Assembly (NCBI GenBank): GCA_913064725.1
Contig: CAJYAI010000005.1
Span: 1 to 64,000 of the forward strand
Length of the DNA: 64,000 nucleotides
From: an uncultured Alteromonadaceae bacterium
GTDB lineage: Bacteria > Pseudomonadota > Gammaproteobacteria > Pseudomonadales > Halieaceae
Direction: 5' to 3'
Both the position numbers and the translations under genes were made by a program. Below are positions 1 through 64,000 of this stretch, one piece after another. A model generated the notes under the pieces. The model saw only the letters and a program-made list of their open reading frames with translations. It was not told where the DNA came from and did not search any database. Each line of letters starts with the position of its first letter. Position 1 is the first letter of the stretch.

Positions 1-505
1 CGACCAACCAGCCGTAGGTCAGTGCATGATAGCCCTGCGTCGAGCCCGGCTCTCGAAACGGCTTCTGAGCCGCCAAAGCCTGAGTCCAAGCCTCCCAGTC
101 TCGATAGTCAAGGTTAGGGACGCCGCCCTGAAAACCATGCATAGCCGCTCGGTGGCATAGAAAATCACTCACCTTGGTTTTTTCTTTGCCATGACATGCA
201 TACTCAGGCCAGTGATCGCCAACGAGGTCATCCAAGCTTAGCTTTCCCTGCTCAACGAGTTGCAATAGGCAGGTCGCGGTAACTGCTTTTGTCGTCGAGA
301 AGACGTTCACCAGCGTGTCCTCACGCCACGGCTGTGTTTTCGCTCGATCTTTGTGACCACCCCATAGGTTGACCACCATTTGGCCTTGGTGCTCAACGGC
401 TATAGACGCGCCGGTTTCAAAACCACTATCAAGTGCTTGACTGAACTGTGTCTCTACATCCGCAAAACGGGGATCGCAAAAACCAGAAACGAGGTTGCTA
501 CGCAT
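1..505 (-). CDS. Serine hydrolase / beta-lactamase-class C family (EstB-like), C-terminus cut off by window edge
   Basis: Minus-strand reading from ATG at 505 gives MRSNLVSGFCDPRFADVETQFSQALDSGFETGASIAVEHQGQMVVNLWGG...VNVFSTTKAVTA, with an SxxK-type motif (STTK) typical of class C beta-lactamase-like esterases; open to position 1. Confidence 0.8.
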   Translation of the reverse strand, partial: MRSNLVSGFCDPRFADVETQFSQALDSGFETGASIAVEHQGQMVVNLWGGHKDRAKTQPWREDTLVNVFSTTKAVTATCLLQLVEQGKLSLDDLVGDHWPEYACHGKEKTKVSDFLCHRAAMHGFQGGVPNLDYRDWEAWTQALAAQKPFREPGSTQGYHALTYGWLV

Positions 506-539
506 AAGGTACTTCCTTTGTTGGAGGCTTAACGGCGCT

Positions 540-1331
540 TTAATGTCCCGTTGTTTTGGCTGGACGTTTTTCAATGAACGCCGACAGGCTCTCTCTAAAA
601 TCATCACTTCGTGCGGCAAGCACCCATTGATCGTGATCCATGTGCATGGTGGCCTCACTGAGTGCAAGCGCATATTGGTTAGCACTGCGTTTAATCATTT
701 GCACCGCTACGGGTGGTAGGTCAGCGTATTGTCTAGCCCACCGCATAGCAGTATTTTCAAGTTCTTCACTGGTACATACCTCGTCAATCAAACCCCAGTC
801 TTCCAATCGCTGGATCGTCATAAGGTCACCGGACATCGCCAGTTGCTTTGCGCGAGATAAGCCAACCAGCTCAATGAATAAAGGCAGAGCGTTCCACATC
901 AAATTCATACCCACCTTGACCTCGCCAAGACCGAGTCGAGCGTCACTGGTGGCGATGCGAAAATCGCAGGCAGCCGCGATACAAGCACCGCCACCCATGG
1001 CGACCCCGCGCAGGGCGCATATCGTCGGTTGGTGAATATCCTTAATCGCCGTCAGCAGTTTTTGCCCTAATTCTGCGTCGCGCCGTGCTCGTAACAGTGA
1101 GCCGTCAGACTTCATCCCGGACACTTCTTTCAAATCCGCACCGACAGAAAAATCAGGCCCCACTGCAGTTATAACCACAGCGCGCACATCCTCTCGGTCT
1201 GAGATCGCAACCGCTGCATCCCGCAGCTGGCTCATTGCGGCCCGGTTCAGGGCGTTTCTGGCATCGCCGCGATCGATTGTTATCGTTGCAATATCCTCTG
1301 TAACAAGGACTTTAATAGCGTCATCTGTCAT
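540..1331 (-). CDS. Enoyl-CoA hydratase/isomerase family protein
   Basis: Crotonase-fold motifs: ALRGVAMGGGACIAAACDFRIATSDARLGLGEVKVG. Confidence 0.88.
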   Translation of the reverse strand: MTDDAIKVLVTEDIATITIDRGDARNALNRAAMSQLRDAAVAISDREDVRAVVITAVGPDFSVGADLKEVSGMKSDGSLLRARRDAELGQKLLTAIKDIHQPTICALRGVAMGGGACIAAACDFRIATSDARLGLGEVKVGMNLMWNALPLFIELVGLSRAKQLAMSGDLMTIQRLEDWGLIDEVCTSEELENTAMRWARQYADLPPVAVQMIKRSANQYALALSEATMHMDHDQWVLAARSDDFRESLSAFIEKRPAKTTGH

Positions 1332-1433
1332 CAGCGAAACCGCCCTTTTTTCTCACCCGGACCGCCCACTATGACAGATAGCCTTTGTCAGCGCAGGCTT
1401 TGCCCGGCGAACGCCGCAACACCGGAATGACGT

Positions 1434-2159
1434 TCAAAACTGAGCGCCTATTATCCTGCGAAGCTCGTGCACATCAATCGCCTTGTCCACTAACAAGCTC
1501 GCGCAGAGATTGACGAGTTTAGGCGGTGACTTTATGCGACGTCTGAACACATCAACCACCTGACTATCGGCTCGCAAGAGTGCATCCAGTAATACTGGAC
1601 TGACAGCACCCGCCGAAGGCTCAAGATCGAAGTCAACAATACTGTGCAAGGCCTTTAGCAACTTGGGACCGACCATCTGCGGGGCAATATGTGCTGGATC
1701 CGCTCTTCGAATAATGGACTCTGTGGCGTAACGCAGGAAGTCGAGCACGGGTGAGGTTTGTGAAAAAAACATAAACGCGTTGTGGGGCTGCCGGCGCACC
1801 TCGAGGCGACCTGTCTTGTCGTATTGAAGCCAGCATTCCTCGCCAAAACAGGTATGTGGAGTCAACGATGGGCGCCACTGTTGATCCAGCAGCAATGTAT
1901 CCGCATCACACCACAAAACGCGATCGACACCCTCCTCAAGCGCCGCCTTCAGATGAAGCAAACGCGCTAGATCCGCCAGTATGGGCCCCCGCCCTGCTAC
2001 CTTTTGCCGATACCAATGAGGCAAGATCTCAAAAAAGTGATCATCAAGAAATCGATACTCAAACTGGTTGGTCGCGGCCCACGCCTCAACGCTGTACAGA
2101 CAATCATCTATCCATAAGGGGCGATCATCAGACGCTGACTGTACGACCCGTACTTTCAA
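1434..2159 (-). CDS. Glycosyltransferase-like protein of unknown specificity
   Basis: ORF with a DxD-like motif in a GT-A style context (RVLWCDADTLLLDQQW); no clear family. Confidence 0.5.
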   Translation of the reverse strand: MKVRVVQSASDDRPLWIDDCLYSVEAWAATNQFEYRFLDDHFFEILPHWYRQKVAGRGPILADLARLLHLKAALEEGVDRVLWCDADTLLLDQQWRPSLTPHTCFGEECWLQYDKTGRLEVRRQPHNAFMFFSQTSPVLDFLRYATESIIRRADPAHIAPQMVGPKLLKALHSIVDFDLEPSAGAVSPVLLDALLRADSQVVDVFRRRIKSPPKLVNLCASLLVDKAIDVHELRRIIGAQF

Positions 2160-2165
2160 GAATAA

Positions 2166-3005
2166 TCAGACCGCTTTGAAGCGAGAACCTTGCTCTGGCG
2201 GTGGATTGGCGCCACCGGCGAAACATTGTGCTTTCGACATCCAACTCGCAGCGCCGTCCCCGACGACGTTCAGCTCGGTATCCGCCACATTGCGGGTCTG
2301 GGTAACCACACGAGCAAAGTCGACTGCAGCGCCTTGGATGCAGTTATCCGCTTGCGACTCACCGTAAGTCCAGATATCACCGCTGGGCGATAACAATTCG
2401 AGGTAAGGCATAAGTTCGGGTGGTGTTTCACCCCGCACAGCAAAGGTCCAACCAAAGGTGTTAACACCCAGCACCACAATATTTCGAATACGATCATTCT
2501 CCTGACGCTCTATACCCAGAACGTCAAAGACCTCTTGCCCGTGGGCCCAAGTCTCCATTTGACGTGCTGAGATGGCAGAGCGCGCACTCATACTAGGGCC
2601 CGCCCACGGCACTCTCGAACTCGGATCGAGTGCCGAATACGCAGAGGCGGCATCGTCGACCAGTGCAGCCCATGCATCGCGCAATGCAGGGCCACTAAGT
2701 CCCTGCAAATAGTCCCTCTCAAACTCGGGAAGCGTTCCACCTCGACTCATATGCTCGCCAACACCTGCGAAGAATTCAGCAAAGGCGGTCTCGCCCCCTG
2801 TCGCAACCAGTACGGCTTTATTCCAGAAGTGGAGATGGCGAATCACGTCATTAATCGTCCATGACTTAAATTGCGTCACCTGCTCAAAGCCGACGTCATC
2901 CAAATCGGCGATAAGGGCGAGTAAGGTCAGGCTCTCCTCTCGGAAGTCAGTTGCTTGCTGCATTGTCTGTTGCTCCGTTTTCGGACGGCTCGCTGCGCGC
3001 GGCAT
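2166..3005 (-). CDS. TIGR03084-like / DinB-MDMPI (maleylpyruvate isomerase N-terminal type) metal-binding protein
   Basis: MQQATDFREESLTLLALIADLDDVGFEQVTQFKSWTINDVIRHLHFWNKAV... with HLHFWN and ARQMETWAHGQEVFD motifs typical of this family. True start may be the internal Met (MQQATDF). Confidence 0.7.
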   Translation of the reverse strand: MPRAASRPKTEQQTMQQATDFREESLTLLALIADLDDVGFEQVTQFKSWTINDVIRHLHFWNKAVLVATGGETAFAEFFAGVGEHMSRGGTLPEFERDYLQGLSGPALRDAWAALVDDAASAYSALDPSSRVPWAGPSMSARSAISARQMETWAHGQEVFDVLGIERQENDRIRNIVVLGVNTFGWTFAVRGETPPELMPYLELLSPSGDIWTYGESQADNCIQGAAVDFARVVTQTRNVADTELNVVGDGAASWMSKAQCFAGGANPPPEQGSRFKAV

Positions 3006-3062
3006 TACGAGACAGTCTTTTTCGTTTTTCTATTGCGATCGGTGACTAACGCCGCCCTCCCG

Positions 3063-5051
3063 TTACTCATCGAGCTCCAACATCATAATGACGTCTCCAG
3101 CACCAATCTGCTTGCCTGCACTAGCGGCAACCTCCACAACACAACCGTCACCCGGTGCAATAATTTCATGTTGCATCTTCATTGCCTCCAATACGGCTAT
3201 TCGCTGTCCTTTTTGGACAGCCTCCCCCGCCGCGACATCGATAGACAGCAGCTGTCCGTGCATGGGGGCGGTAATGGTGCCACCGCCTGCTGCGTCCTGT
3301 GCCTCTGGTGGAATACGGGTACTGTCAGCTAGCATCATCGACAGATTGTCTGATGATAGATACAGGGTCGCGGGTGCCTCGTCATGGTAATGATAACGGT
3401 GCGCTAAGCCGTCAATCTCAGTAATCACATGGCTGTCACCCATGTCGGTAATGCGCACATGATGTGTCTGATCGTTTACCGTAACCTCGTACTCACCAAC
3501 GCTCAGTGGTACCAGAGACACATCATATGTTTGCTCTCCCAGATCATAGCGACGCGTATCGGTAACACGTCCCATGGAGACCCAATCAAGTAACTCTTCG
3601 TTCACAGATGCGGACTGGCTGTGGTGGTGTTCCATGGCAAGCACATGCTGAGTTGCCGCTGCCACTGCGAGATCGGAACTTGACACTCCTGGCGGCAAAA
3701 ATGCATCACCAAAATTATCGTCAATAAAAGCAGTGGTCGCCGCGCCGTGAATAAAATCCGGCCTATCCAGCACGTCGAGCAGAAAATCACGATTGTTAAG
3801 CGGCCCAAAGAGTGCTGTATCGCGCAGTGCACTGCGCATCTTCAGTCGAGCATCTTCGCGGGTTTCACCGTAGGTAATGAGTTTGGCGACCATCGCATCG
3901 TAAAACGGCGTAACCTCGTCGCCGGTTTCAACGCCAGAATCAATCCGAACACCCTCACCTTCAGGCGTAGCAAAAAGCTTGATGGGCCCTGTGCTAGGCA
4001 GAAAGCCAGCCGATGGATCCTCTGCATACAGGCGAACTTCAATAGCGTGACCAAACAGATCTATATCGGCCTGCTCCGCTGGAAGATCTTCACCACGAGC
4101 CACCCTAATCTGCCATTCCACTAAATCGTAACCCGTCACCATCTCGGTAACCGGATGCTCAACCTGAAGGCGCGTATTCATCTCTAGGAAATAAAATTCA
4201 CCCGCCTCATCCAGTAGAAATTCCACGGTCCCAGCGCCGACATAACCGACTGCCTTTGCCGCTTCGACGGCGGCAGTACCCATCGCCTCGCGCAACTGAC
4301 TTGTCATTACAGGACAGGGTGACTCCTCCACTACTTTTTGGTGTCGGCGCTGAATGGAGCAGTCACGCTCGCCTAGGTAAACCGTATTGCCCGCTTTGTC
4401 AGCAAATACCTGAATCTCGACATGACGCGGACGAACGACAGCTTTTTCGATAATTAACTCGCTTGAGCCAAATGCGTTTTGTGCCTCGGACTGCGCAAGG
4501 CCTATTGCAGACTCAAGTTCGGACGCCTCATGAACTAAGCGCATGCCACGTCCGCCGCCACCTGCAGCAGCTTTGACCATAACGGGCAGACCTACACTCT
4601 TCGCCTCAGCAACCAATGTAACCAGAGACTGATCATCGCCTTGGTAACCCGGCACACAGGGAACGCCAGCTTCGATCATTGCTCTCTTTGCGCGCGCCTT
4701 GTCGCCCATGACCTCAATCGCACCATTAGGCGGCCCAATGAACTCAATACCGTGTGCCTCACAGGCAGAAGCAAAGACCTGGTTCTCGGATAGAAATCCG
4801 TACCCGGGGTGAATACAGTCGGCACCCGTGCGCTGAGCTGCATCCAAAATGGCCTCGATGCCTAAGTACGACTCGGCAACGGCCGCAGGGCCAATACAAA
4901 CCGACTGATCCGCCTCACGGACATGTTGTGCGTTGGCATCGGCCTCCGAGTACACCGCCACCGTTTTCATGCCCATGGCTTTGGCTGTGCGCATCACCCG
5001 AACGGCAATCTCACCCCGGTTAGCCACTAACATGGTTGTGAGTGCTTTCAT
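3063..5051 (-). CDS. Acyl-CoA carboxylase biotin carboxylase/BCCP subunit (AtuF/LiuD/PccA type)
   Basis: Biotin carboxylase domain (MLVANRGEIAVRVMRTAKAMG, HPGYGFLSEN, EMNTRLQVEHPVTEMVTG) plus C-terminal biotinyl motif EAMKM. Start set at internal MKALTT, giving an ATGA overlap with the upstream gene. Confidence 0.92.
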   Translation of the reverse strand: MKALTTMLVANRGEIAVRVMRTAKAMGMKTVAVYSEADANAQHVREADQSVCIGPAAVAESYLGIEAILDAAQRTGADCIHPGYGFLSENQVFASACEAHGIEFIGPPNGAIEVMGDKARAKRAMIEAGVPCVPGYQGDDQSLVTLVAEAKSVGLPVMVKAAAGGGGRGMRLVHEASELESAIGLAQSEAQNAFGSSELIIEKAVVRPRHVEIQVFADKAGNTVYLGERDCSIQRRHQKVVEESPCPVMTSQLREAMGTAAVEAAKAVGYVGAGTVEFLLDEAGEFYFLEMNTRLQVEHPVTEMVTGYDLVEWQIRVARGEDLPAEQADIDLFGHAIEVRLYAEDPSAGFLPSTGPIKLFATPEGEGVRIDSGVETGDEVTPFYDAMVAKLITYGETREDARLKMRSALRDTALFGPLNNRDFLLDVLDRPDFIHGAATTAFIDDNFGDAFLPPGVSSSDLAVAAATQHVLAMEHHHSQSASVNEELLDWVSMGRVTDTRRYDLGEQTYDVSLVPLSVGEYEVTVNDQTHHVRITDMGDSHVITEIDGLAHRYHYHDEAPATLYLSSDNLSMMLADSTRIPPEAQDAAGGGTITAPMHGQLLSIDVAAGEAVQKGQRIAVLEAMKMQHEIIAPGDGCVVEVAASAGKQIGAGDVIMMLELDE

Positions 5052-5857
5052 GACTCCATCTCCGTATGCCAAGTGGGTTTACGTTTTTCGACAAACGAAG
5101 CCACCCCCTCTTTCCCCTCGTCACCCTGCAGACAATCACTGAAATTGGTCGCGGCAAACTCTACTTTGTCTTCATCAGGCGTTTGCGGCATGCCAATGAT
5201 TAATGCTTTACAGGCTGCTACCGCTCCCGGCGCGCACTCAAGTACATCTTGCTTCACGCGTTTTTCTATCTGTTCCAGTTCGGTGGTGTCCGTTGCCACG
5301 AAATCCAGAACACCGAGCCTACCGGCTTCCTCACCCTTAAATCGGGCGGCCGTCAACATGAGTCGGCGTCCGGTCGAATACCCGCATTTCTGAAGCACGT
5401 AGCGCGCAATTTGTGCCGGTGTGATGCCAATACGAGTCTCGGAAAATCCAAATTTTGCATCATGCATGCCCACTGTTACATCACAGCAGCAGGCCACACC
5501 GAGACCACCGGCCATGGCAGCACCCTCAATGACAGCGACCGTCACCTGAGGCAGCGCATTTAATTCGGCTAGAACATGTCCAATTCGGCGACTCATTCGC
5601 ATCGACTCGTCGGTTGCGCCGCTGGCCATGGCGTTAAATCCCTTTAAATCGCCGCCAGCGCAGAAGAAGCCACCTTTGCCACGGATCGTCATGCCACGGA
5701 TATCCCGTTGATCCTTGATGCTCGCGATGACAGTCGCGAGATCATCTACGGCCTCATCCGTTAACGGGTTTCGCCGCTCAGGCTGATTAAACCAAACCGT
5801 CAACCAACCCTGTTCGAAATCGAGCGCCAGTGTTTGTGTCTTGGGGAGTGTCGCCAT
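5048..5857 (-). CDS. Enoyl-CoA hydratase/isomerase family (AtuE/isohexenylglutaconyl-CoA hydratase-like by context)
   Basis: Crotonase motifs (RGKGGFFCAGGDLKGF, AAMAGGLGVACCCDVTVG); located between the carboxylase subunit genes. Confidence 0.82.
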   Translation of the reverse strand: MATLPKTQTLALDFEQGWLTVWFNQPERRNPLTDEAVDDLATVIASIKDQRDIRGMTIRGKGGFFCAGGDLKGFNAMASGATDESMRMSRRIGHVLAELNALPQVTVAVIEGAAMAGGLGVACCCDVTVGMHDAKFGFSETRIGITPAQIARYVLQKCGYSTGRRLMLTAARFKGEEAGRLGVLDFVATDTTELEQIEKRVKQDVLECAPGAVAACKALIIGMPQTPDEDKVEFAATNFSDCLQGDEGKEGVASFVEKRKPTWHTEMES

Positions 5858-5859
5858 GA

Positions 5860-7482
5860 TTACATCCTCGCCACGCCGAAGGCATTGGCTCGTGTTTCAC
5901 GAGTGCGTGCTTCGAGTACCGTCTCAAGGCAAAACGCCAACACCTTGCGGGTATCACGAGGATCGATAATGCCATGATCGAGGACGCGCCCTGACGTGAA
6001 GAAGGCATCCTCCTGCGCATCAAAATGCGCACGAATCGTTGCCGCCTGCTGCTCAAGAAGATCCTCCGGTACCGGCTGGCCCTTGCGGGCCGCACCCACC
6101 CGAGCGACCTCGGACATCGTATCGGCGGCGCTCTGCCCTGCCATAACACCCGTTCGGGCATTGGGCCAGGCGAACAAAAAGTCGGGCTGATAAGACCAGC
6201 CACACATACCGTAGTTACCAGCACCAAAGCTTGCGCCAATGTAGAGCGAAATTTTTGGCACTCGCGCATTTGATACCGCTTGGATCATTTTCGACCCATG
6301 CTTGATCATGCCGGCCTGTTCGTATTCCGTACCAACCATGTAGCCCGTGGTGTTGTTAAAAAATAGGATAGGCATATCGGCGGCATCGCACAGCTGAATA
6401 AATTGCGCGGCTTTCGTTGCACCATTTGGATCAATCGGCCCGTTGTTGCCGATAAAGCCAAAACTAATCCCTGTTATAGAGGCGTAACCACATACGGTAG
6501 ATACACCATAGCGAGATTTAAATTCTTCGACCGAGGAATCATCGACCAGCCGGGCTAATACCTCGCGGAAGTCATAGGGGATTTTAGGATCCACAGGAAT
6601 AGCGCCAGCCAACTCTTCGGCAGGGAATCGTGGTGGCTCGTAAGGTCTTCTAACCACGGTGGTGACACGCTTATTCCAATCAATGCTTTTCATCACCTCG
6701 CGTGCTTTCAAGATGCCGTGAGCGTCGTCCTCGACCAGATATTCGACTACCCCTGATACGCTTGAGTGCATCTCGGTACCGCCTAGTTCGCGATCGTCTG
6801 CCTCTTCTCCGGTGGCGGCTTTAACCAATGCGGCACCGCCCAAAGCGGCCATTCCATTCTCTTTGACGCCAATGACGTAGTCGGACATCCCGGGCATGTA
6901 CGCGCCACCCGCAGTAGACCCGCCGTGCAGCACTACCATGGTGGGAATGCCAGCTGCGGACAATCGCGCCAGATCCCGAAATACGTTACCGAAGCGTGAC
7001 CACAACTCGACTTTGTACTTCAGCAGGTTAGCGCCAGCAGACTCCACTAAGTGGATAACGGGAAGCTTCTGGCGCATGCACATCTCGAGAATGGAAGTCG
7101 ATACGAAACCGGTCGACTCGGTCGCGGCACCTGCCGAGATGCCCGAATCGTCGACCCATATCATGCACCGCACACCCTCGACGAAACCCACACCGACAAT
7201 GACCGAACCACCGGGCACGCTCGTATCGCGATCCGGATTTTCGACACAGTAGTTGGCCATCGAGTGCATCTGCAAGAATGGCATCCCTGGATCCAACAGA
7301 CGCTCTAAGCGCTCCCGAGGCGACAATTGCCCGCGTGCTCTAAAGGTTTTCAATCGCTTATTGGACGCATCAATGGTGCGCTGCTCGAGTGATCGCCAAT
7401 GCTCGATCAGTTCGAACATGCTGGATCTGTTTTCTTTAAAGCTGTCGCTTGCGGGCTGAACCGTTGACGAAAGCACTGCCAT
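5860..7482 (-). CDS. Acyl-CoA carboxylase carboxyltransferase (beta) subunit (AtuC-like)
   Basis: Carboxyltransferase motifs: HGGSTAGGAYMPGMSDYVIGVKENGMAALGGAALVKAATGEEADDRELGG; FFNNTTGYMVGTEYEQAGMIKHGSKM. The ORF track extends to 7563; start assigned to internal MAVLSSTVQ (about 7482). Confidence 0.9.
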   Translation of the reverse strand: MAVLSSTVQPASDSFKENRSSMFELIEHWRSLEQRTIDASNKRLKTFRARGQLSPRERLERLLDPGMPFLQMHSMANYCVENPDRDTSVPGGSVIVGVGFVEGVRCMIWVDDSGISAGAATESTGFVSTSILEMCMRQKLPVIHLVESAGANLLKYKVELWSRFGNVFRDLARLSAAGIPTMVVLHGGSTAGGAYMPGMSDYVIGVKENGMAALGGAALVKAATGEEADDRELGGTEMHSSVSGVVEYLVEDDAHGILKAREVMKSIDWNKRVTTVVRRPYEPPRFPAEELAGAIPVDPKIPYDFREVLARLVDDSSVEEFKSRYGVSTVCGYASITGISFGFIGNNGPIDPNGATKAAQFIQLCDAADMPILFFNNTTGYMVGTEYEQAGMIKHGSKMIQAVSNARVPKISLYIGASFGAGNYGMCGWSYQPDFLFAWPNARTGVMAGQSAADTMSEVARVGAARKGQPVPEDLLEQQAATIRAHFDAQEDAFFTSGRVLDHGIIDPRDTRKVLAFCLETVLEARTRETRANAFGVARM

Positions 7483-7483
7483 A

Positions 7484-9274
7484 TCAGGCCTCCAAAAGTT
7501 GTTGTGGGATCGCAATGGGTGTGTCGAGTAAGACCTGTGCATACGCTTTTGCCTGAGGATCATTTCTCAGGCTGGCTATACCGCCACCGCCCAATGCGTT
7601 GTGTAATAGAAAATTCAGGGCTGGCAAGCCCGGCATGTAGTAACGGTCAATATCGGGAGATGTCATAAAGTGCGCGAACCGATCGCCGACATAATCGCTT
7701 GTCAGCCTCGCCGCTATCCACGGCAGGTACTCTGGCTTCCGCGCAATAATGCCTATGTTGGCCTTGTCACCCTTATCACCAGAACGTCCCCAGGCCAGTT
7801 GCTCCAAAGGTACCTCGACCAGTTCAGTATTTAAGGCCTTTTGAGCGGGGATAGGTGCCTCAGTAAACGGGGAAATAGCCGACGGGGTCGTCGGTGGCTC
7901 AAAGTCAGTCTGCCCGGCTTGGTCAATCAGTTTGAGGTTGAGCAACGTCTTATCAACCAAAGTCGAAAACAATCGAATAACCGGCGAGGGCTTAGCACGA
8001 GCTCCGGCAAAAAACGCCATGCCGGCAGGCGCACCAAGAGCCACTCCCGATAACTCGCGCAGCAGCAGACCGACAGCCCGCGCATCTTGATGTCTACACG
8101 CAACCTTTAGCGCGACTTCACGGCTTGGAGATGCCGTCGCATGTGCGCCCCAGAAACTCTCTTCGCCGATAATATCGACCGCCACGTCATCAAAATCAGG
8201 GGCGCCCATGGCCAGTAGTTTGGCACGGGTTCGCGCCAGCGCTTCCTCGGCGAAAATACGCGCCTTGTCGGCGGCTCGTCGTCCGACACACCAAAACGTT
8301 GTGCCCGCTCGCCAGCCGTCAGCCCAGGTCATACTTGTCTTGTAAGTGGCGGGAACACCGCGCCCCTTGGCGCCTGACACCTGAACGCGGTTCTCACTAA
8401 CCTCGTTTAGCTGAATCTCCGTGAAATCACAGATGACATCAGGCAGTACGTAGGCGGCTGGATCACCAATCTCGTAGAGCAGTTGCTCGGCAACAGTGCC
8501 GCGATTAACAATGCCTCCCGTCCCGGCGGGCTTGTAAATATCGCAGGAGCCATCCGCCGATACTTCTGCTATCGGATATCCCACTTTGTGCAGCGTGTCG
8601 GCGACGAGCTCCCAGTCGGTGAAGTTGCCCCCTGTCACTTGAGGACCACACTCAATCAAATGTCCGATAGCCGAGCCCGCGGCAAGTTTATCCAAGTCGC
8701 ATGCAGACCAACCAAACTCATGAATACAGGCACCCAGTGTCACTGCACTGTCCACGCAACGTCCTGTGACAACGATATCCGCACCCGCGTCCAACGCGGC
8801 GGCGATAGGAAAAGCACCTATGTACGCGTTGGCGCTAGCAATCTTGTCCAACGCCGGGAAGTCCTCGTTCGAAAACATCTCGGTACTTCCCGTTGCAACC
8901 AAGGTGTCGAGATCTGCCATCAAATCATCGCCAGTAATGACCGTGACATTTAGATTCAAGCCTGCCGCATCGATAACATCACGTAGCGCTTGACCACAGG
9001 CCTCTGGATTGACACCACCCGCATTACTAATGAGTTTTACACCCGAGTCTGCAATGCGCTGAAGATTAGGTTTGACCATCGCCGATACAAAGTCTGTCGC
9101 GTAGCCCAGCGTTGGATCGTTAGCGCGGGCTCGAGCTAAAATAGACATCGTTATTTCCGCGAGATAATCGAACACGATGTAATCCAGATCACCCTCTGAG
9201 AAAAACTGAGACATAGCCATGTCTGTCTCACCCCAGAAGCCGGTCGCACCCCCTATCTTGATTGTCTTGCTCAT
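7484..9274 (-). CDS. AtuA-family protein (DUF1446), acyclic terpene utilisation-type
   Basis: Begins KIGGATGFWGETDMAMSQFFSEGDLDYIVFDYLAEITMSILARA, characteristic of AtuA/DUF1446; C-terminal region VPLEQLAWGRSGDKGDKANIGIIARKPEYLPW. Confidence 0.88.
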   Translation of the reverse strand: MSKTIKIGGATGFWGETDMAMSQFFSEGDLDYIVFDYLAEITMSILARARANDPTLGYATDFVSAMVKPNLQRIADSGVKLISNAGGVNPEACGQALRDVIDAAGLNLNVTVITGDDLMADLDTLVATGSTEMFSNEDFPALDKIASANAYIGAFPIAAALDAGADIVVTGRCVDSAVTLGACIHEFGWSACDLDKLAAGSAIGHLIECGPQVTGGNFTDWELVADTLHKVGYPIAEVSADGSCDIYKPAGTGGIVNRGTVAEQLLYEIGDPAAYVLPDVICDFTEIQLNEVSENRVQVSGAKGRGVPATYKTSMTWADGWRAGTTFWCVGRRAADKARIFAEEALARTRAKLLAMGAPDFDDVAVDIIGEESFWGAHATASPSREVALKVACRHQDARAVGLLLRELSGVALGAPAGMAFFAGARAKPSPVIRLFSTLVDKTLLNLKLIDQAGQTDFEPPTTPSAISPFTEAPIPAQKALNTELVEVPLEQLAWGRSGDKGDKANIGIIARKPEYLPWIAARLTSDYVGDRFAHFMTSPDIDRYYMPGLPALNFLLHNALGGGGIASLRNDPQAKAYAQVLLDTPIAIPQQLLEA

Positions 9275-9310
9275 CGTGTGTGGTGATCTCCCGCGCTAAA
9301 ATGATTGCGA

Positions 9311-9325
9311 CTCATTATTAATGAG
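9311..9325. promoter_or_regulatory. Perfect 15-bp palindrome, candidate operator for the divergent TetR regulator
   Basis: CTCATTATTAATGAG (7-bp arms, single central base) in the 9275-9417 intergenic region between divergent atuA-like and tetR-like genes. Confidence 0.5.
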
Positions 9326-9417
9326 GCATACTCACCACTATAGGCGCAACAAAATGTGGCGGCAAGCGCTTAAACCGCATTAAACGAGCAACGAAGTGAC
9401 ATGATGAAGCAGAGGCT

Positions 9418-10095
9418 ATGGCAGACACTCAACGGCAGCGACTAGAAGCGCGTGAAGAAGCCATTTTAGTTGCGGCTACCGCTGTTCTAGGCGAGTCGGG
9501 TGTCGACGGTGCGCGCATGGCAGAAATAGCGCGTCGAGCGGATGTCGCCGAGGGAACGGTTTATCTCTATTACAAAAATAAGCACGATCTACTTGAGGCC
9601 GTTGTCGATCGTTTTTGGAGAGAACTTACCCTAGGAGCAATCGCTGCGATCTCCGACAATACCACTGCCACGGAGCAACTGCGCGAGTTGGCGCACTATC
9701 ACCTGCAATCCCTGATCACTGACTTTAAACTCGTTGAAATCACGTCCCGCGCTGGCATGCGGCATGACGAACCGGGTCGCCAGCTGCCGCAAGTGCGGGA
9801 GTATGTCCGCGTATTTGATGCCATTATGCAGCGAGGCATCAATCAACAGGAATTCCAGGCAAACACACCAATCTGGCAAATGCGTGACGTATTTTACGGC
9901 AGCCTTGAATATTCCGCTCGAACCTTGGTGCTGCGCGCACAAGGCCTCGATAAATCGGTAGTTGAAAATGTCATTGGACTGTTCAACCTACATCGCGTCG
10001 ATGCCGATTCGGATAAACAGCCGCCCAGCGCCTCGATCGCGGATCACGACACCATCATAGAAGCCTTGGCGAGAATCGAATCAAAGCTCTCCTAA
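9418..10095 (+). CDS. TetR/AcrR family transcriptional regulator
   Basis: N-terminal HTH: REEAILVAATAVLGESGVDGARMAEIARRADVAEGTVYLYYKNKHDLLEAV. Confidence 0.92.
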   Translation: MADTQRQRLEAREEAILVAATAVLGESGVDGARMAEIARRADVAEGTVYLYYKNKHDLLEAVVDRFWRELTLGAIAAISDNTTATEQLRELAHYHLQSLITDFKLVEITSRAGMRHDEPGRQLPQVREYVRVFDAIMQRGINQQEFQANTPIWQMRDVFYGSLEYSARTLVLRAQGLDKSVVENVIGLFNLHRVDADSDKQPPSASIADHDTIIEALARIESKLS

Positions 10096-10115
10096 GGACG
10101 AGGGATTAGAGTAGT

Positions 10116-11069
10116 CTAGCCATACTGAGCTCGACAGGCGTCGATAAATCGACCCAAGTCACCCTCCGGCAGCAGATTGATGCCGGCAGCAGCTGCTCGA
10201 CCGCCGCCCGATTCGAATTGCCGGCACACCTCATCCGCTCCAGTCCGATTGGTAAGAGGAGCTCGCACGCTCACGAGATAGCCTCCGGCAACATCGGTGA
10301 GCACCGCATGAGCCGTATCCGGCGACTTGTTGGCCAGCTCATTGCCGTAGACTCCACTGACACGCCGAGCCCATGGAGCATCAGGTAGGGCAACGATTAC
10401 CAGCTCTGATTCGTCTATCACGCGCGGCGCTGATATCGCCGCATGCATATCTGAATCATAGGCTCGCGTTAGGGTAGCGAGGAGATCAGCGTCATCTTCA
10501 AGCAGCGCGGAGGGAGACGCGTATTGCTGCATCCGTTGAAAGAGCGCTGCAGGGTGGAAGTGAAGATCCGCGGGCTGTGAGCCATAGGCATTGTAATTAA
10601 CACAAACCCCCAATCGCTTGAGCGCATCGCGATCAACCGCTGTCGATAGGTTCCCTATAATTATGTCCGCCGTAGTATCCAGATTATCGCCAAAGCAACC
10701 GACAGCGGCCCACTCGGCAAAGGCGCCTCTTAAACGTCCGTTCACAAGGGCACTCGTACACACGTCGGACGCAGGGCTGATAAGCGTATCGAGATTCGCA
10801 GTCATTGGTACATTGCCCGCGTAGTGGTGATCGCAAAAAAAGAGCTCTGCGCCAGCCTCAGTCAGTCGACACACGTCATCACGGTTCTTATCGAAGGAAA
10901 TATCGAGCGCTGTAACACGTCCCACTGAGTCTGAAGGGACGCGCTCTAACAGCTGAATGTCCCGTTTCACACCAGTGATTAATATTGCATCTGGACGCGC
11001 GTCATGGAGCCTCAATTGAATCAGGGCGCAAATGCCATCCGCATCGCCATTGAAGACATCGTAATCCAT
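10116..11069 (-). CDS. DHH/DHHA1-type phosphoesterase family protein
   Basis: MDYDVFNGDADGICALIQLRL, FFCDHHYAGNVP and C-terminal SGGGRAAAAGINLLPEGDLGRFI. Confidence 0.7.
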   Translation of the reverse strand: MDYDVFNGDADGICALIQLRLHDARPDAILITGVKRDIQLLERVPSDSVGRVTALDISFDKNRDDVCRLTEAGAELFFCDHHYAGNVPMTANLDTLISPASDVCTSALVNGRLRGAFAEWAAVGCFGDNLDTTADIIIGNLSTAVDRDALKRLGVCVNYNAYGSQPADLHFHPAALFQRMQQYASPSALLEDDADLLATLTRAYDSDMHAAISAPRVIDESELVIVALPDAPWARRVSGVYGNELANKSPDTAHAVLTDVAGGYLVSVRAPLTNRTGADEVCRQFESGGGRAAAAGINLLPEGDLGRFIDACRAQYG

Positions 11070-11157
11070 GTATCCACCCCCCGTGTTGGCGGGGAGGATA
11101 CTATCAGAAGTCGCCAGGGATATTATCGTGACCCCGCCAAATTTTACTTAGCCCTTC

Positions 11158-11469
11158 TCACTCTAAGGTCAAAATGGATAGATTTTTCTCGAGTAGTGCC
11201 GGACCAATACCGCGAACATCGACTAAGGCCTCAACGCTCTTAAAAGCACCATGACGCTCACGGAACTCGACAATACGCTTCGCGATCTCTGGCCCAACGC
11301 CCACCAATTCAGACGCCAAGGTGGCAACATCAGCAGTGTTGATATTTACCGCCTCGACTGCGTTTACCTGACTGACCGAAAAATACGTAAGTGCAAGGAC
11401 CGTGACTAACACCAGCCACAACGACCCCACCTTGTCTAAACCCCGCTTTAACATCTGCACTGCCTGCAT
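11158..11469 (-). CDS. ComEA-type helix-hairpin-helix protein with N-terminal signal/TM
   Basis: EAVNINTADVATLASELVGVGPEIAKRIVEFRERHGAFKSVEALVDVRGIGPALLEKN. The AGGAG (minus strand) 7 nt upstream of the ATG at 11469 supports this start over the longer 11556 ORF start. Confidence 0.85.
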   Translation of the reverse strand: MQAVQMLKRGLDKVGSLWLVLVTVLALTYFSVSQVNAVEAVNINTADVATLASELVGVGPEIAKRIVEFRERHGAFKSVEALVDVRGIGPALLEKNLSILTLE

Positions 11470-11586
11470 AAAGTATCTCCTATTCAACGAGCTTTTATTC
11501 AACGAGCTGTCTGCGCTCAACATCAGACTAGGAGTTTGGTTAGTTTGCTGCATCATCAGTGAAGAGGCAGGCAGTAAAACGGTGGC

Positions 11587-12303
11587 TTAGGCTCGGGTGA
11601 GGCGACTTATGATGCTGTCGATGACATCTGTTGGATTGATTGCGGCCGTGATTGAGCGACCGACAACGAGATAGTTAGACCCTCCCGCTACTGCATCCCA
11701 TGGCGTAACGACCCGTCGCTGATCACCTGCGTCGTCATCGGGTAGACGAATACCAGGCGTGACTAGAGTGAATTTATCACCACACTGCGCTCGCAAAGAC
11801 CGTGCTTCTTGCGCGGAGCACACCACTCCATCCAACCCTGCCGACTGTGCGATGGATGCTAGACGCGCAACATAGTCTGCTGGTTGCTCATTAATTCCGA
11901 GTTCGGATAGGTCACCACTATCCATACTTGTCAGAACCGTTACCGCTATCAGCTGTGTTTGATGATTGTTACTGCGCTCGACCGCCTCCGCCGCGGCTTC
12001 CATCATGCGACGGCCACCTACGGCATGCACATTTACCATCCACACACCGAGGTCTACCGCCGCTCCCACTGCGCCGGCAACCGTGTTGGGAATATCGTGG
12101 AACTTCAAATCAAGAAACACGTCAAAGCCAAGTGCATGCAGTGCATCTAGGACCTTCGGACCCTCGTTCGTAAATAATTGCTTCCCTACTTTTACGCGCA
12201 CTTTTGCGGGGTCGAGCAGACGCGCACAAGCCATGGCGTCATCCAGCGTCGAATAATCAAGGGCGACAATTAACGGACTTAACATATCATTCTCATCGAG
12301 CAC
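11587..12303 (-). CDS. pyrF: Orotidine 5'-phosphate decarboxylase
   Basis: LIVALDYSTLDDAMA, VFLDLKFHDIPNTVAGAV, VTPGIRLP; directly downstream of lapB. Confidence 0.95.
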   Translation of the reverse strand: MLDENDMLSPLIVALDYSTLDDAMACARLLDPAKVRVKVGKQLFTNEGPKVLDALHALGFDVFLDLKFHDIPNTVAGAVGAAVDLGVWMVNVHAVGGRRMMEAAAEAVERSNNHQTQLIAVTVLTSMDSGDLSELGINEQPADYVARLASIAQSAGLDGVVCSAQEARSLRAQCGDKFTLVTPGIRLPDDDAGDQRRVVTPWDAVAGGSNYLVVGRSITAAINPTDVIDSIISRLTRA

Positions 12304-12308
12304 CGGAG

Positions 12309-13487
12309 TTACTGTTTGGGGCGGTGCAGTGTATCCCAGCTTTTACAACCCGGACATTGCCAGTAGAAGCTCGGTCCGTGAAAACCACAGACACCGCACA
12401 GATAAGCGGACTGGCGCGATGCCAGCCTCTGGGCACCTGCAATAACTTCGGGGCTCACCACGTCCTCACCTAAAAGCTCAATCGCCTGTCTCAACAGCTT
12501 TGGACTCGGCTGGGTCAGTAAGCCCTGTTTGATAACGTCGAGCGCTCGCGCCTGCTGTCCACGGGCTAGATATTCTTCAGCAGCAATGACTCTCATTTGT
12601 GGATCCTGCGTATGCTCGAGTAATGCAGACAGAAGGTCTGTCACATCATCGCGACGGTCAATCTCATCGCTGACCACCAGCAGATCCTGAATAAACTCAG
12701 GCAATCGATCAGGCGAGGCTTGCGCTAGACGCATTAGTCGATCATACGCCTCCTGTGCCTTATCGCCCTTATGATCCAGCCTTGCCAAAATAATCTGAGG
12801 CCAGACAGCATCGTCACACCAGTTCAATGCTTCAGTCGCCAAACGCCCAGCGGACTCGGTGTCGCCCCGCATATCATCGTCTTCGGCGGCCTCACAACAG
12901 TAATGCGCCAACTTCTCTCGGATGGCAGAGGCTCTGGCGACGGCGGCCGGTTCCTGTTGAGAAGAGACTTCCACAAGCTGAGATTCGGCGAGCTGTCGCG
13001 CCTGCACCCAATCACGACTCGCTTCATATACCTCGATGAGTAACACCCTGGCATCGGCTTGATGATCCACCGACAACTCGATCAGATCTTTTAACAGCTG
13101 CTCTGCACGGTCTAATAAGCCTGCTGCGATAAAGTCTTTGGCAAGTTCAAGATGAGCTTGGTTCTTCTGAACGTCAGGTAATTTGCTTCGGGACAACAGT
13201 GACTGATGAATTTTGATGGCATTGTCCACCTCACCTCGTTTCCTGAGCAAACTGCCGAATGTGATGTGGGTTTCAAACGTTTCAGCGTTCACAGCCAGCG
13301 CATCGCTAAAGGCCTTCAGCGCGGATTCCTGTTCGCCATCGAGTAAAAAGTTCAGGCCAAGATAATATTGCGAAGGTGGGCTCTTATCCTCCCCCTTATC
13401 GCTTGCCGATGCACTTCGGCCGAGCACCCATCCTGCTGCTACGGCCAAAAACAATAACCCCAGGAGGAGCGTACTCGGCTCAGCCAT
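12309..13487 (-). CDS. lapB: Lipopolysaccharide assembly protein LapB (YciM)
   Basis: TPR protein with N-terminal TM and C-terminal rubredoxin-like CxxC pairs (YLCGVCGFHGPSFYWQCPGCKSWDTL). Confidence 0.93.
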   Translation of the reverse strand: MAEPSTLLLGLLFLAVAAGWVLGRSASASDKGEDKSPPSQYYLGLNFLLDGEQESALKAFSDALAVNAETFETHITFGSLLRKRGEVDNAIKIHQSLLSRSKLPDVQKNQAHLELAKDFIAAGLLDRAEQLLKDLIELSVDHQADARVLLIEVYEASRDWVQARQLAESQLVEVSSQQEPAAVARASAIREKLAHYCCEAAEDDDMRGDTESAGRLATEALNWCDDAVWPQIILARLDHKGDKAQEAYDRLMRLAQASPDRLPEFIQDLLVVSDEIDRRDDVTDLLSALLEHTQDPQMRVIAAEEYLARGQQARALDVIKQGLLTQPSPKLLRQAIELLGEDVVSPEVIAGAQRLASRQSAYLCGVCGFHGPSFYWQCPGCKSWDTLHRPKQ

Positions 13488-13773
13488 TAGACACGTCTTT
13501 ATCCAAGCGCTGCCGCAGTTTCGAATTCTCCCGCCTGAGCGACATCAACGACGCGCGCTGTGTCATCACAAGCGTCGAACTTATGAGACTGCCGACAACA
13601 ACACCTAGAATTAAAAAGCCAAGTAGCCAAACCGCCACCGACTGCTCGGGCAGGGTCACTGTAAACAGGACAAGTGGGATCAGACCGGTGTTTTGACTTG
13701 CGAAGATTGCGCCCAAAAAGATCGATAGACAAAGCGTCGTCAGGGTCAGCGCGGCACGGAGCCAGCTGAGCAT
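13480..13773 (-). CDS. lapA: Lipopolysaccharide assembly protein LapA-domain protein
   Basis: Two TM segments and position upstream of lapB; FASQNTGLIPLVLFTVTLPEQSVAVWLLGFLILGVVVGSL. Confidence 0.85.
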   Translation of the reverse strand: MLSWLRAALTLTTLCLSIFLGAIFASQNTGLIPLVLFTVTLPEQSVAVWLLGFLILGVVVGSLISSTLVMTQRASLMSLRRENSKLRQRLDKDVSNG

Positions 13774-14069
13774 TAGAATACCGCCTTGATTGAACGATTT
13801 ACGCGTTCCCTCAGCTCTTTTCCTGGCTTAAAATGTGGCACGTGCTTTCCTTCGAGCTCAACAGCATCGCCCGTTTTTGGGTTTCTTCCTCGACGCGGCT
13901 CTCTGTAGTGTAAAGAGAAACTACCAAAGCCCCTGATCTCGATGCGCTCGCCTGAAGCAAGCGACTCGGCCATATGATCAATCATTAGCTTTATCGCCAA
14001 CTCAACATCCTTAGATGTCAGCTGATTTTGCTGTGATGCCATTAATTCAATGAGTTCGCTTCTAGTCAT
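13773..14069 (-). CDS. ihfB: Integration host factor subunit beta
   Basis: [70 protein letters not shown]; start set at MTRSELI rather than the ORF start at 14114. Confidence 0.95.
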
Positions 14070-14169
14070 TACCACCCCCTCTGGCGACCATTGTCCACTT
14101 CCAACACCCGACACACAAGTCTTTCATTTCAATCAACTTTATAGGCGATGAGCTGGGCGTAGCAGATGA

Positions 14170-16044
14170 TCAGAGGCGCGCCAAGAATTTTTCGAGCGAC
14201 TGCAGATCGAGCGGCTTGGTCAAAACACCTGCAAACCCCGCCGCTTCGAATTCCTCAATAGCATCGCTACCAGCATTAGCTGTGCATGCGTAAGCGCGCA
14301 GGTCGCTGGACGCAATGGGCGTATTACGTATCCACTGGAGCAAGTCGAGCCCAGAGTACTCGGGCATCTGAATATCTGTGATCAATACATCAAACCGCGT
14401 TGCCTTGAGGATATTTAGACCCTCTTCAGCAGAGGACGCCATAGTGAGATTAACACCCAGGCGCTCCATCATGGCAGACATTACCATCCGGTTCGTGACG
14501 CTGTCCTCGACGTATAAAATATCAAGGGTTTTTTTTCGTTCCAGCATCATCGCATCGTCGTCGACAATAGCGCCGGCAACTAACACGTCATCCTCGGCGG
14601 GTAACTTTGCAAAGTTCAGTGCAAAATCAAGCGTAGTTCCCTTATCTACAACGCTCGAGATATTGAGCTGAGCACCCATAGTCTCCAGCAACCTCTTAAC
14701 AATGCTCAGTCCCAGACCGGTACCAGAGAACTTCCGGTTGAGACCCTCTGCTGCTTGGAAGTATGGTTCACCGACCTTACTTAAATGCTCAGGCGCTATT
14801 CCGATACCGGTGTCGGCCACCACAAATAAAATTTCCACGTTATAAACTGACTGACTGAGCACTGACACTTCCAGACTCACCTCGCCTTGACGAGTGAATT
14901 TGCGCGCATTACCGAGCAGATTTAGGAGGATCTGGCCAACACGTTGACCGTCGATTTGGACACGAAAATCTTTAACTTCATCAATCGCCGAATGGAATTT
15001 GATTGGAGAATCGTCGAACAAAATATCCGTGGTCGTGGCGATATCACTGAGAAATTCAAATAAATCAGTAGGCTCAGTAACCAGCATGATCGGCTCGTGC
15101 TCCCAGCGTTGAAAGTCTAAGAGCTCGTTTATCAGCAGTAATAAGGTCTGTGCGCCGCGCCTAGCGATAGAGAGGTATTTAGGGTCTGACTCGTCGATAT
15201 TTCCTTGCACGGACATCAAATCTAAGGAGGCAATGATGCTATGAAGTGGGGTTCTGAGCTCGTGACTCACGCTGGCGGTAAACGCATCCTTTGCTTTCAG
15301 AGCCTCGCGAAGCTCCAACGTCCGCTCTTCAACAGTTTCTTCGAGTGACAGGAATAATCGTCTGTTCTCCCGCTCCTGTAAGCGCAGTTTCGTTTTTAAA
15401 CGCCGCAAACTGGCAGCAAGCTTTCCGATCTCGTCATCACGCGACCTCTTAAACAATCGATCAGAATAGTTACCCTCTCCAAGTCGATCTGCCAGCCCAG
15501 CCGCCTCAATGATCGGCAGTAGTACGCGAGTCGATAGTTGTCTGGCGAATACCAATTGAAGAAGACAGATCACGCCAAATGCGAAATACAATGGCTGATT
15601 CAAAGACCACAATCGTGCTTTGAGCACACCTCGCTCAAACATGACCACTACCGTACCATCGAAAATATCGCTCGTGAAATTTCGTTCAGCCGATAGAAAG
15701 CGAGGACTATAAATCTCTGCGACAGAAGCAAGTTCCTCGCTCGACGGAAAGGCCGCAAAAATGCGTCGCTGGTCCGCTTCGTCACTTAAAACGGCAATGA
15801 TGGGCGCGCGCGCGTCAGTCTTAATTTGCTCATTAAGGTCAGATAAAGCCGATAAATTTTCCTGTTCTAAAGCCGATCGAACGCTTAAAGAGTAAGCTAC
15901 CGCCAGACTCGACAGCTCATCGCGCATGCTCTTTTCAAGGGCCGCCTCTTGACGATTTGGCAGAACATACAGCATCAATAAGCCCACCAAGCTCGTCACT
16001 AACAACATTAGTGCCGCCACTTGATAGAGTACTGACTTATTCAC
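14170..16044 (-). CDS. Hybrid sensor histidine kinase/response regulator (TM-periplasmic-TM-HAMP-HisKA-HATPase-REC)
   Basis: H-box SVSHELRTPLHSIIASLD; N/G boxes LLNLLGNARKF, VVADTGIGIAPEHL, FSGTGLGLSIVKRLLE; C-terminal receiver LDILYVEDSVTNRM...DVLITDIQMPEYSGLDLL...LTKPLD. Confidence 0.93.
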   Translation of the reverse strand: MNKSVLYQVAALMLLVTSLVGLLMLYVLPNRQEAALEKSMRDELSSLAVAYSLSVRSALEQENLSALSDLNEQIKTDARAPIIAVLSDEADQRRIFAAFPSSEELASVAEIYSPRFLSAERNFTSDIFDGTVVVMFERGVLKARLWSLNQPLYFAFGVICLLQLVFARQLSTRVLLPIIEAAGLADRLGEGNYSDRLFKRSRDDEIGKLAASLRRLKTKLRLQERENRRLFLSLEETVEERTLELREALKAKDAFTASVSHELRTPLHSIIASLDLMSVQGNIDESDPKYLSIARRGAQTLLLLINELLDFQRWEHEPIMLVTEPTDLFEFLSDIATTTDILFDDSPIKFHSAIDEVKDFRVQIDGQRVGQILLNLLGNARKFTRQGEVSLEVSVLSQSVYNVEILFVVADTGIGIAPEHLSKVGEPYFQAAEGLNRKFSGTGLGLSIVKRLLETMGAQLNISSVVDKGTTLDFALNFAKLPAEDDVLVAGAIVDDDAMMLERKKTLDILYVEDSVTNRMVMSAMMERLGVNLTMASSAEEGLNILKATRFDVLITDIQMPEYSGLDLLQWIRNTPIASSDLRAYACTANAGSDAIEEFEAAGFAGVLTKPLDLQSLEKFLARL

Positions 16045-16484
16045 CTGAGGCTAATCACCATCAGTTCCTCGGAGACCTCTGGCGCCGCGCTGGCAACGAC
16101 GACACCTAGGGCACCGAGCTGACTTGCAACACGCTCTATCACAGCCTCGTTATTTTCGGCGTAGTCAGGCGCATTGGCCCGTCCACTGAACACCAAACGA
16201 AACCACGAGCGCTGCATAACCCGACCTGAAGCGCCAAATAGCTGTTGCGCCACGGTATCAAAGTGCGGTGATGTACGAGAGGGGAGGATCACTTTTGCTG
16301 GATCGCCCTTATCCCAGTTCCGACGCTGTCCCGTTAAAAGACTCTCAAGCGCGCCTTGATCTACCGAAGATCCTGAAGGCGCGTTAACAACAATAAACAG
16401 ATCAGCCGCCCAGGTGCTGTTGGCTGCGGGAGGCGTCACGGTGAGCGCGATCGTAGTCAGTAATGTGAGCAGATGTCGGGGCAT
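16041..16484 (-). CDS. Small secreted PBP-like (PstS-type substrate-binding fold) protein
   Basis: Signal peptide MPRHLLTLLTTIALTVTPPAANSTWA then DLFIVVNAPSGSSVDQGALESLLTGQRRNWDKGDPAKVILPSRTSPHFDTVAQQLFG...; ATG at 16484, 4-nt overlap with the kinase start. Confidence 0.65.
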   Translation of the reverse strand: MPRHLLTLLTTIALTVTPPAANSTWAADLFIVVNAPSGSSVDQGALESLLTGQRRNWDKGDPAKVILPSRTSPHFDTVAQQLFGASGRVMQRSWFRLVFSGRANAPDYAENNEAVIERVASQLGALGVVVASAAPEVSEELMVISLR

Positions 16485-16492
16485 ATACGACG

Positions 16493-17575
16493 TTAAAATC
16501 CGAGCGATAGTTGGACTTCCAAGACAGAGCCCTCTGTTTTGACTTGTGTCGACCGATTTTGCTCTTCCCTGAGTTCCACTTTCAGTGCGACACCACGGGT
16601 CACAAACCACTCGGTACCGATACCGTATCGCTGTACAATCCCGGGCGTAAAATGAACTTCATCTCTCGACACGTTGACGTAATCGAATAGCGTGTAAACA
16701 GAAAGAGCATCATTTAGGTGATAACCCAGGTACTGAAACCCGGCCCAGTTCCAATCACCTTGATCTGTCCTATTTGACGACAGCTCGGTGAGAGAACGCC
16801 ACATGTCGCCCTCGTGGTGCAGGGACCACGACAGCAGCTCGTAAGCGATGTCCTCACCTGACTCAGAGCGCACGTCACCTGCGGATGAGGCAGAGTCGTG
16901 GATTACACCTGATTGACCCCCAAGATGATGACCGCCGTGGAAGGGATTTTCCTCGTGATCAAGAATCGTATCCCGATAGTAGCTGAACACGCTTTTGGAC
17001 CCAGTAGTTGGCAACCAACTAAAACTCGCGGTATAGGATTGAATGCCGTCGGCGAAAACGTCGTTTCCTGCAGATTGTCCGCTTCCAACAACCAGGTCAT
17101 ATCCCACGCCGTCAACCATAGGGCTTTGTCCCGACAGCCGAATACCGATTTCGTGAACTGGAATGAAGCGTCCAAACGAGGCTGGCCGGTTAATCGTTGG
17201 AAAAAAATACCGACCATGATGAAAGTTGTCGTTCCAGTAATTTACCGGGGTATGCATTTTTCCAAAACTGATCGCATTGTCTCGATCAAACTCGTACCGG
17301 ACGCGGATGCGCTCCAGGGTAAACTGCTTATCGCGGTATTTCTCAGCCTGAAACGTCGCCTCCGATAAAAAAGACCACCTTCCTATGTTGCCCGTTAGAA
17401 ATAATGCCGACTCACCCCACTCGAATTCTCGATCTGAAGCCTCAGCAGCATCAGAGGTATCGAACTCAAAATGGGTAAACCAATTGGCGTTAATATCCTG
17501 CGCGTGGACTGAGAAGGCAGATACTGTCCCCACACTAAAAATAATTGCCTTAGTAAAACATTTGTATGCTTTCAT
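16493..17575 (-). CDS. Outer-membrane beta-barrel (porin-like) protein
   Basis: Signal peptide (...FSVGTVSAFSVHAQ), alternating amphipathic strands and C-terminal aromatic residue (LEVQLSLGF). Confidence 0.7.
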   Translation of the reverse strand: MKAYKCFTKAIIFSVGTVSAFSVHAQDINANWFTHFEFDTSDAAEASDREFEWGESALFLTGNIGRWSFLSEATFQAEKYRDKQFTLERIRVRYEFDRDNAISFGKMHTPVNYWNDNFHHGRYFFPTINRPASFGRFIPVHEIGIRLSGQSPMVDGVGYDLVVGSGQSAGNDVFADGIQSYTASFSWLPTTGSKSVFSYYRDTILDHEENPFHGGHHLGGQSGVIHDSASSAGDVRSESGEDIAYELLSWSLHHEGDMWRSLTELSSNRTDQGDWNWAGFQYLGYHLNDALSVYTLFDYVNVSRDEVHFTPGIVQRYGIGTEWFVTRGVALKVELREEQNRSTQVKTEGSVLEVQLSLGF

Positions 17576-17613
17576 AACCCTTAATGTGTCATTTTTTTGG
17601 CGCCGCGAAAAGC

Positions 17614-17643
17614 AAAAAAAAAAACCGGCAAAGCCGGTTTTTT
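17614..17643 (-). terminator. Intrinsic terminator downstream of rpsA (bidirectional appearance)
   Basis: aaaaaaaaaACCGGCaaaGCCGGTtttttt: hairpin AACCGGC/GCCGGTT flanked by A-run and T-run, 25 nt after the rpsA stop. Confidence 0.85.
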
Positions 17644-17667
17644 GTGGATTACGCTGTCAGACTGAGC

Positions 17668-19341
17668 TTATTGGTCGCTCATTTGCGCCTTAATCAAATC
17701 ACCAATCGTACCCGGCGATGCTGCGTTATCCTGCTGTTTCAAAGATTGAACTGCTTCTTTCTCGTCGTCCATGTCCTTGGCCTTGATCGACAAACCAATT
17801 GACCGCGTTTTTCGATCGATGGCGACAATCTTAGCTTCAACCTTCTCACCGACACTCAGCACTGAACGCGCATCCTCGACACGCTCGCGGCTGAGATCAG
17901 CGACCTTAAGGTAACCATCGACTTCTTCGTTGAGCTTGACGACAGCGCCTTTCGCATCAACTTCGGTGACTTCGCCAGTGACGATGGTGCCCTTATCAGC
18001 CTCACCAACATAGATCGAGAATGAATCTTCTTCGAGCTGCTTAATACCGAGAGAAATGCGCTCACGGTCAGGGTCGATACTCAGAATGACTGTTTCAATT
18101 TCGTCACCCTTCTTGTAGTTGCGAACCGCTTCTTCGCCCGTCTCGTTCCAGCTGATGTCGCTTAAGTGAACCAGCCCGTCGATATTACCTGCAAGGCCGA
18201 TGAAGATACCGAAGTCCGTGATTGACTTGATGGAACCAGAGATCTTGTCGCCAATGGCATGTTGCGAACCAAAAGCGTCCCAAGGATTCTGTTGGCACTG
18301 TTTAATACCGAGAGAGATACGGCGACGTTCTTGGTCAATATCAAGCACCATCACTTCCAACTCATCGCCCAACTGCACAATCTTCGACGGGTGAACATTC
18401 TTGTTGGTCCAATCCATCTCTGATACGTGAACTAGGCCTTCTACACCCTCTTCAATCTCAGCGAAACAACCATAATCGGTGAGGTTCGTAATGCGCGCAT
18501 TCACGCGGCTACCCTCAGGATAACGATTGGTGATTTCCACCCATGGATCCTCACCCAACTGCTTGAGTCCGAGAGATACACGATTGCGCTCACGGTCAAA
18601 CTTAAGGACTTTAACATCCATCTCTTGACCGACTTCCACGACCTCGCTCGGATGCTTGATTCGCTTCCATGCCATGTCTGTGATGTGCAGCAAGCCATCG
18701 ACTCCACCCAAATCAACAAACGCGCCGTAATCGGTAAGGTTTTTAACCACACCCTTGACGCTCTGGCCTTCTTGCAAGTTCTCGAGCAACTCGTCGCGCT
18801 CGGCACTGTTTGCTGCTTCCATGACCGCACGACGCGAGACAACAACGTTGTTGCGCTTTTGATCGAGCTTGATCACTTTAAATTCTAGTTCTTTGCCTTC
18901 GAGGTGGGCGGTCTCGCGAATCGGACGTACGTCGATCAGTGAACCCGGCAAAAATGCGCGTATGGAATCGACGTCGACGGTAAATCCACCTTTGACCTTA
19001 CCGTTAATGACTCCAATAACCACGTCTTGCGCCACATGTGCGGCCTCAAGTGTTGTCCACGCTTCAGCACGCTTCGCTTTCTCGCGAGATAACTTAGTCT
19101 CGCCAAAACCATCCTCAACCGTTTCAAGCGCTACCTGGACTTCGTCACCCACGTTTAGGGTGCACTCGCCATTGGCGTTCATAAATTGGTCGCGAGGAAT
19201 GACTCCCTCTGACTTTAAACCCGCGTGAACTGTTACCCACTCGTTGTCGATATCAATAACAACGCCGGTCACGATCGAACCGGGCTCCATGTCTACGGTC
19301 TTAAGACTTTCTTCAAATAACTCGGCGAATGATTCGCTCAT
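17668..19341 (-). CDS. rpsA: 30S ribosomal protein S1
   Basis: Repeated S1 domains ([39 protein letters not shown]..., [30 protein letters not shown]...). Start at MSESFAEL. Confidence 0.97.
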
Positions 19342-19436
19342 TGACTGTACCTGCAGTATCGCTGCAAACATCGCAGCACCAGCCTACCTACCAAGCTGGG
19401 TCGGTTAAAAAAACACTGAGTCTAGGGGTAGGACCT

Positions 19437-20120
19437 CTAATCGACTGAGCGCACAATTCCTCTGGCGGTAACAAGGGACATAACCCGCTCCAAGACGGCG
19501 TCCACAGCCATGTCAGTACTGTCGACAATGACCGCGTCTTCCGCCGGAACGAGCGGCGATACCGATCGTGTTCGATCGCGATTATCGCGCGCCTCTATGG
19601 CCTCCAAAAGGCGCGGCAGACTAACATCCTCGCCCTGCTGCTGCAACTGGCTTTGCCGTCGCTGCGCACGCGCCAGGGCTGATGCCTCTAAAAACACCTT
19701 CAACGGTGCCTGCGGAAATACGACTGTGCCCATATCGCGGCCATCAGCCACCAGCCCGGGCGCTCGGGCCAATTCGCGTTGGCGATCCAATAAAGCCTCT
19801 CTCACCGAGGGTATTGCGGCCACAGCTGAAGCACCTTCGCCGCCCAGGACAGACCGCACTCGATCGGTAACGTCGACGTCTCGATAAATGACTCTGACAC
19901 CCTGCTGCGATGGCATAAACTCTACATCCAGACTCCTTGCGATCTGAGTTACGGCGACGCTGTTTTGCCAGTCAATGCCGCTATCTAGGGCTGCGTAACC
20001 GACGACTCGATAAAGTGCACCACTGTCCAATAGATGAAAACCTAATATCTCAGACAGGCGTTGGGCCAGCGTGCCTTTACCCGAACCGCTCGGTCCATCG
20101 ATACATAGGACAGGTACCAT
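19437..20120 (-). CDS. cmk: Cytidylate kinase
   Basis: P-loop VLCIDGPSGSGKGTLAQRLSEILGFHLLDSGALYR; LVADGRDMGTVVFPQAPLKVFLEAS. Confidence 0.95.
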   Translation of the reverse strand: MVPVLCIDGPSGSGKGTLAQRLSEILGFHLLDSGALYRVVGYAALDSGIDWQNSVAVTQIARSLDVEFMPSQQGVRVIYRDVDVTDRVRSVLGGEGASAVAAIPSVREALLDRQRELARAPGLVADGRDMGTVVFPQAPLKVFLEASALARAQRRQSQLQQQGEDVSLPRLLEAIEARDNRDRTRSVSPLVPAEDAVIVDSTDMAVDAVLERVMSLVTARGIVRSVD

Positions 20121-20122
20121 CG

Positions 20123-21424
20123 TTAATCGAACGCCTCGACAATATCAAATCCAACACGTCGTGCGAGACTGGCAAAACCCGGGAACGATGTCGCCACGTG
20201 GTCACAGTCATTTATCTGAATGGCGCCCGTCGCGCGCAAGGCAGCCACGGCGAATGACATGGCGATACGATGATCGTGGAAGGTATCCACCTGACCACCC
20301 GTCATCTCGCCACCCGCTATGATAATGCCATCCTCAAAGACCTCAGTCTCAATACCCAAGCGCGTCAAGCCTTCCGCCATCGACGCAATACGATCACTTT
20401 CTTTTACCCGCAACTCTTCCGCACCAGACAGAACCGTTCTACCTGAGGCACAGGCTGCCGCGACGAACAACACCGGAAACTCATCGATCGCAAGCGGAAC
20501 GAGCTCTTCTGGAATAACGATGCCTGTCAACGCCGCCGATCTCACTCGCAAATCAGCAACTGGCTCGCCACCCACTTCCCGTTCGTTAAAAACGTCTATG
20601 TTGGCACCCATGAGCGTGAGTATCGTGATGACACCCGAGCGTGTTGGATTCATTCCAACGTGTTCAAGGGTTACGTCCGAACCCTTAGAAATGGTGGCCG
20701 CCACCAAGAAAAAAGCGGCCGATGATATGTCTGCGGGAATATCGAGGGTCGTGGCCTGCAAAGACCCTCCACCTTGAATGCTGATCACGTCATTTTCACA
20801 ATCTACGTCGTAACCAAATCCCCGCAACATGCGTTCCGTGTGGTCGCGTGTTGGCGCCGGTTCGATAAGGGACGTCCTACCCTCAGCATACAAACCTGCC
20901 AACAATACGCATGACTTTACTTGAGCACTGGCAATAGGCATCTCGTAATGGATACCTTTTAGCCGCTGGCTCCCTTTAATCCGCAGGGGTGGCTTCCCGC
21001 CATCGCTCTCTATTACCGCACCCATTTGCTCCAGGGGAACCGTCACACGCCCCATTGGACGTTTTTGCAAGGACACATCGCCAGTCATAGTTGTATCAAA
21101 CGCCTGAGGCGCCATTAAACCGCTCAGCAGGCGAATGCTGGTGCCTGAATTACCCATATCAAGCACCGCTTCAGGTGCCTTGAGGCCATGCAGACCAACA
21201 CCATCGATCTCAATATATCCGTCGATCGGTCCTCGGATCGTGACGCCCATATCTTTAAAGGCCTGAACAGTGCACAGCGCGTCCTGCCCCTCCAAAAATC
21301 CCGAGGCCTTTGTTGTGCCGTTGGCTAACGCACCTAACATAACGGTTCTGTGCGACATCGATTTGTCACCGGGTACTCGTATCGTCCCCGACAGCGAGCC
21401 ACCTGGATCGACAATAAACTTCAT
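20123..21424 (-). CDS. aroA: 3-phosphoshikimate 1-carboxyvinyltransferase
   Basis: IRVPGDKSMSHRTVMLGALANG; LDMGNSGTSIRLLSGLM; RVKESDRIASMAEGL; start at MKFIVDPGG. Confidence 0.96.
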   Translation of the reverse strand: MKFIVDPGGSLSGTIRVPGDKSMSHRTVMLGALANGTTKASGFLEGQDALCTVQAFKDMGVTIRGPIDGYIEIDGVGLHGLKAPEAVLDMGNSGTSIRLLSGLMAPQAFDTTMTGDVSLQKRPMGRVTVPLEQMGAVIESDGGKPPLRIKGSQRLKGIHYEMPIASAQVKSCVLLAGLYAEGRTSLIEPAPTRDHTERMLRGFGYDVDCENDVISIQGGGSLQATTLDIPADISSAAFFLVAATISKGSDVTLEHVGMNPTRSGVITILTLMGANIDVFNEREVGGEPVADLRVRSAALTGIVIPEELVPLAIDEFPVLFVAAACASGRTVLSGAEELRVKESDRIASMAEGLTRLGIETEVFEDGIIIAGGEMTGGQVDTFHDHRIAMSFAVAALRATGAIQINDCDHVATSFPGFASLARRVGFDIVEAFD

Positions 21425-22323
21425 CCTGTACTGTCCGTATCGTTCTGAGTCATAGGGTTGAGAACATGATCGTGCTCCCTGCGATGCCTGCGACAAATTG
21501 AGAAATAGTCATTCATAAGATCACCATCGCTGTCAGCAACCATCTGGCGAAGCGCAGCTACCTCGACTTCAAAGGCATCAATCGCGAGTAACAGGGCCTC
21601 ACGATTAGTCAGCGCTATGTCTGTCCACATCAATGGATCAGATCCGGCAATTCGGGTCATATCGCGCAGTGCCCCGCCACCGTGCGTCATTGGATCCGAG
21701 GGATCTTTCTCGAGTGCTCGCGTCAGCGCATACGAGACCATATGAGGCATGTGTGAGCTGGCCGCGAGCAGTGCATCATGTTGGTCGACCGCCATTTGAC
21801 TCAAATAGGCCCCGGTTAACTGCCACATGGCCTCAACTTCATTAACCGCTGCCAAATCAGTCGTCTCCAGAGGCGTGAGAATGACTTCTCGCCCTCTAAA
21901 GAGACCCTCGTCTGCATACTTGACGCCACTGTGCTCGGAACCTGCTATGGGATGACCGGGCACAAAACCCGCGTAGTCACGAGCCATAGTGTCGATCACA
22001 TGGCCCTTAATGCTGGCCAAATCAGTTAACACTGGCGCGTGCTTTGTATCACTTAGACTATCGACAATCTCCCGCAGGATTAATCCAGTGCTTGCGGGCG
22101 GTGCACCCACAACAATCATATCGGCTCGCGCAACGACGTCAGAAAGACTCAGTGAGTAATCATCGATCGCGCCCAATTCTAGACCCAGCTTCAAACTGGG
22201 CTCACGTGGACCCCAGGCAATGATCTCGCCGTCCCAGGCACTGGCCTTTAAGGCGCGCGCCAGCGACCCTGAGATAAGACCAAGCCCCATAATGGCAACT
22301 GTTCTTGAGGAGAATTCGGGCAT
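21421..22323 (-). CDS. tyrA: Prephenate dehydrogenase
   Basis: Rossmann VAIMGLGLISGSLARALK; GHPIAGSEHSGVKYADEGLFRGREVILTP; start at MPEFSSR. Confidence 0.9.
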   Translation of the reverse strand: MPEFSSRTVAIMGLGLISGSLARALKASAWDGEIIAWGPREPSLKLGLELGAIDDYSLSLSDVVARADMIVVGAPPASTGLILREIVDSLSDTKHAPVLTDLASIKGHVIDTMARDYAGFVPGHPIAGSEHSGVKYADEGLFRGREVILTPLETTDLAAVNEVEAMWQLTGAYLSQMAVDQHDALLAASSHMPHMVSYALTRALEKDPSDPMTHGGGALRDMTRIAGSDPLMWTDIALTNREALLLAIDAFEVEVAALRQMVADSDGDLMNDYFSICRRHRREHDHVLNPMTQNDTDSTG

Positions 22324-23417
22324 TAGATGGGTGCTTTTGGATACGAGCCCAAAGGTTTCAGTAAAATGGAGCATTCTTCCAATGCCGCCATGACCTCTCG
22401 GACCACGTCGTCAGACAGGTGACCCTCAAACTCAATAAAAAACATATACGTCCACTTCTCCGTCTTGGAAGGGCGCGAATCAATTCGGGTCAAACTGATG
22501 CCCCGCTCCTCAAAAGGGCGCAGCAAGCTCAACAGCGCACCTGGCCGATTTCGGCTGGCAATCAAAATGGATGTTTTGTCATACCCACTCGCCGGCACGG
22601 TCTCTCTGCCGACCACAAAAAATCGCGTCGTGTTGTGGGCTATGTCTTGTATCGCCTCGGCGAGTTTGATCAGTTCGTAATGCTCTACCGCAAGATCACC
22701 CGCAATGGCGGCAACACCCGGCTCACTCTGCGCACGTTGCGCCGCTTCGCCATTGCTTCGACAAATATCTCGGGGAACACCCGGTAGGTTGCTATCGAGC
22801 CAGTCACGGCATTGGCCGAGTGCCTGTTCATGACCACAGATAACAGAGATGCCTGATAAATCCGTAGCCTGGCCTGCAATCAAGTGATGAACAACGGGTA
22901 GCTCGACCTCTCCAATGATCTGCAAGGGCGATTCGAGAAAGCAATCCAAGGTCTGTCCAACCATACCCTCGGTTGAGTTCTCCACGGGCACTACGGCCAT
23001 ATCGCAGGCGCGATCTTCTGTTAACCGAAAGACATCTCGAATTGTCGGCTGCGCCCTTAAAATAGCAGACTGACCAAAATGCTTTAACGCCGCTGCCTGA
23101 GAATAGGTGCCCGCCGGCCCCAGAAAACCGACCGTTAGGGGCCGCTCTAGCGCGAGACAACTCGACATTATTTCTCGAAAGATGCGTGCTGCTTGGTCTG
23201 CAGGTAAGGGACCTGGATTTCGTTCCTGAATAGAACGCAGAATTTGGGCCTCACGCTCAGGCCGATAAAACAGCGTGTCCTCGCCGCGACTTGCTTCTAA
23301 CTTAATCGCTGCAACGCGACGCGCGCATTCTGCACGCGCATTGATCAACGCCAGCAACTGCTGATCAATCGAATCAATATTTGCTCGAATATCCGCTAAT
23401 TGGTCATCAGATGCCAT
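22323..23417 (-). CDS. pheA: Bifunctional chorismate mutase/prephenate dehydratase
   Basis: N-terminal chorismate mutase (LADIRANIDSIDQQLLALINARAECARRVAAIK), PDT domain (VGFLGPAGTYSQAAALKHFG), ACT domain (ISLTRIDSRPSKTEKWTYMFFIEFEGH); start at MASDDQ. Confidence 0.96.
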   Translation of the reverse strand: MASDDQLADIRANIDSIDQQLLALINARAECARRVAAIKLEASRGEDTLFYRPEREAQILRSIQERNPGPLPADQAARIFREIMSSCLALERPLTVGFLGPAGTYSQAAALKHFGQSAILRAQPTIRDVFRLTEDRACDMAVVPVENSTEGMVGQTLDCFLESPLQIIGEVELPVVHHLIAGQATDLSGISVICGHEQALGQCRDWLDSNLPGVPRDICRSNGEAAQRAQSEPGVAAIAGDLAVEHYELIKLAEAIQDIAHNTTRFFVVGRETVPASGYDKTSILIASRNRPGALLSLLRPFEERGISLTRIDSRPSKTEKWTYMFFIEFEGHLSDDVVREVMAALEECSILLKPLGSYPKAPI

Positions 23418-23425
23418 GACGCGTG

Positions 23426-24505
23426 CTACCCATGCTCTTTTTCGAAACGATGCATGAAATCGCACAGCGCATCAACGGATGACTGCTCTACGGCGTTATA
23501 AATACTGGCGCGCATGCCGCCCACGGAGCGATGTCCTTTCAGGTTAAGCAGCAGCTCGGCTTCGGCTTTTTCAAGAAAAAGGGCATCCAGCGCAGCGTCA
23601 GCCAGGGTAAAGGGGACGTTCATTAGCGAGCGGTGGGGGATATCGACTGGATTTGCATAGAAATCGCTATCATCAATAGCTTGATACAGTGTCTTCGCCT
23701 TGCGTTCATTGCGCGCCTGCATCGCCGGGAGGCCGCCCTGTGACTCAATCCACTCAAAGACCAAACCTGACAGGTAAATGGCAAACGTCGGTGGCGTGTT
23801 GTACATCGAGTCGTTATCAGCGGCGAGTTGCCAGTTCAGCATAGCCGGAATATCCGATCGCGCACGATCCAATAAGTCTCGGCGAACGATGACTATGCAG
23901 AGCCCAGCAGGGCCAATATTTTTCTGCGCACCCGCATAAATGACACCAAACCGACTCACGTCTATTGGGCGCGACAAAATAGTGGATGACATATCAGCAA
24001 CCAGTGGCGACGGTGCCGTGGGAATGAACCCAAACTCCAAACCACCGATGGTTTCGTTGGGGCAATAGTGCAGGTAAGCCGCTCCCGATGTCAGGCGCCA
24101 CTCGCTTTCACTATCGATAGTCGTAAAGTTGGACGACTGTGATGTCGTGGCAACATTGACGTTAACGTGACGTTGGCCCTCTGCTAACGCTTTTTTCGAC
24201 CACTGCCCCGTAACTACTTGATCGATTGTGTCGTCCGGTTGAGATAAATTGAGGGGCACCGATGCGAACTGCTGTGACGCTCCACCTTGCTGAAACAACA
24301 CCGCATAATCATCGCTGATGTTCAGCAAGCACCGCAAACTTGCCTCAGCGCGCTCGGCCACCCCGACAAACTCTGGACTCCTGTGGCTCAACTCCATGAT
24401 GGAGGCGCCCGCACCCTGCCAGTCGAGTAACTCTGCTTGCGCGCGCTGCAACACGGCCACAGGGAGCGCAGCGGGCCCCGCACAAAAATTATGTGCTCTG
24501 GTCAC
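23426..24505 (-). CDS. serC: Phosphoserine aminotransferase
   Basis: [61 protein letters not shown]. Confidence 0.96.
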
Positions 24506-27126
24506 TCTTCTGTACCGTCGATTCCGTCGCTTTCACTGCCCGCAGCGTCGTCAGCCAGCACGGCAGCTGGTGCCGCGGCGTCAATATCATCCTCGGCTAT
24601 TCGACTTACACTGACAAGCGCTTCCCCATCGCGCGTTCGAATCACACGAACACCCTGAGTGTTGCGCCCCAACAAACTGACCTCATCGACCCGCGTGCGA
24701 ACTGCCGTTCCCTGATTGGATATCAGCATCATCTCATCGCCGTCCCAAACCTGTACCGCGCCGACAAGAGATCCATTTCGCGAGGACGTAGACATGGCAA
24801 TCACACCCTTGCCACCGCGACCTTTGGCTGGGAACTCGTCGTTCTCAGTTCGCTTCCCGTAGCCGTGCTCCGTGACTGTCAGTATGCGCCCGCCTTCTTT
24901 TGGCACGATCAGCGATATCAGGCGGTGCTCGCCGGCTAAATTGATCCCACGAACACCGCGAGCTGTTCTACCCATAGCCCTAACCTGGCTCTCATTGAAG
25001 CGAGTTGCCTTGCCTTCCGAGGAGAAAAGCATGATGTCGCTGTTACCATCGGTCACTGCGGTGCCAATGAGCACATCGTCCTCATCCAATTCGATCGCAC
25101 GCAATCCAACGCTGCGCTGACGCGCGAATTGTGTCGCAGCTGTCTTTTTTACAGTCCCCTTCGCGGTCGCCATAAAGATGAAATGATCTTCATCGTAGCC
25201 ATCAATGGGTAGGATGGAGGTAATACGCTCTTCTTCATCTAGCGGCAGTAGGTTGACCATCGGTCTGCCTCGTGAATTGCGACTTGCTAACGGTATATGG
25301 AAGACCTTGAGCCAGTACACTTTGCCTAGATTTGAAAAGCATAAAACAGTCGCGTGCGTACTCGCGATCAGAAGGTGTTCAACAAAATCTTCCTCTTTCA
25401 CTGCCGTTGCACTGCGCCCCGTACCACCTCTGCGCTGCGCTTGGTAGTCGGTTAACGACTGAGTCTTTGCATAACCCTGATGCGAGATGGTAACAACCCG
25501 ATCTTCTTCGGTAATCAAGTCCTCGATCGTCAAGTCGTGCGCGGAGTCGGTGATTTCGGTAAGACGCTCATCTCCGAAGTCCTCGACGATCTCCTCCAAC
25601 TCCTCTCGAATCACCAACTTCAAACGATCAGGGTCGCCCAAAATATCCAGAAGATCGGCTATTTCAGCCACCTTATCAGCGTATTCCTGCAATAGCTTTT
25701 CATGCTCCAGGCCTGTCAGGCGGTTCAAGCGTAAATCTAGAATCGCCTGAGCCTGTGCTGGCGAAAGATTGTACCTACCGTCAATCAGGCCATAATCACC
25801 CTCGAGCTCTTCTGGACGACATGCCGACTCACCGGCACGCTCTAGCATGGCACTCACATCCCCCGGCATCCAAGAGGCTGCAATCAGCCGCTCACGTGCA
25901 TCAGCTGCAGTCGGTGATGTTTTGATGAGCTCGATAATCGCATCGATGTTGGCAAGCGCAACCGCGAGGCCTTCCAGCACGTGGCCACGCTCACGGGCCT
26001 TGCGCAGCAAAAACAGTGTTCGTCGAGTGACAACCTCCCGTCGATGCCGAACAAATGCCTCGATAATTTCTTTCAGGTTAAGTAGCTTGGGCTGCCCATC
26101 GACAAGGGCCACCATATTAATACCCACAACCGACTGAAGCTGGGTTTGCGCGTAGAGATTATTTAACACCACATCGCCCATTTCACCGCGACGAAGCTCG
26201 ATTACCACACGCAGACCGTCTTTATCGGACTCATCGCGGAGCTCAGTGATACCTTCAATTTTCTTTTCTTTGACCAGTTCAGCGATGCGTTCTAGTAGAC
26301 GCGCCTTGTTCAACTGATAGGGGATCTCATGGATGATGATGGTGTCCTTGCCTTTGGACTCATCAGTGATCACCTCGGCTTTTGCGCGAACGTAGATACG
26401 TCCGCGGCCTGTGCGGTACGCCTGAATAATGCCCGCCCTACCGGTGATGATGGCCGCCGTCGGAAAGTCGGGTCCAGGAATGTAGCGAATAAGCTCGTCG
26501 ATACTTATCTCTGGATTTTCGATCAGCGCCAAGCAACCCGCAATGACCTCTCGCATGTTGTGAGGCGGAATATTTGTTGCCATTCCGACAGCGATACCTG
26601 CCGACCCATTTACCAGCAGATTGGGAACACGGGTGGGCATAACAACGGGAATGTGCTCTGTGCCATCGTAGTTCTCGACAAAATCAACGGTCTCTTTCTC
26701 GAGATCGGCCAAGAGTGAGTGCGCAAGCTTCGACATTCTGATTTCGGTGTAGCGCATTGCCGCTGCTGAATCGCCGTCGATCGAACCGAAATTACCCTGA
26801 CCGTCAACAAGTGGGTATCGCAAGGAAAAGGTTTGCGCCATGCGGACGATCGTGTCGTAGACAGCCGAATCACCGTGCGGGTGATACTTACCAATGACGT
26901 CCCCCACGACTCGCGCCGACTTTTTATAGGCCTTATTCCAGTCATTATTGAGCTCGTTCATTGCGAATAAGACACGGCGGTGAACGGGCTTGAGGCCGTC
27001 TCGGACATCGGGCAGCGCCCGGCCTACGATGACGCTCATCGCATAATCCATGTAGGATTGCTTAAGCTCGTCCTCTATGTTTATTGGGAGCACTTCTGGC
27101 GTTAAATTTTTCTGCTGATCTGACAT
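24502..27126 (-). CDS. gyrA: DNA gyrase subunit A
   Basis: [57 protein letters not shown]; GyrA C-terminal repeats. Confidence 0.98.
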
Positions 27127-27251
27127 CCGATGATCTTTTTTATTCGACGGGTGTGCCGACGAAACCCTGCAGTTAATAAGCTGGAAATACTATCAAATTC
27201 AGCCTGTTAAAGCTACGTTTAGCAGCACTACAAATCGGAAGCTTAGGTTTT

Positions 27252-28562
27252 ATGACATCAGCGAATTTTGTGGTTCACGCAGACGCGATCATTCCCGTAT
27301 CGGGCACGGAAAATGTACTGAAAAAGCATAGCATTGTGGTGAGGGACGGTGTCATTGCTGCACTTCTCCCCAGCTCTGATGCGCGAGAACTCCGGGACGT
27401 GGATCATATCGATCTTCCCGGACACGCGCTGATGCCCGGCCTAGTCAACGCGCATGGCCACGCGGCCATGACCCTGCTGCGGGGCTACGCCGATGACATG
27501 TCCCTTGCGGCGTGGCTCAACGACGCTATCTGGCCACTCGAGAGTCGCTGGGTCTCCCCCGAGTTTGTCCGCGACGGCACTGATATCGCCGCGGCGGAAA
27601 TGCTACTGAGCGGGATTACTACCAGTAGCGACATGTACTTCTTCCCTAATATTGCAGCCCAGCGGTTGCGAGCAGCCGGCTTGCGCGCGCAGATCGTATT
27701 CCCAGTCATGAACATACCCACTGCGTGGGCGGACAGCAGCCAAGCGTATCTAGACAAGGGGCTGGCACTGAGAGATCACTTTAAAGGCGACGATCTGATC
27801 GACATCGGCTTCGGTCCGCATTCGACCTATACCGTTGATGAGGCTGTGCTATCGCGCACAGCAATGCTCGCCAATGAGCTAGATGCAGCGGTGCAAATTC
27901 ACCTCCATGAAACCGCCGCCGAGGTGCATGCTCAGGTCGAGGCCACCGGCGAACGTCCGATCGACCTGCTGGCTCGCATAGGACTCTTGGGGCCACGAAC
28001 ACAATGCGTGCATATGACAGCCGTAGGGAATCAAGATATTGCGACCGTCGCTGAATACGGCGCACATGTCATCCATTGCCCACGCTCCAACATGAAGCTC
28101 GCATCAGGCGCCTGCCCCGTAAAAAAATTCAAAGATGCGGGGGTCAATGTAGCCCTCGGAACAGACGGGGCTGCCAGTAACAACCGACTCAATGGTCTCG
28201 CCGAGATGCAAGCTGCCGCCCTACTCGCAAAATTGGACAGCGGTGACCCCACGGCACTCTCTGCCAGCGAAAGCATCCGCATGGCAACGCTTGATAGCGC
28301 TCGCGCACTGGGACTTGATCATGTGACTGGGAGCCTGGAGCCCGGCAAGTCAGCTGACTTCATTGCGGTCGATCTTTCAGAGATTAATATGGCGCCGAAT
28401 CACCAAGTAGAGTCGAATGTTGTGTACGCATCATCAGGCACGGAGGTGACTTGGAGTTGGGTGTCAGGAAATAATGTTGTCAAAAATAGACAGCTGCAAC
28501 ACTTAGACATTGCCGCGTTACGCGACACAGCAGCGCTCTGGCGCGCTAAACTTAGTGGCTAG
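27252..28562 (+). CDS. mtaD: TRZ/ATZ-family amidohydrolase (5'-methylthioadenosine/S-adenosylhomocysteine deaminase-like)
   Basis: HALMPGLVNAHGHAAMTLLRGYADDMSLAAWLNDAIWPLE; GFGPHSTYTV; QIHLHETAAEV; LGTDGAASNN. Confidence 0.87.
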   Translation: MTSANFVVHADAIIPVSGTENVLKKHSIVVRDGVIAALLPSSDARELRDVDHIDLPGHALMPGLVNAHGHAAMTLLRGYADDMSLAAWLNDAIWPLESRWVSPEFVRDGTDIAAAEMLLSGITTSSDMYFFPNIAAQRLRAAGLRAQIVFPVMNIPTAWADSSQAYLDKGLALRDHFKGDDLIDIGFGPHSTYTVDEAVLSRTAMLANELDAAVQIHLHETAAEVHAQVEATGERPIDLLARIGLLGPRTQCVHMTAVGNQDIATVAEYGAHVIHCPRSNMKLASGACPVKKFKDAGVNVALGTDGAASNNRLNGLAEMQAAALLAKLDSGDPTALSASESIRMATLDSARALGLDHVTGSLEPGKSADFIAVDLSEINMAPNHQVESNVVYASSGTEVTWSWVSGNNVVKNRQLQHLDIAALRDTAALWRAKLSG

Positions 28563-28564
28563 GG

Positions 28565-29332
28565 TTGGCGTATACGTCAAGCCCCCACATGACCAAGCAC
28601 CCAAACGACATAGACGAGCACGCCATGACACATAGCAACGTTGATCCTGATGAGATCGCTAAATTTGAAGCCCTGGCGTCGCGCTGGTGGGACGAGAATA
28701 GTGAGTTTAAGCCTCTGCACGATATCAACCCCTTGCGCGCCAGCTGGATTGACCAATTTAGCGAAGTAAAGGGTAAATCACTTATCGATGTCGGCTGCGG
28801 CGGCGGCCTATTAAGTGAGGCAATGGCGCATCGCGGTGCAACCGTGACAGGGATCGATATGGGCGAGGCGCCCCTTTCAGTTGCGAGGATTCATCTTCTT
28901 GAGTCACAACTCGACGTTGAATATCGGCAAACCACGGCGGAAGCGATCGCAGAGGAGCGCCCGGCAACCTACGACGTCGTAACCTGCCTTGAGATGTTAG
29001 AGCACGTTCCCGACCCTTCGAAAGTCATTCAGGCTTGTGCCGACATGGCCAAGCCGGGCGCCGATCTCTATTTCTCTACGATCAACCGCAACCCTAAAGC
29101 TTGGCTTTTTGCCATCGTGGGCGCCGAATATGTCCTAAACCTACTGCCTAAGGGCACGCACGAATACAACAAGCTGATTAAGCCTTCAGAATTGGCTCGA
29201 TGGGCTCGCGCCGCGGGGCTAAAAGTCGAGGCATCGATAGGCCTGACCTATAACCCGCTGACGAAGCATTACCGATTGGTAGAGGGCGATGTATCGGTCA
29301 ATTATATGATTAGAACGAGTAAGCCTGCATGA
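28565..29332 (+). CDS. ubiG: Ubiquinone biosynthesis O-methyltransferase
   Basis: EIAKFEALASRWWDENSEFKPLHDINPLRASWI; LIDVGCGGGLLSEAMA; FFSTINRNPKAW. Start uncertain (28565, 28589 or 28625). Confidence 0.94.
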   Translation: MAYTSSPHMTKHPNDIDEHAMTHSNVDPDEIAKFEALASRWWDENSEFKPLHDINPLRASWIDQFSEVKGKSLIDVGCGGGLLSEAMAHRGATVTGIDMGEAPLSVARIHLLESQLDVEYRQTTAEAIAEERPATYDVVTCLEMLEHVPDPSKVIQACADMAKPGADLYFSTINRNPKAWLFAIVGAEYVLNLLPKGTHEYNKLIKPSELARWARAAGLKVEASIGLTYNPLTKHYRLVEGDVSVNYMIRTSKPA

Positions 29333-30009
29333 GAGATCGCGGCTTTGAGGCCTTCGTATTTGATCTAGACGGCACATTAGTCGATACAGCAAGCGAACTC
29401 ATCTCGGCCTACAGAACGCTCTGTATCGAACTGGGGGGCGGCGAAAAGCCCTTTGATGAAGCGCGCAAACTGATCTCTCACGGCTCAGGGCGATTAGTCA
29501 CAGAAGCTACCGGCATCGAAGAGGGAGACCCCCGTTGGGAGCTCTATCGTCAGCAGTACTTGGACTGGTACGAGGCCGTCTTAGGAACAACAGCGACCCC
29601 ATACAATGGACTGGTAGACGCGGTTAAAGTGCTAAGCAACAACGGCAAGAAGTGGGGGGTGGTGACGAACAAATTTCGACGGTTCGCGGAGCCTTTGATG
29701 GCTAGCATGCCGTTCGATCCACCCGCAGGTAGCCTGGTCACTCCTTGCGATGTCGTCATGGCAAAGCCACATCCGGAACCTATTTTTCTGGCCGCAAAGG
29801 AGCTGGCAATATCAGCCGAGGATATGGTTTATGTTGGTGACCATGTTCGTGATATTCAGGCCGGTAACGCTGCCGGTTGCTTTACCATCGCGGTCAAGTA
29901 CGGCTATATAGAGGACCACGACGAACCCGAGCAATGGGGTGCAGACCTCTGCATTGAAACACCTGAAGCACTTAGCCAATGGATACAGGAACAAGTCTCA
30001 TGCCCATAG
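29329..30009 (+). CDS. Phosphoglycolate phosphatase-like HAD hydrolase
   Basis: AFVFDLDGTLVDTASELISAYR; KWGVVTNKFRRFAEPL; VYVGDHVRDIQAGNAAG. Confidence 0.88.
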   Translation: MRDRGFEAFVFDLDGTLVDTASELISAYRTLCIELGGGEKPFDEARKLISHGSGRLVTEATGIEEGDPRWELYRQQYLDWYEAVLGTTATPYNGLVDAVKVLSNNGKKWGVVTNKFRRFAEPLMASMPFDPPAGSLVTPCDVVMAKPHPEPIFLAAKELAISAEDMVYVGDHVRDIQAGNAAGCFTIAVKYGYIEDHDEPEQWGADLCIETPEALSQWIQEQVSCP

Positions 30010-30752
30010 CACCCGCTTCTTGGTCAGCCGCAGCTCACGAACTAGCGGGTAAAACAATCCTGGTGACGGGCGCTGCCGAAGGTATTGGACGAGCGGCCAG
30101 CCTCGCCCTCGCGAGTGCTGGTGCCGAGGTGCTTTTATTAAGTCGTAACGAGGCCCGACTAGAATCGCTGTACGATGAGATCGTGGCAATGGATGGACCG
30201 TTGCCGGCGCTCCTGCCAATGGACTTGGCGAAAGCCACCCATGACGACTTTGTGACGCTTGCGGGGTCACTTGGTGAGGCGCTACCCAAGCTCGATGGGC
30301 TCCTACACAACGCCAGTCTGCTCGGAGATCGCAAACCCATTGCGCAAACACGAGCCACAGCCTGGCACGAGGTCATGCAAGTTAATGTCAACGCGGGCTT
30401 TATGCTCACTCAAGTATTGCTACCCATGCTGAATGAGGCACCCACTGCATCAGTGGTCTTTACAAGCTCGGGGGTCGGCCGAACGGGACGTGCCTATTGG
30501 GGTAGTTATGCCGTCTCAAAATTTGCGACGGAAGGGCTCATGCAGGTCCTCGCTGACGAATTAGAGGCAACGTCTTCAATCCGAGTGAATAGTCTCAACC
30601 CTGGCGCGGTCAACACCGCGATGAGGCGATCTGCCTATCCTGCAGAGCCGCCAACGACAAACCCAGATCCGACGGATATTATCCGTGAATGGGTCTATTT
30701 GATGAGTGATGCCAGCGCCCATTTAAACGGACAAGCGCTTAATGCGCAGTGA
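30000..30752 (+). CDS. yciK: SDR family oxidoreductase, YciK-like
   Basis: ILVTGAAEGIGRAASLALASAGAEVLLLSRN; YWGSYAVSKFATEGLMQ; start at MPIAPAS. Confidence 0.88.
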   Translation: MPIAPASWSAAAHELAGKTILVTGAAEGIGRAASLALASAGAEVLLLSRNEARLESLYDEIVAMDGPLPALLPMDLAKATHDDFVTLAGSLGEALPKLDGLLHNASLLGDRKPIAQTRATAWHEVMQVNVNAGFMLTQVLLPMLNEAPTASVVFTSSGVGRTGRAYWGSYAVSKFATEGLMQVLADELEATSSIRVNSLNPGAVNTAMRRSAYPAEPPTTNPDPTDIIREWVYLMSDASAHLNGQALNAQ

Positions 30753-30771
30753 GGCGGGCCCTAGTACAGCC

Positions 30772-31686
30772 TCACTTACCGCGGACCTTGCCCCGATTTG
30801 CAATATGCTTACCGCTCTTTTGAGCCTGCCTCTCTCGCTTGTCAGCGAGCTTTTTGGGCGGCTGGTACACAGGCTTGGGCTCCAGCTGACCCATGGTGTA
30901 AACCACGTCGGCGTCTCGCGCACCCAGCTCCATCCACTGGCCTTTTTTAAGTTTTGACGGAATAAAAACGTCACCGTATCGAACGCGTTTCAAGCGCGAC
31001 ACAGTGACACCCTGAGACTCCCATAACCGACGGACTTCTCTGTTTCTGCCCTCGGACAAGACCACGTAGAAAAATCGATTGATGCCATCGCTGTCACTGC
31101 CGCCCTCTTGGATGTCGGTAAAGCGCGCCGGTCCATCGTCCAAATCCACACCTGTCTTTAAGCGATTGAGCATCGCGTCATCGACTCGACCCATAACCCG
31201 AACCAGGTACTCGCGTTCAACCTGCCGTGACGGATGCATGAGGGCATTAGCCAACTCGCCATCGGTTGTTAGTAACAGTAGACCCGATGTGTTGTAGTCA
31301 AGCCGACCGACAGAGACCCAACGCCCAGACTTTAGTCGCGGCAACCCATCAAATACGGTCGCACGTCCCTCAGGATCCTTGCGTGAGCACACTTCACCTA
31401 CGGGCTTGTGATACAGCAAAATTCGATTCTCGATTTTGTCATCCAGCACCACCGGACGACCCTTTATCTTAATCTTGTCAGCCGTAACGACGCGATCACC
31501 CAGCTTGGCAACCTTGCCATTCACTCTGATCTCACCGGCCTGTATGCTTTCCTCTAGTTTCCGGCGCGAACCCAGACCTAACCGCGCGAGTACTTTCTGC
31601 AGCTTCTCGCCATCCGGCTTAACTTCGTCGTACTTTACACTTGGCTTTTCAACAGGCCGTTCAACTTGCTCTTTGCGCTTTTTCAT
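30772..31686 (-). CDS. rluB: 23S rRNA pseudouridine(2605) synthase
   Basis: S4 domain (EKLQKVLARLGLGSRRKLEESIQAGEIRVNGKVAKLGDRV) and VGRLDYNTSGLLLLTTDGELANALMHPSRQVEREYLVRV. Confidence 0.93.
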   Translation of the reverse strand: MKKRKEQVERPVEKPSVKYDEVKPDGEKLQKVLARLGLGSRRKLEESIQAGEIRVNGKVAKLGDRVVTADKIKIKGRPVVLDDKIENRILLYHKPVGEVCSRKDPEGRATVFDGLPRLKSGRWVSVGRLDYNTSGLLLLTTDGELANALMHPSRQVEREYLVRVMGRVDDAMLNRLKTGVDLDDGPARFTDIQEGGSDSDGINRFFYVVLSEGRNREVRRLWESQGVTVSRLKRVRYGDVFIPSKLKKGQWMELGARDADVVYTMGQLEPKPVYQPPKKLADKRERQAQKSGKHIANRGKVRGK

Positions 31687-32342
31687 TCTGAATCGATCGC
31701 CTCATGATCCAGAATAGAGTCTACGGCAATGCCCTGATCATCTGGTTGGTCAGGTTCATTCTCTTCCCCACGCGAATCGTGAAACTCCTCTAAGGGCAAT
31801 GCGCTGGTCATAGTTTCTAGGTCTTTTACATCGGCCAAAGGCGGCAACTGATCGAGTGACTTCAAGTTAAAATAATCTAAAAACGCGCGCGTTGTCGCAT
31901 ACATGGCCGGCTTGCCCGGCACATCGCGATGCCCAACCACTTTGACCCAATCTCGTTCAAGCAGACTTTTCATAATATTACTGGACACCGCGACGCCTCG
32001 AATATCCTCAATTTCGCCGCGGGTTATGGGCTGACGATAGGCTATGAGTGACAACGTTTCTAACAGGGCGCGCGAGTACCTAGCGGGACGCTCACTCCAC
32101 AACTTGCTCACCCACGGCGACAAGTGCTGACGCACTTGAAATCGATATCCACTCGCAACCTCCGCGAGTTCAAAACCTCGACCCTCACAGCGCTTACCGA
32201 CCTCAATCAAGGCCGCGCTAATATCACTCGCCGCCGGCCGATCCAGCTCATCAAACAGTTGAGCTATCTGCTTCTTTGTCAGAGGTTCTCCAGCCGCCAG
32301 GAGCGCGCCTTCGACGATCTCCACCAGATCATGATCATCCAT
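31683..32342 (-). CDS. scpB: SMC-Scp complex subunit ScpB
   Basis: VEGALLAAGEPLTKKQIAQLF...ETLSLIAYRQPITRGEIEDIRGVAVSSNIMKSLLERDWVKVVGHRDVPGKPAMYATTRAFLDYFNL. Confidence 0.95.
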   Translation of the reverse strand: MDDHDLVEIVEGALLAAGEPLTKKQIAQLFDELDRPAASDISAALIEVGKRCEGRGFELAEVASGYRFQVRQHLSPWVSKLWSERPARYSRALLETLSLIAYRQPITRGEIEDIRGVAVSSNIMKSLLERDWVKVVGHRDVPGKPAMYATTRAFLDYFNLKSLDQLPPLADVKDLETMTSALPLEEFHDSRGEENEPDQPDDQGIAVDSILDHEAIDSE

Positions 32343-32350
32343 AAATAGCC

Positions 32351-33268
32351 TTACTCACTTCTCGCCTTAATGTGGATCGGTGCGAACGCCTCAGACTGCA
32401 CAATATCCACGAGAGACTCTTTAATTAACTCTAATATCGCAATAAAGGTTACGACGACACCCAGTCGCCCCTCTTCGACCTTGAACAAGGAATCGAAGGA
32501 ACAAAACTCCCGCTCTTGCAATGCCTGAAGCACATCCGCCATACGCTCTCGTGTCGAGAGGGACTCGCGCTTTATCTGGTGGCTTTCGTACAAATCGGCG
32601 CGCTTTAATACCTCAGAAAATGCGATGACCAGATCCTGCAAATCGACGTCAGGTAACGGCTTTTTAAGATCAGATATGGGTGGCTCCGCCGAACCGACCC
32701 AAGTATCACGCTCGACGCGAGGCAAGTCCGCCATATCTTCCGCGGCTTTTTTGAAACGTTCGTATTCTTGCAGGCGCCGAACCAGAGTGGCTCTAGGGTC
32801 TTCCTCTTCCTCATCCGAATCGGTTGAGCGAGGCAGCAGCATCCGCGACTTTATCTCAGCCAACATCGCGGCCATAAGAAGGTACTCAGCAGCCAACTCA
32901 AACTGCATGGCATCCATGAGTTCGACATACTGCATGTACTGCTGCGTAATGCTGGCAACATCAATATCGAGAATATCTAAATTTTGCCGCCTGATAAGGT
33001 ACAGCAGCAAATCCAGCGGCCCCTCAAAAGCTTCTAAAAACACCTCCAAGGCACGCGGCGGGATGTAGAGGTCTTTCGGGAGCTCCGTAAGCGCCTCCCC
33101 CAACACAATGGCAAAGGGCATTTCTCCCTGTTGAGGCTGGCCCATTCGCTTTTCAACCGCCTTCGATTCACGAAGCGATACAACCGACTGGGTCTCGACG
33201 CTAGCTACCTGCTCGGTAAGAACGGGGGCCGAGTCATCTGGGTCTGTATGTTCAGTTATGTCAGTCAC
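32351..33268 (-). CDS. scpA: Segregation and condensation protein ScpA
   Basis: FEGPLDLLLYLIRRQNLDILDIDVASITQQYMQYVELMDAMQFELAAEYLLMAAMLAEIKSRMLLPR. Confidence 0.95.
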   Translation of the reverse strand: MTDITEHTDPDDSAPVLTEQVASVETQSVVSLRESKAVEKRMGQPQQGEMPFAIVLGEALTELPKDLYIPPRALEVFLEAFEGPLDLLLYLIRRQNLDILDIDVASITQQYMQYVELMDAMQFELAAEYLLMAAMLAEIKSRMLLPRSTDSDEEEEDPRATLVRRLQEYERFKKAAEDMADLPRVERDTWVGSAEPPISDLKKPLPDVDLQDLVIAFSEVLKRADLYESHQIKRESLSTRERMADVLQALQEREFCSFDSLFKVEEGRLGVVVTFIAILELIKESLVDIVQSEAFAPIHIKARSE

Positions 33269-33276
33269 GTTATCCC

Positions 33277-33400
33277 AGGCCCTATTTATCCTAGGCCCTA
33301 TTTAATCCAGGCTCTATTTAACCCAGGCCCTATTTATCCGAGGCCCTATTTATCCGAGGCCCTATTTATCCGAGGCCCTATTTATCCGAGGCCCTATACC
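33277..33400. repeat. Tandem array of a 16-bp unit (7 full copies plus a partial eighth)
   Basis: Units at 33277, 33293, 33309, 33325, 33341, 33357, 33373 and partial 33389; consensus AGGCCCTATTTATCCG, with copies 4-7 identical. Confidence 0.97.
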
Positions 33401-34038
33401 AAGCCGTCTGAGCTGCCCAAGCCCTGTCGTAGCAGGCGAATATCCTCACCGCTCATATCGATAACAGTGGTCGGTTCTAGTCCGCAATAGCCACCGTCAA
33501 TGACCAGGTCGACATCCCGCTCAAGCGTTACCCTTATATCGTACGGGTCACTGAGCGGATAGTCATCTCCGGGAAGCAATAGTGTGGCAGACATAAGAGG
33601 CTGTCCTAGTTCAGCCAACAAGGCTTGTGTTATGGCGTTATCAGGGACTCTGAGACCAATGGTTTTCCGCTTCGGGCTCATCAACCGCCTCGGAACCTCC
33701 TTACTCGCCTCAAAAATAAAGGTGTAAGGTCCGGGCGTCGCATGCTTGATCCGACGATATGCCGAGTTATCTACCCGCGCAAACCGGGACAGCTCAGACA
33801 AATCCTGACACACCAAGGTAAAATTATGGTCGTCGTCTAACTGACGAATCCGCCGAATTCGCTCAGCACCCGCTTTATTGTCGAGCAGGCAACCCAATGC
33901 GTAGGCCGAATCCGTTGGATAGGCAATGACACCTCCCGCTTGCAGAATACCGACGGCTTGATTAATCAGGCGGCTTTGAGGGGTCTGAGGGTGTAGAGTG
34001 AAAAATTGACTCACTGGAACGACTCCAGAGCATCCCAA
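33394..34038 (-). CDS. Sua5/YciO/YrdC family protein (L-threonylcarbamoyladenylate synthase-like)
   Basis: AVGILQAGGVIAYPTDSAYALGCLLDNKAGAERIRRIRQLDDDHNFTLVCQDLSELSRFARVDNSAYR...TPGPYTFIFEASKEVPRRL. Confidence 0.9.
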   Translation of the reverse strand: MGCSGVVPVSQFFTLHPQTPQSRLINQAVGILQAGGVIAYPTDSAYALGCLLDNKAGAERIRRIRQLDDDHNFTLVCQDLSELSRFARVDNSAYRRIKHATPGPYTFIFEASKEVPRRLMSPKRKTIGLRVPDNAITQALLAELGQPLMSATLLLPGDDYPLSDPYDIRVTLERDVDLVIDGGYCGLEPTTVIDMSGEDIRLLRQGLGSSDGLV

Positions 34039-34847
34039 ATATAGTGATTGACGGGTAATCGGTCCGCGTCTACACCCAGCTTTGGACCGTATTCAAAATC
34101 GCGATGAAAATCCGATCCCACCGAGGGAATTAACTCGGCGGCATCCGCCAACTGAACCAGCCGCTTCAAATCCACAGGGGGTTGACGCCCGTTCAGTATC
34201 TCCAGCCCCACTCCACCCGCTGCTTTGAAATCGTTTACTAAGGCGCGCAGCTTCATTCCTGTCAGCTTGTATTTCAGCGGATGCGCCAGTACCGCCGCGC
34301 CCTGTGACTCTGTGATCGCGCCCACAACATCGCTTATGGACGGCCAAAACATTTTCACATCACCGGGCTTACCCGCACCCAGGTACTTATCAAACGCCTC
34401 TGTAATCGACGAAACACAGCCATTGTCGACCATCCAGCCCGCAAAGTGAGGACGACCAATCTGGCTGTCACCCGCTCTATTGCGTGCACCGTGCAATGCG
34501 CCCGAAATTCCCACCTTCTCGAGCCGCGACGCAATTTTTTCTGCACGTTGCTGTCGAGCTTCCGTCAGCTGACTTACCATGGCCATCATGCTGGGAGCAG
34601 ACGCATCGAATCCCAGTCCGATAACGTGAATCGTGGTGGTCGCCCACTTACAAGACAGCTCGACGCCCGAAATCAATCCAACCTCACGCGCTTCTTTGCT
34701 ATCCTTAACCGCGTCGTATCCAGCAGTTGTGTCATGATCGGTGATCGCAAATCGAGTGACACCGGCTTCTTTTGCGCGCACGAGGAGCTGCTCGGGCGAT
34801 AATGCGCCATCCGAGGCGAGAGAATGCGTATGGAAGTCGACGATCAC
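34011..34847 (-). CDS. PHP-domain phosphoesterase (YciV/TrpH-like)
   Basis: VDFHTHSLASDGALSPEQLLVRAKEAGVTRFAITDHDTTAGYDA. Start assigned to GTG at 34847; the ORF track extends to 34940. Confidence 0.88.
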   Translation of the reverse strand: MIVDFHTHSLASDGALSPEQLLVRAKEAGVTRFAITDHDTTAGYDAVKDSKEAREVGLISGVELSCKWATTTIHVIGLGFDASAPSMMAMVSQLTEARQQRAEKIASRLEKVGISGALHGARNRAGDSQIGRPHFAGWMVDNGCVSSITEAFDKYLGAGKPGDVKMFWPSISDVVGAITESQGAAVLAHPLKYKLTGMKLRALVNDFKAAGGVGLEILNGRQPPVDLKRLVQLADAAELIPSVGSDFHRDFEYGPKLGVDADRLPVNHYIWDALESFQ

Positions 34848-34912
34848 AAAGATTAATCTCCGAGCACTGACGGCTCGTACTAATAACGAAATCATATGGT
34901 AACAGAGCTGAC

Positions 34913-35521
34913 ATGAAGCAACTCCTTGAATTCCTACCACTTGTTATTTTTGTAGTCGTTTTTAAGTTATCTGGAACCACGCTGACCATCGCAGAGTTCG
35001 ACTACACATTCGACGGCATTTATACCGCCACGCTTGCTCTTATAGTCGCGACGCTGTTGCAGGTGATCTTAGTGAAGGTCATTTGGGGGTCAGTTGAAAA
35101 GCGACTCTTAGCCGTTGCGGCCCTCGTACTCGTCTTTGGCAGTGCCACTGTCCTACTTAGAGATCCCGTGTTTATTTTGTGGAAGCCAACCGTTTTAAAT
35201 TGGACTTTTGCCGCCGTATGCGCAGGCTGGCACATCGTACGACACCGCTGTTTGTTTGAAGCGCTGCTGCCCAGCGAGATTGAACTGCCACAGTCAGCAT
35301 GGCTAAAAGTGACCATCGTATCGACCTTTCAGTTTCTCATGGTGGGGGCTCTCAACCTCTACGTCGGGTTTAACTATTCGATGGACACCTGGGTGACGTA
35401 TAAGCTCTGGTCACCACTGGCATTGACGATTCCGTGGATGATCTTGCTCGGTATTATCATGGGACCACACATCAAAAACGCACAAAAAGTGGCTAACGAT
35501 GAGACCACAATCAGTCCGTAA
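34913..35521 (+). CDS. yciB: Inner membrane septation protein A family (YciB/IspZ)
   Basis: MKQLLEFLPLVIFVVVFKLSG start; multi-TM; divergent from the PHP gene. Confidence 0.88.
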   Translation: MKQLLEFLPLVIFVVVFKLSGTTLTIAEFDYTFDGIYTATLALIVATLLQVILVKVIWGSVEKRLLAVAALVLVFGSATVLLRDPVFILWKPTVLNWTFAAVCAGWHIVRHRCLFEALLPSEIELPQSAWLKVTIVSTFQFLMVGALNLYVGFNYSMDTWVTYKLWSPLALTIPWMILLGIIMGPHIKNAQKVANDETTISP

Positions 35522-35544
35522 TACCGCTTGGAGGCGGTTAAACT

Positions 35545-36288
35545 ATGGGTAGTTTTAAGGCAGCAATAGTTCAATCAATGGTGGCCATTACACTTGTCGC
35601 TGCCTTCATCGCAAGCGCCGCGCAGGGACAACCGGTAGACGATGCCAATGCGTCAGGCACCGCCGTAGTTGAGGGCGAGACGCGGTACATAACGGACCTC
35701 ATTTTCACACCCGTGAGAACAGGCCCCGGTGGTGATTACCGAATCGTCAATAAGGGTCTGCCATCGGGTACATCAGTCACCTATTTCGGTACAACCGACG
35801 ATGGTGTCTGGGCAGAAGTTGAAACACGCGGGGGAACTCGGGGTTATCTGAGAGCACAGTACTTGCAAACGGAAACGCCGAGAGCCACTCAAATTAACAC
35901 GCTGCAGTCGCAGCTTGCACAGAGCAATGAGCGCGCCGAAAGACTGAGCGCAGAATTAAACGACGTGCAGGCGCGCCTGACATCGATCAGCTCCGAGGCA
36001 GGATCTGCAGAGCAAGTCTTAAGCGACACTCAAGCCGAACTGGCTGAAATTAAGCGCATTTCATCAAATGCGATGCAACTCGATCAGCTTACCAAGGAGC
36101 TGTCGGCCAAGATCGAGAATGTCACGTCGCAGAATGATTTGTTATTACTTGAAAATGCGCGACTGGGTGATCGAGTCGCGAGCAATCAACGGCTGGAGGG
36201 CGTGCTGTTCTTAGTGGCAGGTATTGTCATCGCGCTCGTGCTCCCCCGTCTCACCGCAAAGCGCCGTCGGCCGGGTGGTTGGCGCTAA
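35545..36288 (+). CDS. SH3-domain protein with coiled coil and C-terminal TM (TIGR04211 type)
   Basis: YITDLIFTPVRTGPGGDYRIVNKGLPSGTSVTYFG...EVETRGGTRGYLRAQYLQ, then coiled coil, then C-terminal TM and basic tail. Confidence 0.82.
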   Translation: MGSFKAAIVQSMVAITLVAAFIASAAQGQPVDDANASGTAVVEGETRYITDLIFTPVRTGPGGDYRIVNKGLPSGTSVTYFGTTDDGVWAEVETRGGTRGYLRAQYLQTETPRATQINTLQSQLAQSNERAERLSAELNDVQARLTSISSEAGSAEQVLSDTQAELAEIKRISSNAMQLDQLTKELSAKIENVTSQNDLLLLENARLGDRVASNQRLEGVLFLVAGIVIALVLPRLTAKRRRPGGWR

Positions 36289-36334
36289 GCAAACTACAAA
36301 CTCTTCCTACGATACAACGATGAGATGATCAAAC

Positions 36335-36928
36335 ATGTATAGACGCTCTTTACTAACGCTGTTGGCCGCCGTTTCATTGCTCGTCTGCACCGCAAACGCA
36401 ATCGCTGCAAATCCAATCGTCAAACTACAAACAAGTGAAGGCGACATTACGGTCGTACTCTTTGCCGATAAAGCGCCAAAAACAGTGGCTAATTTTCTCG
36501 CTCATGTCGACGAGGGTTTTTACCAAAATCTGGTGTTTCACCGTGTCATCGACAACTTCATGGTCCAAGGCGGGGGCTTTGACGTCGATCTCAAGCAAAA
36601 ACAGACAGAGCGAAGTGTGATCAACGAGTCAAAAAATCGCCTGCACAATGACCGCGGCACACTCGCTATGGCACGAACCAGTGACCCCGACTCGGCTGGA
36701 AGTCAGTTTTTTATCAATCAACGCAATAACCCTAGGCTTGATTGGACACCGTACAAACCTGGTTACACTGTTTTTGGCGAGGTTATTAGTGGCATGCGGA
36801 TCGTCGACTTCATGGCTTCAACACCTACTGGTAACGCGATGGGGATGTCAGATAAGGGGCCAATGCCACTGCAGAATGTGCCAATTGATCCGATTGTGTT
36901 GCTCAACGTCACTCGTGTCTCACCATGA
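36335..36928 (+). CDS. ppiA: Periplasmic cyclophilin-type peptidyl-prolyl isomerase
   Basis: Signal peptide, then VKLQTSEGDITVVLFADKAPKTVANFLAHVDEGFYQNLVFHRVIDNFMVQGGGF. Confidence 0.92.
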   Translation: MYRRSLLTLLAAVSLLVCTANAIAANPIVKLQTSEGDITVVLFADKAPKTVANFLAHVDEGFYQNLVFHRVIDNFMVQGGGFDVDLKQKQTERSVINESKNRLHNDRGTLAMARTSDPDSAGSQFFINQRNNPRLDWTPYKPGYTVFGEVISGMRIVDFMASTPTGNAMGMSDKGPMPLQNVPIDPIVLLNVTRVSP

Positions 36929-37692
36929 CAGTTTTAAGCGTCAACTTGAACAAGGTGGCCCTGATTCGCAATTCACGCGACACCACCTCACCCTCACCAA
37001 CCGAATTCGCCGCGCTGGCTATCGCAGCTGGTGCTGGTGGGATAACGGTGCACCCCAGGCCCGATCAGCGTCATATTCGTGTCAGCGATTGCCATAGTTT
37101 GGGGAAGTCGCTCAATGTTGAATTTAATATCGAGGGCAACCCCTTTTCGAACGCCATGGTCAGTGACAGACATGGGGTTGACGATTATCCCGGTTTCATG
37201 GCGTTAGTTGACGCGATCCGCCCAGCTCAAGCCACCTTAGTGCCTGACGGTAATGCCCAGCTCACCTCAGATCATGGCTTTGATCTAAAGGCAGATGGAG
37301 AGCGGTTGATACCTATCATCTCACAGCTAAAAGACTGGGGATGCCGTGTCAGCCTCTTCATGGATCCCGAGCCAGATAGCATGGCACTGGCGGCTGAGAT
37401 CGGTGCCGATCGCGTAGAGCTCTATACTGAGTCGTACGCCGATGCGCACGCAAAGGGCGAGTTCAAAGACGTGCTAGCACGCTTTAAAGACACGGCGATA
37501 GCCGCACACGAGGCAGGCCTTGGCGTCAATGCCGGCCATGATTTGAATCTCTCTAACCTACCGGACTTCACCATCCCACACTTGCTTGAGGTCTCTATTG
37601 GGCATGCCCTGATAATTGATGCGCTACGTCATGGATTTAGCGACAGCGTTAATCGCTACATAGAGGCGCTCGCGATCCGGGTTGTTGAGTGA
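36925..37692 (+). CDS. pdxJ: Pyridoxine 5'-phosphate synthase
   Basis: LSVNLNKVALIRNSRDTTSPSPTEFAALAIAAGAGGITVHPRPDQRHIRVSD; GLGVNAGHDLNLSNLPDF. Confidence 0.95.
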   Translation: MTVLSVNLNKVALIRNSRDTTSPSPTEFAALAIAAGAGGITVHPRPDQRHIRVSDCHSLGKSLNVEFNIEGNPFSNAMVSDRHGVDDYPGFMALVDAIRPAQATLVPDGNAQLTSDHGFDLKADGERLIPIISQLKDWGCRVSLFMDPEPDSMALAAEIGADRVELYTESYADAHAKGEFKDVLARFKDTAIAAHEAGLGVNAGHDLNLSNLPDFTIPHLLEVSIGHALIIDALRHGFSDSVNRYIEALAIRVVE

Positions 37693-38387
37693 GCCAATCC
37701 GCCGACTTGTCGGCTGCTATTGACGAGCTGCCGCCCTATCTGGTCCCCCACAGCCAGGAAGACACGCGGGTTGTGTACGACGATAGCGATTTACTCATAA
37801 TCGATAAGCCACACCACCTGCTCAGTGTGCCGGGACGTCATCCGCTAAATCACGACAGCCTGATTAAGCGACTGCAGGGGCGATTCCCCGATGTGCAGGC
37901 GGTTCATCGTCTAGATCTGGATACGTCGGGTATCATGGTAGTTCCAAAGCACCGAGTCAGCTTGTCGGAAATTGCTCGTCAATTCCAACGTCGAGAGGTA
38001 GAAAAAGAATACACAGCGATCTTATGGGGGGAGCTCAGCGATGATCACGGATCGGTCGAACTCCCTATTGCGACCGACTGGCCCAATCGTCCGAAACAAA
38101 TGATTTGCCATGAGCGCGGAAAACACGCGCTGACACACTTTTGTGTCCTGGCGCGCGCATCCAACCGCACCCTCGTCCGTCTGAAGCCTGTTACCGGCCG
38201 CTCGCATCAACTGCGGATCCACATGCAAAGTCTCGGTCATCCCATAATTGGCTGCGATATGTATGCCCACCCGTCAGCATTGGCAGCGTCTGAACGACTA
38301 TTACTGCACGCGACGAGACTCACGCTTCGGTCACCGACAACAGGCAATTGGATTTCAGCGTTCAGCCCTATACCGTTTGAGTTATGA
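37689..38387 (+). CDS. RluA-family RNA pseudouridine synthase
   Basis: LLIIDKPHHLLSVPGRHPLNHDSLIKRLQ; VHRLDLDTSGIMVVPKHR; GRSHQLRIHMQSLGHPIIGCDMY. Confidence 0.92.
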   Translation: MSQSADLSAAIDELPPYLVPHSQEDTRVVYDDSDLLIIDKPHHLLSVPGRHPLNHDSLIKRLQGRFPDVQAVHRLDLDTSGIMVVPKHRVSLSEIARQFQRREVEKEYTAILWGELSDDHGSVELPIATDWPNRPKQMICHERGKHALTHFCVLARASNRTLVRLKPVTGRSHQLRIHMQSLGHPIIGCDMYAHPSALAASERLLLHATRLTLRSPTTGNWISAFSPIPFEL

Positions 38388-38430
38388 CAACATCTGCCGG
38401 CCGGCGTGTTTACAAGAAAAGGAACGTAGC

Positions 38431-38934
38431 TTGATCAACGATTTTTTTGAGAGCGATGCGCGGGTTATTGTGATTAAGCCCAATAAAAGTTCAACTTGGC
38501 GCGCTAATCTTTATGCGTTAATCGCTATTTCCATTCCTTCACTAGGCGCAGGCATTGGCTTCGCGCTGCTCGGTGCTTGGCCCATATTACCGTTTGCAGG
38601 CTTAGAGCTCATCGCCTTGGGAGCCGCGCTCTATTATGTCAATTGGAACCTTGAGTACCGTCAGGTTGTGACTGTGTCGGAACGCAACGTAAAGATCGAA
38701 AAGGGGTATTTTATTCCGAAACGATCGTGGCTTTGGGAGCGAGAGGACACAGCCGTCAATGTCATCAATGCTAAAAACCAGTGGGAAGGCCCCTCCTTGT
38801 GGCTTCACAACCGCGAATCGCGCACCAGCCTTGGCGAGTTCCTAAGCAAGGAGGAAGCCGAGGACTTACTGAAACGATTGCGTGCAGAATTACCGGTCCG
38901 CACCTACGGAAGCGAACGAAACGTGACGCTGTGA
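38431..38934 (+). CDS. DUF2244-type integral membrane protein
   Basis: MINDFFESDARVIVIKPNKSSTWRANLYALIAISIPSLGAGIGFALLGAWPILPFAGLEL; TTG start at 38431 preceded by aaggaacg; ORF track extends upstream to 38248. Confidence 0.75.
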   Translation: MINDFFESDARVIVIKPNKSSTWRANLYALIAISIPSLGAGIGFALLGAWPILPFAGLELIALGAALYYVNWNLEYRQVVTVSERNVKIEKGYFIPKRSWLWEREDTAVNVINAKNQWEGPSLWLHNRESRTSLGEFLSKEEAEDLLKRLRAELPVRTYGSERNVTL

Positions 38935-38970
38935 GATACTAGCTCCTCGATTTCAGTCGGATTTAACGCA

Positions 38971-40290
38971 ATGCCAAACCCACAAAAAGTCGGCTTTATT
39001 TCGCTCGGCTGCCCAAAGGCTCTCGTCGATTCTGAGAGGATTCTCACGCAGCTGCGGTTTGACGGCTATGAGGTCTCCCCTTCTTACGAGGATGCGGGTG
39101 TTGTTATTGTGAATACCTGTGGGTTTATAGACAGCGCCAAGGAAGAGTCTCTTGCGACCATCGGTGAGGCTCTTGAAGAAAACGGTCGCGTTTTAGTGAC
39201 CGGATGTATGGGTGGCGGTGATCAAGCCGAGCTTGTTCTCGAGCGCCACCCCAAGGTTTTGGGGATCACGGGTCCCGCCGCCTATGAAGAGGTCTTATCA
39301 GAGGTTAGACGCGTCTTGCCTAACCAGCATAAACCCGACCCGAAAATCGATCTCATACCCGCGCAGGGCGTGAAATTAACCCCAAAGCATTATGCCTATC
39401 TCAAGATTTCAGAAGGCTGTAATCATCGCTGCCGCTTTTGCATCATCCCCAGTCTCCGCGGCGATCTTGTTAGTCGACCGGTCGGTGAGATCATGCGCGA
39501 AGCCGAGCAGTTGGTTCGATCGGGTGTCAAAGAACTTTTAGTGATTTCACAGGACACCAGTGCCTACGGTGTCGATCTCAAATACCGTACGGACTTTTGG
39601 GATGGGCGGCCACTCAAAAGCGACATGCACGCATTGGCCGCGGCACTGGGCGATTTAGGTGTGTGGGTTCGTATGCACTATGTCTACCCCTATCCTCATG
39701 TCGATAAGGTCATACCTCTGATGGCAGACGGTAAGATTTTGCCCTATCTGGATATCCCACTACAGCACGGCAGCCCCACCGTGTTGAAGCGTATGAAGCG
39801 GCCAGCTGCATCTGAAAAAACGCTTGATCGTATCGCATCGTGGCGCCAAGTCTGTCCTGACATTACCTTGCGCTCGACTTTCATTGTCGGCTTTCCAGGT
39901 GAGACCGAGGCTGAATTCGATGAGCTGCTCGATTTTATCCAGGAGGCCCAACTTGATCGAGTAGGTTGTTTCAAGTACTCGGCTGTTGACGGTGCAACGG
40001 CCAATGAACTCGCCAACCCGGTGCCTGAGGCCATAAAAGAGGAACGATGGCATCGCTTCATGGCTTTGCAGCAAGACATCAGCGCGCAACGACTTAGTCG
40101 AAAAGTGGGTCAATCAGTCGAGATTCTGATTGACGAGATTACGCCGGACGGTGCTGTCGGTCGCACGAAAGGTGATGCGCCTGAAATTGACGGAGTGGTC
40201 TTCGTCGATGACAGCAGCGGGTTACGGGCGGGCGATGTTATCAAACGAGAGGTCACTAAAGCCGACAACTACGACCTGTGGACACGCTGA
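38971..40290 (+). CDS. rimO: Ribosomal protein uS12 methylthiotransferase
   Basis: [23 protein letters not shown]; radical-SAM motif [22 protein letters not shown] domain at C-terminus. Confidence 0.97.
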
Positions 40291-41030
40291 GCTCGCACAA
40301 TGATCACCGGATGTTGCCCATGAATATCGTGCTACTCAAGGAACCGGATTGGATCGATGCCAGATCGGTAAGATTGGATGACCACCGTGCCGAGCATCTC
40401 GCTCGCATTTTGAAAGTCACGCTTGGTCAAACAGTGCGCGTTGGGCTGATCAATGGCGACAAAGGCATTGGTCGTATCACTGCGGTGGGCAACGACACGA
40501 TCACTCTGGATGTCGACTTGACTGATGCGCCTCCCCCCCGCCACCGGACGCAGCTCGTGCTTGCTTTACCCCGTCCTAAAATGCTGCGCCGCATACTCCG
40601 AACGGTGGCTGAGTTTGGGGTCAGCGAACTGCATCTCATTCACTCCTACCGCGTGGAAAAAAGTTTTTGGCAATCCCCGTATCTCGACCAGGACAAAGTA
40701 GAGGTTGCGTTAATTCAGGGGCTTGAGCGCGCAGGCGACACACTATTACCCAAGGTCATTCAACACCGCCGCTTCAAACCGTTCATGGAAGATCATTTAA
40801 GCACTATCGCAGATGGCCGCGACATTCTGATCGCGCACCCGGGTCATCACGATGTATTTCCCTCGGATGCCACCACAAGCAAAACAGTTCTGATCGGGCC
40901 AGAGGGCGGCTTTATCGACTACGAGGTAGACCTTGCTCGCAAACTCGGTGCAATACCGGTATCGCTAGGTCATCGCATCTTTAGCGTCGATACCGCGGTC
41001 TGCACCGCACTCGCAAGAGATCTGACTTAG
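40278..41030 (+). CDS. rsmE: 16S rRNA (uracil1498-N3)-methyltransferase
   Basis: [71 protein letters not shown]. Confidence 0.93.
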
Positions 41031-41686
41031 GCGCCTACACCAGTTCCCAGTCCGCAAGCGACACCCGTTCCACCAATGCCGCAATAACCCGCTGGGTTCT
41101 TATCAAGGTATTGCTGATGATATGGCTCTGCGTAAAAAAACTCGGACGCGTGGCAAATCTCGGTCGTGATAGCACCAAAACCTGCGGCTTGCAGGCGCTG
41201 ATCATAGCTGCTTTTGCTGCTGCGAGCAGACTCGGCTTGACTGTCGGAGTAGGTATAGATTCCGGACCGATACTGCGTCCCCCAGTCGTTGCCCTGACGC
41301 ATGCCTTGGGTGGGGTTGTGACCCTCCCAAAACACGCCTAGTAAATCGGCATAGGTCACGACAGCAGGATCAAAAACGACTAATACGACCTCGTTATGCC
41401 CTGTCTGCCCTGTACATACCTCGTCGTACGTCGGATTAGGTGTCTTACCAGCGGCGTACCCTACGGCAGTCGTGTAAACCCCTGGGATGCTCCAAAAGAC
41501 ACGCTCTGCACCCCAGAAGCAACCCAACCCAAACATGGCCGTTTCAAGATGAGACGGAAAAGGTCCCGTCAACGGCGTCCCTAAGACTGTGTGGTCATGG
41601 ATAACCGGCATCGGCATATCACGCCCCGGCAAGGCCTCCGTAGCCGACGGTAAGGCGTGTTTTCGCTTAATATCCATAATGTCCAT
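41027..41686 (-). CDS. msrA: Peptide-methionine (S)-S-oxide reductase
   Basis: [81 protein letters not shown]. Confidence 0.96.
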
Positions 41687-41823
41687 AACGAAACCCCAGC
41701 AATAAAAAATTCATCGTAGACGAGTATACCGCTGAACTTTTGTCATATTGGCAGTCTAATGTCACAGATGTAGACAAAATATGCATCGGCTGAGACAGAT
41801 GGTAAGCCGAGGGGGAGAAAAAT

Positions 41824-42024
41824 ATGCCAATCACCGTATCCATACCAACTCGATCAACCGGTACGCCCGCCAGTACCTTATCAAGCCGAAAACTGCTTGC
41901 TATCGCCGTCACTGAGACGCGCTCGAAAAGCAGCATCGACGTTCAGTCTGCGATCGTAGAACTGCAAACCCGGCGACATTATCTAAAAGAACTCGCTGCC
42001 GAGGGGCTTCTTAACGAGCTGTAG
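41824..42024 (+). CDS. Small protein of unknown function (66 aa)
   Basis: ORF preceded by a purine-rich gggggagaaaaat; MPITVSIPTRSTGTPASTLSSRKLLAIAVTETRSKSSIDVQSAIVELQTRRHYLKELAAEGLLNEL. Confidence 0.45.
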   Translation: MPITVSIPTRSTGTPASTLSSRKLLAIAVTETRSKSSIDVQSAIVELQTRRHYLKELAAEGLLNEL

Positions 42025-42165
42025 TTCGTTACTATCTAGTCACCTGACTGAGGTTCCGAGGACAGTGCCATCTCAACCGAAATTGCAGCAAAAACGCGAG
42101 ACGTTGCCCAGTTTTTAAGTAAAGCACGAGCTATAAAGCGTGTCGCTGACGCGCAAACTCGACTT

Positions 42166-42759
42166 ATGTTTGCGCTCGACGCTACCGCTTCGAGAGAACC
42201 CACATGGCACACTGCTCGAACCATGCACCGAGCGCTGTTTGAGGCCGCAAGCGATGAAACAGGGTTTGCCATACAACTCTGCTACTTCCGGGGGCTTTCA
42301 GATTTTCAGGTCACACCATGGCTGACGGCGCCCGCTGCCTTGCTAGACGCGCTGAATAACGTTTACTGCGAAGGCGGTATGACGCAAATAGCGCGCTTAC
42401 TAAGACATGCGCTCGCCGAGTTTCAGGGTAACGCCTCTATCAAAGCGATTGTTTATGTCGGCGATGCCTGTGAGGAAAGTCCGGATGTGCTTAACGCACT
42501 TGCAGTTCAATGTCGCCTCGCCAATCGACCTTTGTTGATTTTTCAAGAGGGAGCTGACCCTGCAACATCGCAATGCTTTAGCACACTGGCTGCGCTCTCG
42601 GGAGGTGCTCATATCCAGCTTGACGATGCCAGCGGCGCTCGTTTGCGCGAACTGCTCCGCTCAGCCGTGCGATTTGTTACCGGCGGACGCAAGGCACTGA
42701 CGGGTTCGGGCAAGGAAAGTGATAAACTACTCCTAAGCAAACTACCCAGCAAACTATGA
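42166..42759 (+). CDS. VWA-like domain protein; true N-terminus likely upstream and start codon unclear
   Basis: LMFALDATASREPTWHTARTMHRALFEAAS...FQLCYFRGL; KAIVYVGDACEES. The reading frame stays open upstream to a TGA at 42049 without ATG/GTG/TTG. Confidence 0.7.
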   Translation: MFALDATASREPTWHTARTMHRALFEAASDETGFAIQLCYFRGLSDFQVTPWLTAPAALLDALNNVYCEGGMTQIARLLRHALAEFQGNASIKAIVYVGDACEESPDVLNALAVQCRLANRPLLIFQEGADPATSQCFSTLAALSGGAHIQLDDASGARLRELLRSAVRFVTGGRKALTGSGKESDKLLLSKLPSKL

Positions 42760-42823
42760 GGCACCTCCTAAGGGCGCTCACCCGCTGATGTAGTGATAAA
42801 AGCGCAACAAAAGGACCACGCGT

Positions 42824-43540
42824 GTGATACGAATCCTCATAGCCCTAGCACTAGCCGCCGTTGCCATCAACTATCTATGGCGCGTGCGAAGTCTACCGCC
42901 GCACAAACAGCGTGCGGGTTACATTCGGTTTTTCATAGGCTTGGCGGTACTGGCGGTTATTATTCTGACCATGACCGGTCGTATGCATTGGCTGGGGGCT
43001 GCCATCACAGGTGCCTTTGTTTTTCTGCGACAGGTGCTGCCGTGGGTCATCCGTGCGCTACCCTTTCTCAACAAACTCAGGCAACAGCAAGCGGGTGAAA
43101 AAGGCCAATCGGCGATTCGAACCACCCACTTAAGCGCCACCCTCGATCACACGAGTGGAACGATTGAAGGCGAGGTGATTGCGGGTCCGCATGTCGGCTG
43201 GCTACTGTCAGAGCTGAGCGTGGGAGAGCTTGAGAGCCTGCTCGATCTCTACCAAACCGACGACAACGAGTCGGCTGAGCTACTGCAAGCTTACCTTGAC
43301 CAGCGATTACAACATGAAAGTGACGCTGAGGAAGCCAAGAGCGATGCACGCCAGGAGGCCAATTCGAGTGCCTCGCGCACCGAGGCGCTTGCCACGCTCG
43401 GACTGAGCGAGGGCGCCTCTGAAGAAGAGATCGTCGCGGCTCATCGCAGTCTCATACAAAAATTACATCCAGATCGCGGTGGCAACGATTTCTTAGCCGC
43501 TAAAATCAATCAAGCAAAAGACATCCTTCTCGACGATTAA
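42824..43540 (+). CDS. Membrane-anchored protein with C-terminal J domain (Tim14/Pam18-like)
   Basis: N-terminal TM segments; C-terminus LGLSEGASEEEIVAAHRSLIQKLHPDRGGNDFLAAKINQAKDILLDD containing the HPD motif. Confidence 0.87.
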   Translation: MIRILIALALAAVAINYLWRVRSLPPHKQRAGYIRFFIGLAVLAVIILTMTGRMHWLGAAITGAFVFLRQVLPWVIRALPFLNKLRQQQAGEKGQSAIRTTHLSATLDHTSGTIEGEVIAGPHVGWLLSELSVGELESLLDLYQTDDNESAELLQAYLDQRLQHESDAEEAKSDARQEANSSASRTEALATLGLSEGASEEEIVAAHRSLIQKLHPDRGGNDFLAAKINQAKDILLDD

Positions 43541-43561
43541 AAAGCTACGGAGTCGCCTATC

Positions 43562-43852
43562 GTGGAAAAGACACACATCCTCAAAAATCGAGATGGTCAC
43601 TATTGGGGGCGCGCCAAGGAATGGGTCGACGGCTCAGAGCGATCACGTGTTGCGCAATACACCCATCGAGACGAGGCAAGTAATACCCTATTTGAAATAA
43701 GTTCCAAAGACTTTGGGCTTCGCGCTGAGATACTCGAGGTCCATCTAAAAAACGGTAAGTTACCAAAATTGGAAGTCAGTCAGATTCCCCTACCTGGTTT
43801 CGAAGAGACCGATGATGAAAGTACGGAACTGGCGGTTGAAAACTCAGTCTAA
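43562..43852 (+). CDS. Conserved-looking protein of unknown function (96 aa)
   Basis: GTG start after a tacggag sequence; EKTHILKNRDGHYWGRAKEWVDGSERSRVAQYTHRDEASNTLFEISSKDFGLRAEILEVHL; co-directional between the J-domain gene and htpX. Confidence 0.6.
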   Translation: MEKTHILKNRDGHYWGRAKEWVDGSERSRVAQYTHRDEASNTLFEISSKDFGLRAEILEVHLKNGKLPKLEVSQIPLPGFEETDDESTELAVENSV

Positions 43853-43898
43853 TGTCACCACGTATATATAAATGGTAGTAACGCTACGGAGACCGTGA

Positions 43899-44777
43899 AT
43901 GCGTATTTTGCTTTTTCTTTTGACCAACCTTGCTGTTGTTATCGTCGTGGGCATCGTATGGCGATTACTGGGCTTTAACAGCTTTCTAGATGCGAACGGT
44001 GTGGGCCTCGACTTCAATGCACTACTCGTTTTTTGCGCCCTCTTCGGTATGGGTGGGTCACTCTTCTCGCTGTTCATCTCGAAGTGGATGGCGAAGCGCA
44101 GCACGAAAACTCGGATTATTGATACACCGAGTAATCGAGACGAGGAGTGGTTGCTGCAAACGGTACGACAACTGGCGGATAACGCAGGTATCGGCATGCC
44201 CGAGGTAGGCATATTCCCCTCGAATGCGCCAAATGCCTTCGCCACTGGATGGAATCGGAACAATGCCCTCGTGGCCGTCAGTAGCGGCATGTTACAGCGC
44301 TTTAAACCCGATGAGGTGCGGGCCGTAATGGCACACGAGATCGGACACGTGGCTAACGGCGATATGGTCACTCTCACACTGATCCAAGGTGTTGTTAATA
44401 CCTTCGTTATGTTCTTTGCCCGCGTTATCGGCCACACCATTGATCGCGTGGTCTTCAAAAATGAGCGTGGCTTGGGCATTGGTTACTGGGTAGGCACAAT
44501 TGTGGCCGAAATCCTACTCAGCATCCTCGCAAGTATGCTGGTGATGTGGTTTTCACGGTATCGCGAGTACCGCGCCGATGCTGCAGGTGCGGATCTGGCG
44601 GGCAAGGCTAATATGATGGCAGCGTTGCGTCGACTGCAAAGCGAGATGAATACACCTTCGGATTTGCCGGGCGAGCTCACTGCGTTTGGCATTCGCCCCG
44701 GCGGCTCGAGCATGCGTCAATTGTTCTCCTCACACCCACCGCTTGATAAGCGCATCGAGGCATTGCAAAACAGATGA
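43899..44777 (+). CDS. htpX: Membrane zinc metalloprotease HtpX
   Basis: HExxH motif in [63 protein letters not shown]. Confidence 0.96.
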
Positions 44778-45838
44778 TCAATAGGATTATTGCGGGGCTG
44801 TTAGCCAGTCTCGCTTTGTTCTTTGGCTATTTCTCTACTGCAGCCAGTGCGCCTGATTACTTGAGTTTCGCCACCGATGACGAGGCGAACACAACCGAAG
44901 TTTTCAGCAATGCCAGCCCCTCCGTTGTCTATGTCACCTCCACCGCCCTGCGTCGACAAATGTTCAGTCTTAATGTGATGGAGATCCCTCAAGGTGCCGG
45001 CTCAGGTTTTGTCTGGGACGACAGTGGACTCGTCGTCACAAATTATCACGTCGTAGCGCGTGCTAATAAACTAACCGTGACACTCAGCGATGAGCGGGAG
45101 TTCGACGCTAAGGTCGTGGGGCTCGCACCGGAACGTGATCTGGCGGTTTTACGGTTAATCGATCCACCAAAGGGGTTGGTAGAACTTCCTTTAGGGGACT
45201 CATCAGAGCTATCGGTTGGCCGAAAGGTTCTCGCCATTGGAAATCCCTTTGGCCTTGATACAACGCTCACGGTCGGCGTGGTCAGTGCGCTCGGGCGTGA
45301 GATTCAATCGCCAAGCGGGAGAAAAATCAGGGGGGTTATACAAACTGACGCCGCCATTAATCCCGGCAACTCTGGCGGACCGCTTCTCAACTCCCTCGGA
45401 CAACTCATTGGTGTTAACACCGCCATTTACTCACCCAGTGGGGCCAGCGCCGGAATTGGCTTCGCAATTCCAGTCAACACCGTTCGCGAGGTGGTACCGC
45501 AACTCATCGCCTACGGCAAAATACTTCGCCCCATATTGGGTATAGAGCGCGCATCTGATCAATGGATCAGACGAAATAAGATTGAGGGGGTTCCGATCGT
45601 ACGCACGTATCGTGGCTTCCCTGCCGATGCCGCCGGCATGATCGGCGCTCAACGGGTGGGGCGAAACGACATCGTCCTCGGTGACATCATTACCCACGTG
45701 GATGGGCAAGAGGTCCGAAGTAATGAAGATTTCTTGTCTGCGATGGAAAAACATCGGGTCGGTGATGAGGTCACCATCGAAACGATTCGTGCTGGGAAGC
45801 CACTCAGATTCGACGTAGAACTGACAGAGAGTCAGTAG
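44774..45838 (+). CDS. HtrA/Deg-family trypsin-like serine protease with a single PDZ domain
   Basis: [62 protein letters not shown], one PDZ domain at the C-terminus. Confidence 0.92.
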
Positions 45839-45945
45839 GTCTTCCTTATGGCGCACACTCTGCGCACGCGCCCTGCGACGTTGTGGTCAGTGGGCCTTCG
45901 GTAGGGGATTCATACAATCCTGATCATGGCATCCATGTCATGAAG

Positions 45946-46027
45946 CTCTTTTGATCGAGCTATTTTTATGGCGCTCTCTTCATAGGGTCGTTTCATAGAG
46001 TCCTGTCATAGAGCTCTCTTCGCAGAT
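45946..46027. repeat. Degenerate 13-14-bp repeats, diverged part of the larger array
   Basis: Segments ctcttttgatcgag / ctatttttatggcg / ctctcttcataggg / tcgtttcatagag / tcctgtcatagag / ctctcttcgcagat. Confidence 0.6.
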
Positions 46028-46091
46028 TCCTTTAATTCTTCGTCTATTCTTTTGATGACGCCCTCTTCGTAGCGCACCCCCTACGGCGTCG

Positions 46092-46231
46092 CTCTTGCGC
46101 AGCAGTCTTTCCACAAGACCTGTTCCACAGGAGCTTTTCCACAGGAGCCTTTTCGCAGCAGTCTTTCCACAGGAGCTTTTCCACAGGAGCCTTTTCGCAG
46201 CAGTCTCTCCGCAGCAGCGTTTCCGCAGCAG
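46092..46231. repeat. Ten head-to-tail 14-bp units with an internal 42-bp higher-order period
   Basis: ctcttgcgcagcag|tctttccacaagac|ctgttccacaggag|cttttccacaggag|ccttttcgcagcag|tctttccacaggag|cttttccacaggag|ccttttcgcagcag|tctctccgcagcag|cgtttccgcagcag. Confidence 0.95.
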
Positions 46232-46249
46232 CCTTCGCTAACGGTCTGT

Positions 46250-46274
46250 TGTCCGCTGTCCGCTGTCCGCTGTC
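46250..46274. repeat. Short 7-bp tandem repeat (about 3.6 copies)
   Basis: tgtccgc tgtccgc tgtccgc tgtc. Confidence 0.95.
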
Positions 46275-46615
46275 TAGCCTTAACCAATACCCACCAAATC
46301 GCGGCTGCATTCCCCTCAACTGTTGACTTGACCTCACACAGGAGTTGCCTCTGTGGACGCCACCGTTGGCCCCATCTTGGCTCCCGCGGCTATAAGCGTA
46401 ACGTGTAGCATGGCTGTTTGCCGCAAACCACGGCGACCGTGTTGTCCGCCATGGCGCGCCTCACATTGATGACTCTGAGCGGCTCTTAACAACAACTTCT
46501 ATCGCCACAAACTGTGCGTTACGGCACGCTGCCAACTCAAATTCTTGCGAATGGTGGCAAATGGTCTATACCAAATGTGAGTGCACGGTTGCCTCGATCA
46601 ATTCGGAGAAGTGTT

Positions 46616-47314
46616 ATGAAAAAAATAAGTTTGTCCGCAGCTGTTATGAGCTTGGTATTTTCTGCCGTTGCTTCGGCCACACCCGCGATGACGGTTCTAA
46701 CCGTCAATACCGCAGATCCCCTAGCCTATGCTGAGTGGACTAAGTCCAGCGGTGAAGCTATTGCCAAATCAGTTGGCGCTGGCGCTGGCGGTATTTGTCT
46801 ATCCTCTGGTGGTTATTACAACCCAGGCGAATTGTACTACTGGCATTTGTTTGACAGTCATGCATCAGCCATGGGCGCCAATAGCTACAACAAAACGGTG
46901 ATGGGTGAGCTTAAAAAATTAGATGTTCCGCGTGTCGTCAATAGAAGCGACGTCTACTCAGTGGTGATGCCCAGTGCAGGAAGCTACTCGCGTGGTGACA
47001 CCTTCGCGAATTGGAATGTGGTGGTAGAGACAGATCAGCCCGCGGCTTACATGGCAGGACTTCAGCGTATGCAGGCCGCTGCAGCTGATAACGGTTTTGG
47101 TGACATCAGCTTCACCGGGTATGCCTTTCAGACAGGACCTGAGGCTGGCAACATGATGATCGTGGTTCAGGGCCCCAGCGGTGATCGCGTGGGCGCCTTC
47201 CTCGACGAAACCAGCAGCGATTGGGCTGCACCCATCATGGCCGAATTTTCAGGCATGAGGAAACTCAAGCACGGCTTCACAATGACCTGCGAAGTCGTCT
47301 ACGCAGCGATGTAA
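46616..47314 (+). CDS. Secreted protein of unknown function
   Basis: ATG at 46616 after cggagaagtgtt; signal peptide MKKISLSAAVMSLVFSAVASA; no recognised catalytic motif. Confidence 0.7.
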   Translation: MKKISLSAAVMSLVFSAVASATPAMTVLTVNTADPLAYAEWTKSSGEAIAKSVGAGAGGICLSSGGYYNPGELYYWHLFDSHASAMGANSYNKTVMGELKKLDVPRVVNRSDVYSVVMPSAGSYSRGDTFANWNVVVETDQPAAYMAGLQRMQAAAADNGFGDISFTGYAFQTGPEAGNMMIVVQGPSGDRVGAFLDETSSDWAAPIMAEFSGMRKLKHGFTMTCEVVYAAM

Positions 47315-47476
47315 TGGCGATCAACTAGGCGGGCCGCACCCTGCGGTCCGCTTAGTCCACACAACCAAACAAAGCTCACCGTTTGACGTAATCAATGACC
47401 GACTTCAGTCGGTCAACCACCAAAGCGATCGGTCATGCTGGCTCAGGAAATGGTCCTGCACTAGCCCGCTCATGAC

Positions 47477-48337
47477 TTAGTGAAGCGCCGGGTAGCGAAA
47501 GTCGAGACTATCCTCCGAGTACTGCCAGAGTGTCTCAGCCGCCTCGTCATCTTCCGCCCATGGCTTGGGACGCTTTATCTTACAGTTGTCATAATAAGCG
47601 CCGGTAACGTCAGCCACGTCGGTGCTGGTGCACAAGTAGAGAGACGTCTCAGCGCCTTTCAAGGGGCTCCGAAAAAAGGGCTTGAGAATCAGGTGAACCA
47701 CTCTCGCAATCCACTCACCATGTTGCTTACCAATATCGGTTGAGACAGCGCCTGGATGCAGGCAGTTTACAGTGACGCCCTGCGCTTCCAACCGCTTTGC
47801 TAACTGCCGAGTAAATAAGATATTTGCCAGCTTCGAGCGACCATAAACGTCAAAGGTTTTGTAATTCTGCGTTGACTGAATATCTTCAAACTGCATGCCT
47901 TTGACAAACTGATGCGCGCCCGACGCCACATTGACGATTCGAGCTCCTGGCGCCGCCGCTAGAATCTGCGGCAATAGCAGTCCTGTCAGGAGAAATGGCG
48001 CCAAGTGATTGACCGCAAAAGTTTCCTCAAATCCATCGATCGTCTCGCGTCGGTGAGAATTAATAACGCCTGCATTATTCAATAGAATATCGATGGGTCG
48101 ACCAAGCTCAATAACACGCTCCGCCGCGAGGCGAACGCTATCGATGCTGGCCATATCCATCTCCACAACCGTCGGCTCGACACCCCCTGCATCAACCACT
48201 TCCTGAGCCAGACTTTTGCCTTTCTCAAGATTGCGGCATAACAGGGTCAATACTGCGCCGTGGGACGCCAGGGTGAGTGCACTGGCCCGTCCTATGCCCG
48301 CGGTTGGGCCGGTAATAACAATGTGCCTTTGATCCAT
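47477..48337 (-). CDS. SDR family oxidoreductase (retinol dehydrogenase-like)
   Basis: HIVITGPTAGIGRASALTLASHGAVLTLLCRN; ILLNNAGVINS; YGRSKLANILFTRQLAKRL. Confidence 0.9.
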   Translation of the reverse strand: MDQRHIVITGPTAGIGRASALTLASHGAVLTLLCRNLEKGKSLAQEVVDAGGVEPTVVEMDMASIDSVRLAAERVIELGRPIDILLNNAGVINSHRRETIDGFEETFAVNHLAPFLLTGLLLPQILAAAPGARIVNVASGAHQFVKGMQFEDIQSTQNYKTFDVYGRSKLANILFTRQLAKRLEAQGVTVNCLHPGAVSTDIGKQHGEWIARVVHLILKPFFRSPLKGAETSLYLCTSTDVADVTGAYYDNCKIKRPKPWAEDDEAAETLWQYSEDSLDFRYPALH

Positions 48338-48536
48338 AGGTTTTTATCCATGTGCTTTTGATCTATCTACTTCTGATGCATAGCGACACTCACAAACCGC
48401 TGCAGCTTTGAAGGAAAATCTGCCGTATTTTCAGGGTCCGGAGATCGAACGTCGTCGATTTATCAGTAAAAAGTGATGCAGCGGGCTTACGTCACTGTGG
48501 TCCTGCTGTGCGGTCTTAAAATCGTCTTACTATCGC

Positions 48537-49922
48537 TCACGACCAACTACGTTCATCAATCTTCTCCTCAGGCAAGATTTCTCGCTTGAAAACTGGCGAG
48601 ATGCCCTGTCGCATTTGAGCTTCAAAATCCTTGAGTAGTTTCATACCAACAGGCGCTAAGTACCAAAGTGCCAATAAGTTGGTAACGGCCAGCAAAGCCA
48701 TCGTCAGATCTGAAAAGCTAAAGACAGTTCCTAGGTCCTGGACGGAGGCCCACGCGATCATGATCAATACTGAAATACGAAATGCAGGAATCGCCCACGC
48801 GGGCCGATTTGAAAAATACGCGATGCTGTTTTCACCCAAGTAACAGTTGTAGGCAATTGTTGTTGTCGCAAATAAGACGAGAAAAATACTGACCAACGAC
48901 TCACCCCATCCACCCAGCTGCTCTGCCACAGCAAGCTGCGTCAGGACCACGCCTTGCGGGTTAATAGCATCTGGCTGATACGCCGATGACAAAAGGATAA
49001 TCAGCGCTGTGCAGGTGCACAACACAATGGTATCGATAAAAACGCTCAGACTCTGCACCAAGCCCTGCGAAACGGGGTGTTGGACGTCAGCAGTTGCGGC
49101 AATATTCGGCACAGTGCCAAGACCTGCTTCATTCGAAAACAAGCCACGTCTCGCTCCCTGCATAATGGCCGCGGCAACGCCACCTCCCACCATCTGCTCG
49201 AGACCAAATGCTGATTTAAATATCATACCGAGCGCCGCGGGCACCTCACTAATGTTAGTGATTAATATGCCGACAGCCAGCGCAAAGTATCCAACAACCA
49301 TTACAGGCACAATGACTTGCGATACGGCTGCCAAACGACGTATGCCGCCAAACAAGACGACAGCCATGACCGCGGTCAGAACAATGCCGCTTTGCCAAGT
49401 CGGTATGGCAAAGGCAGACTCGATCGAGTTGGTGACTGAATACGTCTGGACCGCATTGAAGCCAAAGCCAATGGTCACTAGCAGCAAGGCGGAGTAGATA
49501 ACGGGCATGATCGTCCAACCCAGTCCGAATCGCATAAAGTAGGCGGGACCACCACGATAGGTGTCAGACCCGTCACTCTGCTTGTACAACTGTGCCAGCG
49601 CGCACTCGAACAAACTAGTCGCCATGCCGATCAGCGCAATTAACCACATCCAAAACAAGGCGCCGGGGCCACCTAACGTGATCGCAACCGCCACTCCCGC
49701 AATATTTCCACCACCCACACGCCCCGCCACGCTGACAACCAGCGCCTGGAAGCTTGATAAGCCCTTTTCGGTCCCTGAGAATCCGCCTGACAAGCCTCGA
49801 AACATCTCCTTGAACAAGCGCAGCTGCACGAAGCGCGCGCTCACTGTAAGACGAATCCCGACCGCCAGCAGCGCAGCGATTAAGACATAGGACCAAAGCC
49901 AATCAGTAACAGTTGCTAACAT
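48537..49922 (-). CDS. Alanine/glycine:cation symporter (AGCS) family protein
   Basis: FQALVVSVAGRVGGGNIAGVAVAITLGGPGALFWMWLIALIGMATSLFECALAQLYK; GLFSNEAGLGTVPNIAATA. Confidence 0.93.
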   Translation of the reverse strand: MLATVTDWLWSYVLIAALLAVGIRLTVSARFVQLRLFKEMFRGLSGGFSGTEKGLSSFQALVVSVAGRVGGGNIAGVAVAITLGGPGALFWMWLIALIGMATSLFECALAQLYKQSDGSDTYRGGPAYFMRFGLGWTIMPVIYSALLLVTIGFGFNAVQTYSVTNSIESAFAIPTWQSGIVLTAVMAVVLFGGIRRLAAVSQVIVPVMVVGYFALAVGILITNISEVPAALGMIFKSAFGLEQMVGGGVAAAIMQGARRGLFSNEAGLGTVPNIAATADVQHPVSQGLVQSLSVFIDTIVLCTCTALIILLSSAYQPDAINPQGVVLTQLAVAEQLGGWGESLVSIFLVLFATTTIAYNCYLGENSIAYFSNRPAWAIPAFRISVLIMIAWASVQDLGTVFSFSDLTMALLAVTNLLALWYLAPVGMKLLKDFEAQMRQGISPVFKREILPEEKIDERSWS

Positions 49923-49925
49923 GTC

Positions 49926-51266
49926 TTATAAAAGTCCTGTTATGAGAATAATACCGATGGCTGGTACTACCACGAAGCGCAGTAACAGCTGCCAGAGTGA
50001 GAATATTGGCTGGTCTGTAGCCAGTTCAGCGAAGCTGTACTCACGCTTCATAAACCATCCGACGAAGAGTGCAATTAACAAGCCTCCCAGCGGCAAGGTT
50101 ATCTTGTCATACAGCCCCTCGGATGCGGCATTAAAGTTCATGCCAAACAGGGTGTAGTCCTGCCACACATTGTACGACAGGACAGATGCGATACTGCAAA
50201 AGGTGACGGAGCCGACGACGACGACAGCACTCAGCTCCCGCCCCAGAGTCGTGCGCTGATCCGTCCAACTTGTGACTGACTCAAGCAATCCCACCATGGA
50301 GGTCACACCGGCAACAGACAGCATGACAAAAAAGAGGACGGCAAAAAGGTGCCCACCCGGCATTTGAGCAAAGGCCACGGGGAGCGTCTGGAAAATCAGA
50401 CCAGCACCGCCCGCAATGTCGAGTCCGTAGTTGAAGACCATAGGAAAAACCACAAAGCCTGCCAGTAAGGCCACGACCGTATCGGCCATAACGATCATCA
50501 TGGCGCCGCGCGTAATAGAGAAGTTGGCTGGCAGGTAAGACCCATAGGTCATCATACCGCCCATACCCACCCCAATAGAAAAGAACGCCTGCCCAACGGC
50601 GGCCAACAGAACAGGTCCATCAATCTTGCTGAAGTCAGGGGTGAATAACCAACTGACCGTCTCAGCAAAGCCTCCGGCAAACATGTTGTATATGCTGAGG
50701 CCGACCAGGAGCGCAAATAGGAGCGGCATCATCACCGTGACCGCCCGTTCAATGCCACCCGTGACACCGGCGTAAATAATGCTGCCGACGATCAGGTTAC
50801 CTGCAACGGTCATGATCAACATTGTCGACCCATCGGCCAAGAGCGCGTCAAAATCCTGTGTCGATGAGGCCGCATCAACGCCCGCAAACCCGGTCAATGC
50901 AGCCTGGATGAGATACCAAAGTACCCAGCCGACAACCACCGCATAGGTAATCGAAATGGTATAGGCGGTGAACACACCCAAGCCGCCCACACCGCCCCAA
51001 ACTCGACCATGACCACTCTCTTCGGCAACAGCGGCCATGGACTTCGATGGGCTAGATTGGCCACGCCTGCCGACCATCAGTTCAGCCATGACACAGGGAA
51101 CACCAATCGCAAAAACACACAAGAGATAGACAATGACAAACGCGCCACCACCGTTTTCGCCCGTCACGTAAGGAAAACGCCATATGTTTCCCAAACCCAC
51201 TGCAAAACCCACTGACGCCATGATGAAGGCAAAGCGACTAGACCATACCGGTGTTCCTGCTGCCAT
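49926..51266 (-). CDS. Sodium-dependent transporter, NSS/SNF family
   Basis: WSSRFAFIMASVGFAVGLGNIWRFPYVTGENGGGAFVIVYLLCVFAIGVPCVMAELMVGRRGQ. Confidence 0.95.
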   Translation of the reverse strand: MAAGTPVWSSRFAFIMASVGFAVGLGNIWRFPYVTGENGGGAFVIVYLLCVFAIGVPCVMAELMVGRRGQSSPSKSMAAVAEESGHGRVWGGVGGLGVFTAYTISITYAVVVGWVLWYLIQAALTGFAGVDAASSTQDFDALLADGSTMLIMTVAGNLIVGSIIYAGVTGGIERAVTVMMPLLFALLVGLSIYNMFAGGFAETVSWLFTPDFSKIDGPVLLAAVGQAFFSIGVGMGGMMTYGSYLPANFSITRGAMMIVMADTVVALLAGFVVFPMVFNYGLDIAGGAGLIFQTLPVAFAQMPGGHLFAVLFFVMLSVAGVTSMVGLLESVTSWTDQRTTLGRELSAVVVVGSVTFCSIASVLSYNVWQDYTLFGMNFNAASEGLYDKITLPLGGLLIALFVGWFMKREYSFAELATDQPIFSLWQLLLRFVVVPAIGIILITGLL

Positions 51267-51272
51267 TGCTTA

Positions 51273-52562
51273 TTACTCCGCTAAAAATTTTGCTGCTGCG
51301 CGCGCTGCATTGAGTTTGATAGGAAATTCAGGCGCAAGTGTCGAGGCCGCATCGCGCTGACTGGAAAACCATACCATGACGGTATCCGTGCTTCGGTTGA
51401 TGTAAATAACCTGCCCGTGAATGCCCACGGCGCAGAACTCTCCCGCTGCGTCATCGAGCACCCACCACATGTCTTGATACGCTATCCAGTCGGCTGCCGC
51501 GTAGTTAGCATTAGCTGCCATGGCCTTAAGATCGCTCGCCTCAACCTCGAGCATGTGCTCTAACCACGACGCGGGGAGAATACGCTCACCGTTGTAGACC
51601 CCTTTATCGCGAATCATCACACCAAACCGTGCCGAGTCTCGCGCGGTAGCGTTGAAGCCGCCCGTTGCGACCGGCATGTACGCACGATCAACCGCGATAA
51701 ACGCATCATGTTCTGCGCCTATCCTTTGCCACACCGCGTCGCGAATGACTTCGTCGAGTGATTTATCCATCAGCCTCGAGACGATCCATCCAAGTACATC
51801 GGCGTTGGCGGAGTTATAGTCAAAAAGCTGCCCGGGCGGTGTATCAAGATCAGGCTTAACAAACTGGGTAAGAAAGTCATAAACGCCATAGATAGAACTC
51901 TCGCCAGGCTGTAAATCGGCAGCTCCGGGCAAATAGCCTAAATTGAGTGCGGGTGCGTAGTAGAGCGAAAAATCGCTCTTGGGGTCGACATAGTTTTCTT
52001 CAAACGCGAGACCACTGGTATGGTCCATCACCTGTTGCACGGTCACTCGATCAAATGCACTTCCCTGCAGCTCGGGAATATAATCTGCGGGGGTTTTGGT
52101 TAAGTCGAGCTGACCGCTTTCAATCAAGATTCCTGCCACACTGCTCACCAGCGATTTCGTCATCGAATACCAAATGTGCTGGCGGTGCGGATCCATGCCA
52201 TTCCAGTAAGACTCCTGAATGAGGGTGTCTCCCTGAATCACGACCAATGCATCGGCGGCATTTGCACCAAAGACGTCAGCCAGACTCGCGTCACCAATCT
52301 TGAACTCAGATAACCGGGTTTCATCGCGCGGGAAATGGTGTATTTCGCCACCGCGGGGCACCATTACGGTGTTGTTCGGTGCACCAAAATTCTGAAAAGA
52401 CCATTGATTGTACGGCCAGTCACGGTGATTTTTCTTGGTCACTTGTGACGTTTCACTCGGTGGAAAGCCGTCCATCACGGCGGGCCTTTCGTTTGCTGTC
52501 GTCGACATGACGCCTCCCAATGTGGTGACGAGTATCAGCAGCTGCCAAAACCTCATAGGCAC
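51273..52562 (-). CDS. Secreted serine hydrolase (beta-lactamase class C family)
   Basis: N-terminal signal peptide; SMTKSLVSSVAGILIESGQLDLTKTPADYIPEL (SxxK) and YNSANADVLGWIVSRLM (YxN). Confidence 0.88.
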   Translation of the reverse strand: MPMRFWQLLILVTTLGGVMSTTANERPAVMDGFPPSETSQVTKKNHRDWPYNQWSFQNFGAPNNTVMVPRGGEIHHFPRDETRLSEFKIGDASLADVFGANAADALVVIQGDTLIQESYWNGMDPHRQHIWYSMTKSLVSSVAGILIESGQLDLTKTPADYIPELQGSAFDRVTVQQVMDHTSGLAFEENYVDPKSDFSLYYAPALNLGYLPGAADLQPGESSIYGVYDFLTQFVKPDLDTPPGQLFDYNSANADVLGWIVSRLMDKSLDEVIRDAVWQRIGAEHDAFIAVDRAYMPVATGGFNATARDSARFGVMIRDKGVYNGERILPASWLEHMLEVEASDLKAMAANANYAAADWIAYQDMWWVLDDAAGEFCAVGIHGQVIYINRSTDTVMVWFSSQRDAASTLAPEFPIKLNAARAAAKFLAE

Positions 52563-52647
52563 CTCTCGTTATTATTTTTTGTGGGACTCTTGAGCAGTTC
52601 GCCCTAGTGAGTCGTTCGCCTTAGTGCGTCTTGCGACTTAGTCCAAC

Positions 52648-53385
52648 TTAAAGTGTACCGCTTAATTCAATTCTGTAGCCACTGCCATTGGGTACCGCGA
52701 TAAGTGCGATCGCTTGTTGAAATGCCTCATTGCGCGCAGCCGGCCCCGATAGGTCAGCCATCAACCGATAGCGGCCCTCGGTCAAGCTGACCGAGCCATC
52801 GATAACAAGTGCACCTTTAATCGTAACCACATCAGCTTCAATACCGTCGTCTGATGACGAAATCGCGACCGCATAGGTTCCTAACGACACGTCACCGCCA
52901 ACCGCTCTCCAGGTCGCGTCCTCCCAAACAACTTGACCTTGCGCGGCCGTCGGCTTGCCATCGGCATCAATAACGAGCTCAGCAATATCGGTGCGCAGTT
53001 GCCCACCTATGTACAGCGGGAGTAGCTTGCGAACCCAGTCTAAGCCGACGTTCACCGCGACGTCATTTAGATAGAACGAGCCCCCCAGCCCAATCCCCGC
53101 TGCGAGGTCAATTCGCTGACTACCCCACCGGCTCTTGATCGTGACGACATCACCCGTTAACAATCCAAGCGGATGCACTGTCCAGGCAACACGCCCTAGG
53201 GCAAAGGGCTGCCCCTGAACCTCCGCCTGCACATGCGCCGCTTCACCACGCCATACGGTTCCGGTAAAGCCTGAGGCAGTCAGTGTTTGCGGTAAAATCG
53301 AACCGATAACCGAAGCCGGTACACGACTCACCAGCAAGGCAACGGCAACAAAAACGGCAAAGCCGATTGAGCGCTTGAGACTCAT
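52648..53385 (-). CDS. gspN: Type II secretion system protein N
   Basis: Position after gspM; AHVQAEVQGQPFALGRVAWTVHPLGLLTGDVVTIKSRWGSQRIDL. Confidence 0.8.
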   Translation of the reverse strand: MSLKRSIGFAVFVAVALLVSRVPASVIGSILPQTLTASGFTGTVWRGEAAHVQAEVQGQPFALGRVAWTVHPLGLLTGDVVTIKSRWGSQRIDLAAGIGLGGSFYLNDVAVNVGLDWVRKLLPLYIGGQLRTDIAELVIDADGKPTAAQGQVVWEDATWRAVGGDVSLGTYAVAISSSDDGIEADVVTIKGALVIDGSVSLTEGRYRLMADLSGPAARNEAFQQAIALIAVPNGSGYRIELSGTL

Positions 53386-53387
53386 GT

Positions 53388-53858
53388 CTACTGCCCTCGA
53401 ACACGGAGCGTTGCGTTGACCCCGCCAGAGCGTCCCGCGTCACTAACCGAGGCGTCAATGATACGAAGCCCCTCGTTGCCCTCCACTGTCTGAAGCCATT
53501 GCAGAAGCGCATCGAAGTCCGCGCCTTCAAAGCGCACCTGAACCTCACCACGGCTGTTGGGCTGCAACCGCTTTACCGTCAGACCCGCATTCTGAGCTGC
53601 GGCGCTCAAAGTAGAGGACAAATTGTCGTTCTGACCGGTACTACCAGCGTCACGAAGACTCAGGAGGCGACTTACCTTAGCTTCAACGCGAGATAGTTGA
53701 GCGCTAGCCGCCCCATTATTTAGCGCCATTTGCGCGCGATTCTCACTCATTGGCATCAAGGCAAACTGAAACACACTAAAGACCAGCAAGAAGCCGGTCA
53801 GCAGCAGTATGGCCATCTGGTCTCGGGGACTTTGGGAGTTGAACCACTCTCTCATCAA
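53388..53858 (-). CDS. gspM: Type II secretion system protein M
   Basis: MREWFNSQSPRDQMAILLLTGFLLVFSVFQF...; C-terminal ferredoxin-like GEVQVRFEGADFDALLQWLQTVE. Confidence 0.88.
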   Translation of the reverse strand: MMREWFNSQSPRDQMAILLLTGFLLVFSVFQFALMPMSENRAQMALNNGAASAQLSRVEAKVSRLLSLRDAGSTGQNDNLSSTLSAAAQNAGLTVKRLQPNSRGEVQVRFEGADFDALLQWLQTVEGNEGLRIIDASVSDAGRSGGVNATLRVRGQ

Positions 53859-55006
53859 GACACCTCAACTCGCAGCCGTGCTCTCACCTCATCGCCTCGA
53901 GCACTTGAGGTTTCAAGCATTGCAGTCAGCCCAGCTTGTTCTAACTGCTGACGAATTTTTTCCACCGCTGCAAAATTTGCAACTGTCAGATTTAGCCGAA
54001 GCTCACCGCCGCTATAATTAACCGACGTGACGCGTCCGTTATGCGCCATGGTCGCCATCACGACATTCACCAACCTCGGTGTAAAGGCTATTACCCCGTC
54101 ATCACCCGTGTACTCGCTTATCTGTCGATCCAATTGTTTCTCGACGTCAACGACTGCGCCGCGTGGATTGGCCCGACGATAAGCGTCTTGAATGGCCGCA
54201 CGCAGTTCCAAGTTCTGTGTTTTAAGCGACTGAAACTGACTGAAATCACTTACGAATTGCAGCGTCACTGCAACCAAAGCAGCGATGGCAGCCGTCTTCC
54301 AAATGCGCCACCATTTGGCCAAGGGCAATGCAGGAGCAAAGTCCCCTTCTCGTAGATTTATGGCAGGCGTGGCCTGCGACAGCAGCAAAATACTGCCCCA
54401 ACCGCCCTGACGCCAGTCTAAGATCGCCGTTTGTTCGTCGTTCAGTTTCGAGAGCACTTCCGCTCGGTCAGTGCCATACATGACAAGCTGACTGGGCGGT
54501 TCAGCGAGGGATTCCAGAACAATGGGTAAGAGAGAGATATCGACTCTCGCACCTTCCGTTGCGCTCCAGCGAAGCACGACGTTATCACCGTCGATAACGG
54601 CGCAACACTCATCTCCCTCCCGTGGCAAGCACAGTGCCTCCGGTGCAAAACAGATCTGGCTGTCATCACAGGCAAGCTGTGCGACCCAATGCGACATCCT
54701 GTCACGGCGGGTAAACGCGACAAGATGATGGACATCATCAAGAGCGCTAGCGACGAAATGAAGATCATCGACATCATCGGCCACCTGCTCCTCCATCATG
54801 AAGGGTAATGACTTGGTCAGATGCTTGCGCTCCTCAGGACTCACCGCGAGCAGCGTTGTCCGAACGTCATCACTGGGGAGGCCAACGACAACAGTCTCGG
54901 GAAGCACCGTCTCTGAGGTAACGACTTCCGCTGCTATCGCTCCCGCACGCCAGAGCACAGGTTGCTCTGCTCGCCACACCACAATGCTGGGATTTTCGAC
55001 ACGCAT
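53855..55006 (-). CDS. gspL: Type II secretion system protein L
   Basis: Actin-like cytoplasmic domain, single TM (KTAAIAALVAVTLQFV) and periplasmic ferredoxin-like domain; position between gspK and gspM. Confidence 0.88.
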   Translation of the reverse strand: MRVENPSIVVWRAEQPVLWRAGAIAAEVVTSETVLPETVVVGLPSDDVRTTLLAVSPEERKHLTKSLPFMMEEQVADDVDDLHFVASALDDVHHLVAFTRRDRMSHWVAQLACDDSQICFAPEALCLPREGDECCAVIDGDNVVLRWSATEGARVDISLLPIVLESLAEPPSQLVMYGTDRAEVLSKLNDEQTAILDWRQGGWGSILLLSQATPAINLREGDFAPALPLAKWWRIWKTAAIAALVAVTLQFVSDFSQFQSLKTQNLELRAAIQDAYRRANPRGAVVDVEKQLDRQISEYTGDDGVIAFTPRLVNVVMATMAHNGRVTSVNYSGGELRLNLTVANFAAVEKIRQQLEQAGLTAMLETSSARGDEVRARLRVEVS

Positions 55007-55075
55007 ATCAGTTAGTCGACCTCTGGTTACAGACCACAGGGGCAGCGCACCTATCCAAGCACTTGCAACCGCTCA

Positions 55076-56143
55076 TTAGAGTTCTCCCTCGGTTCGATGA
55101 ACGATGGAAATAGCGCGGCCCTGTCGATGCAGCACACTGTACAGCCGACGTTCTCGATCGGCAATGTCGACGCGTGAATCGAGTAGGAACCATGACGACT
55201 TAACATCCACCATCGCACGCAGATCCGCCGCACTATCCTCAGAAAATAACGGGCTCTCAAGAAACGAATCCACGTCGACCAGCATCCCATTCGTCCGCAG
55301 TTCAATAATCTGCGCGACCTGCTGCTGCGACAGCGGCTCTAGCGAATCGTCCTCATTCAATGCAGCTAGCACCTCGGCGGGCGCTGTGAGTATATTGATC
55401 TTACTCCCGTCGTCCGGCCAAACACTCAAAAAAGGCGCTATGCGCTTATAAAGTTCAGGGGTGATGCCGTCAACCGCACGCAGCTCGCTCACACTGGCAA
55501 TGGCCCGGTTCGCTGCACGATAGGGAAACGCTGACGAGAGATACCGCTCGTCTTCAGCGCCGTCGAGCCGCGGAGTCCGATCTGAGTCAATGTAATCGGT
55601 TATGCGCTCGACCAACTGGATCGCCTCAGTCTGGCTAAGCTCGGCCTCGTCAATCGATAGAAGTAAACGCAGTAAAATGCGCTGCGATGTATTTAATCTC
55701 TTAGACGCATCGGCAGTATCCAATGGCGCTGCCCCCCCTCTCTCGGGCGTATTTGGATCGCGATCAGAATTGCCATTTTGCTCGACCAGACCGTTCAGAT
55801 TAAACCGGCCCTGAAGGTCATAAATATTGCCACTGAGAAAGCCAATACCATCGAGCGGGTAAGGTGCTTGGGGTTGTGCCCATATTTCTTGTAGAGAGTC
55901 GACCGGCGTATCACTTTTGGCGTCCTGATCACTATCAAAGCGCAATGCCAGAGCGGCCAATGTCTCTGCGCCCAAAAGAAATGACCAACCTTGTTCTGCA
56001 AAAAAGGTATTGGTCGACCGCTGAAGTTGGAGATTAAAATCGCGCTGCACACCTACCATTAGGGCTGCGGCGAGCGCGAAAACGAGCAGCGCAATGACTA
56101 ACGCGGCACCGCCTTGCCCTCTATTTGAACGCTGGCATGACAT
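55076..56143 (-). CDS. gspK: Type II secretion system minor pseudopilin K
   Basis: RGQGGAALVIALLVFALAAALMVGVQRDF; start at MSCQRSNR. Confidence 0.9.
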   Translation of the reverse strand: MSCQRSNRGQGGAALVIALLVFALAAALMVGVQRDFNLQLQRSTNTFFAEQGWSFLLGAETLAALALRFDSDQDAKSDTPVDSLQEIWAQPQAPYPLDGIGFLSGNIYDLQGRFNLNGLVEQNGNSDRDPNTPERGGAAPLDTADASKRLNTSQRILLRLLLSIDEAELSQTEAIQLVERITDYIDSDRTPRLDGAEDERYLSSAFPYRAANRAIASVSELRAVDGITPELYKRIAPFLSVWPDDGSKINILTAPAEVLAALNEDDSLEPLSQQQVAQIIELRTNGMLVDVDSFLESPLFSEDSAADLRAMVDVKSSWFLLDSRVDIADRERRLYSVLHRQGRAISIVHRTEGEL

Positions 56144-56801
56144 ACAGTCGCTCCAATTCACCCCAGTCTTCCAGGGTAATGCGCACTTCGATGGCGGCAG
56201 GCGGATCTATCAACTCGTTGGTAAAACCCACATCAGCAATCCAATTTTCTTGCCACTGTCGTCGGTCTATTGACTGATTTCGATCAACGTCGAGCGCGCT
56301 GATCGATGGCAAAAAACGAAGCTCCAACGCCTCAACATCACGAATAAGTAGCGTTTCTGTTGGCTCAATCGCCGTCGTTCGATCCAATACGGGATAACTC
56401 AACCGCAATAGCCGATTTTCATCTAGACGATAGGCAACCCTCTGGAGCGTACTGCGCGGAGCGCCAGTCGTATTATGCCATCCTGACCGAGTCAGCCGCA
56501 GCGGGTCGCGCGCGAGCTCGCCTCCCATCACGGCTGATGCCAGCTGCCCAAACTCGTCCTGCACAGGCCGATTAGCGATTTGTCGAATATCTCGTGACAA
56601 AACGGTCAGGGCTCTGTTGATTTCGTGAAGTCGCTCAGACTCGGCTCGAGCAGCCTCTATGCCGACCAACGCTATCGATAGCGTTTGATAAGACAACACG
56701 GACACGAAGGCCGTAATAGCCATAGCAATCAGCACTTCAATCAGTGTAAAACCGCCAGATGCACAGGATGTCCTAGCCCGGCCCATCGACCACCTCTGCA
56801 T
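56121..56801 (-). CDS. gspJ: Type II secretion system minor pseudopilin J
   Basis: Class III leader GGFTLIEVLIAMAITAFVSVLSYQTLSIAL. Confidence 0.92.
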   Translation of the reverse strand: MQRWSMGRARTSCASGGFTLIEVLIAMAITAFVSVLSYQTLSIALVGIEAARAESERLHEINRALTVLSRDIRQIANRPVQDEFGQLASAVMGGELARDPLRLTRSGWHNTTGAPRSTLQRVAYRLDENRLLRLSYPVLDRTTAIEPTETLLIRDVEALELRFLPSISALDVDRNQSIDRRQWQENWIADVGFTNELIDPPAAIEVRITLEDWGELERLYVMPAFK

Positions 56802-57189
56802 TCAAAAACGCGTCGAGCGTAAAGAGAGACGAATCATCATCGGCGTCTTCACCCGTGACGGTCACGGTTAGTCGCATAAAGCCCGGCACGGGTGTCTCCT
56901 GAATTTCACTTCGCCAATACCAGGTGCGTCCAGCTCTGACCGACTCCCCGGCGATGACACCCGATTCAGCTCGCCTCAGTTTTGCGGTCACCAAACGCAC
57001 CTCTGCAACACGGTCTGCGGCTACCCACTGTGCAACCGAGCGGTCACGCAAATAAGCGGTACCGTCAATCTGCTGCGAAAGTAAAAACAGGAGCGCCGGC
57101 AAGGTGACAGCGACCACTGTGAGCGCCACCATCACTTCGATCAAGGTGAAGCCCGCCTGCTGGCCCGGGTGCTTAATCCAGCGCTTCAT
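56773..57189 (-). CDS. gspI: Type II secretion system minor pseudopilin I
   Basis: QAGFTLIEVMVALTVVAVTLPALLFLLSQQIDGTAYLRDRSVAQWVAADRVAEVRL. Confidence 0.92.
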   Translation of the reverse strand: MKRWIKHPGQQAGFTLIEVMVALTVVAVTLPALLFLLSQQIDGTAYLRDRSVAQWVAADRVAEVRLVTAKLRRAESGVIAGESVRAGRTWYWRSEIQETPVPGFMRLTVTVTGEDADDDSSLFTLDAFLNAEVVDGPG

Positions 57190-57733
57190 CAGGCTCTATT
57201 CCTTTAGGCATAAAGGTCATTCGACCAAACAAGTCCCATCGAAGTCGATACAAGAGATCACCCGAGCGCAGATCAATCCAATCTAATTCGCCCGGTGTGA
57301 CCTCACCGCCGGCGAAGAGAATCAACTGTGGCGGCGGATTCGTATCATCTTCGAGGGCCTCAATGTCAACCGGTGGTTGCTCGTCCAATCGGAGTTCGAG
57401 TTCGATGTCAGGTTCGAAAAACACGTCCTCAAACGCTGTATTACGCGACAGCGGCTCAGCCCAGCCCTGATCGTACCGACGCAACCACAACCCACCGTAA
57501 CTACCCTCAAATCCGTCCAGGCGATGAATGAGCAATCCGTGATCTGTGCCGCTTAATTCTGCTTCTGTGAGCGCATAGCCCAACAGCGCTGCGACTTCGC
57601 GCACTTTGTTTTCACGCGAAATATCAGAACTGCCCGAGCCCACATTCAAGCTCACAAGGGACGTGAGTAGGACCACCACAAACACCACGGCCAGCATCTC
57701 GATCAGACTGAAGCCCGTTTGGCGCTGACTCAC
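57173..57733 (-). CDS. gspH: Type II secretion system minor pseudopilin H
   Basis: QTGFSLIEMLAVVFVVVLLTSLVSLNVGS. Confidence 0.92.
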   Translation of the reverse strand: MSQRQTGFSLIEMLAVVFVVVLLTSLVSLNVGSGSSDISRENKVREVAALLGYALTEAELSGTDHGLLIHRLDGFEGSYGGLWLRRYDQGWAEPLSRNTAFEDVFFEPDIELELRLDEQPPVDIEALEDDTNPPPQLILFAGGEVTPGELDWIDLRSGDLLYRLRWDLFGRMTFMPKGIEPDEALD

Positions 57734-57760
57734 CGCTGTGCAATCCTCTTCCAGTTACTC

Positions 57761-58195
57761 TCAGGCGCTGTCGTCCTCACCCCAGTTTCCAATATCTGCA
57801 CTTTGATCTTCACCACCAGGCAAGCCGTCGGCGCCTAGTGAGTAAATATCCACCTCACCGTATTCGCCGGGCGACAGATAAAGATAGTCTCTGCCCCACG
57901 GATCCATAGGCACGTCAGGAAGATAGCCACCCTTTTTAAAATTGCGCGGTTCAGGCTCGAGGGTAGATGCCTCGACTAAGGCCACCAGCCCTTGCTCGGT
58001 CGTCGGGTAGACATAGTTATCAAGACGATAGATCTTCAAGGCCGTCTCTATCGACTTGAAGTCGGCTTGGACCTTTTGAATGCGAGCGTCGTCAGCACTG
58101 TTTAGAACAGTTGGTGCAACTACGCTGATCAATAACCCCATGATCACCAACACCACGAGAATTTCGATCAAACTAAATCCGCTTTGCTTTTTCAC
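57761..58195 (-). CDS. gspG: Type II secretion system major pseudopilin G
   Basis: QSGFSLIEILVVLVIMGLLISVVAPTVLNSADDARIQKVQADFKSIETALKIYRLDNYVYPTTEQGLVALV. Confidence 0.97.
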   Translation of the reverse strand: MKKQSGFSLIEILVVLVIMGLLISVVAPTVLNSADDARIQKVQADFKSIETALKIYRLDNYVYPTTEQGLVALVEASTLEPEPRNFKKGGYLPDVPMDPWGRDYLYLSPGEYGEVDIYSLGADGLPGGEDQSADIGNWGEDDSA

Positions 58196-58199
58196 GTCA

Positions 58200-59432
58200 C
58201 TACCTCACCATCGTGTTCAAGTCGAAGATCGGCAATAAAATTGCCATCACAATTGTTAATACTAAACCGCCCATCACAACGACCATAATGGGCTCAAACA
58301 GCGCCATGACCGTACCGAGCGTCGCCTCGAGTTCGCGCTCCTGATTAGATGCGGATCGCTCAAGCATGGTCTCCAGCTCACCACTGGTCTCTCCGGATGC
58401 CACCATATGGACCATCATGGGCGGAAAGAACGCCTCCTGCGATAAGGCGCGATTGAGGCTGGAACCTTCTTGTACCTTACCTGCCACTTCTTGGCTGGCT
58501 GCACGAAGCACTAAATTATTCATGACAGCACCGGCAATCTTAAGTGCCTCTAACAGCGGGACACCCGACGCCATCAAAATACTCAAGGTCGATGAAAAGC
58601 GGGCTGTATCCATCCCGATTAAAATCCGCCTGATACCAGGCACTCTGAGCAAGACACCGTCAGACATGCGCTTATAAACCGGATTTTTAAGCAGCCGTTG
58701 TGTCACAACAACGAGGCCCACAATGGCAAGACCCAGAATCCATCCCTGATTGGTCAGAAAATCACTGGTGGCGATCAGACCCACCGTCAGGGGTGGTAAA
58801 TCCGTTTTTGTCTGCGCAAATATGCCGACCATCTCAGGCACGACAAACACCATCAACGCGGTTACTACGGCAATAGCAACACCGATTAGCACAAAGGGGT
58901 AGATCAAGGCCATTTGCAATTTTTGCGCAGTGTGCTGCCGACTCTCCGTATAATCCGCGAGCTGCTCGAGTACGGGGCCAAGCTGACCCGCCTGCTCACC
59001 CGCGTTGACCATGGCGCGATACATATCGCCGAAGGTCTGCGGGAATTGGGCCATTGCATGGGCCAAGGTGTGTCCTTCAGCCACCTTGGAACGCACCTGG
59101 AGCAGTAAACCCTTAGTGACGCCTTTGCGTGTTTGCTCTGCGGCGGCCTGAAGACAGGCATCGAGCGGTAAAGACGAGGCAACTAACGTCGCCAATTGAC
59201 GCGTAACCAGCGACAGCTCGCTTGCGCTCAAACGCGGCGCAAACAATCCGCGCTTGATGGCACCTTGCGGGTTAGCGCTATTTGCTGCGTGACGACCGGT
59301 TGACACGACCTCGATGGGACGCAGGCTCTTGGTTCTTAATTGCGCACGGATCTGTCGCTCTGAGTCGCCCTCTAGCACCCCCTTAACCATCTTTCCCGAG
59401 GTGTCGAGAGCCTTGTATTTAAACGCCGCCAT
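58200..59432 (-). CDS. gspF: Type II secretion system inner membrane protein F
   Basis: MAAFKYKALDTSGKMVKGVLEGDSERQIRAQLRTKSLRPIEV; VASGETSGELETMLERSASNQERELEATLGTVMALFEPIMVVVMGGLVLTIVMAILLPIFDLN. Confidence 0.97.
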   Translation of the reverse strand: MAAFKYKALDTSGKMVKGVLEGDSERQIRAQLRTKSLRPIEVVSTGRHAANSANPQGAIKRGLFAPRLSASELSLVTRQLATLVASSLPLDACLQAAAEQTRKGVTKGLLLQVRSKVAEGHTLAHAMAQFPQTFGDMYRAMVNAGEQAGQLGPVLEQLADYTESRQHTAQKLQMALIYPFVLIGVAIAVVTALMVFVVPEMVGIFAQTKTDLPPLTVGLIATSDFLTNQGWILGLAIVGLVVVTQRLLKNPVYKRMSDGVLLRVPGIRRILIGMDTARFSSTLSILMASGVPLLEALKIAGAVMNNLVLRAASQEVAGKVQEGSSLNRALSQEAFFPPMMVHMVASGETSGELETMLERSASNQERELEATLGTVMALFEPIMVVVMGGLVLTIVMAILLPIFDLNTMVR

Positions 59433-60978
59433 GCAATGTCACCGACGTCACGCGCAATACTTCCTCGAGTGTCGTCTCTCCGGCCAGCACTCGCCGTTGA
59501 CCGTCAACCTGAATGCCCGGGTACCTCTGCCGGGCTACTGCAAGCATAGCTTGCTCGCCTTGCCCCTCGTGAATCGCAGCGCGCAAGGTCTCATCGACCT
59601 CAATCAACTCATAGATGCCTGTGCGTCCGCGGTACCCCGTCATGTTGCACTTTTCACAGCCTTTTGGATGGTAAATCTCCCGGCCCTCACTGCTATCAAT
59701 ACCCAAGATCTCACACTCACTCGCTGTCGCCTGGGCGGGGACACGACAGTCAGTGCAGACCAATCGAACCAAGCGCTGTGCCATCACCGCGACAAGGCTC
59801 GACGACAACAGAAAAGGCTCGATGCCCATATCTTGCAGGCGCGTCACAGCACCTATTGCCGTATTGGTGTGCAATGTCGAGAGCACCAGGTGTCCCGTCA
59901 GCGAGGCTTGAACGGCGATCTCCGCAGTTTCTAAATCGCGTATCTCACCGACCATGACGACATCCGGATCCTGCCGCAAAATAGCGCGCAAGCCTCGGGC
60001 GAAGGTCATATCGACTTTTGGGTTTACCTGCGTTTGCCCAACACCGGGCAACATGTATTCAACGGGATCCTCAATCGTGAGTATGTTTCTTGATGTTTGA
60101 TTAATACTCGACAGACCCGCATAAAGCGTGGTCGTCTTACCTGAGCCTGTCGGTCCGGTCACCAAAATGATGCCGTGAGGCCGAGCGAGTGCCGCGCGGT
60201 AGCCGTCGCCCACCTGCTTATTCATCTTCAGCTGCCCAAGCTCAAGCTGACCTGCCTGCTTATCGAGCAACCGCAATACCACGCGTTCCCCGTGTGCCGA
60301 CGGAATAGTCGACATGCGAATATCGATAGCGTGACCGGCGATGCGCACGGAGATGCGTCCGTCTTGGGGAATTCGCTTTTCGGCAATATCAAGCTTGGCC
60401 ATGACCTTGAGACGAGACACAAGTAACGGCGCCAGCATGCGTTTGGGTGATAGCACCTCAGCGAGAACACCATCGATGCGGTAGCGAACTGACAAGCGAT
60501 CTTCGAAGGTTTCAACATGAATGTCCGAAGCCTGCTCTTTGACCGCTTGCGACAAGATAGCGTTGATGAGCCGAATAATGGGCGCGTCATCTTCCGCATC
60601 CATCAAGTCCCCGAGATCTGGAATTTCATCCACAAGCCGGGCCAAATCGACATCAGCGGACAGATCTTCCGCCATCTGTACTGCCTGATTTTGACTCCGC
60701 TGGTAGGCGCCAGTAAGGCGGCCTTGAAAGGTGATCTCATCGACTTGTTCGAGCGCAAACTGGGTTCCTACCACTCGGCGAACTTCCAGTAAGGTATCGG
60801 TATCGAGGCGACCCACGTAGCTCAATACGAGTCCGGCATCACCCTCGACTAGAACGACCTGCTTGGCCTTAGAAAAGCTGAACGGCAGACTGCCGCTGCG
60901 CATCACGGCCGCATCGTCAACCGCCACATCCGCAGTCAACGTATCAACTACCGCAAGGTTATCGATCACCGTATTCAC
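59419..60978 (-). CDS. gspE: Type II secretion system ATPase E
   Basis: Walker A ILVTGPTGSGKTTTLYAGLSSINQ; DPDVVMVGEIRDLETAEIAVQASLTGHLVLSTLHTN; tetracysteine CTDC...CEKC. Confidence 0.98.
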   Translation of the reverse strand: MNTVIDNLAVVDTLTADVAVDDAAVMRSGSLPFSFSKAKQVVLVEGDAGLVLSYVGRLDTDTLLEVRRVVGTQFALEQVDEITFQGRLTGAYQRSQNQAVQMAEDLSADVDLARLVDEIPDLGDLMDAEDDAPIIRLINAILSQAVKEQASDIHVETFEDRLSVRYRIDGVLAEVLSPKRMLAPLLVSRLKVMAKLDIAEKRIPQDGRISVRIAGHAIDIRMSTIPSAHGERVVLRLLDKQAGQLELGQLKMNKQVGDGYRAALARPHGIILVTGPTGSGKTTTLYAGLSSINQTSRNILTIEDPVEYMLPGVGQTQVNPKVDMTFARGLRAILRQDPDVVMVGEIRDLETAEIAVQASLTGHLVLSTLHTNTAIGAVTRLQDMGIEPFLLSSSLVAVMAQRLVRLVCTDCRVPAQATASECEILGIDSSEGREIYHPKGCEKCNMTGYRGRTGIYELIEVDETLRAAIHEGQGEQAMLAVARQRYPGIQVDGQRRVLAGETTLEEVLRVTSVTLHGGV

Positions 60979-62978
60979 GGATCCACTCGCTCCTCAGAAA
61001 CCTCGGGGAGCGCGCGAACTCGGTCCTCCCACGTGGGTAGTAAGGGCATGACGGCATCATCGAGGAACATGAGCCCCTGATCGCGACGCTCGCGCTGTTG
61101 ATCTCGGATGTATCGGTACTTTTCAGCCGTAGCACCCGCCAGATCCTCGTCGTCACGAATGATCGTTGAGCGAATAAATACCAGTAGGTTGGATTTAGTC
61201 ACCGAAACCACGTCGCTGCGAAATAAACGACCGATGACTGGGATACCCGATAAAATCGGCACTCCTTGTCTGGAGTCTTGAATATCATCTTTTACAAGGC
61301 CGCCCAAAACGACAATGTCACCATCCTTCGCCAACACCTTAGTTTCAATTTTTCGCTCATTAGTAATGACATCTGAGGCTGACAAAACCTGCTGAGAAAT
61401 GCTGGATACCTCCTGCACTATATCCATAACGACGGAGTCACCCTCGTTGATTTGCGGTGTGACTTGAAGGGTGACACCTACGTTCTCTCGCTGAATGGTT
61501 TGGAAGGGATTCGCCACCCCATTTGCAGCGCCCGTATTGGTGTAGCTGCCCGTCACAAAGGGCACCTGCTGGCCAACGGTAATAAAGGCCTCTTCATTGT
61601 CTAACGTCAACAAGCTCGGTGTAGATAGAATATTGGCGTTACCCTGCGACTCTAACGCATTGAGAATGGTGGACATGGTGAGATTTTGATCGACCACCCC
61701 CCAGCCGAAGGTGCTGCCTGGCACTTGTGACAAGGCACCGGCTATGTTTCGAACGCTGATATCGTTGGAGCCCGCATCCTCTGGCAAGATCGCTTGAGCT
61801 AGCGCAGCATTTCGCCCTTGCTGGGCTTGACTGGAACTGATGGCGCTGCCGAACAGACCCGAGTCATTAGCAAACAACCATTGAAGCCCAAGCTCTCGGC
61901 CTTCGACAATCTCCATCTCTACAATGATGGCTTCGACTAACACTTGTGCTCGACGAATGTCCAGTCGAGCGATGACGGACTCCAGGGCTGCCATTTCATC
62001 GGTATCAGCGGTAATGATAAGGCTGTTGGTGCCTTCATCAGCCTCGATGGTGGATTTCGCCGCGTTGGCTGAACGATTGCGGCCTGTTGTCTCGTCGTCT
62101 AACCGGGTCAGGTTTTGCATCACGCGTGTTAATACCTCAGCCACGTCAGTGGCGTTGGCGTACTCCAGATACATTACGCGAACATTACCGCTCTGCTCCA
62201 GCGGTATGTCTAGGTAATCAATCAGGCTCTTAATCCGTTCAATGCTGACTTCATCAGCAGTGACAATGATGCTATTGGTGCGTTTATCGGCCACCAAACT
62301 CGCCTCGTCATTGGCATCAGCGCCCTCACCTGCCCTTGATTTCTCCAGTGCCTTCAGCATCTCAACAACGTCTGTGGATACGCCGTAGCGCAGTTTCACC
62401 ACCTCGGTTTTTTTGACCGCCGATTGATCCATGCTGTCAATAATTTGCGTGATGCGATCAATATTAGCCCTGATATCGGAAATGATAATCGCATTGCTCG
62501 GCGCATAGGCGGCCATGTGCGCTTGTTGAGGTACGAGGGGGCGTAAGACCGGAATTAACTTTGCTGCCGATACATTCTCCAAACGAATGACTTGGGTAAC
62601 GTACTCATCATTAATGATTGAGGTGCCCGAGATCACATCCACCGGAGCGGAGCGCGCATTTTTATTGGGAATGACTCTGACGACGTCACCGCTTCTGACA
62701 GCGGTGTATCCGTGTACATCGAGGATGGATAGAAATAGATCGTAGAGTTCGGCACGAGAGACTGGCTTACTCGAGACTACTTTTACTTTTCCCTTGACGG
62801 AGGGATCGATGACGATGGTACTCCCCGTCACATCCGCCACAAACTCGATAAACTCCTGAATATCAGTGTCTTTCAAGTTGACAGTAAAGTCTTGAGCGAG
62901 CGTGGGTCTAGACAATAAGAAGACACTCACTAAGAGTGCTATCGCGAATCCTTTTGCCGTGACGAGCGTAGCGCGCAT
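60975..62978 (-). CDS. gspD: Type II secretion system secretin D
   Basis: N0/N1 domains (FTVNLKDTDIQEFIEFVADVTGSTIVIDPSVKGKVKVVSSKPVSRAELYDLFLSIL) and secretin domain (ILSTPSLLTLDNEEAFITVGQQVPFVTGSYTN). Confidence 0.97.
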   Translation of the reverse strand: MRATLVTAKGFAIALLVSVFLLSRPTLAQDFTVNLKDTDIQEFIEFVADVTGSTIVIDPSVKGKVKVVSSKPVSRAELYDLFLSILDVHGYTAVRSGDVVRVIPNKNARSAPVDVISGTSIINDEYVTQVIRLENVSAAKLIPVLRPLVPQQAHMAAYAPSNAIIISDIRANIDRITQIIDSMDQSAVKKTEVVKLRYGVSTDVVEMLKALEKSRAGEGADANDEASLVADKRTNSIIVTADEVSIERIKSLIDYLDIPLEQSGNVRVMYLEYANATDVAEVLTRVMQNLTRLDDETTGRNRSANAAKSTIEADEGTNSLIITADTDEMAALESVIARLDIRRAQVLVEAIIVEMEIVEGRELGLQWLFANDSGLFGSAISSSQAQQGRNAALAQAILPEDAGSNDISVRNIAGALSQVPGSTFGWGVVDQNLTMSTILNALESQGNANILSTPSLLTLDNEEAFITVGQQVPFVTGSYTNTGAANGVANPFQTIQRENVGVTLQVTPQINEGDSVVMDIVQEVSSISQQVLSASDVITNERKIETKVLAKDGDIVVLGGLVKDDIQDSRQGVPILSGIPVIGRLFRSDVVSVTKSNLLVFIRSTIIRDDEDLAGATAEKYRYIRDQQRERRDQGLMFLDDAVMPLLPTWEDRVRALPEVSEERVDP

Positions 62979-62992
62979 GTTATTCGTTACTC

Positions 62993-63976
62993 CTACTGAA
63001 TCGTGCTCAGACTAATACTAATCGAGACAGGAGTCCCATCTCGATCCACCTCAAAAACAGCATCGGTCGCATCACGCATCATTTGATATAGGCGAACGGT
63101 ATTCGTCGGATCGCTGAGCGCGTAACCATTGACCGCCGTAACAATATCACCTGACTGAAAACCAAGTGCTTTAAATTGCGCAGCATCACTGCCCGGCGCA
63201 ACACGATAGCCCTTCAAGCCTCCGTCCGCCTGCACCGCACTGATTGAGACCAGGCCGGCAAGTGACTGAGGGTCGTTATAGAGTTTCTCTCGATAATTGG
63301 CGACCAAACGCTGACGCTCCTGTGCCGACGCCGCAGTATCAGCGGCATTCGGCCCATCAGGTGTCGACTCTGATGCCTCTGATTCAACCGCCAGAGACTC
63401 AACAATGCCGACGATAGCGTTGTTGTCAAACAGGGTAATTAGCTCGTAGGTACCGTTGTTATCAATGACTACTTGCTTGGGTAATATTTTTGCCAGTGTG
63501 ACTTTACCGTTAGCCGGAAGGTCATCACCAACGGCGTACAGCTCTTGTTTGTTTCGCGCCTCGATCATGGCATTACCGAGACCGTCAGACGTCGACGCGA
63601 CAATACCCGTTAACGTCAGCGCAAGGCTTGTCTCTTTGGCGCCATTCTCAATGCCATCACGCTGGGCGGCAGACTCAGCAATCGCAGGCAATTCGGTGGT
63701 TTCTGATGCGTCCGCAGGGCCAAAAACGCTAAGACCCAAAATGGACGAGACATCGATCGTTTCAACACCCACTGCTGATCCAGCTTTCGCAGAAGGCGGA
63801 TTGATAACCGTAACTGGCGACTGCTCGATTGGCAGGCTGGGAACCAAGGCCCAGACCACATTGGACACACTGTTGAGAGCCCACAGCACCAACACCACCA
63901 GGAGTAGACGCTGGATTTGTGGCATTCGCCCCTCATCAGCCAGCCAGCGATAGGCTGCGCGTAGGCGCGTCTCCAT
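62993..63976 (-). CDS. gspC: Type II secretion system protein C (PDZ-containing)
   Basis: N-terminal TM, HR region (SLALTLTGIVASTSDGLGNAMIEARNKQELYAVGDDLP) and C-terminal PDZ (GYRVAPGSDAAQFKALGFQSGDIVTAVNGYAL). Confidence 0.92.
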   Translation of the reverse strand: METRLRAAYRWLADEGRMPQIQRLLLVVLVLWALNSVSNVVWALVPSLPIEQSPVTVINPPSAKAGSAVGVETIDVSSILGLSVFGPADASETTELPAIAESAAQRDGIENGAKETSLALTLTGIVASTSDGLGNAMIEARNKQELYAVGDDLPANGKVTLAKILPKQVVIDNNGTYELITLFDNNAIVGIVESLAVESEASESTPDGPNAADTAASAQERQRLVANYREKLYNDPQSLAGLVSISAVQADGGLKGYRVAPGSDAAQFKALGFQSGDIVTAVNGYALSDPTNTVRLYQMMRDATDAVFEVDRDGTPVSISISLSTIQ

Positions 63977-64000
63977 ATCGAATTGCCTTAGCCATGATGC

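Follow-up and report, generated by a model that had tools for sequence, protein, structure and literature searches.

A putative outer-membrane porin and a small periplasmic protein, predicted to have the fold of a single PstS lobe and here called the mini-PBP, were found to be encoded side by side at many gammaproteobacterial loci, often next to a signal transducer whose output class varies from locus to locus. In the window (the whole 64,000-nucleotide stretch that was analysed), the third gene encodes a hybrid histidine kinase. Tripartite envelope signalling is a known kind of arrangement; the surprising part is the recurrent pair of porin and single-lobe PstS, which is apparently undescribed. 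No description of this layout was found in the open-access literature searched. Two leads from the literature, VCA1008/VCA1007 and McpT, yielded no connection to the module and were set aside.

The locus between rpsA and ihfB

The sequence-only reading had placed a barrel, a small PBP-like protein and a hybrid kinase between rpsA and ihfB, and three minus-strand ORFs were recovered at 14170–17575. The features of the locus are as follows.

17668..19371, minus strand: rpsA, the upstream flank (relatives have an rpsA of 93–96% identity in the same place)
17619..17643, minus strand: intrinsic terminator of rpsA, the upstream border of the unit
16493..17575, minus strand: outer-membrane barrel, predicted from a 360-aa ORF with signal peptide and C-terminal F
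16041..16484, minus strand: mini-PBP, a 147-aa ORF with signal peptide and one predicted PstS-like lobe
14170..16044, minus strand: hybrid sensor histidine kinase, a 624-aa ORF with GTG start
15595..15957, minus strand: periplasmic domain of the kinase (residues ~30–150), without a Pfam name
15382..15534, minus strand: HAMP domain of the kinase (residues 171–221; PF00672, E = 2.4e-7)
14188..14520, minus strand: terminal receiver of the kinase (residues 509–619; PF00072, E = 1.9e-20)
13773..14069, minus strand: ihfB, the downstream flank (ORF)

The barrel stop codon and the mini-PBP ATG are separated by 8 nt, while the mini-PBP stop and the kinase start share 4 nt, an overlap through which translation of the two genes is likely to be coupled. 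The proposed rpsA terminator was confirmed as an 11-bp stem at 17643–17619 followed by T's. No terminator-like site was detected in the interval between the kinase and ihfB, and ihfB could therefore share a transcript with the three genes.

The proposed kinase architecture held, with HAMP, HisKA, HATPase_c and Response_reg domains all scoring above their Pfam cut-offs in a protein anchored by transmembrane helices, as expected of a hybrid histidine kinase. The protein ends in its receiver and has no output domain, and a Pfam scan of the periplasmic domain returned no named domain. The kinase scored far below the NCBIfam equivalog cut-offs for TorS (261 against 676.5) and LuxQ (219 against 1200), and no characterised phosphate or TMAO system was found to contain parts of the triad. 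Since the source genome has one free Hpt protein (contig C57:2321-2671) and 16 receiver matches, a phosphorelay from the kinase receiver to the free Hpt would be the likeliest output route. Kinases beside the pair at two other loci (L186 and L241) themselves carry a REC-REC-Hpt arrangement.

In most sister species lacking the triad, rpsA and ihfB were adjacent, with 139–358 bp between match ends at the loci inspected. The claim that the triad interrupts this gene order was thus correct, but the interruption is not fresh. In a tree of rpsA and IhfB, all genomes with the triad or traces of it fell into one clade of 16 species (support 100/99). Within this clade, five species had the triad, one (G060) had the kinase only, six had remnants of the kinase and/or barrel, and four had an empty site; each of the other 15 species of the genus that were sampled likewise had an empty site. 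The window triad therefore occupies this site in four further species as well, although in two of the five triad species (G087 and G103) a contig end cuts the kinase short. A recent insertion was ruled out by the remnants in six relatives together with the single supported clade. The triad was probably gained once, before the 16-species clade arose, and then lost repeatedly, such that it is now decaying; tree counts by themselves do not separate gain from loss, and the single-gain reading draws its support from the remnants.

The case of G060 deserves separate mention. Its kinase is intact (L286:4964-6838) and is the only gene of the triad at the rpsA–ihfB site; no barrel adjoins it, and a mini-PBP was not detected in the genome. 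Relaxed evolution of the orphaned periplasmic domain was considered and rejected, as none was visible: identity was 58%, against 43% in the triad-bearing G064.

Identity and pairing of the barrel and the mini-PBP

Although the window barrel had no Pfam match at all, including to porin models, its proposed identity was borne out by a family profile and a structure model. The AlphaFold2 model (pLDDT 84, pTM 0.80) had 16 strands, and the chain ends in an aromatic residue; both are features by which a porin was recognised. Foldseek searches with this model returned the general porins Omp36, OmpF and OmpC as top matches, and OprP was absent from the 50 best. By contrast, the top sequence match of a 58-member profile of the barrel family was OprP (2o4v, E = 8e-12). 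The Porin_O_P model matched eight of the 58 family members and did not match the window barrel. On the strength of a confident model, then, the barrel is predicted to be a member of the porin family that travels with the mini-PBP.

The PBP-like character of the small protein was likewise upheld by family profile and predicted fold, the PBP_like_2 match of the window copy itself being weak (E = 0.007, below the Pfam cut-off). A 16-member profile searched against the PDB retrieved the PstS structures 4q8r, 4gd5, 4exl and 1twy, with E-values down to 2.5e-6. The AlphaFold2 model was again confident (pLDDT 93), with about 120 residues beyond the signal peptide. Its leading Foldseek matches were all PstS, with one lobe covered (best E-value 1.2e-3; TM-score about 0.5 when normalised to the query length). 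The model spans one lobe where PstS has two. The SGT anion loop of PstS was missing in 57 of 61 mini-PBPs and kept in only four; the window copy has TSPHF at the aligned position. Four residues (W94, F99, G101 and P106) were near-invariant among mini-PBPs. Classical presentation of a ligand by the mini-PBP, as the sequence-only reading had envisaged, appears less likely than protein–protein signalling, because the protein is a single lobe and the SGT loop is so generally missing.

These comparisons bear on the possibility that the locus senses phosphate or polyphosphate, with an OprP-like porin admitting phosphate and a PstS-like lobe binding it and signalling. PstS was the sole clear fold match of the mini-PBP, TIGR02136 (the NCBI model for the PstS family) matched 31 of 61 mini-PBPs, and the window barrel shares its 16 strands with OprP/OprO and general porins, OprP leading the sequence matches of the family profile. 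However, the mini-PBP differs from PstS in lacking the other lobe and, with the exceptions given, the anion loop, and no ABC transporter genes were seen in the annotated neighbourhoods inspected. The window barrel also departs from OprP/OprO and general porins in having no porin Pfam match and in belonging to a family that accompanies the mini-PBP, and its model lies nearest to general porins rather than OprP. Phosphate sensing was judged very improbable.

The sequence-only reading had made novelty depend on the genes occurring together elsewhere, and co-occurrence was strong for the barrel and the mini-PBP. In a first set, 100 of 118 mini-PBPs were directly flanked by a protein of 250–520 aa with an aromatic C-terminus (99 F, 1 Y). 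These flanking proteins were picked by size and C-terminal residue, homology being unused, and blastp linked 98 of the 99 distinct sequences into one family. A conserved motif of the mini-PBP led to a second set, of 80 loci, in which a barrel of this family adjoined 86 of 88 mini-PBP copies. Members of the family made up 200 of 274 size-matched ORFs lying no more than 150 bp from a mini-PBP; at distances above 2.5 kb, they made up 1 of 610. Barrel and mini-PBP distances were correlated (r = 0.73; permutation maximum 0.09), shared species ancestry contributing to this value. The mini-PBP was present in 101 of 369 gammaproteobacterial genomes (about a quarter), in up to ten copies per genome.

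Several variants of the arrangement were seen. Tandem mini-PBPs, or tandem barrel/mini-PBP pairs, occurred at L093, L129, L201, L204 and L242. On P. aeruginosa megaplasmids, a run of chemoreceptor, porin and mini-PBP lay next to TetR and RND efflux genes (L296, plasmid pPA272), and on an Alteromonas mediterranea plasmid a mini-PBP and a barrel-sized protein lay beside a type IV CRISPR csf cluster (L298:4396-5973). At four loci (L144:3989-6013, L145:3669-5375, L146:3986-6241 and L147:3977-5668), the mini-PBP domain formed the C-terminus of proteins of 560–750 aa. As read from the sequence, the N-terminal half of these fusions has a region resembling a J-domain type, after which come a transmembrane helix and then a long linker.

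Transducers beside the pair

A transducer gene lay within 400 bp of 103 of 195 pairs: 44 diguanylate cyclases (with or without EAL), 42 chemoreceptors and 17 histidine kinases. The remaining 92 pairs had none within that distance, and the pair may therefore have a function of its own. Transducer genes accounted for 20% of bases within 2.5 kb, compared with 2.7% beyond 4 kb, which is an enrichment of about sevenfold next to pairs across the class. Output class changed at least 14 times on a quick tree of the pairs. The envelope-signalling circuit put forward from the window alone was therefore right in so far as a three-gene unit recurs, but the kinase proved to be just one of several interchangeable transducers.

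The exchange of outputs could be followed most closely in a sister genus, where the closest barrels (38–40% identity) and the closest mini-PBPs occupy another genomic site and are followed by a GGDEF-EAL gene. This GGDEF-EAL protein and the window kinase are homologous over the first 245 residues of the former, a stretch comprising periplasmic domain, TM2 and HAMP; identity was 28% over 123 aa without gaps for the periplasmic domain, and 29% over 217 aa with TM2 and HAMP included. As judged from these alignments, the output half has been exchanged while the sensor half was kept together with the pair. A comparison of kinase and GGDEF sensor profiles gave a weak colinear match (E = 0.0014, probability 17%), which is only a hint. 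Across the adjacent transducers as a whole, sensor domains were diverse (dCache_1, dCache_3, CHASE8-like and unnamed), which argues against a single fixed docking site for the mini-PBP on transducers.

One explanation of these associations is that the operon arose by chance, the barrel and mini-PBP being one unit and the kinase an unrelated neighbour. The survival of the G060 kinase by itself agrees with this. Yet the triad is found in five species spanning the clade, two of its genes overlap by 4 nt, and the enrichment of transducers beside pairs extends across the class. At the distant loci L114, L143, L186, L198, L226, L232 and L241, too, the pair is followed by a hybrid kinase on the same strand. 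A chance association was regarded as very improbable.

Some of the 17 kinases are transcribed divergently from the pair, with an NtrC-type regulator in reach, and these may only regulate expression of the pair. In one branch (loci L152, L154, L155 and L163), a histidine kinase gene points away from those of the barrel and mini-PBP, and a sigma-54 regulator of NtrC type is within reach; the L152 kinase contains dCache.

The main rival to a signalling role for the mini-PBP is that porin and mini-PBP form an uptake or gating pair, while the transducer binds the same solute itself and is never touched by the mini-PBP. The genes would then be grouped through a common ligand, bound by a Cache-like domain of the kinase, cyclase or chemoreceptor. 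Domains of the dCache kind are known for direct binding of small molecules, and their presence in some transducers is as this explanation expects; it would also account for the differing sensor domains, for the half or so of pairs that have no transducer nearby and for the OprP-like profile of the barrel. It fits less well with the unnamed sensor half common to the window kinase and the sister GGDEF-EAL protein, which accompany the same pair, and a single lobe without the SGT loop would be a poor solute binder. This explanation was considered a serious one, though rather doubtful.

Comparison with known systems and a proposed mechanism

TorT-TorS, LuxP-LuxQ and NspS-MbaA resemble the triad in placing a periplasmic protein of PBP fold beside a hybrid kinase or GGDEF-EAL transducer. 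Their periplasmic components, however, are complete PBPs with two lobes and a small-molecule ligand, and none of these systems is known to have a dedicated porin; the window kinase, as stated, scores far short of both the TorS and the LuxQ cut-off. In the Rcs phosphorelay, a porin-associated outer-membrane sensor feeds a hybrid kinase, RcsF being a lipoprotein displayed through other barrels. The triad likewise combines a porin-linked outer-membrane layer with a hybrid kinase, but here the gene of the porin itself lies with that of the periplasmic protein.

The closest parallel was with YfiBNR, HmsCDE and AwsXRO, which like the triad comprise an outer-membrane protein, a single-lobe periplasmic protein and a transducer of TM-periplasmic-TM-HAMP layout. 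YfiR resembles one lobe (the N-terminal lobe, by Dali) of a type I PBP, and it represses YfiN through the YfiN periplasmic domain until an outer-membrane protein draws it off (PMC4655355, PMC3375315). Divergent relatives of YfiBNR have GGDEF, GGDEF-EAL, histidine kinase or MCP outputs (PMC3375315, PMC4655355). The parts themselves differ. YfiR is a DUF4154 protein built on a type I PBP lobe, whereas the mini-PBP is a PstS-like lobe, and homology between the two was tried and rejected: no DUF4154 match was found among 62 mini-PBPs, YfiR was outside the 50 best fold matches, and hhalign of a 61-member mini-PBP profile against E. coli YfiR gave a probability of 0.7%. YfiB is a Pal-like lipoprotein; no Pal/OmpA-like lipoprotein takes its place in the triad, where the partner is a 16-strand porin. 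The window kinase did not match CHASE8 (the L103 transducer had a weak match, E = 0.026, below the cut-off), and hhalign of its sensor domain against YfiN gave no significant match. The triad thus seems to parallel YfiBNR in its working, not in membership, its parts being non-homologous by the tests run.

By analogy with YfiBNR, the barrel, mini-PBP and transducer may constitute a three-layer envelope signalling unit in which the state of the mini-PBP sets the transducer, a proposal for and against which the balance is about even. We infer the physical contacts, the direction of control, the signal and the phosphorelay partner as follows. The barrel would be a dedicated outer-membrane porin, and the mini-PBP, which has no more constant neighbour in genomes than this porin, would dock on its periplasmic side. 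Porin occupancy, or the condition of the outer membrane, would determine whether the mini-PBP is bound or free, and this state would in turn change the inner-membrane transducer at its periplasmic domain. In the source genome, the signal would pass from the receiver of the hybrid kinase to a separate Hpt protein and on to a response regulator; in other bacteria, the porin and mini-PBP would be plugged into a cyclic-di-GMP enzyme or a chemoreceptor. The intact kinase of G060, which has neither partner, counts against such a unit.

Public annotation gives the mini-PBP the name 'phosphate ABC transporter substrate-binding protein' or calls it hypothetical, and these labels hide a unit that recurs through the gammaproteobacterial genomes counted above and on P. 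aeruginosa megaplasmids. It is tentatively suggested, with confidence falling a little short of even, that the pair and its transducers represent a second, independently evolved family of outer-to-inner-membrane signalling, parallel to YfiBNR, in which a PstS lobe would be the messenger between porin and transducer, with interchangeable kinase, cyclic-di-GMP and chemotaxis outputs across Gammaproteobacteria (sensu GTDB, including Burkholderiales). If the mini-PBP reads the state of the porin, traffic across the outer membrane would be sensed and relayed into a phosphorelay, cyclic-di-GMP signalling or chemotaxis, and half-PBP messengers would have evolved at least twice.
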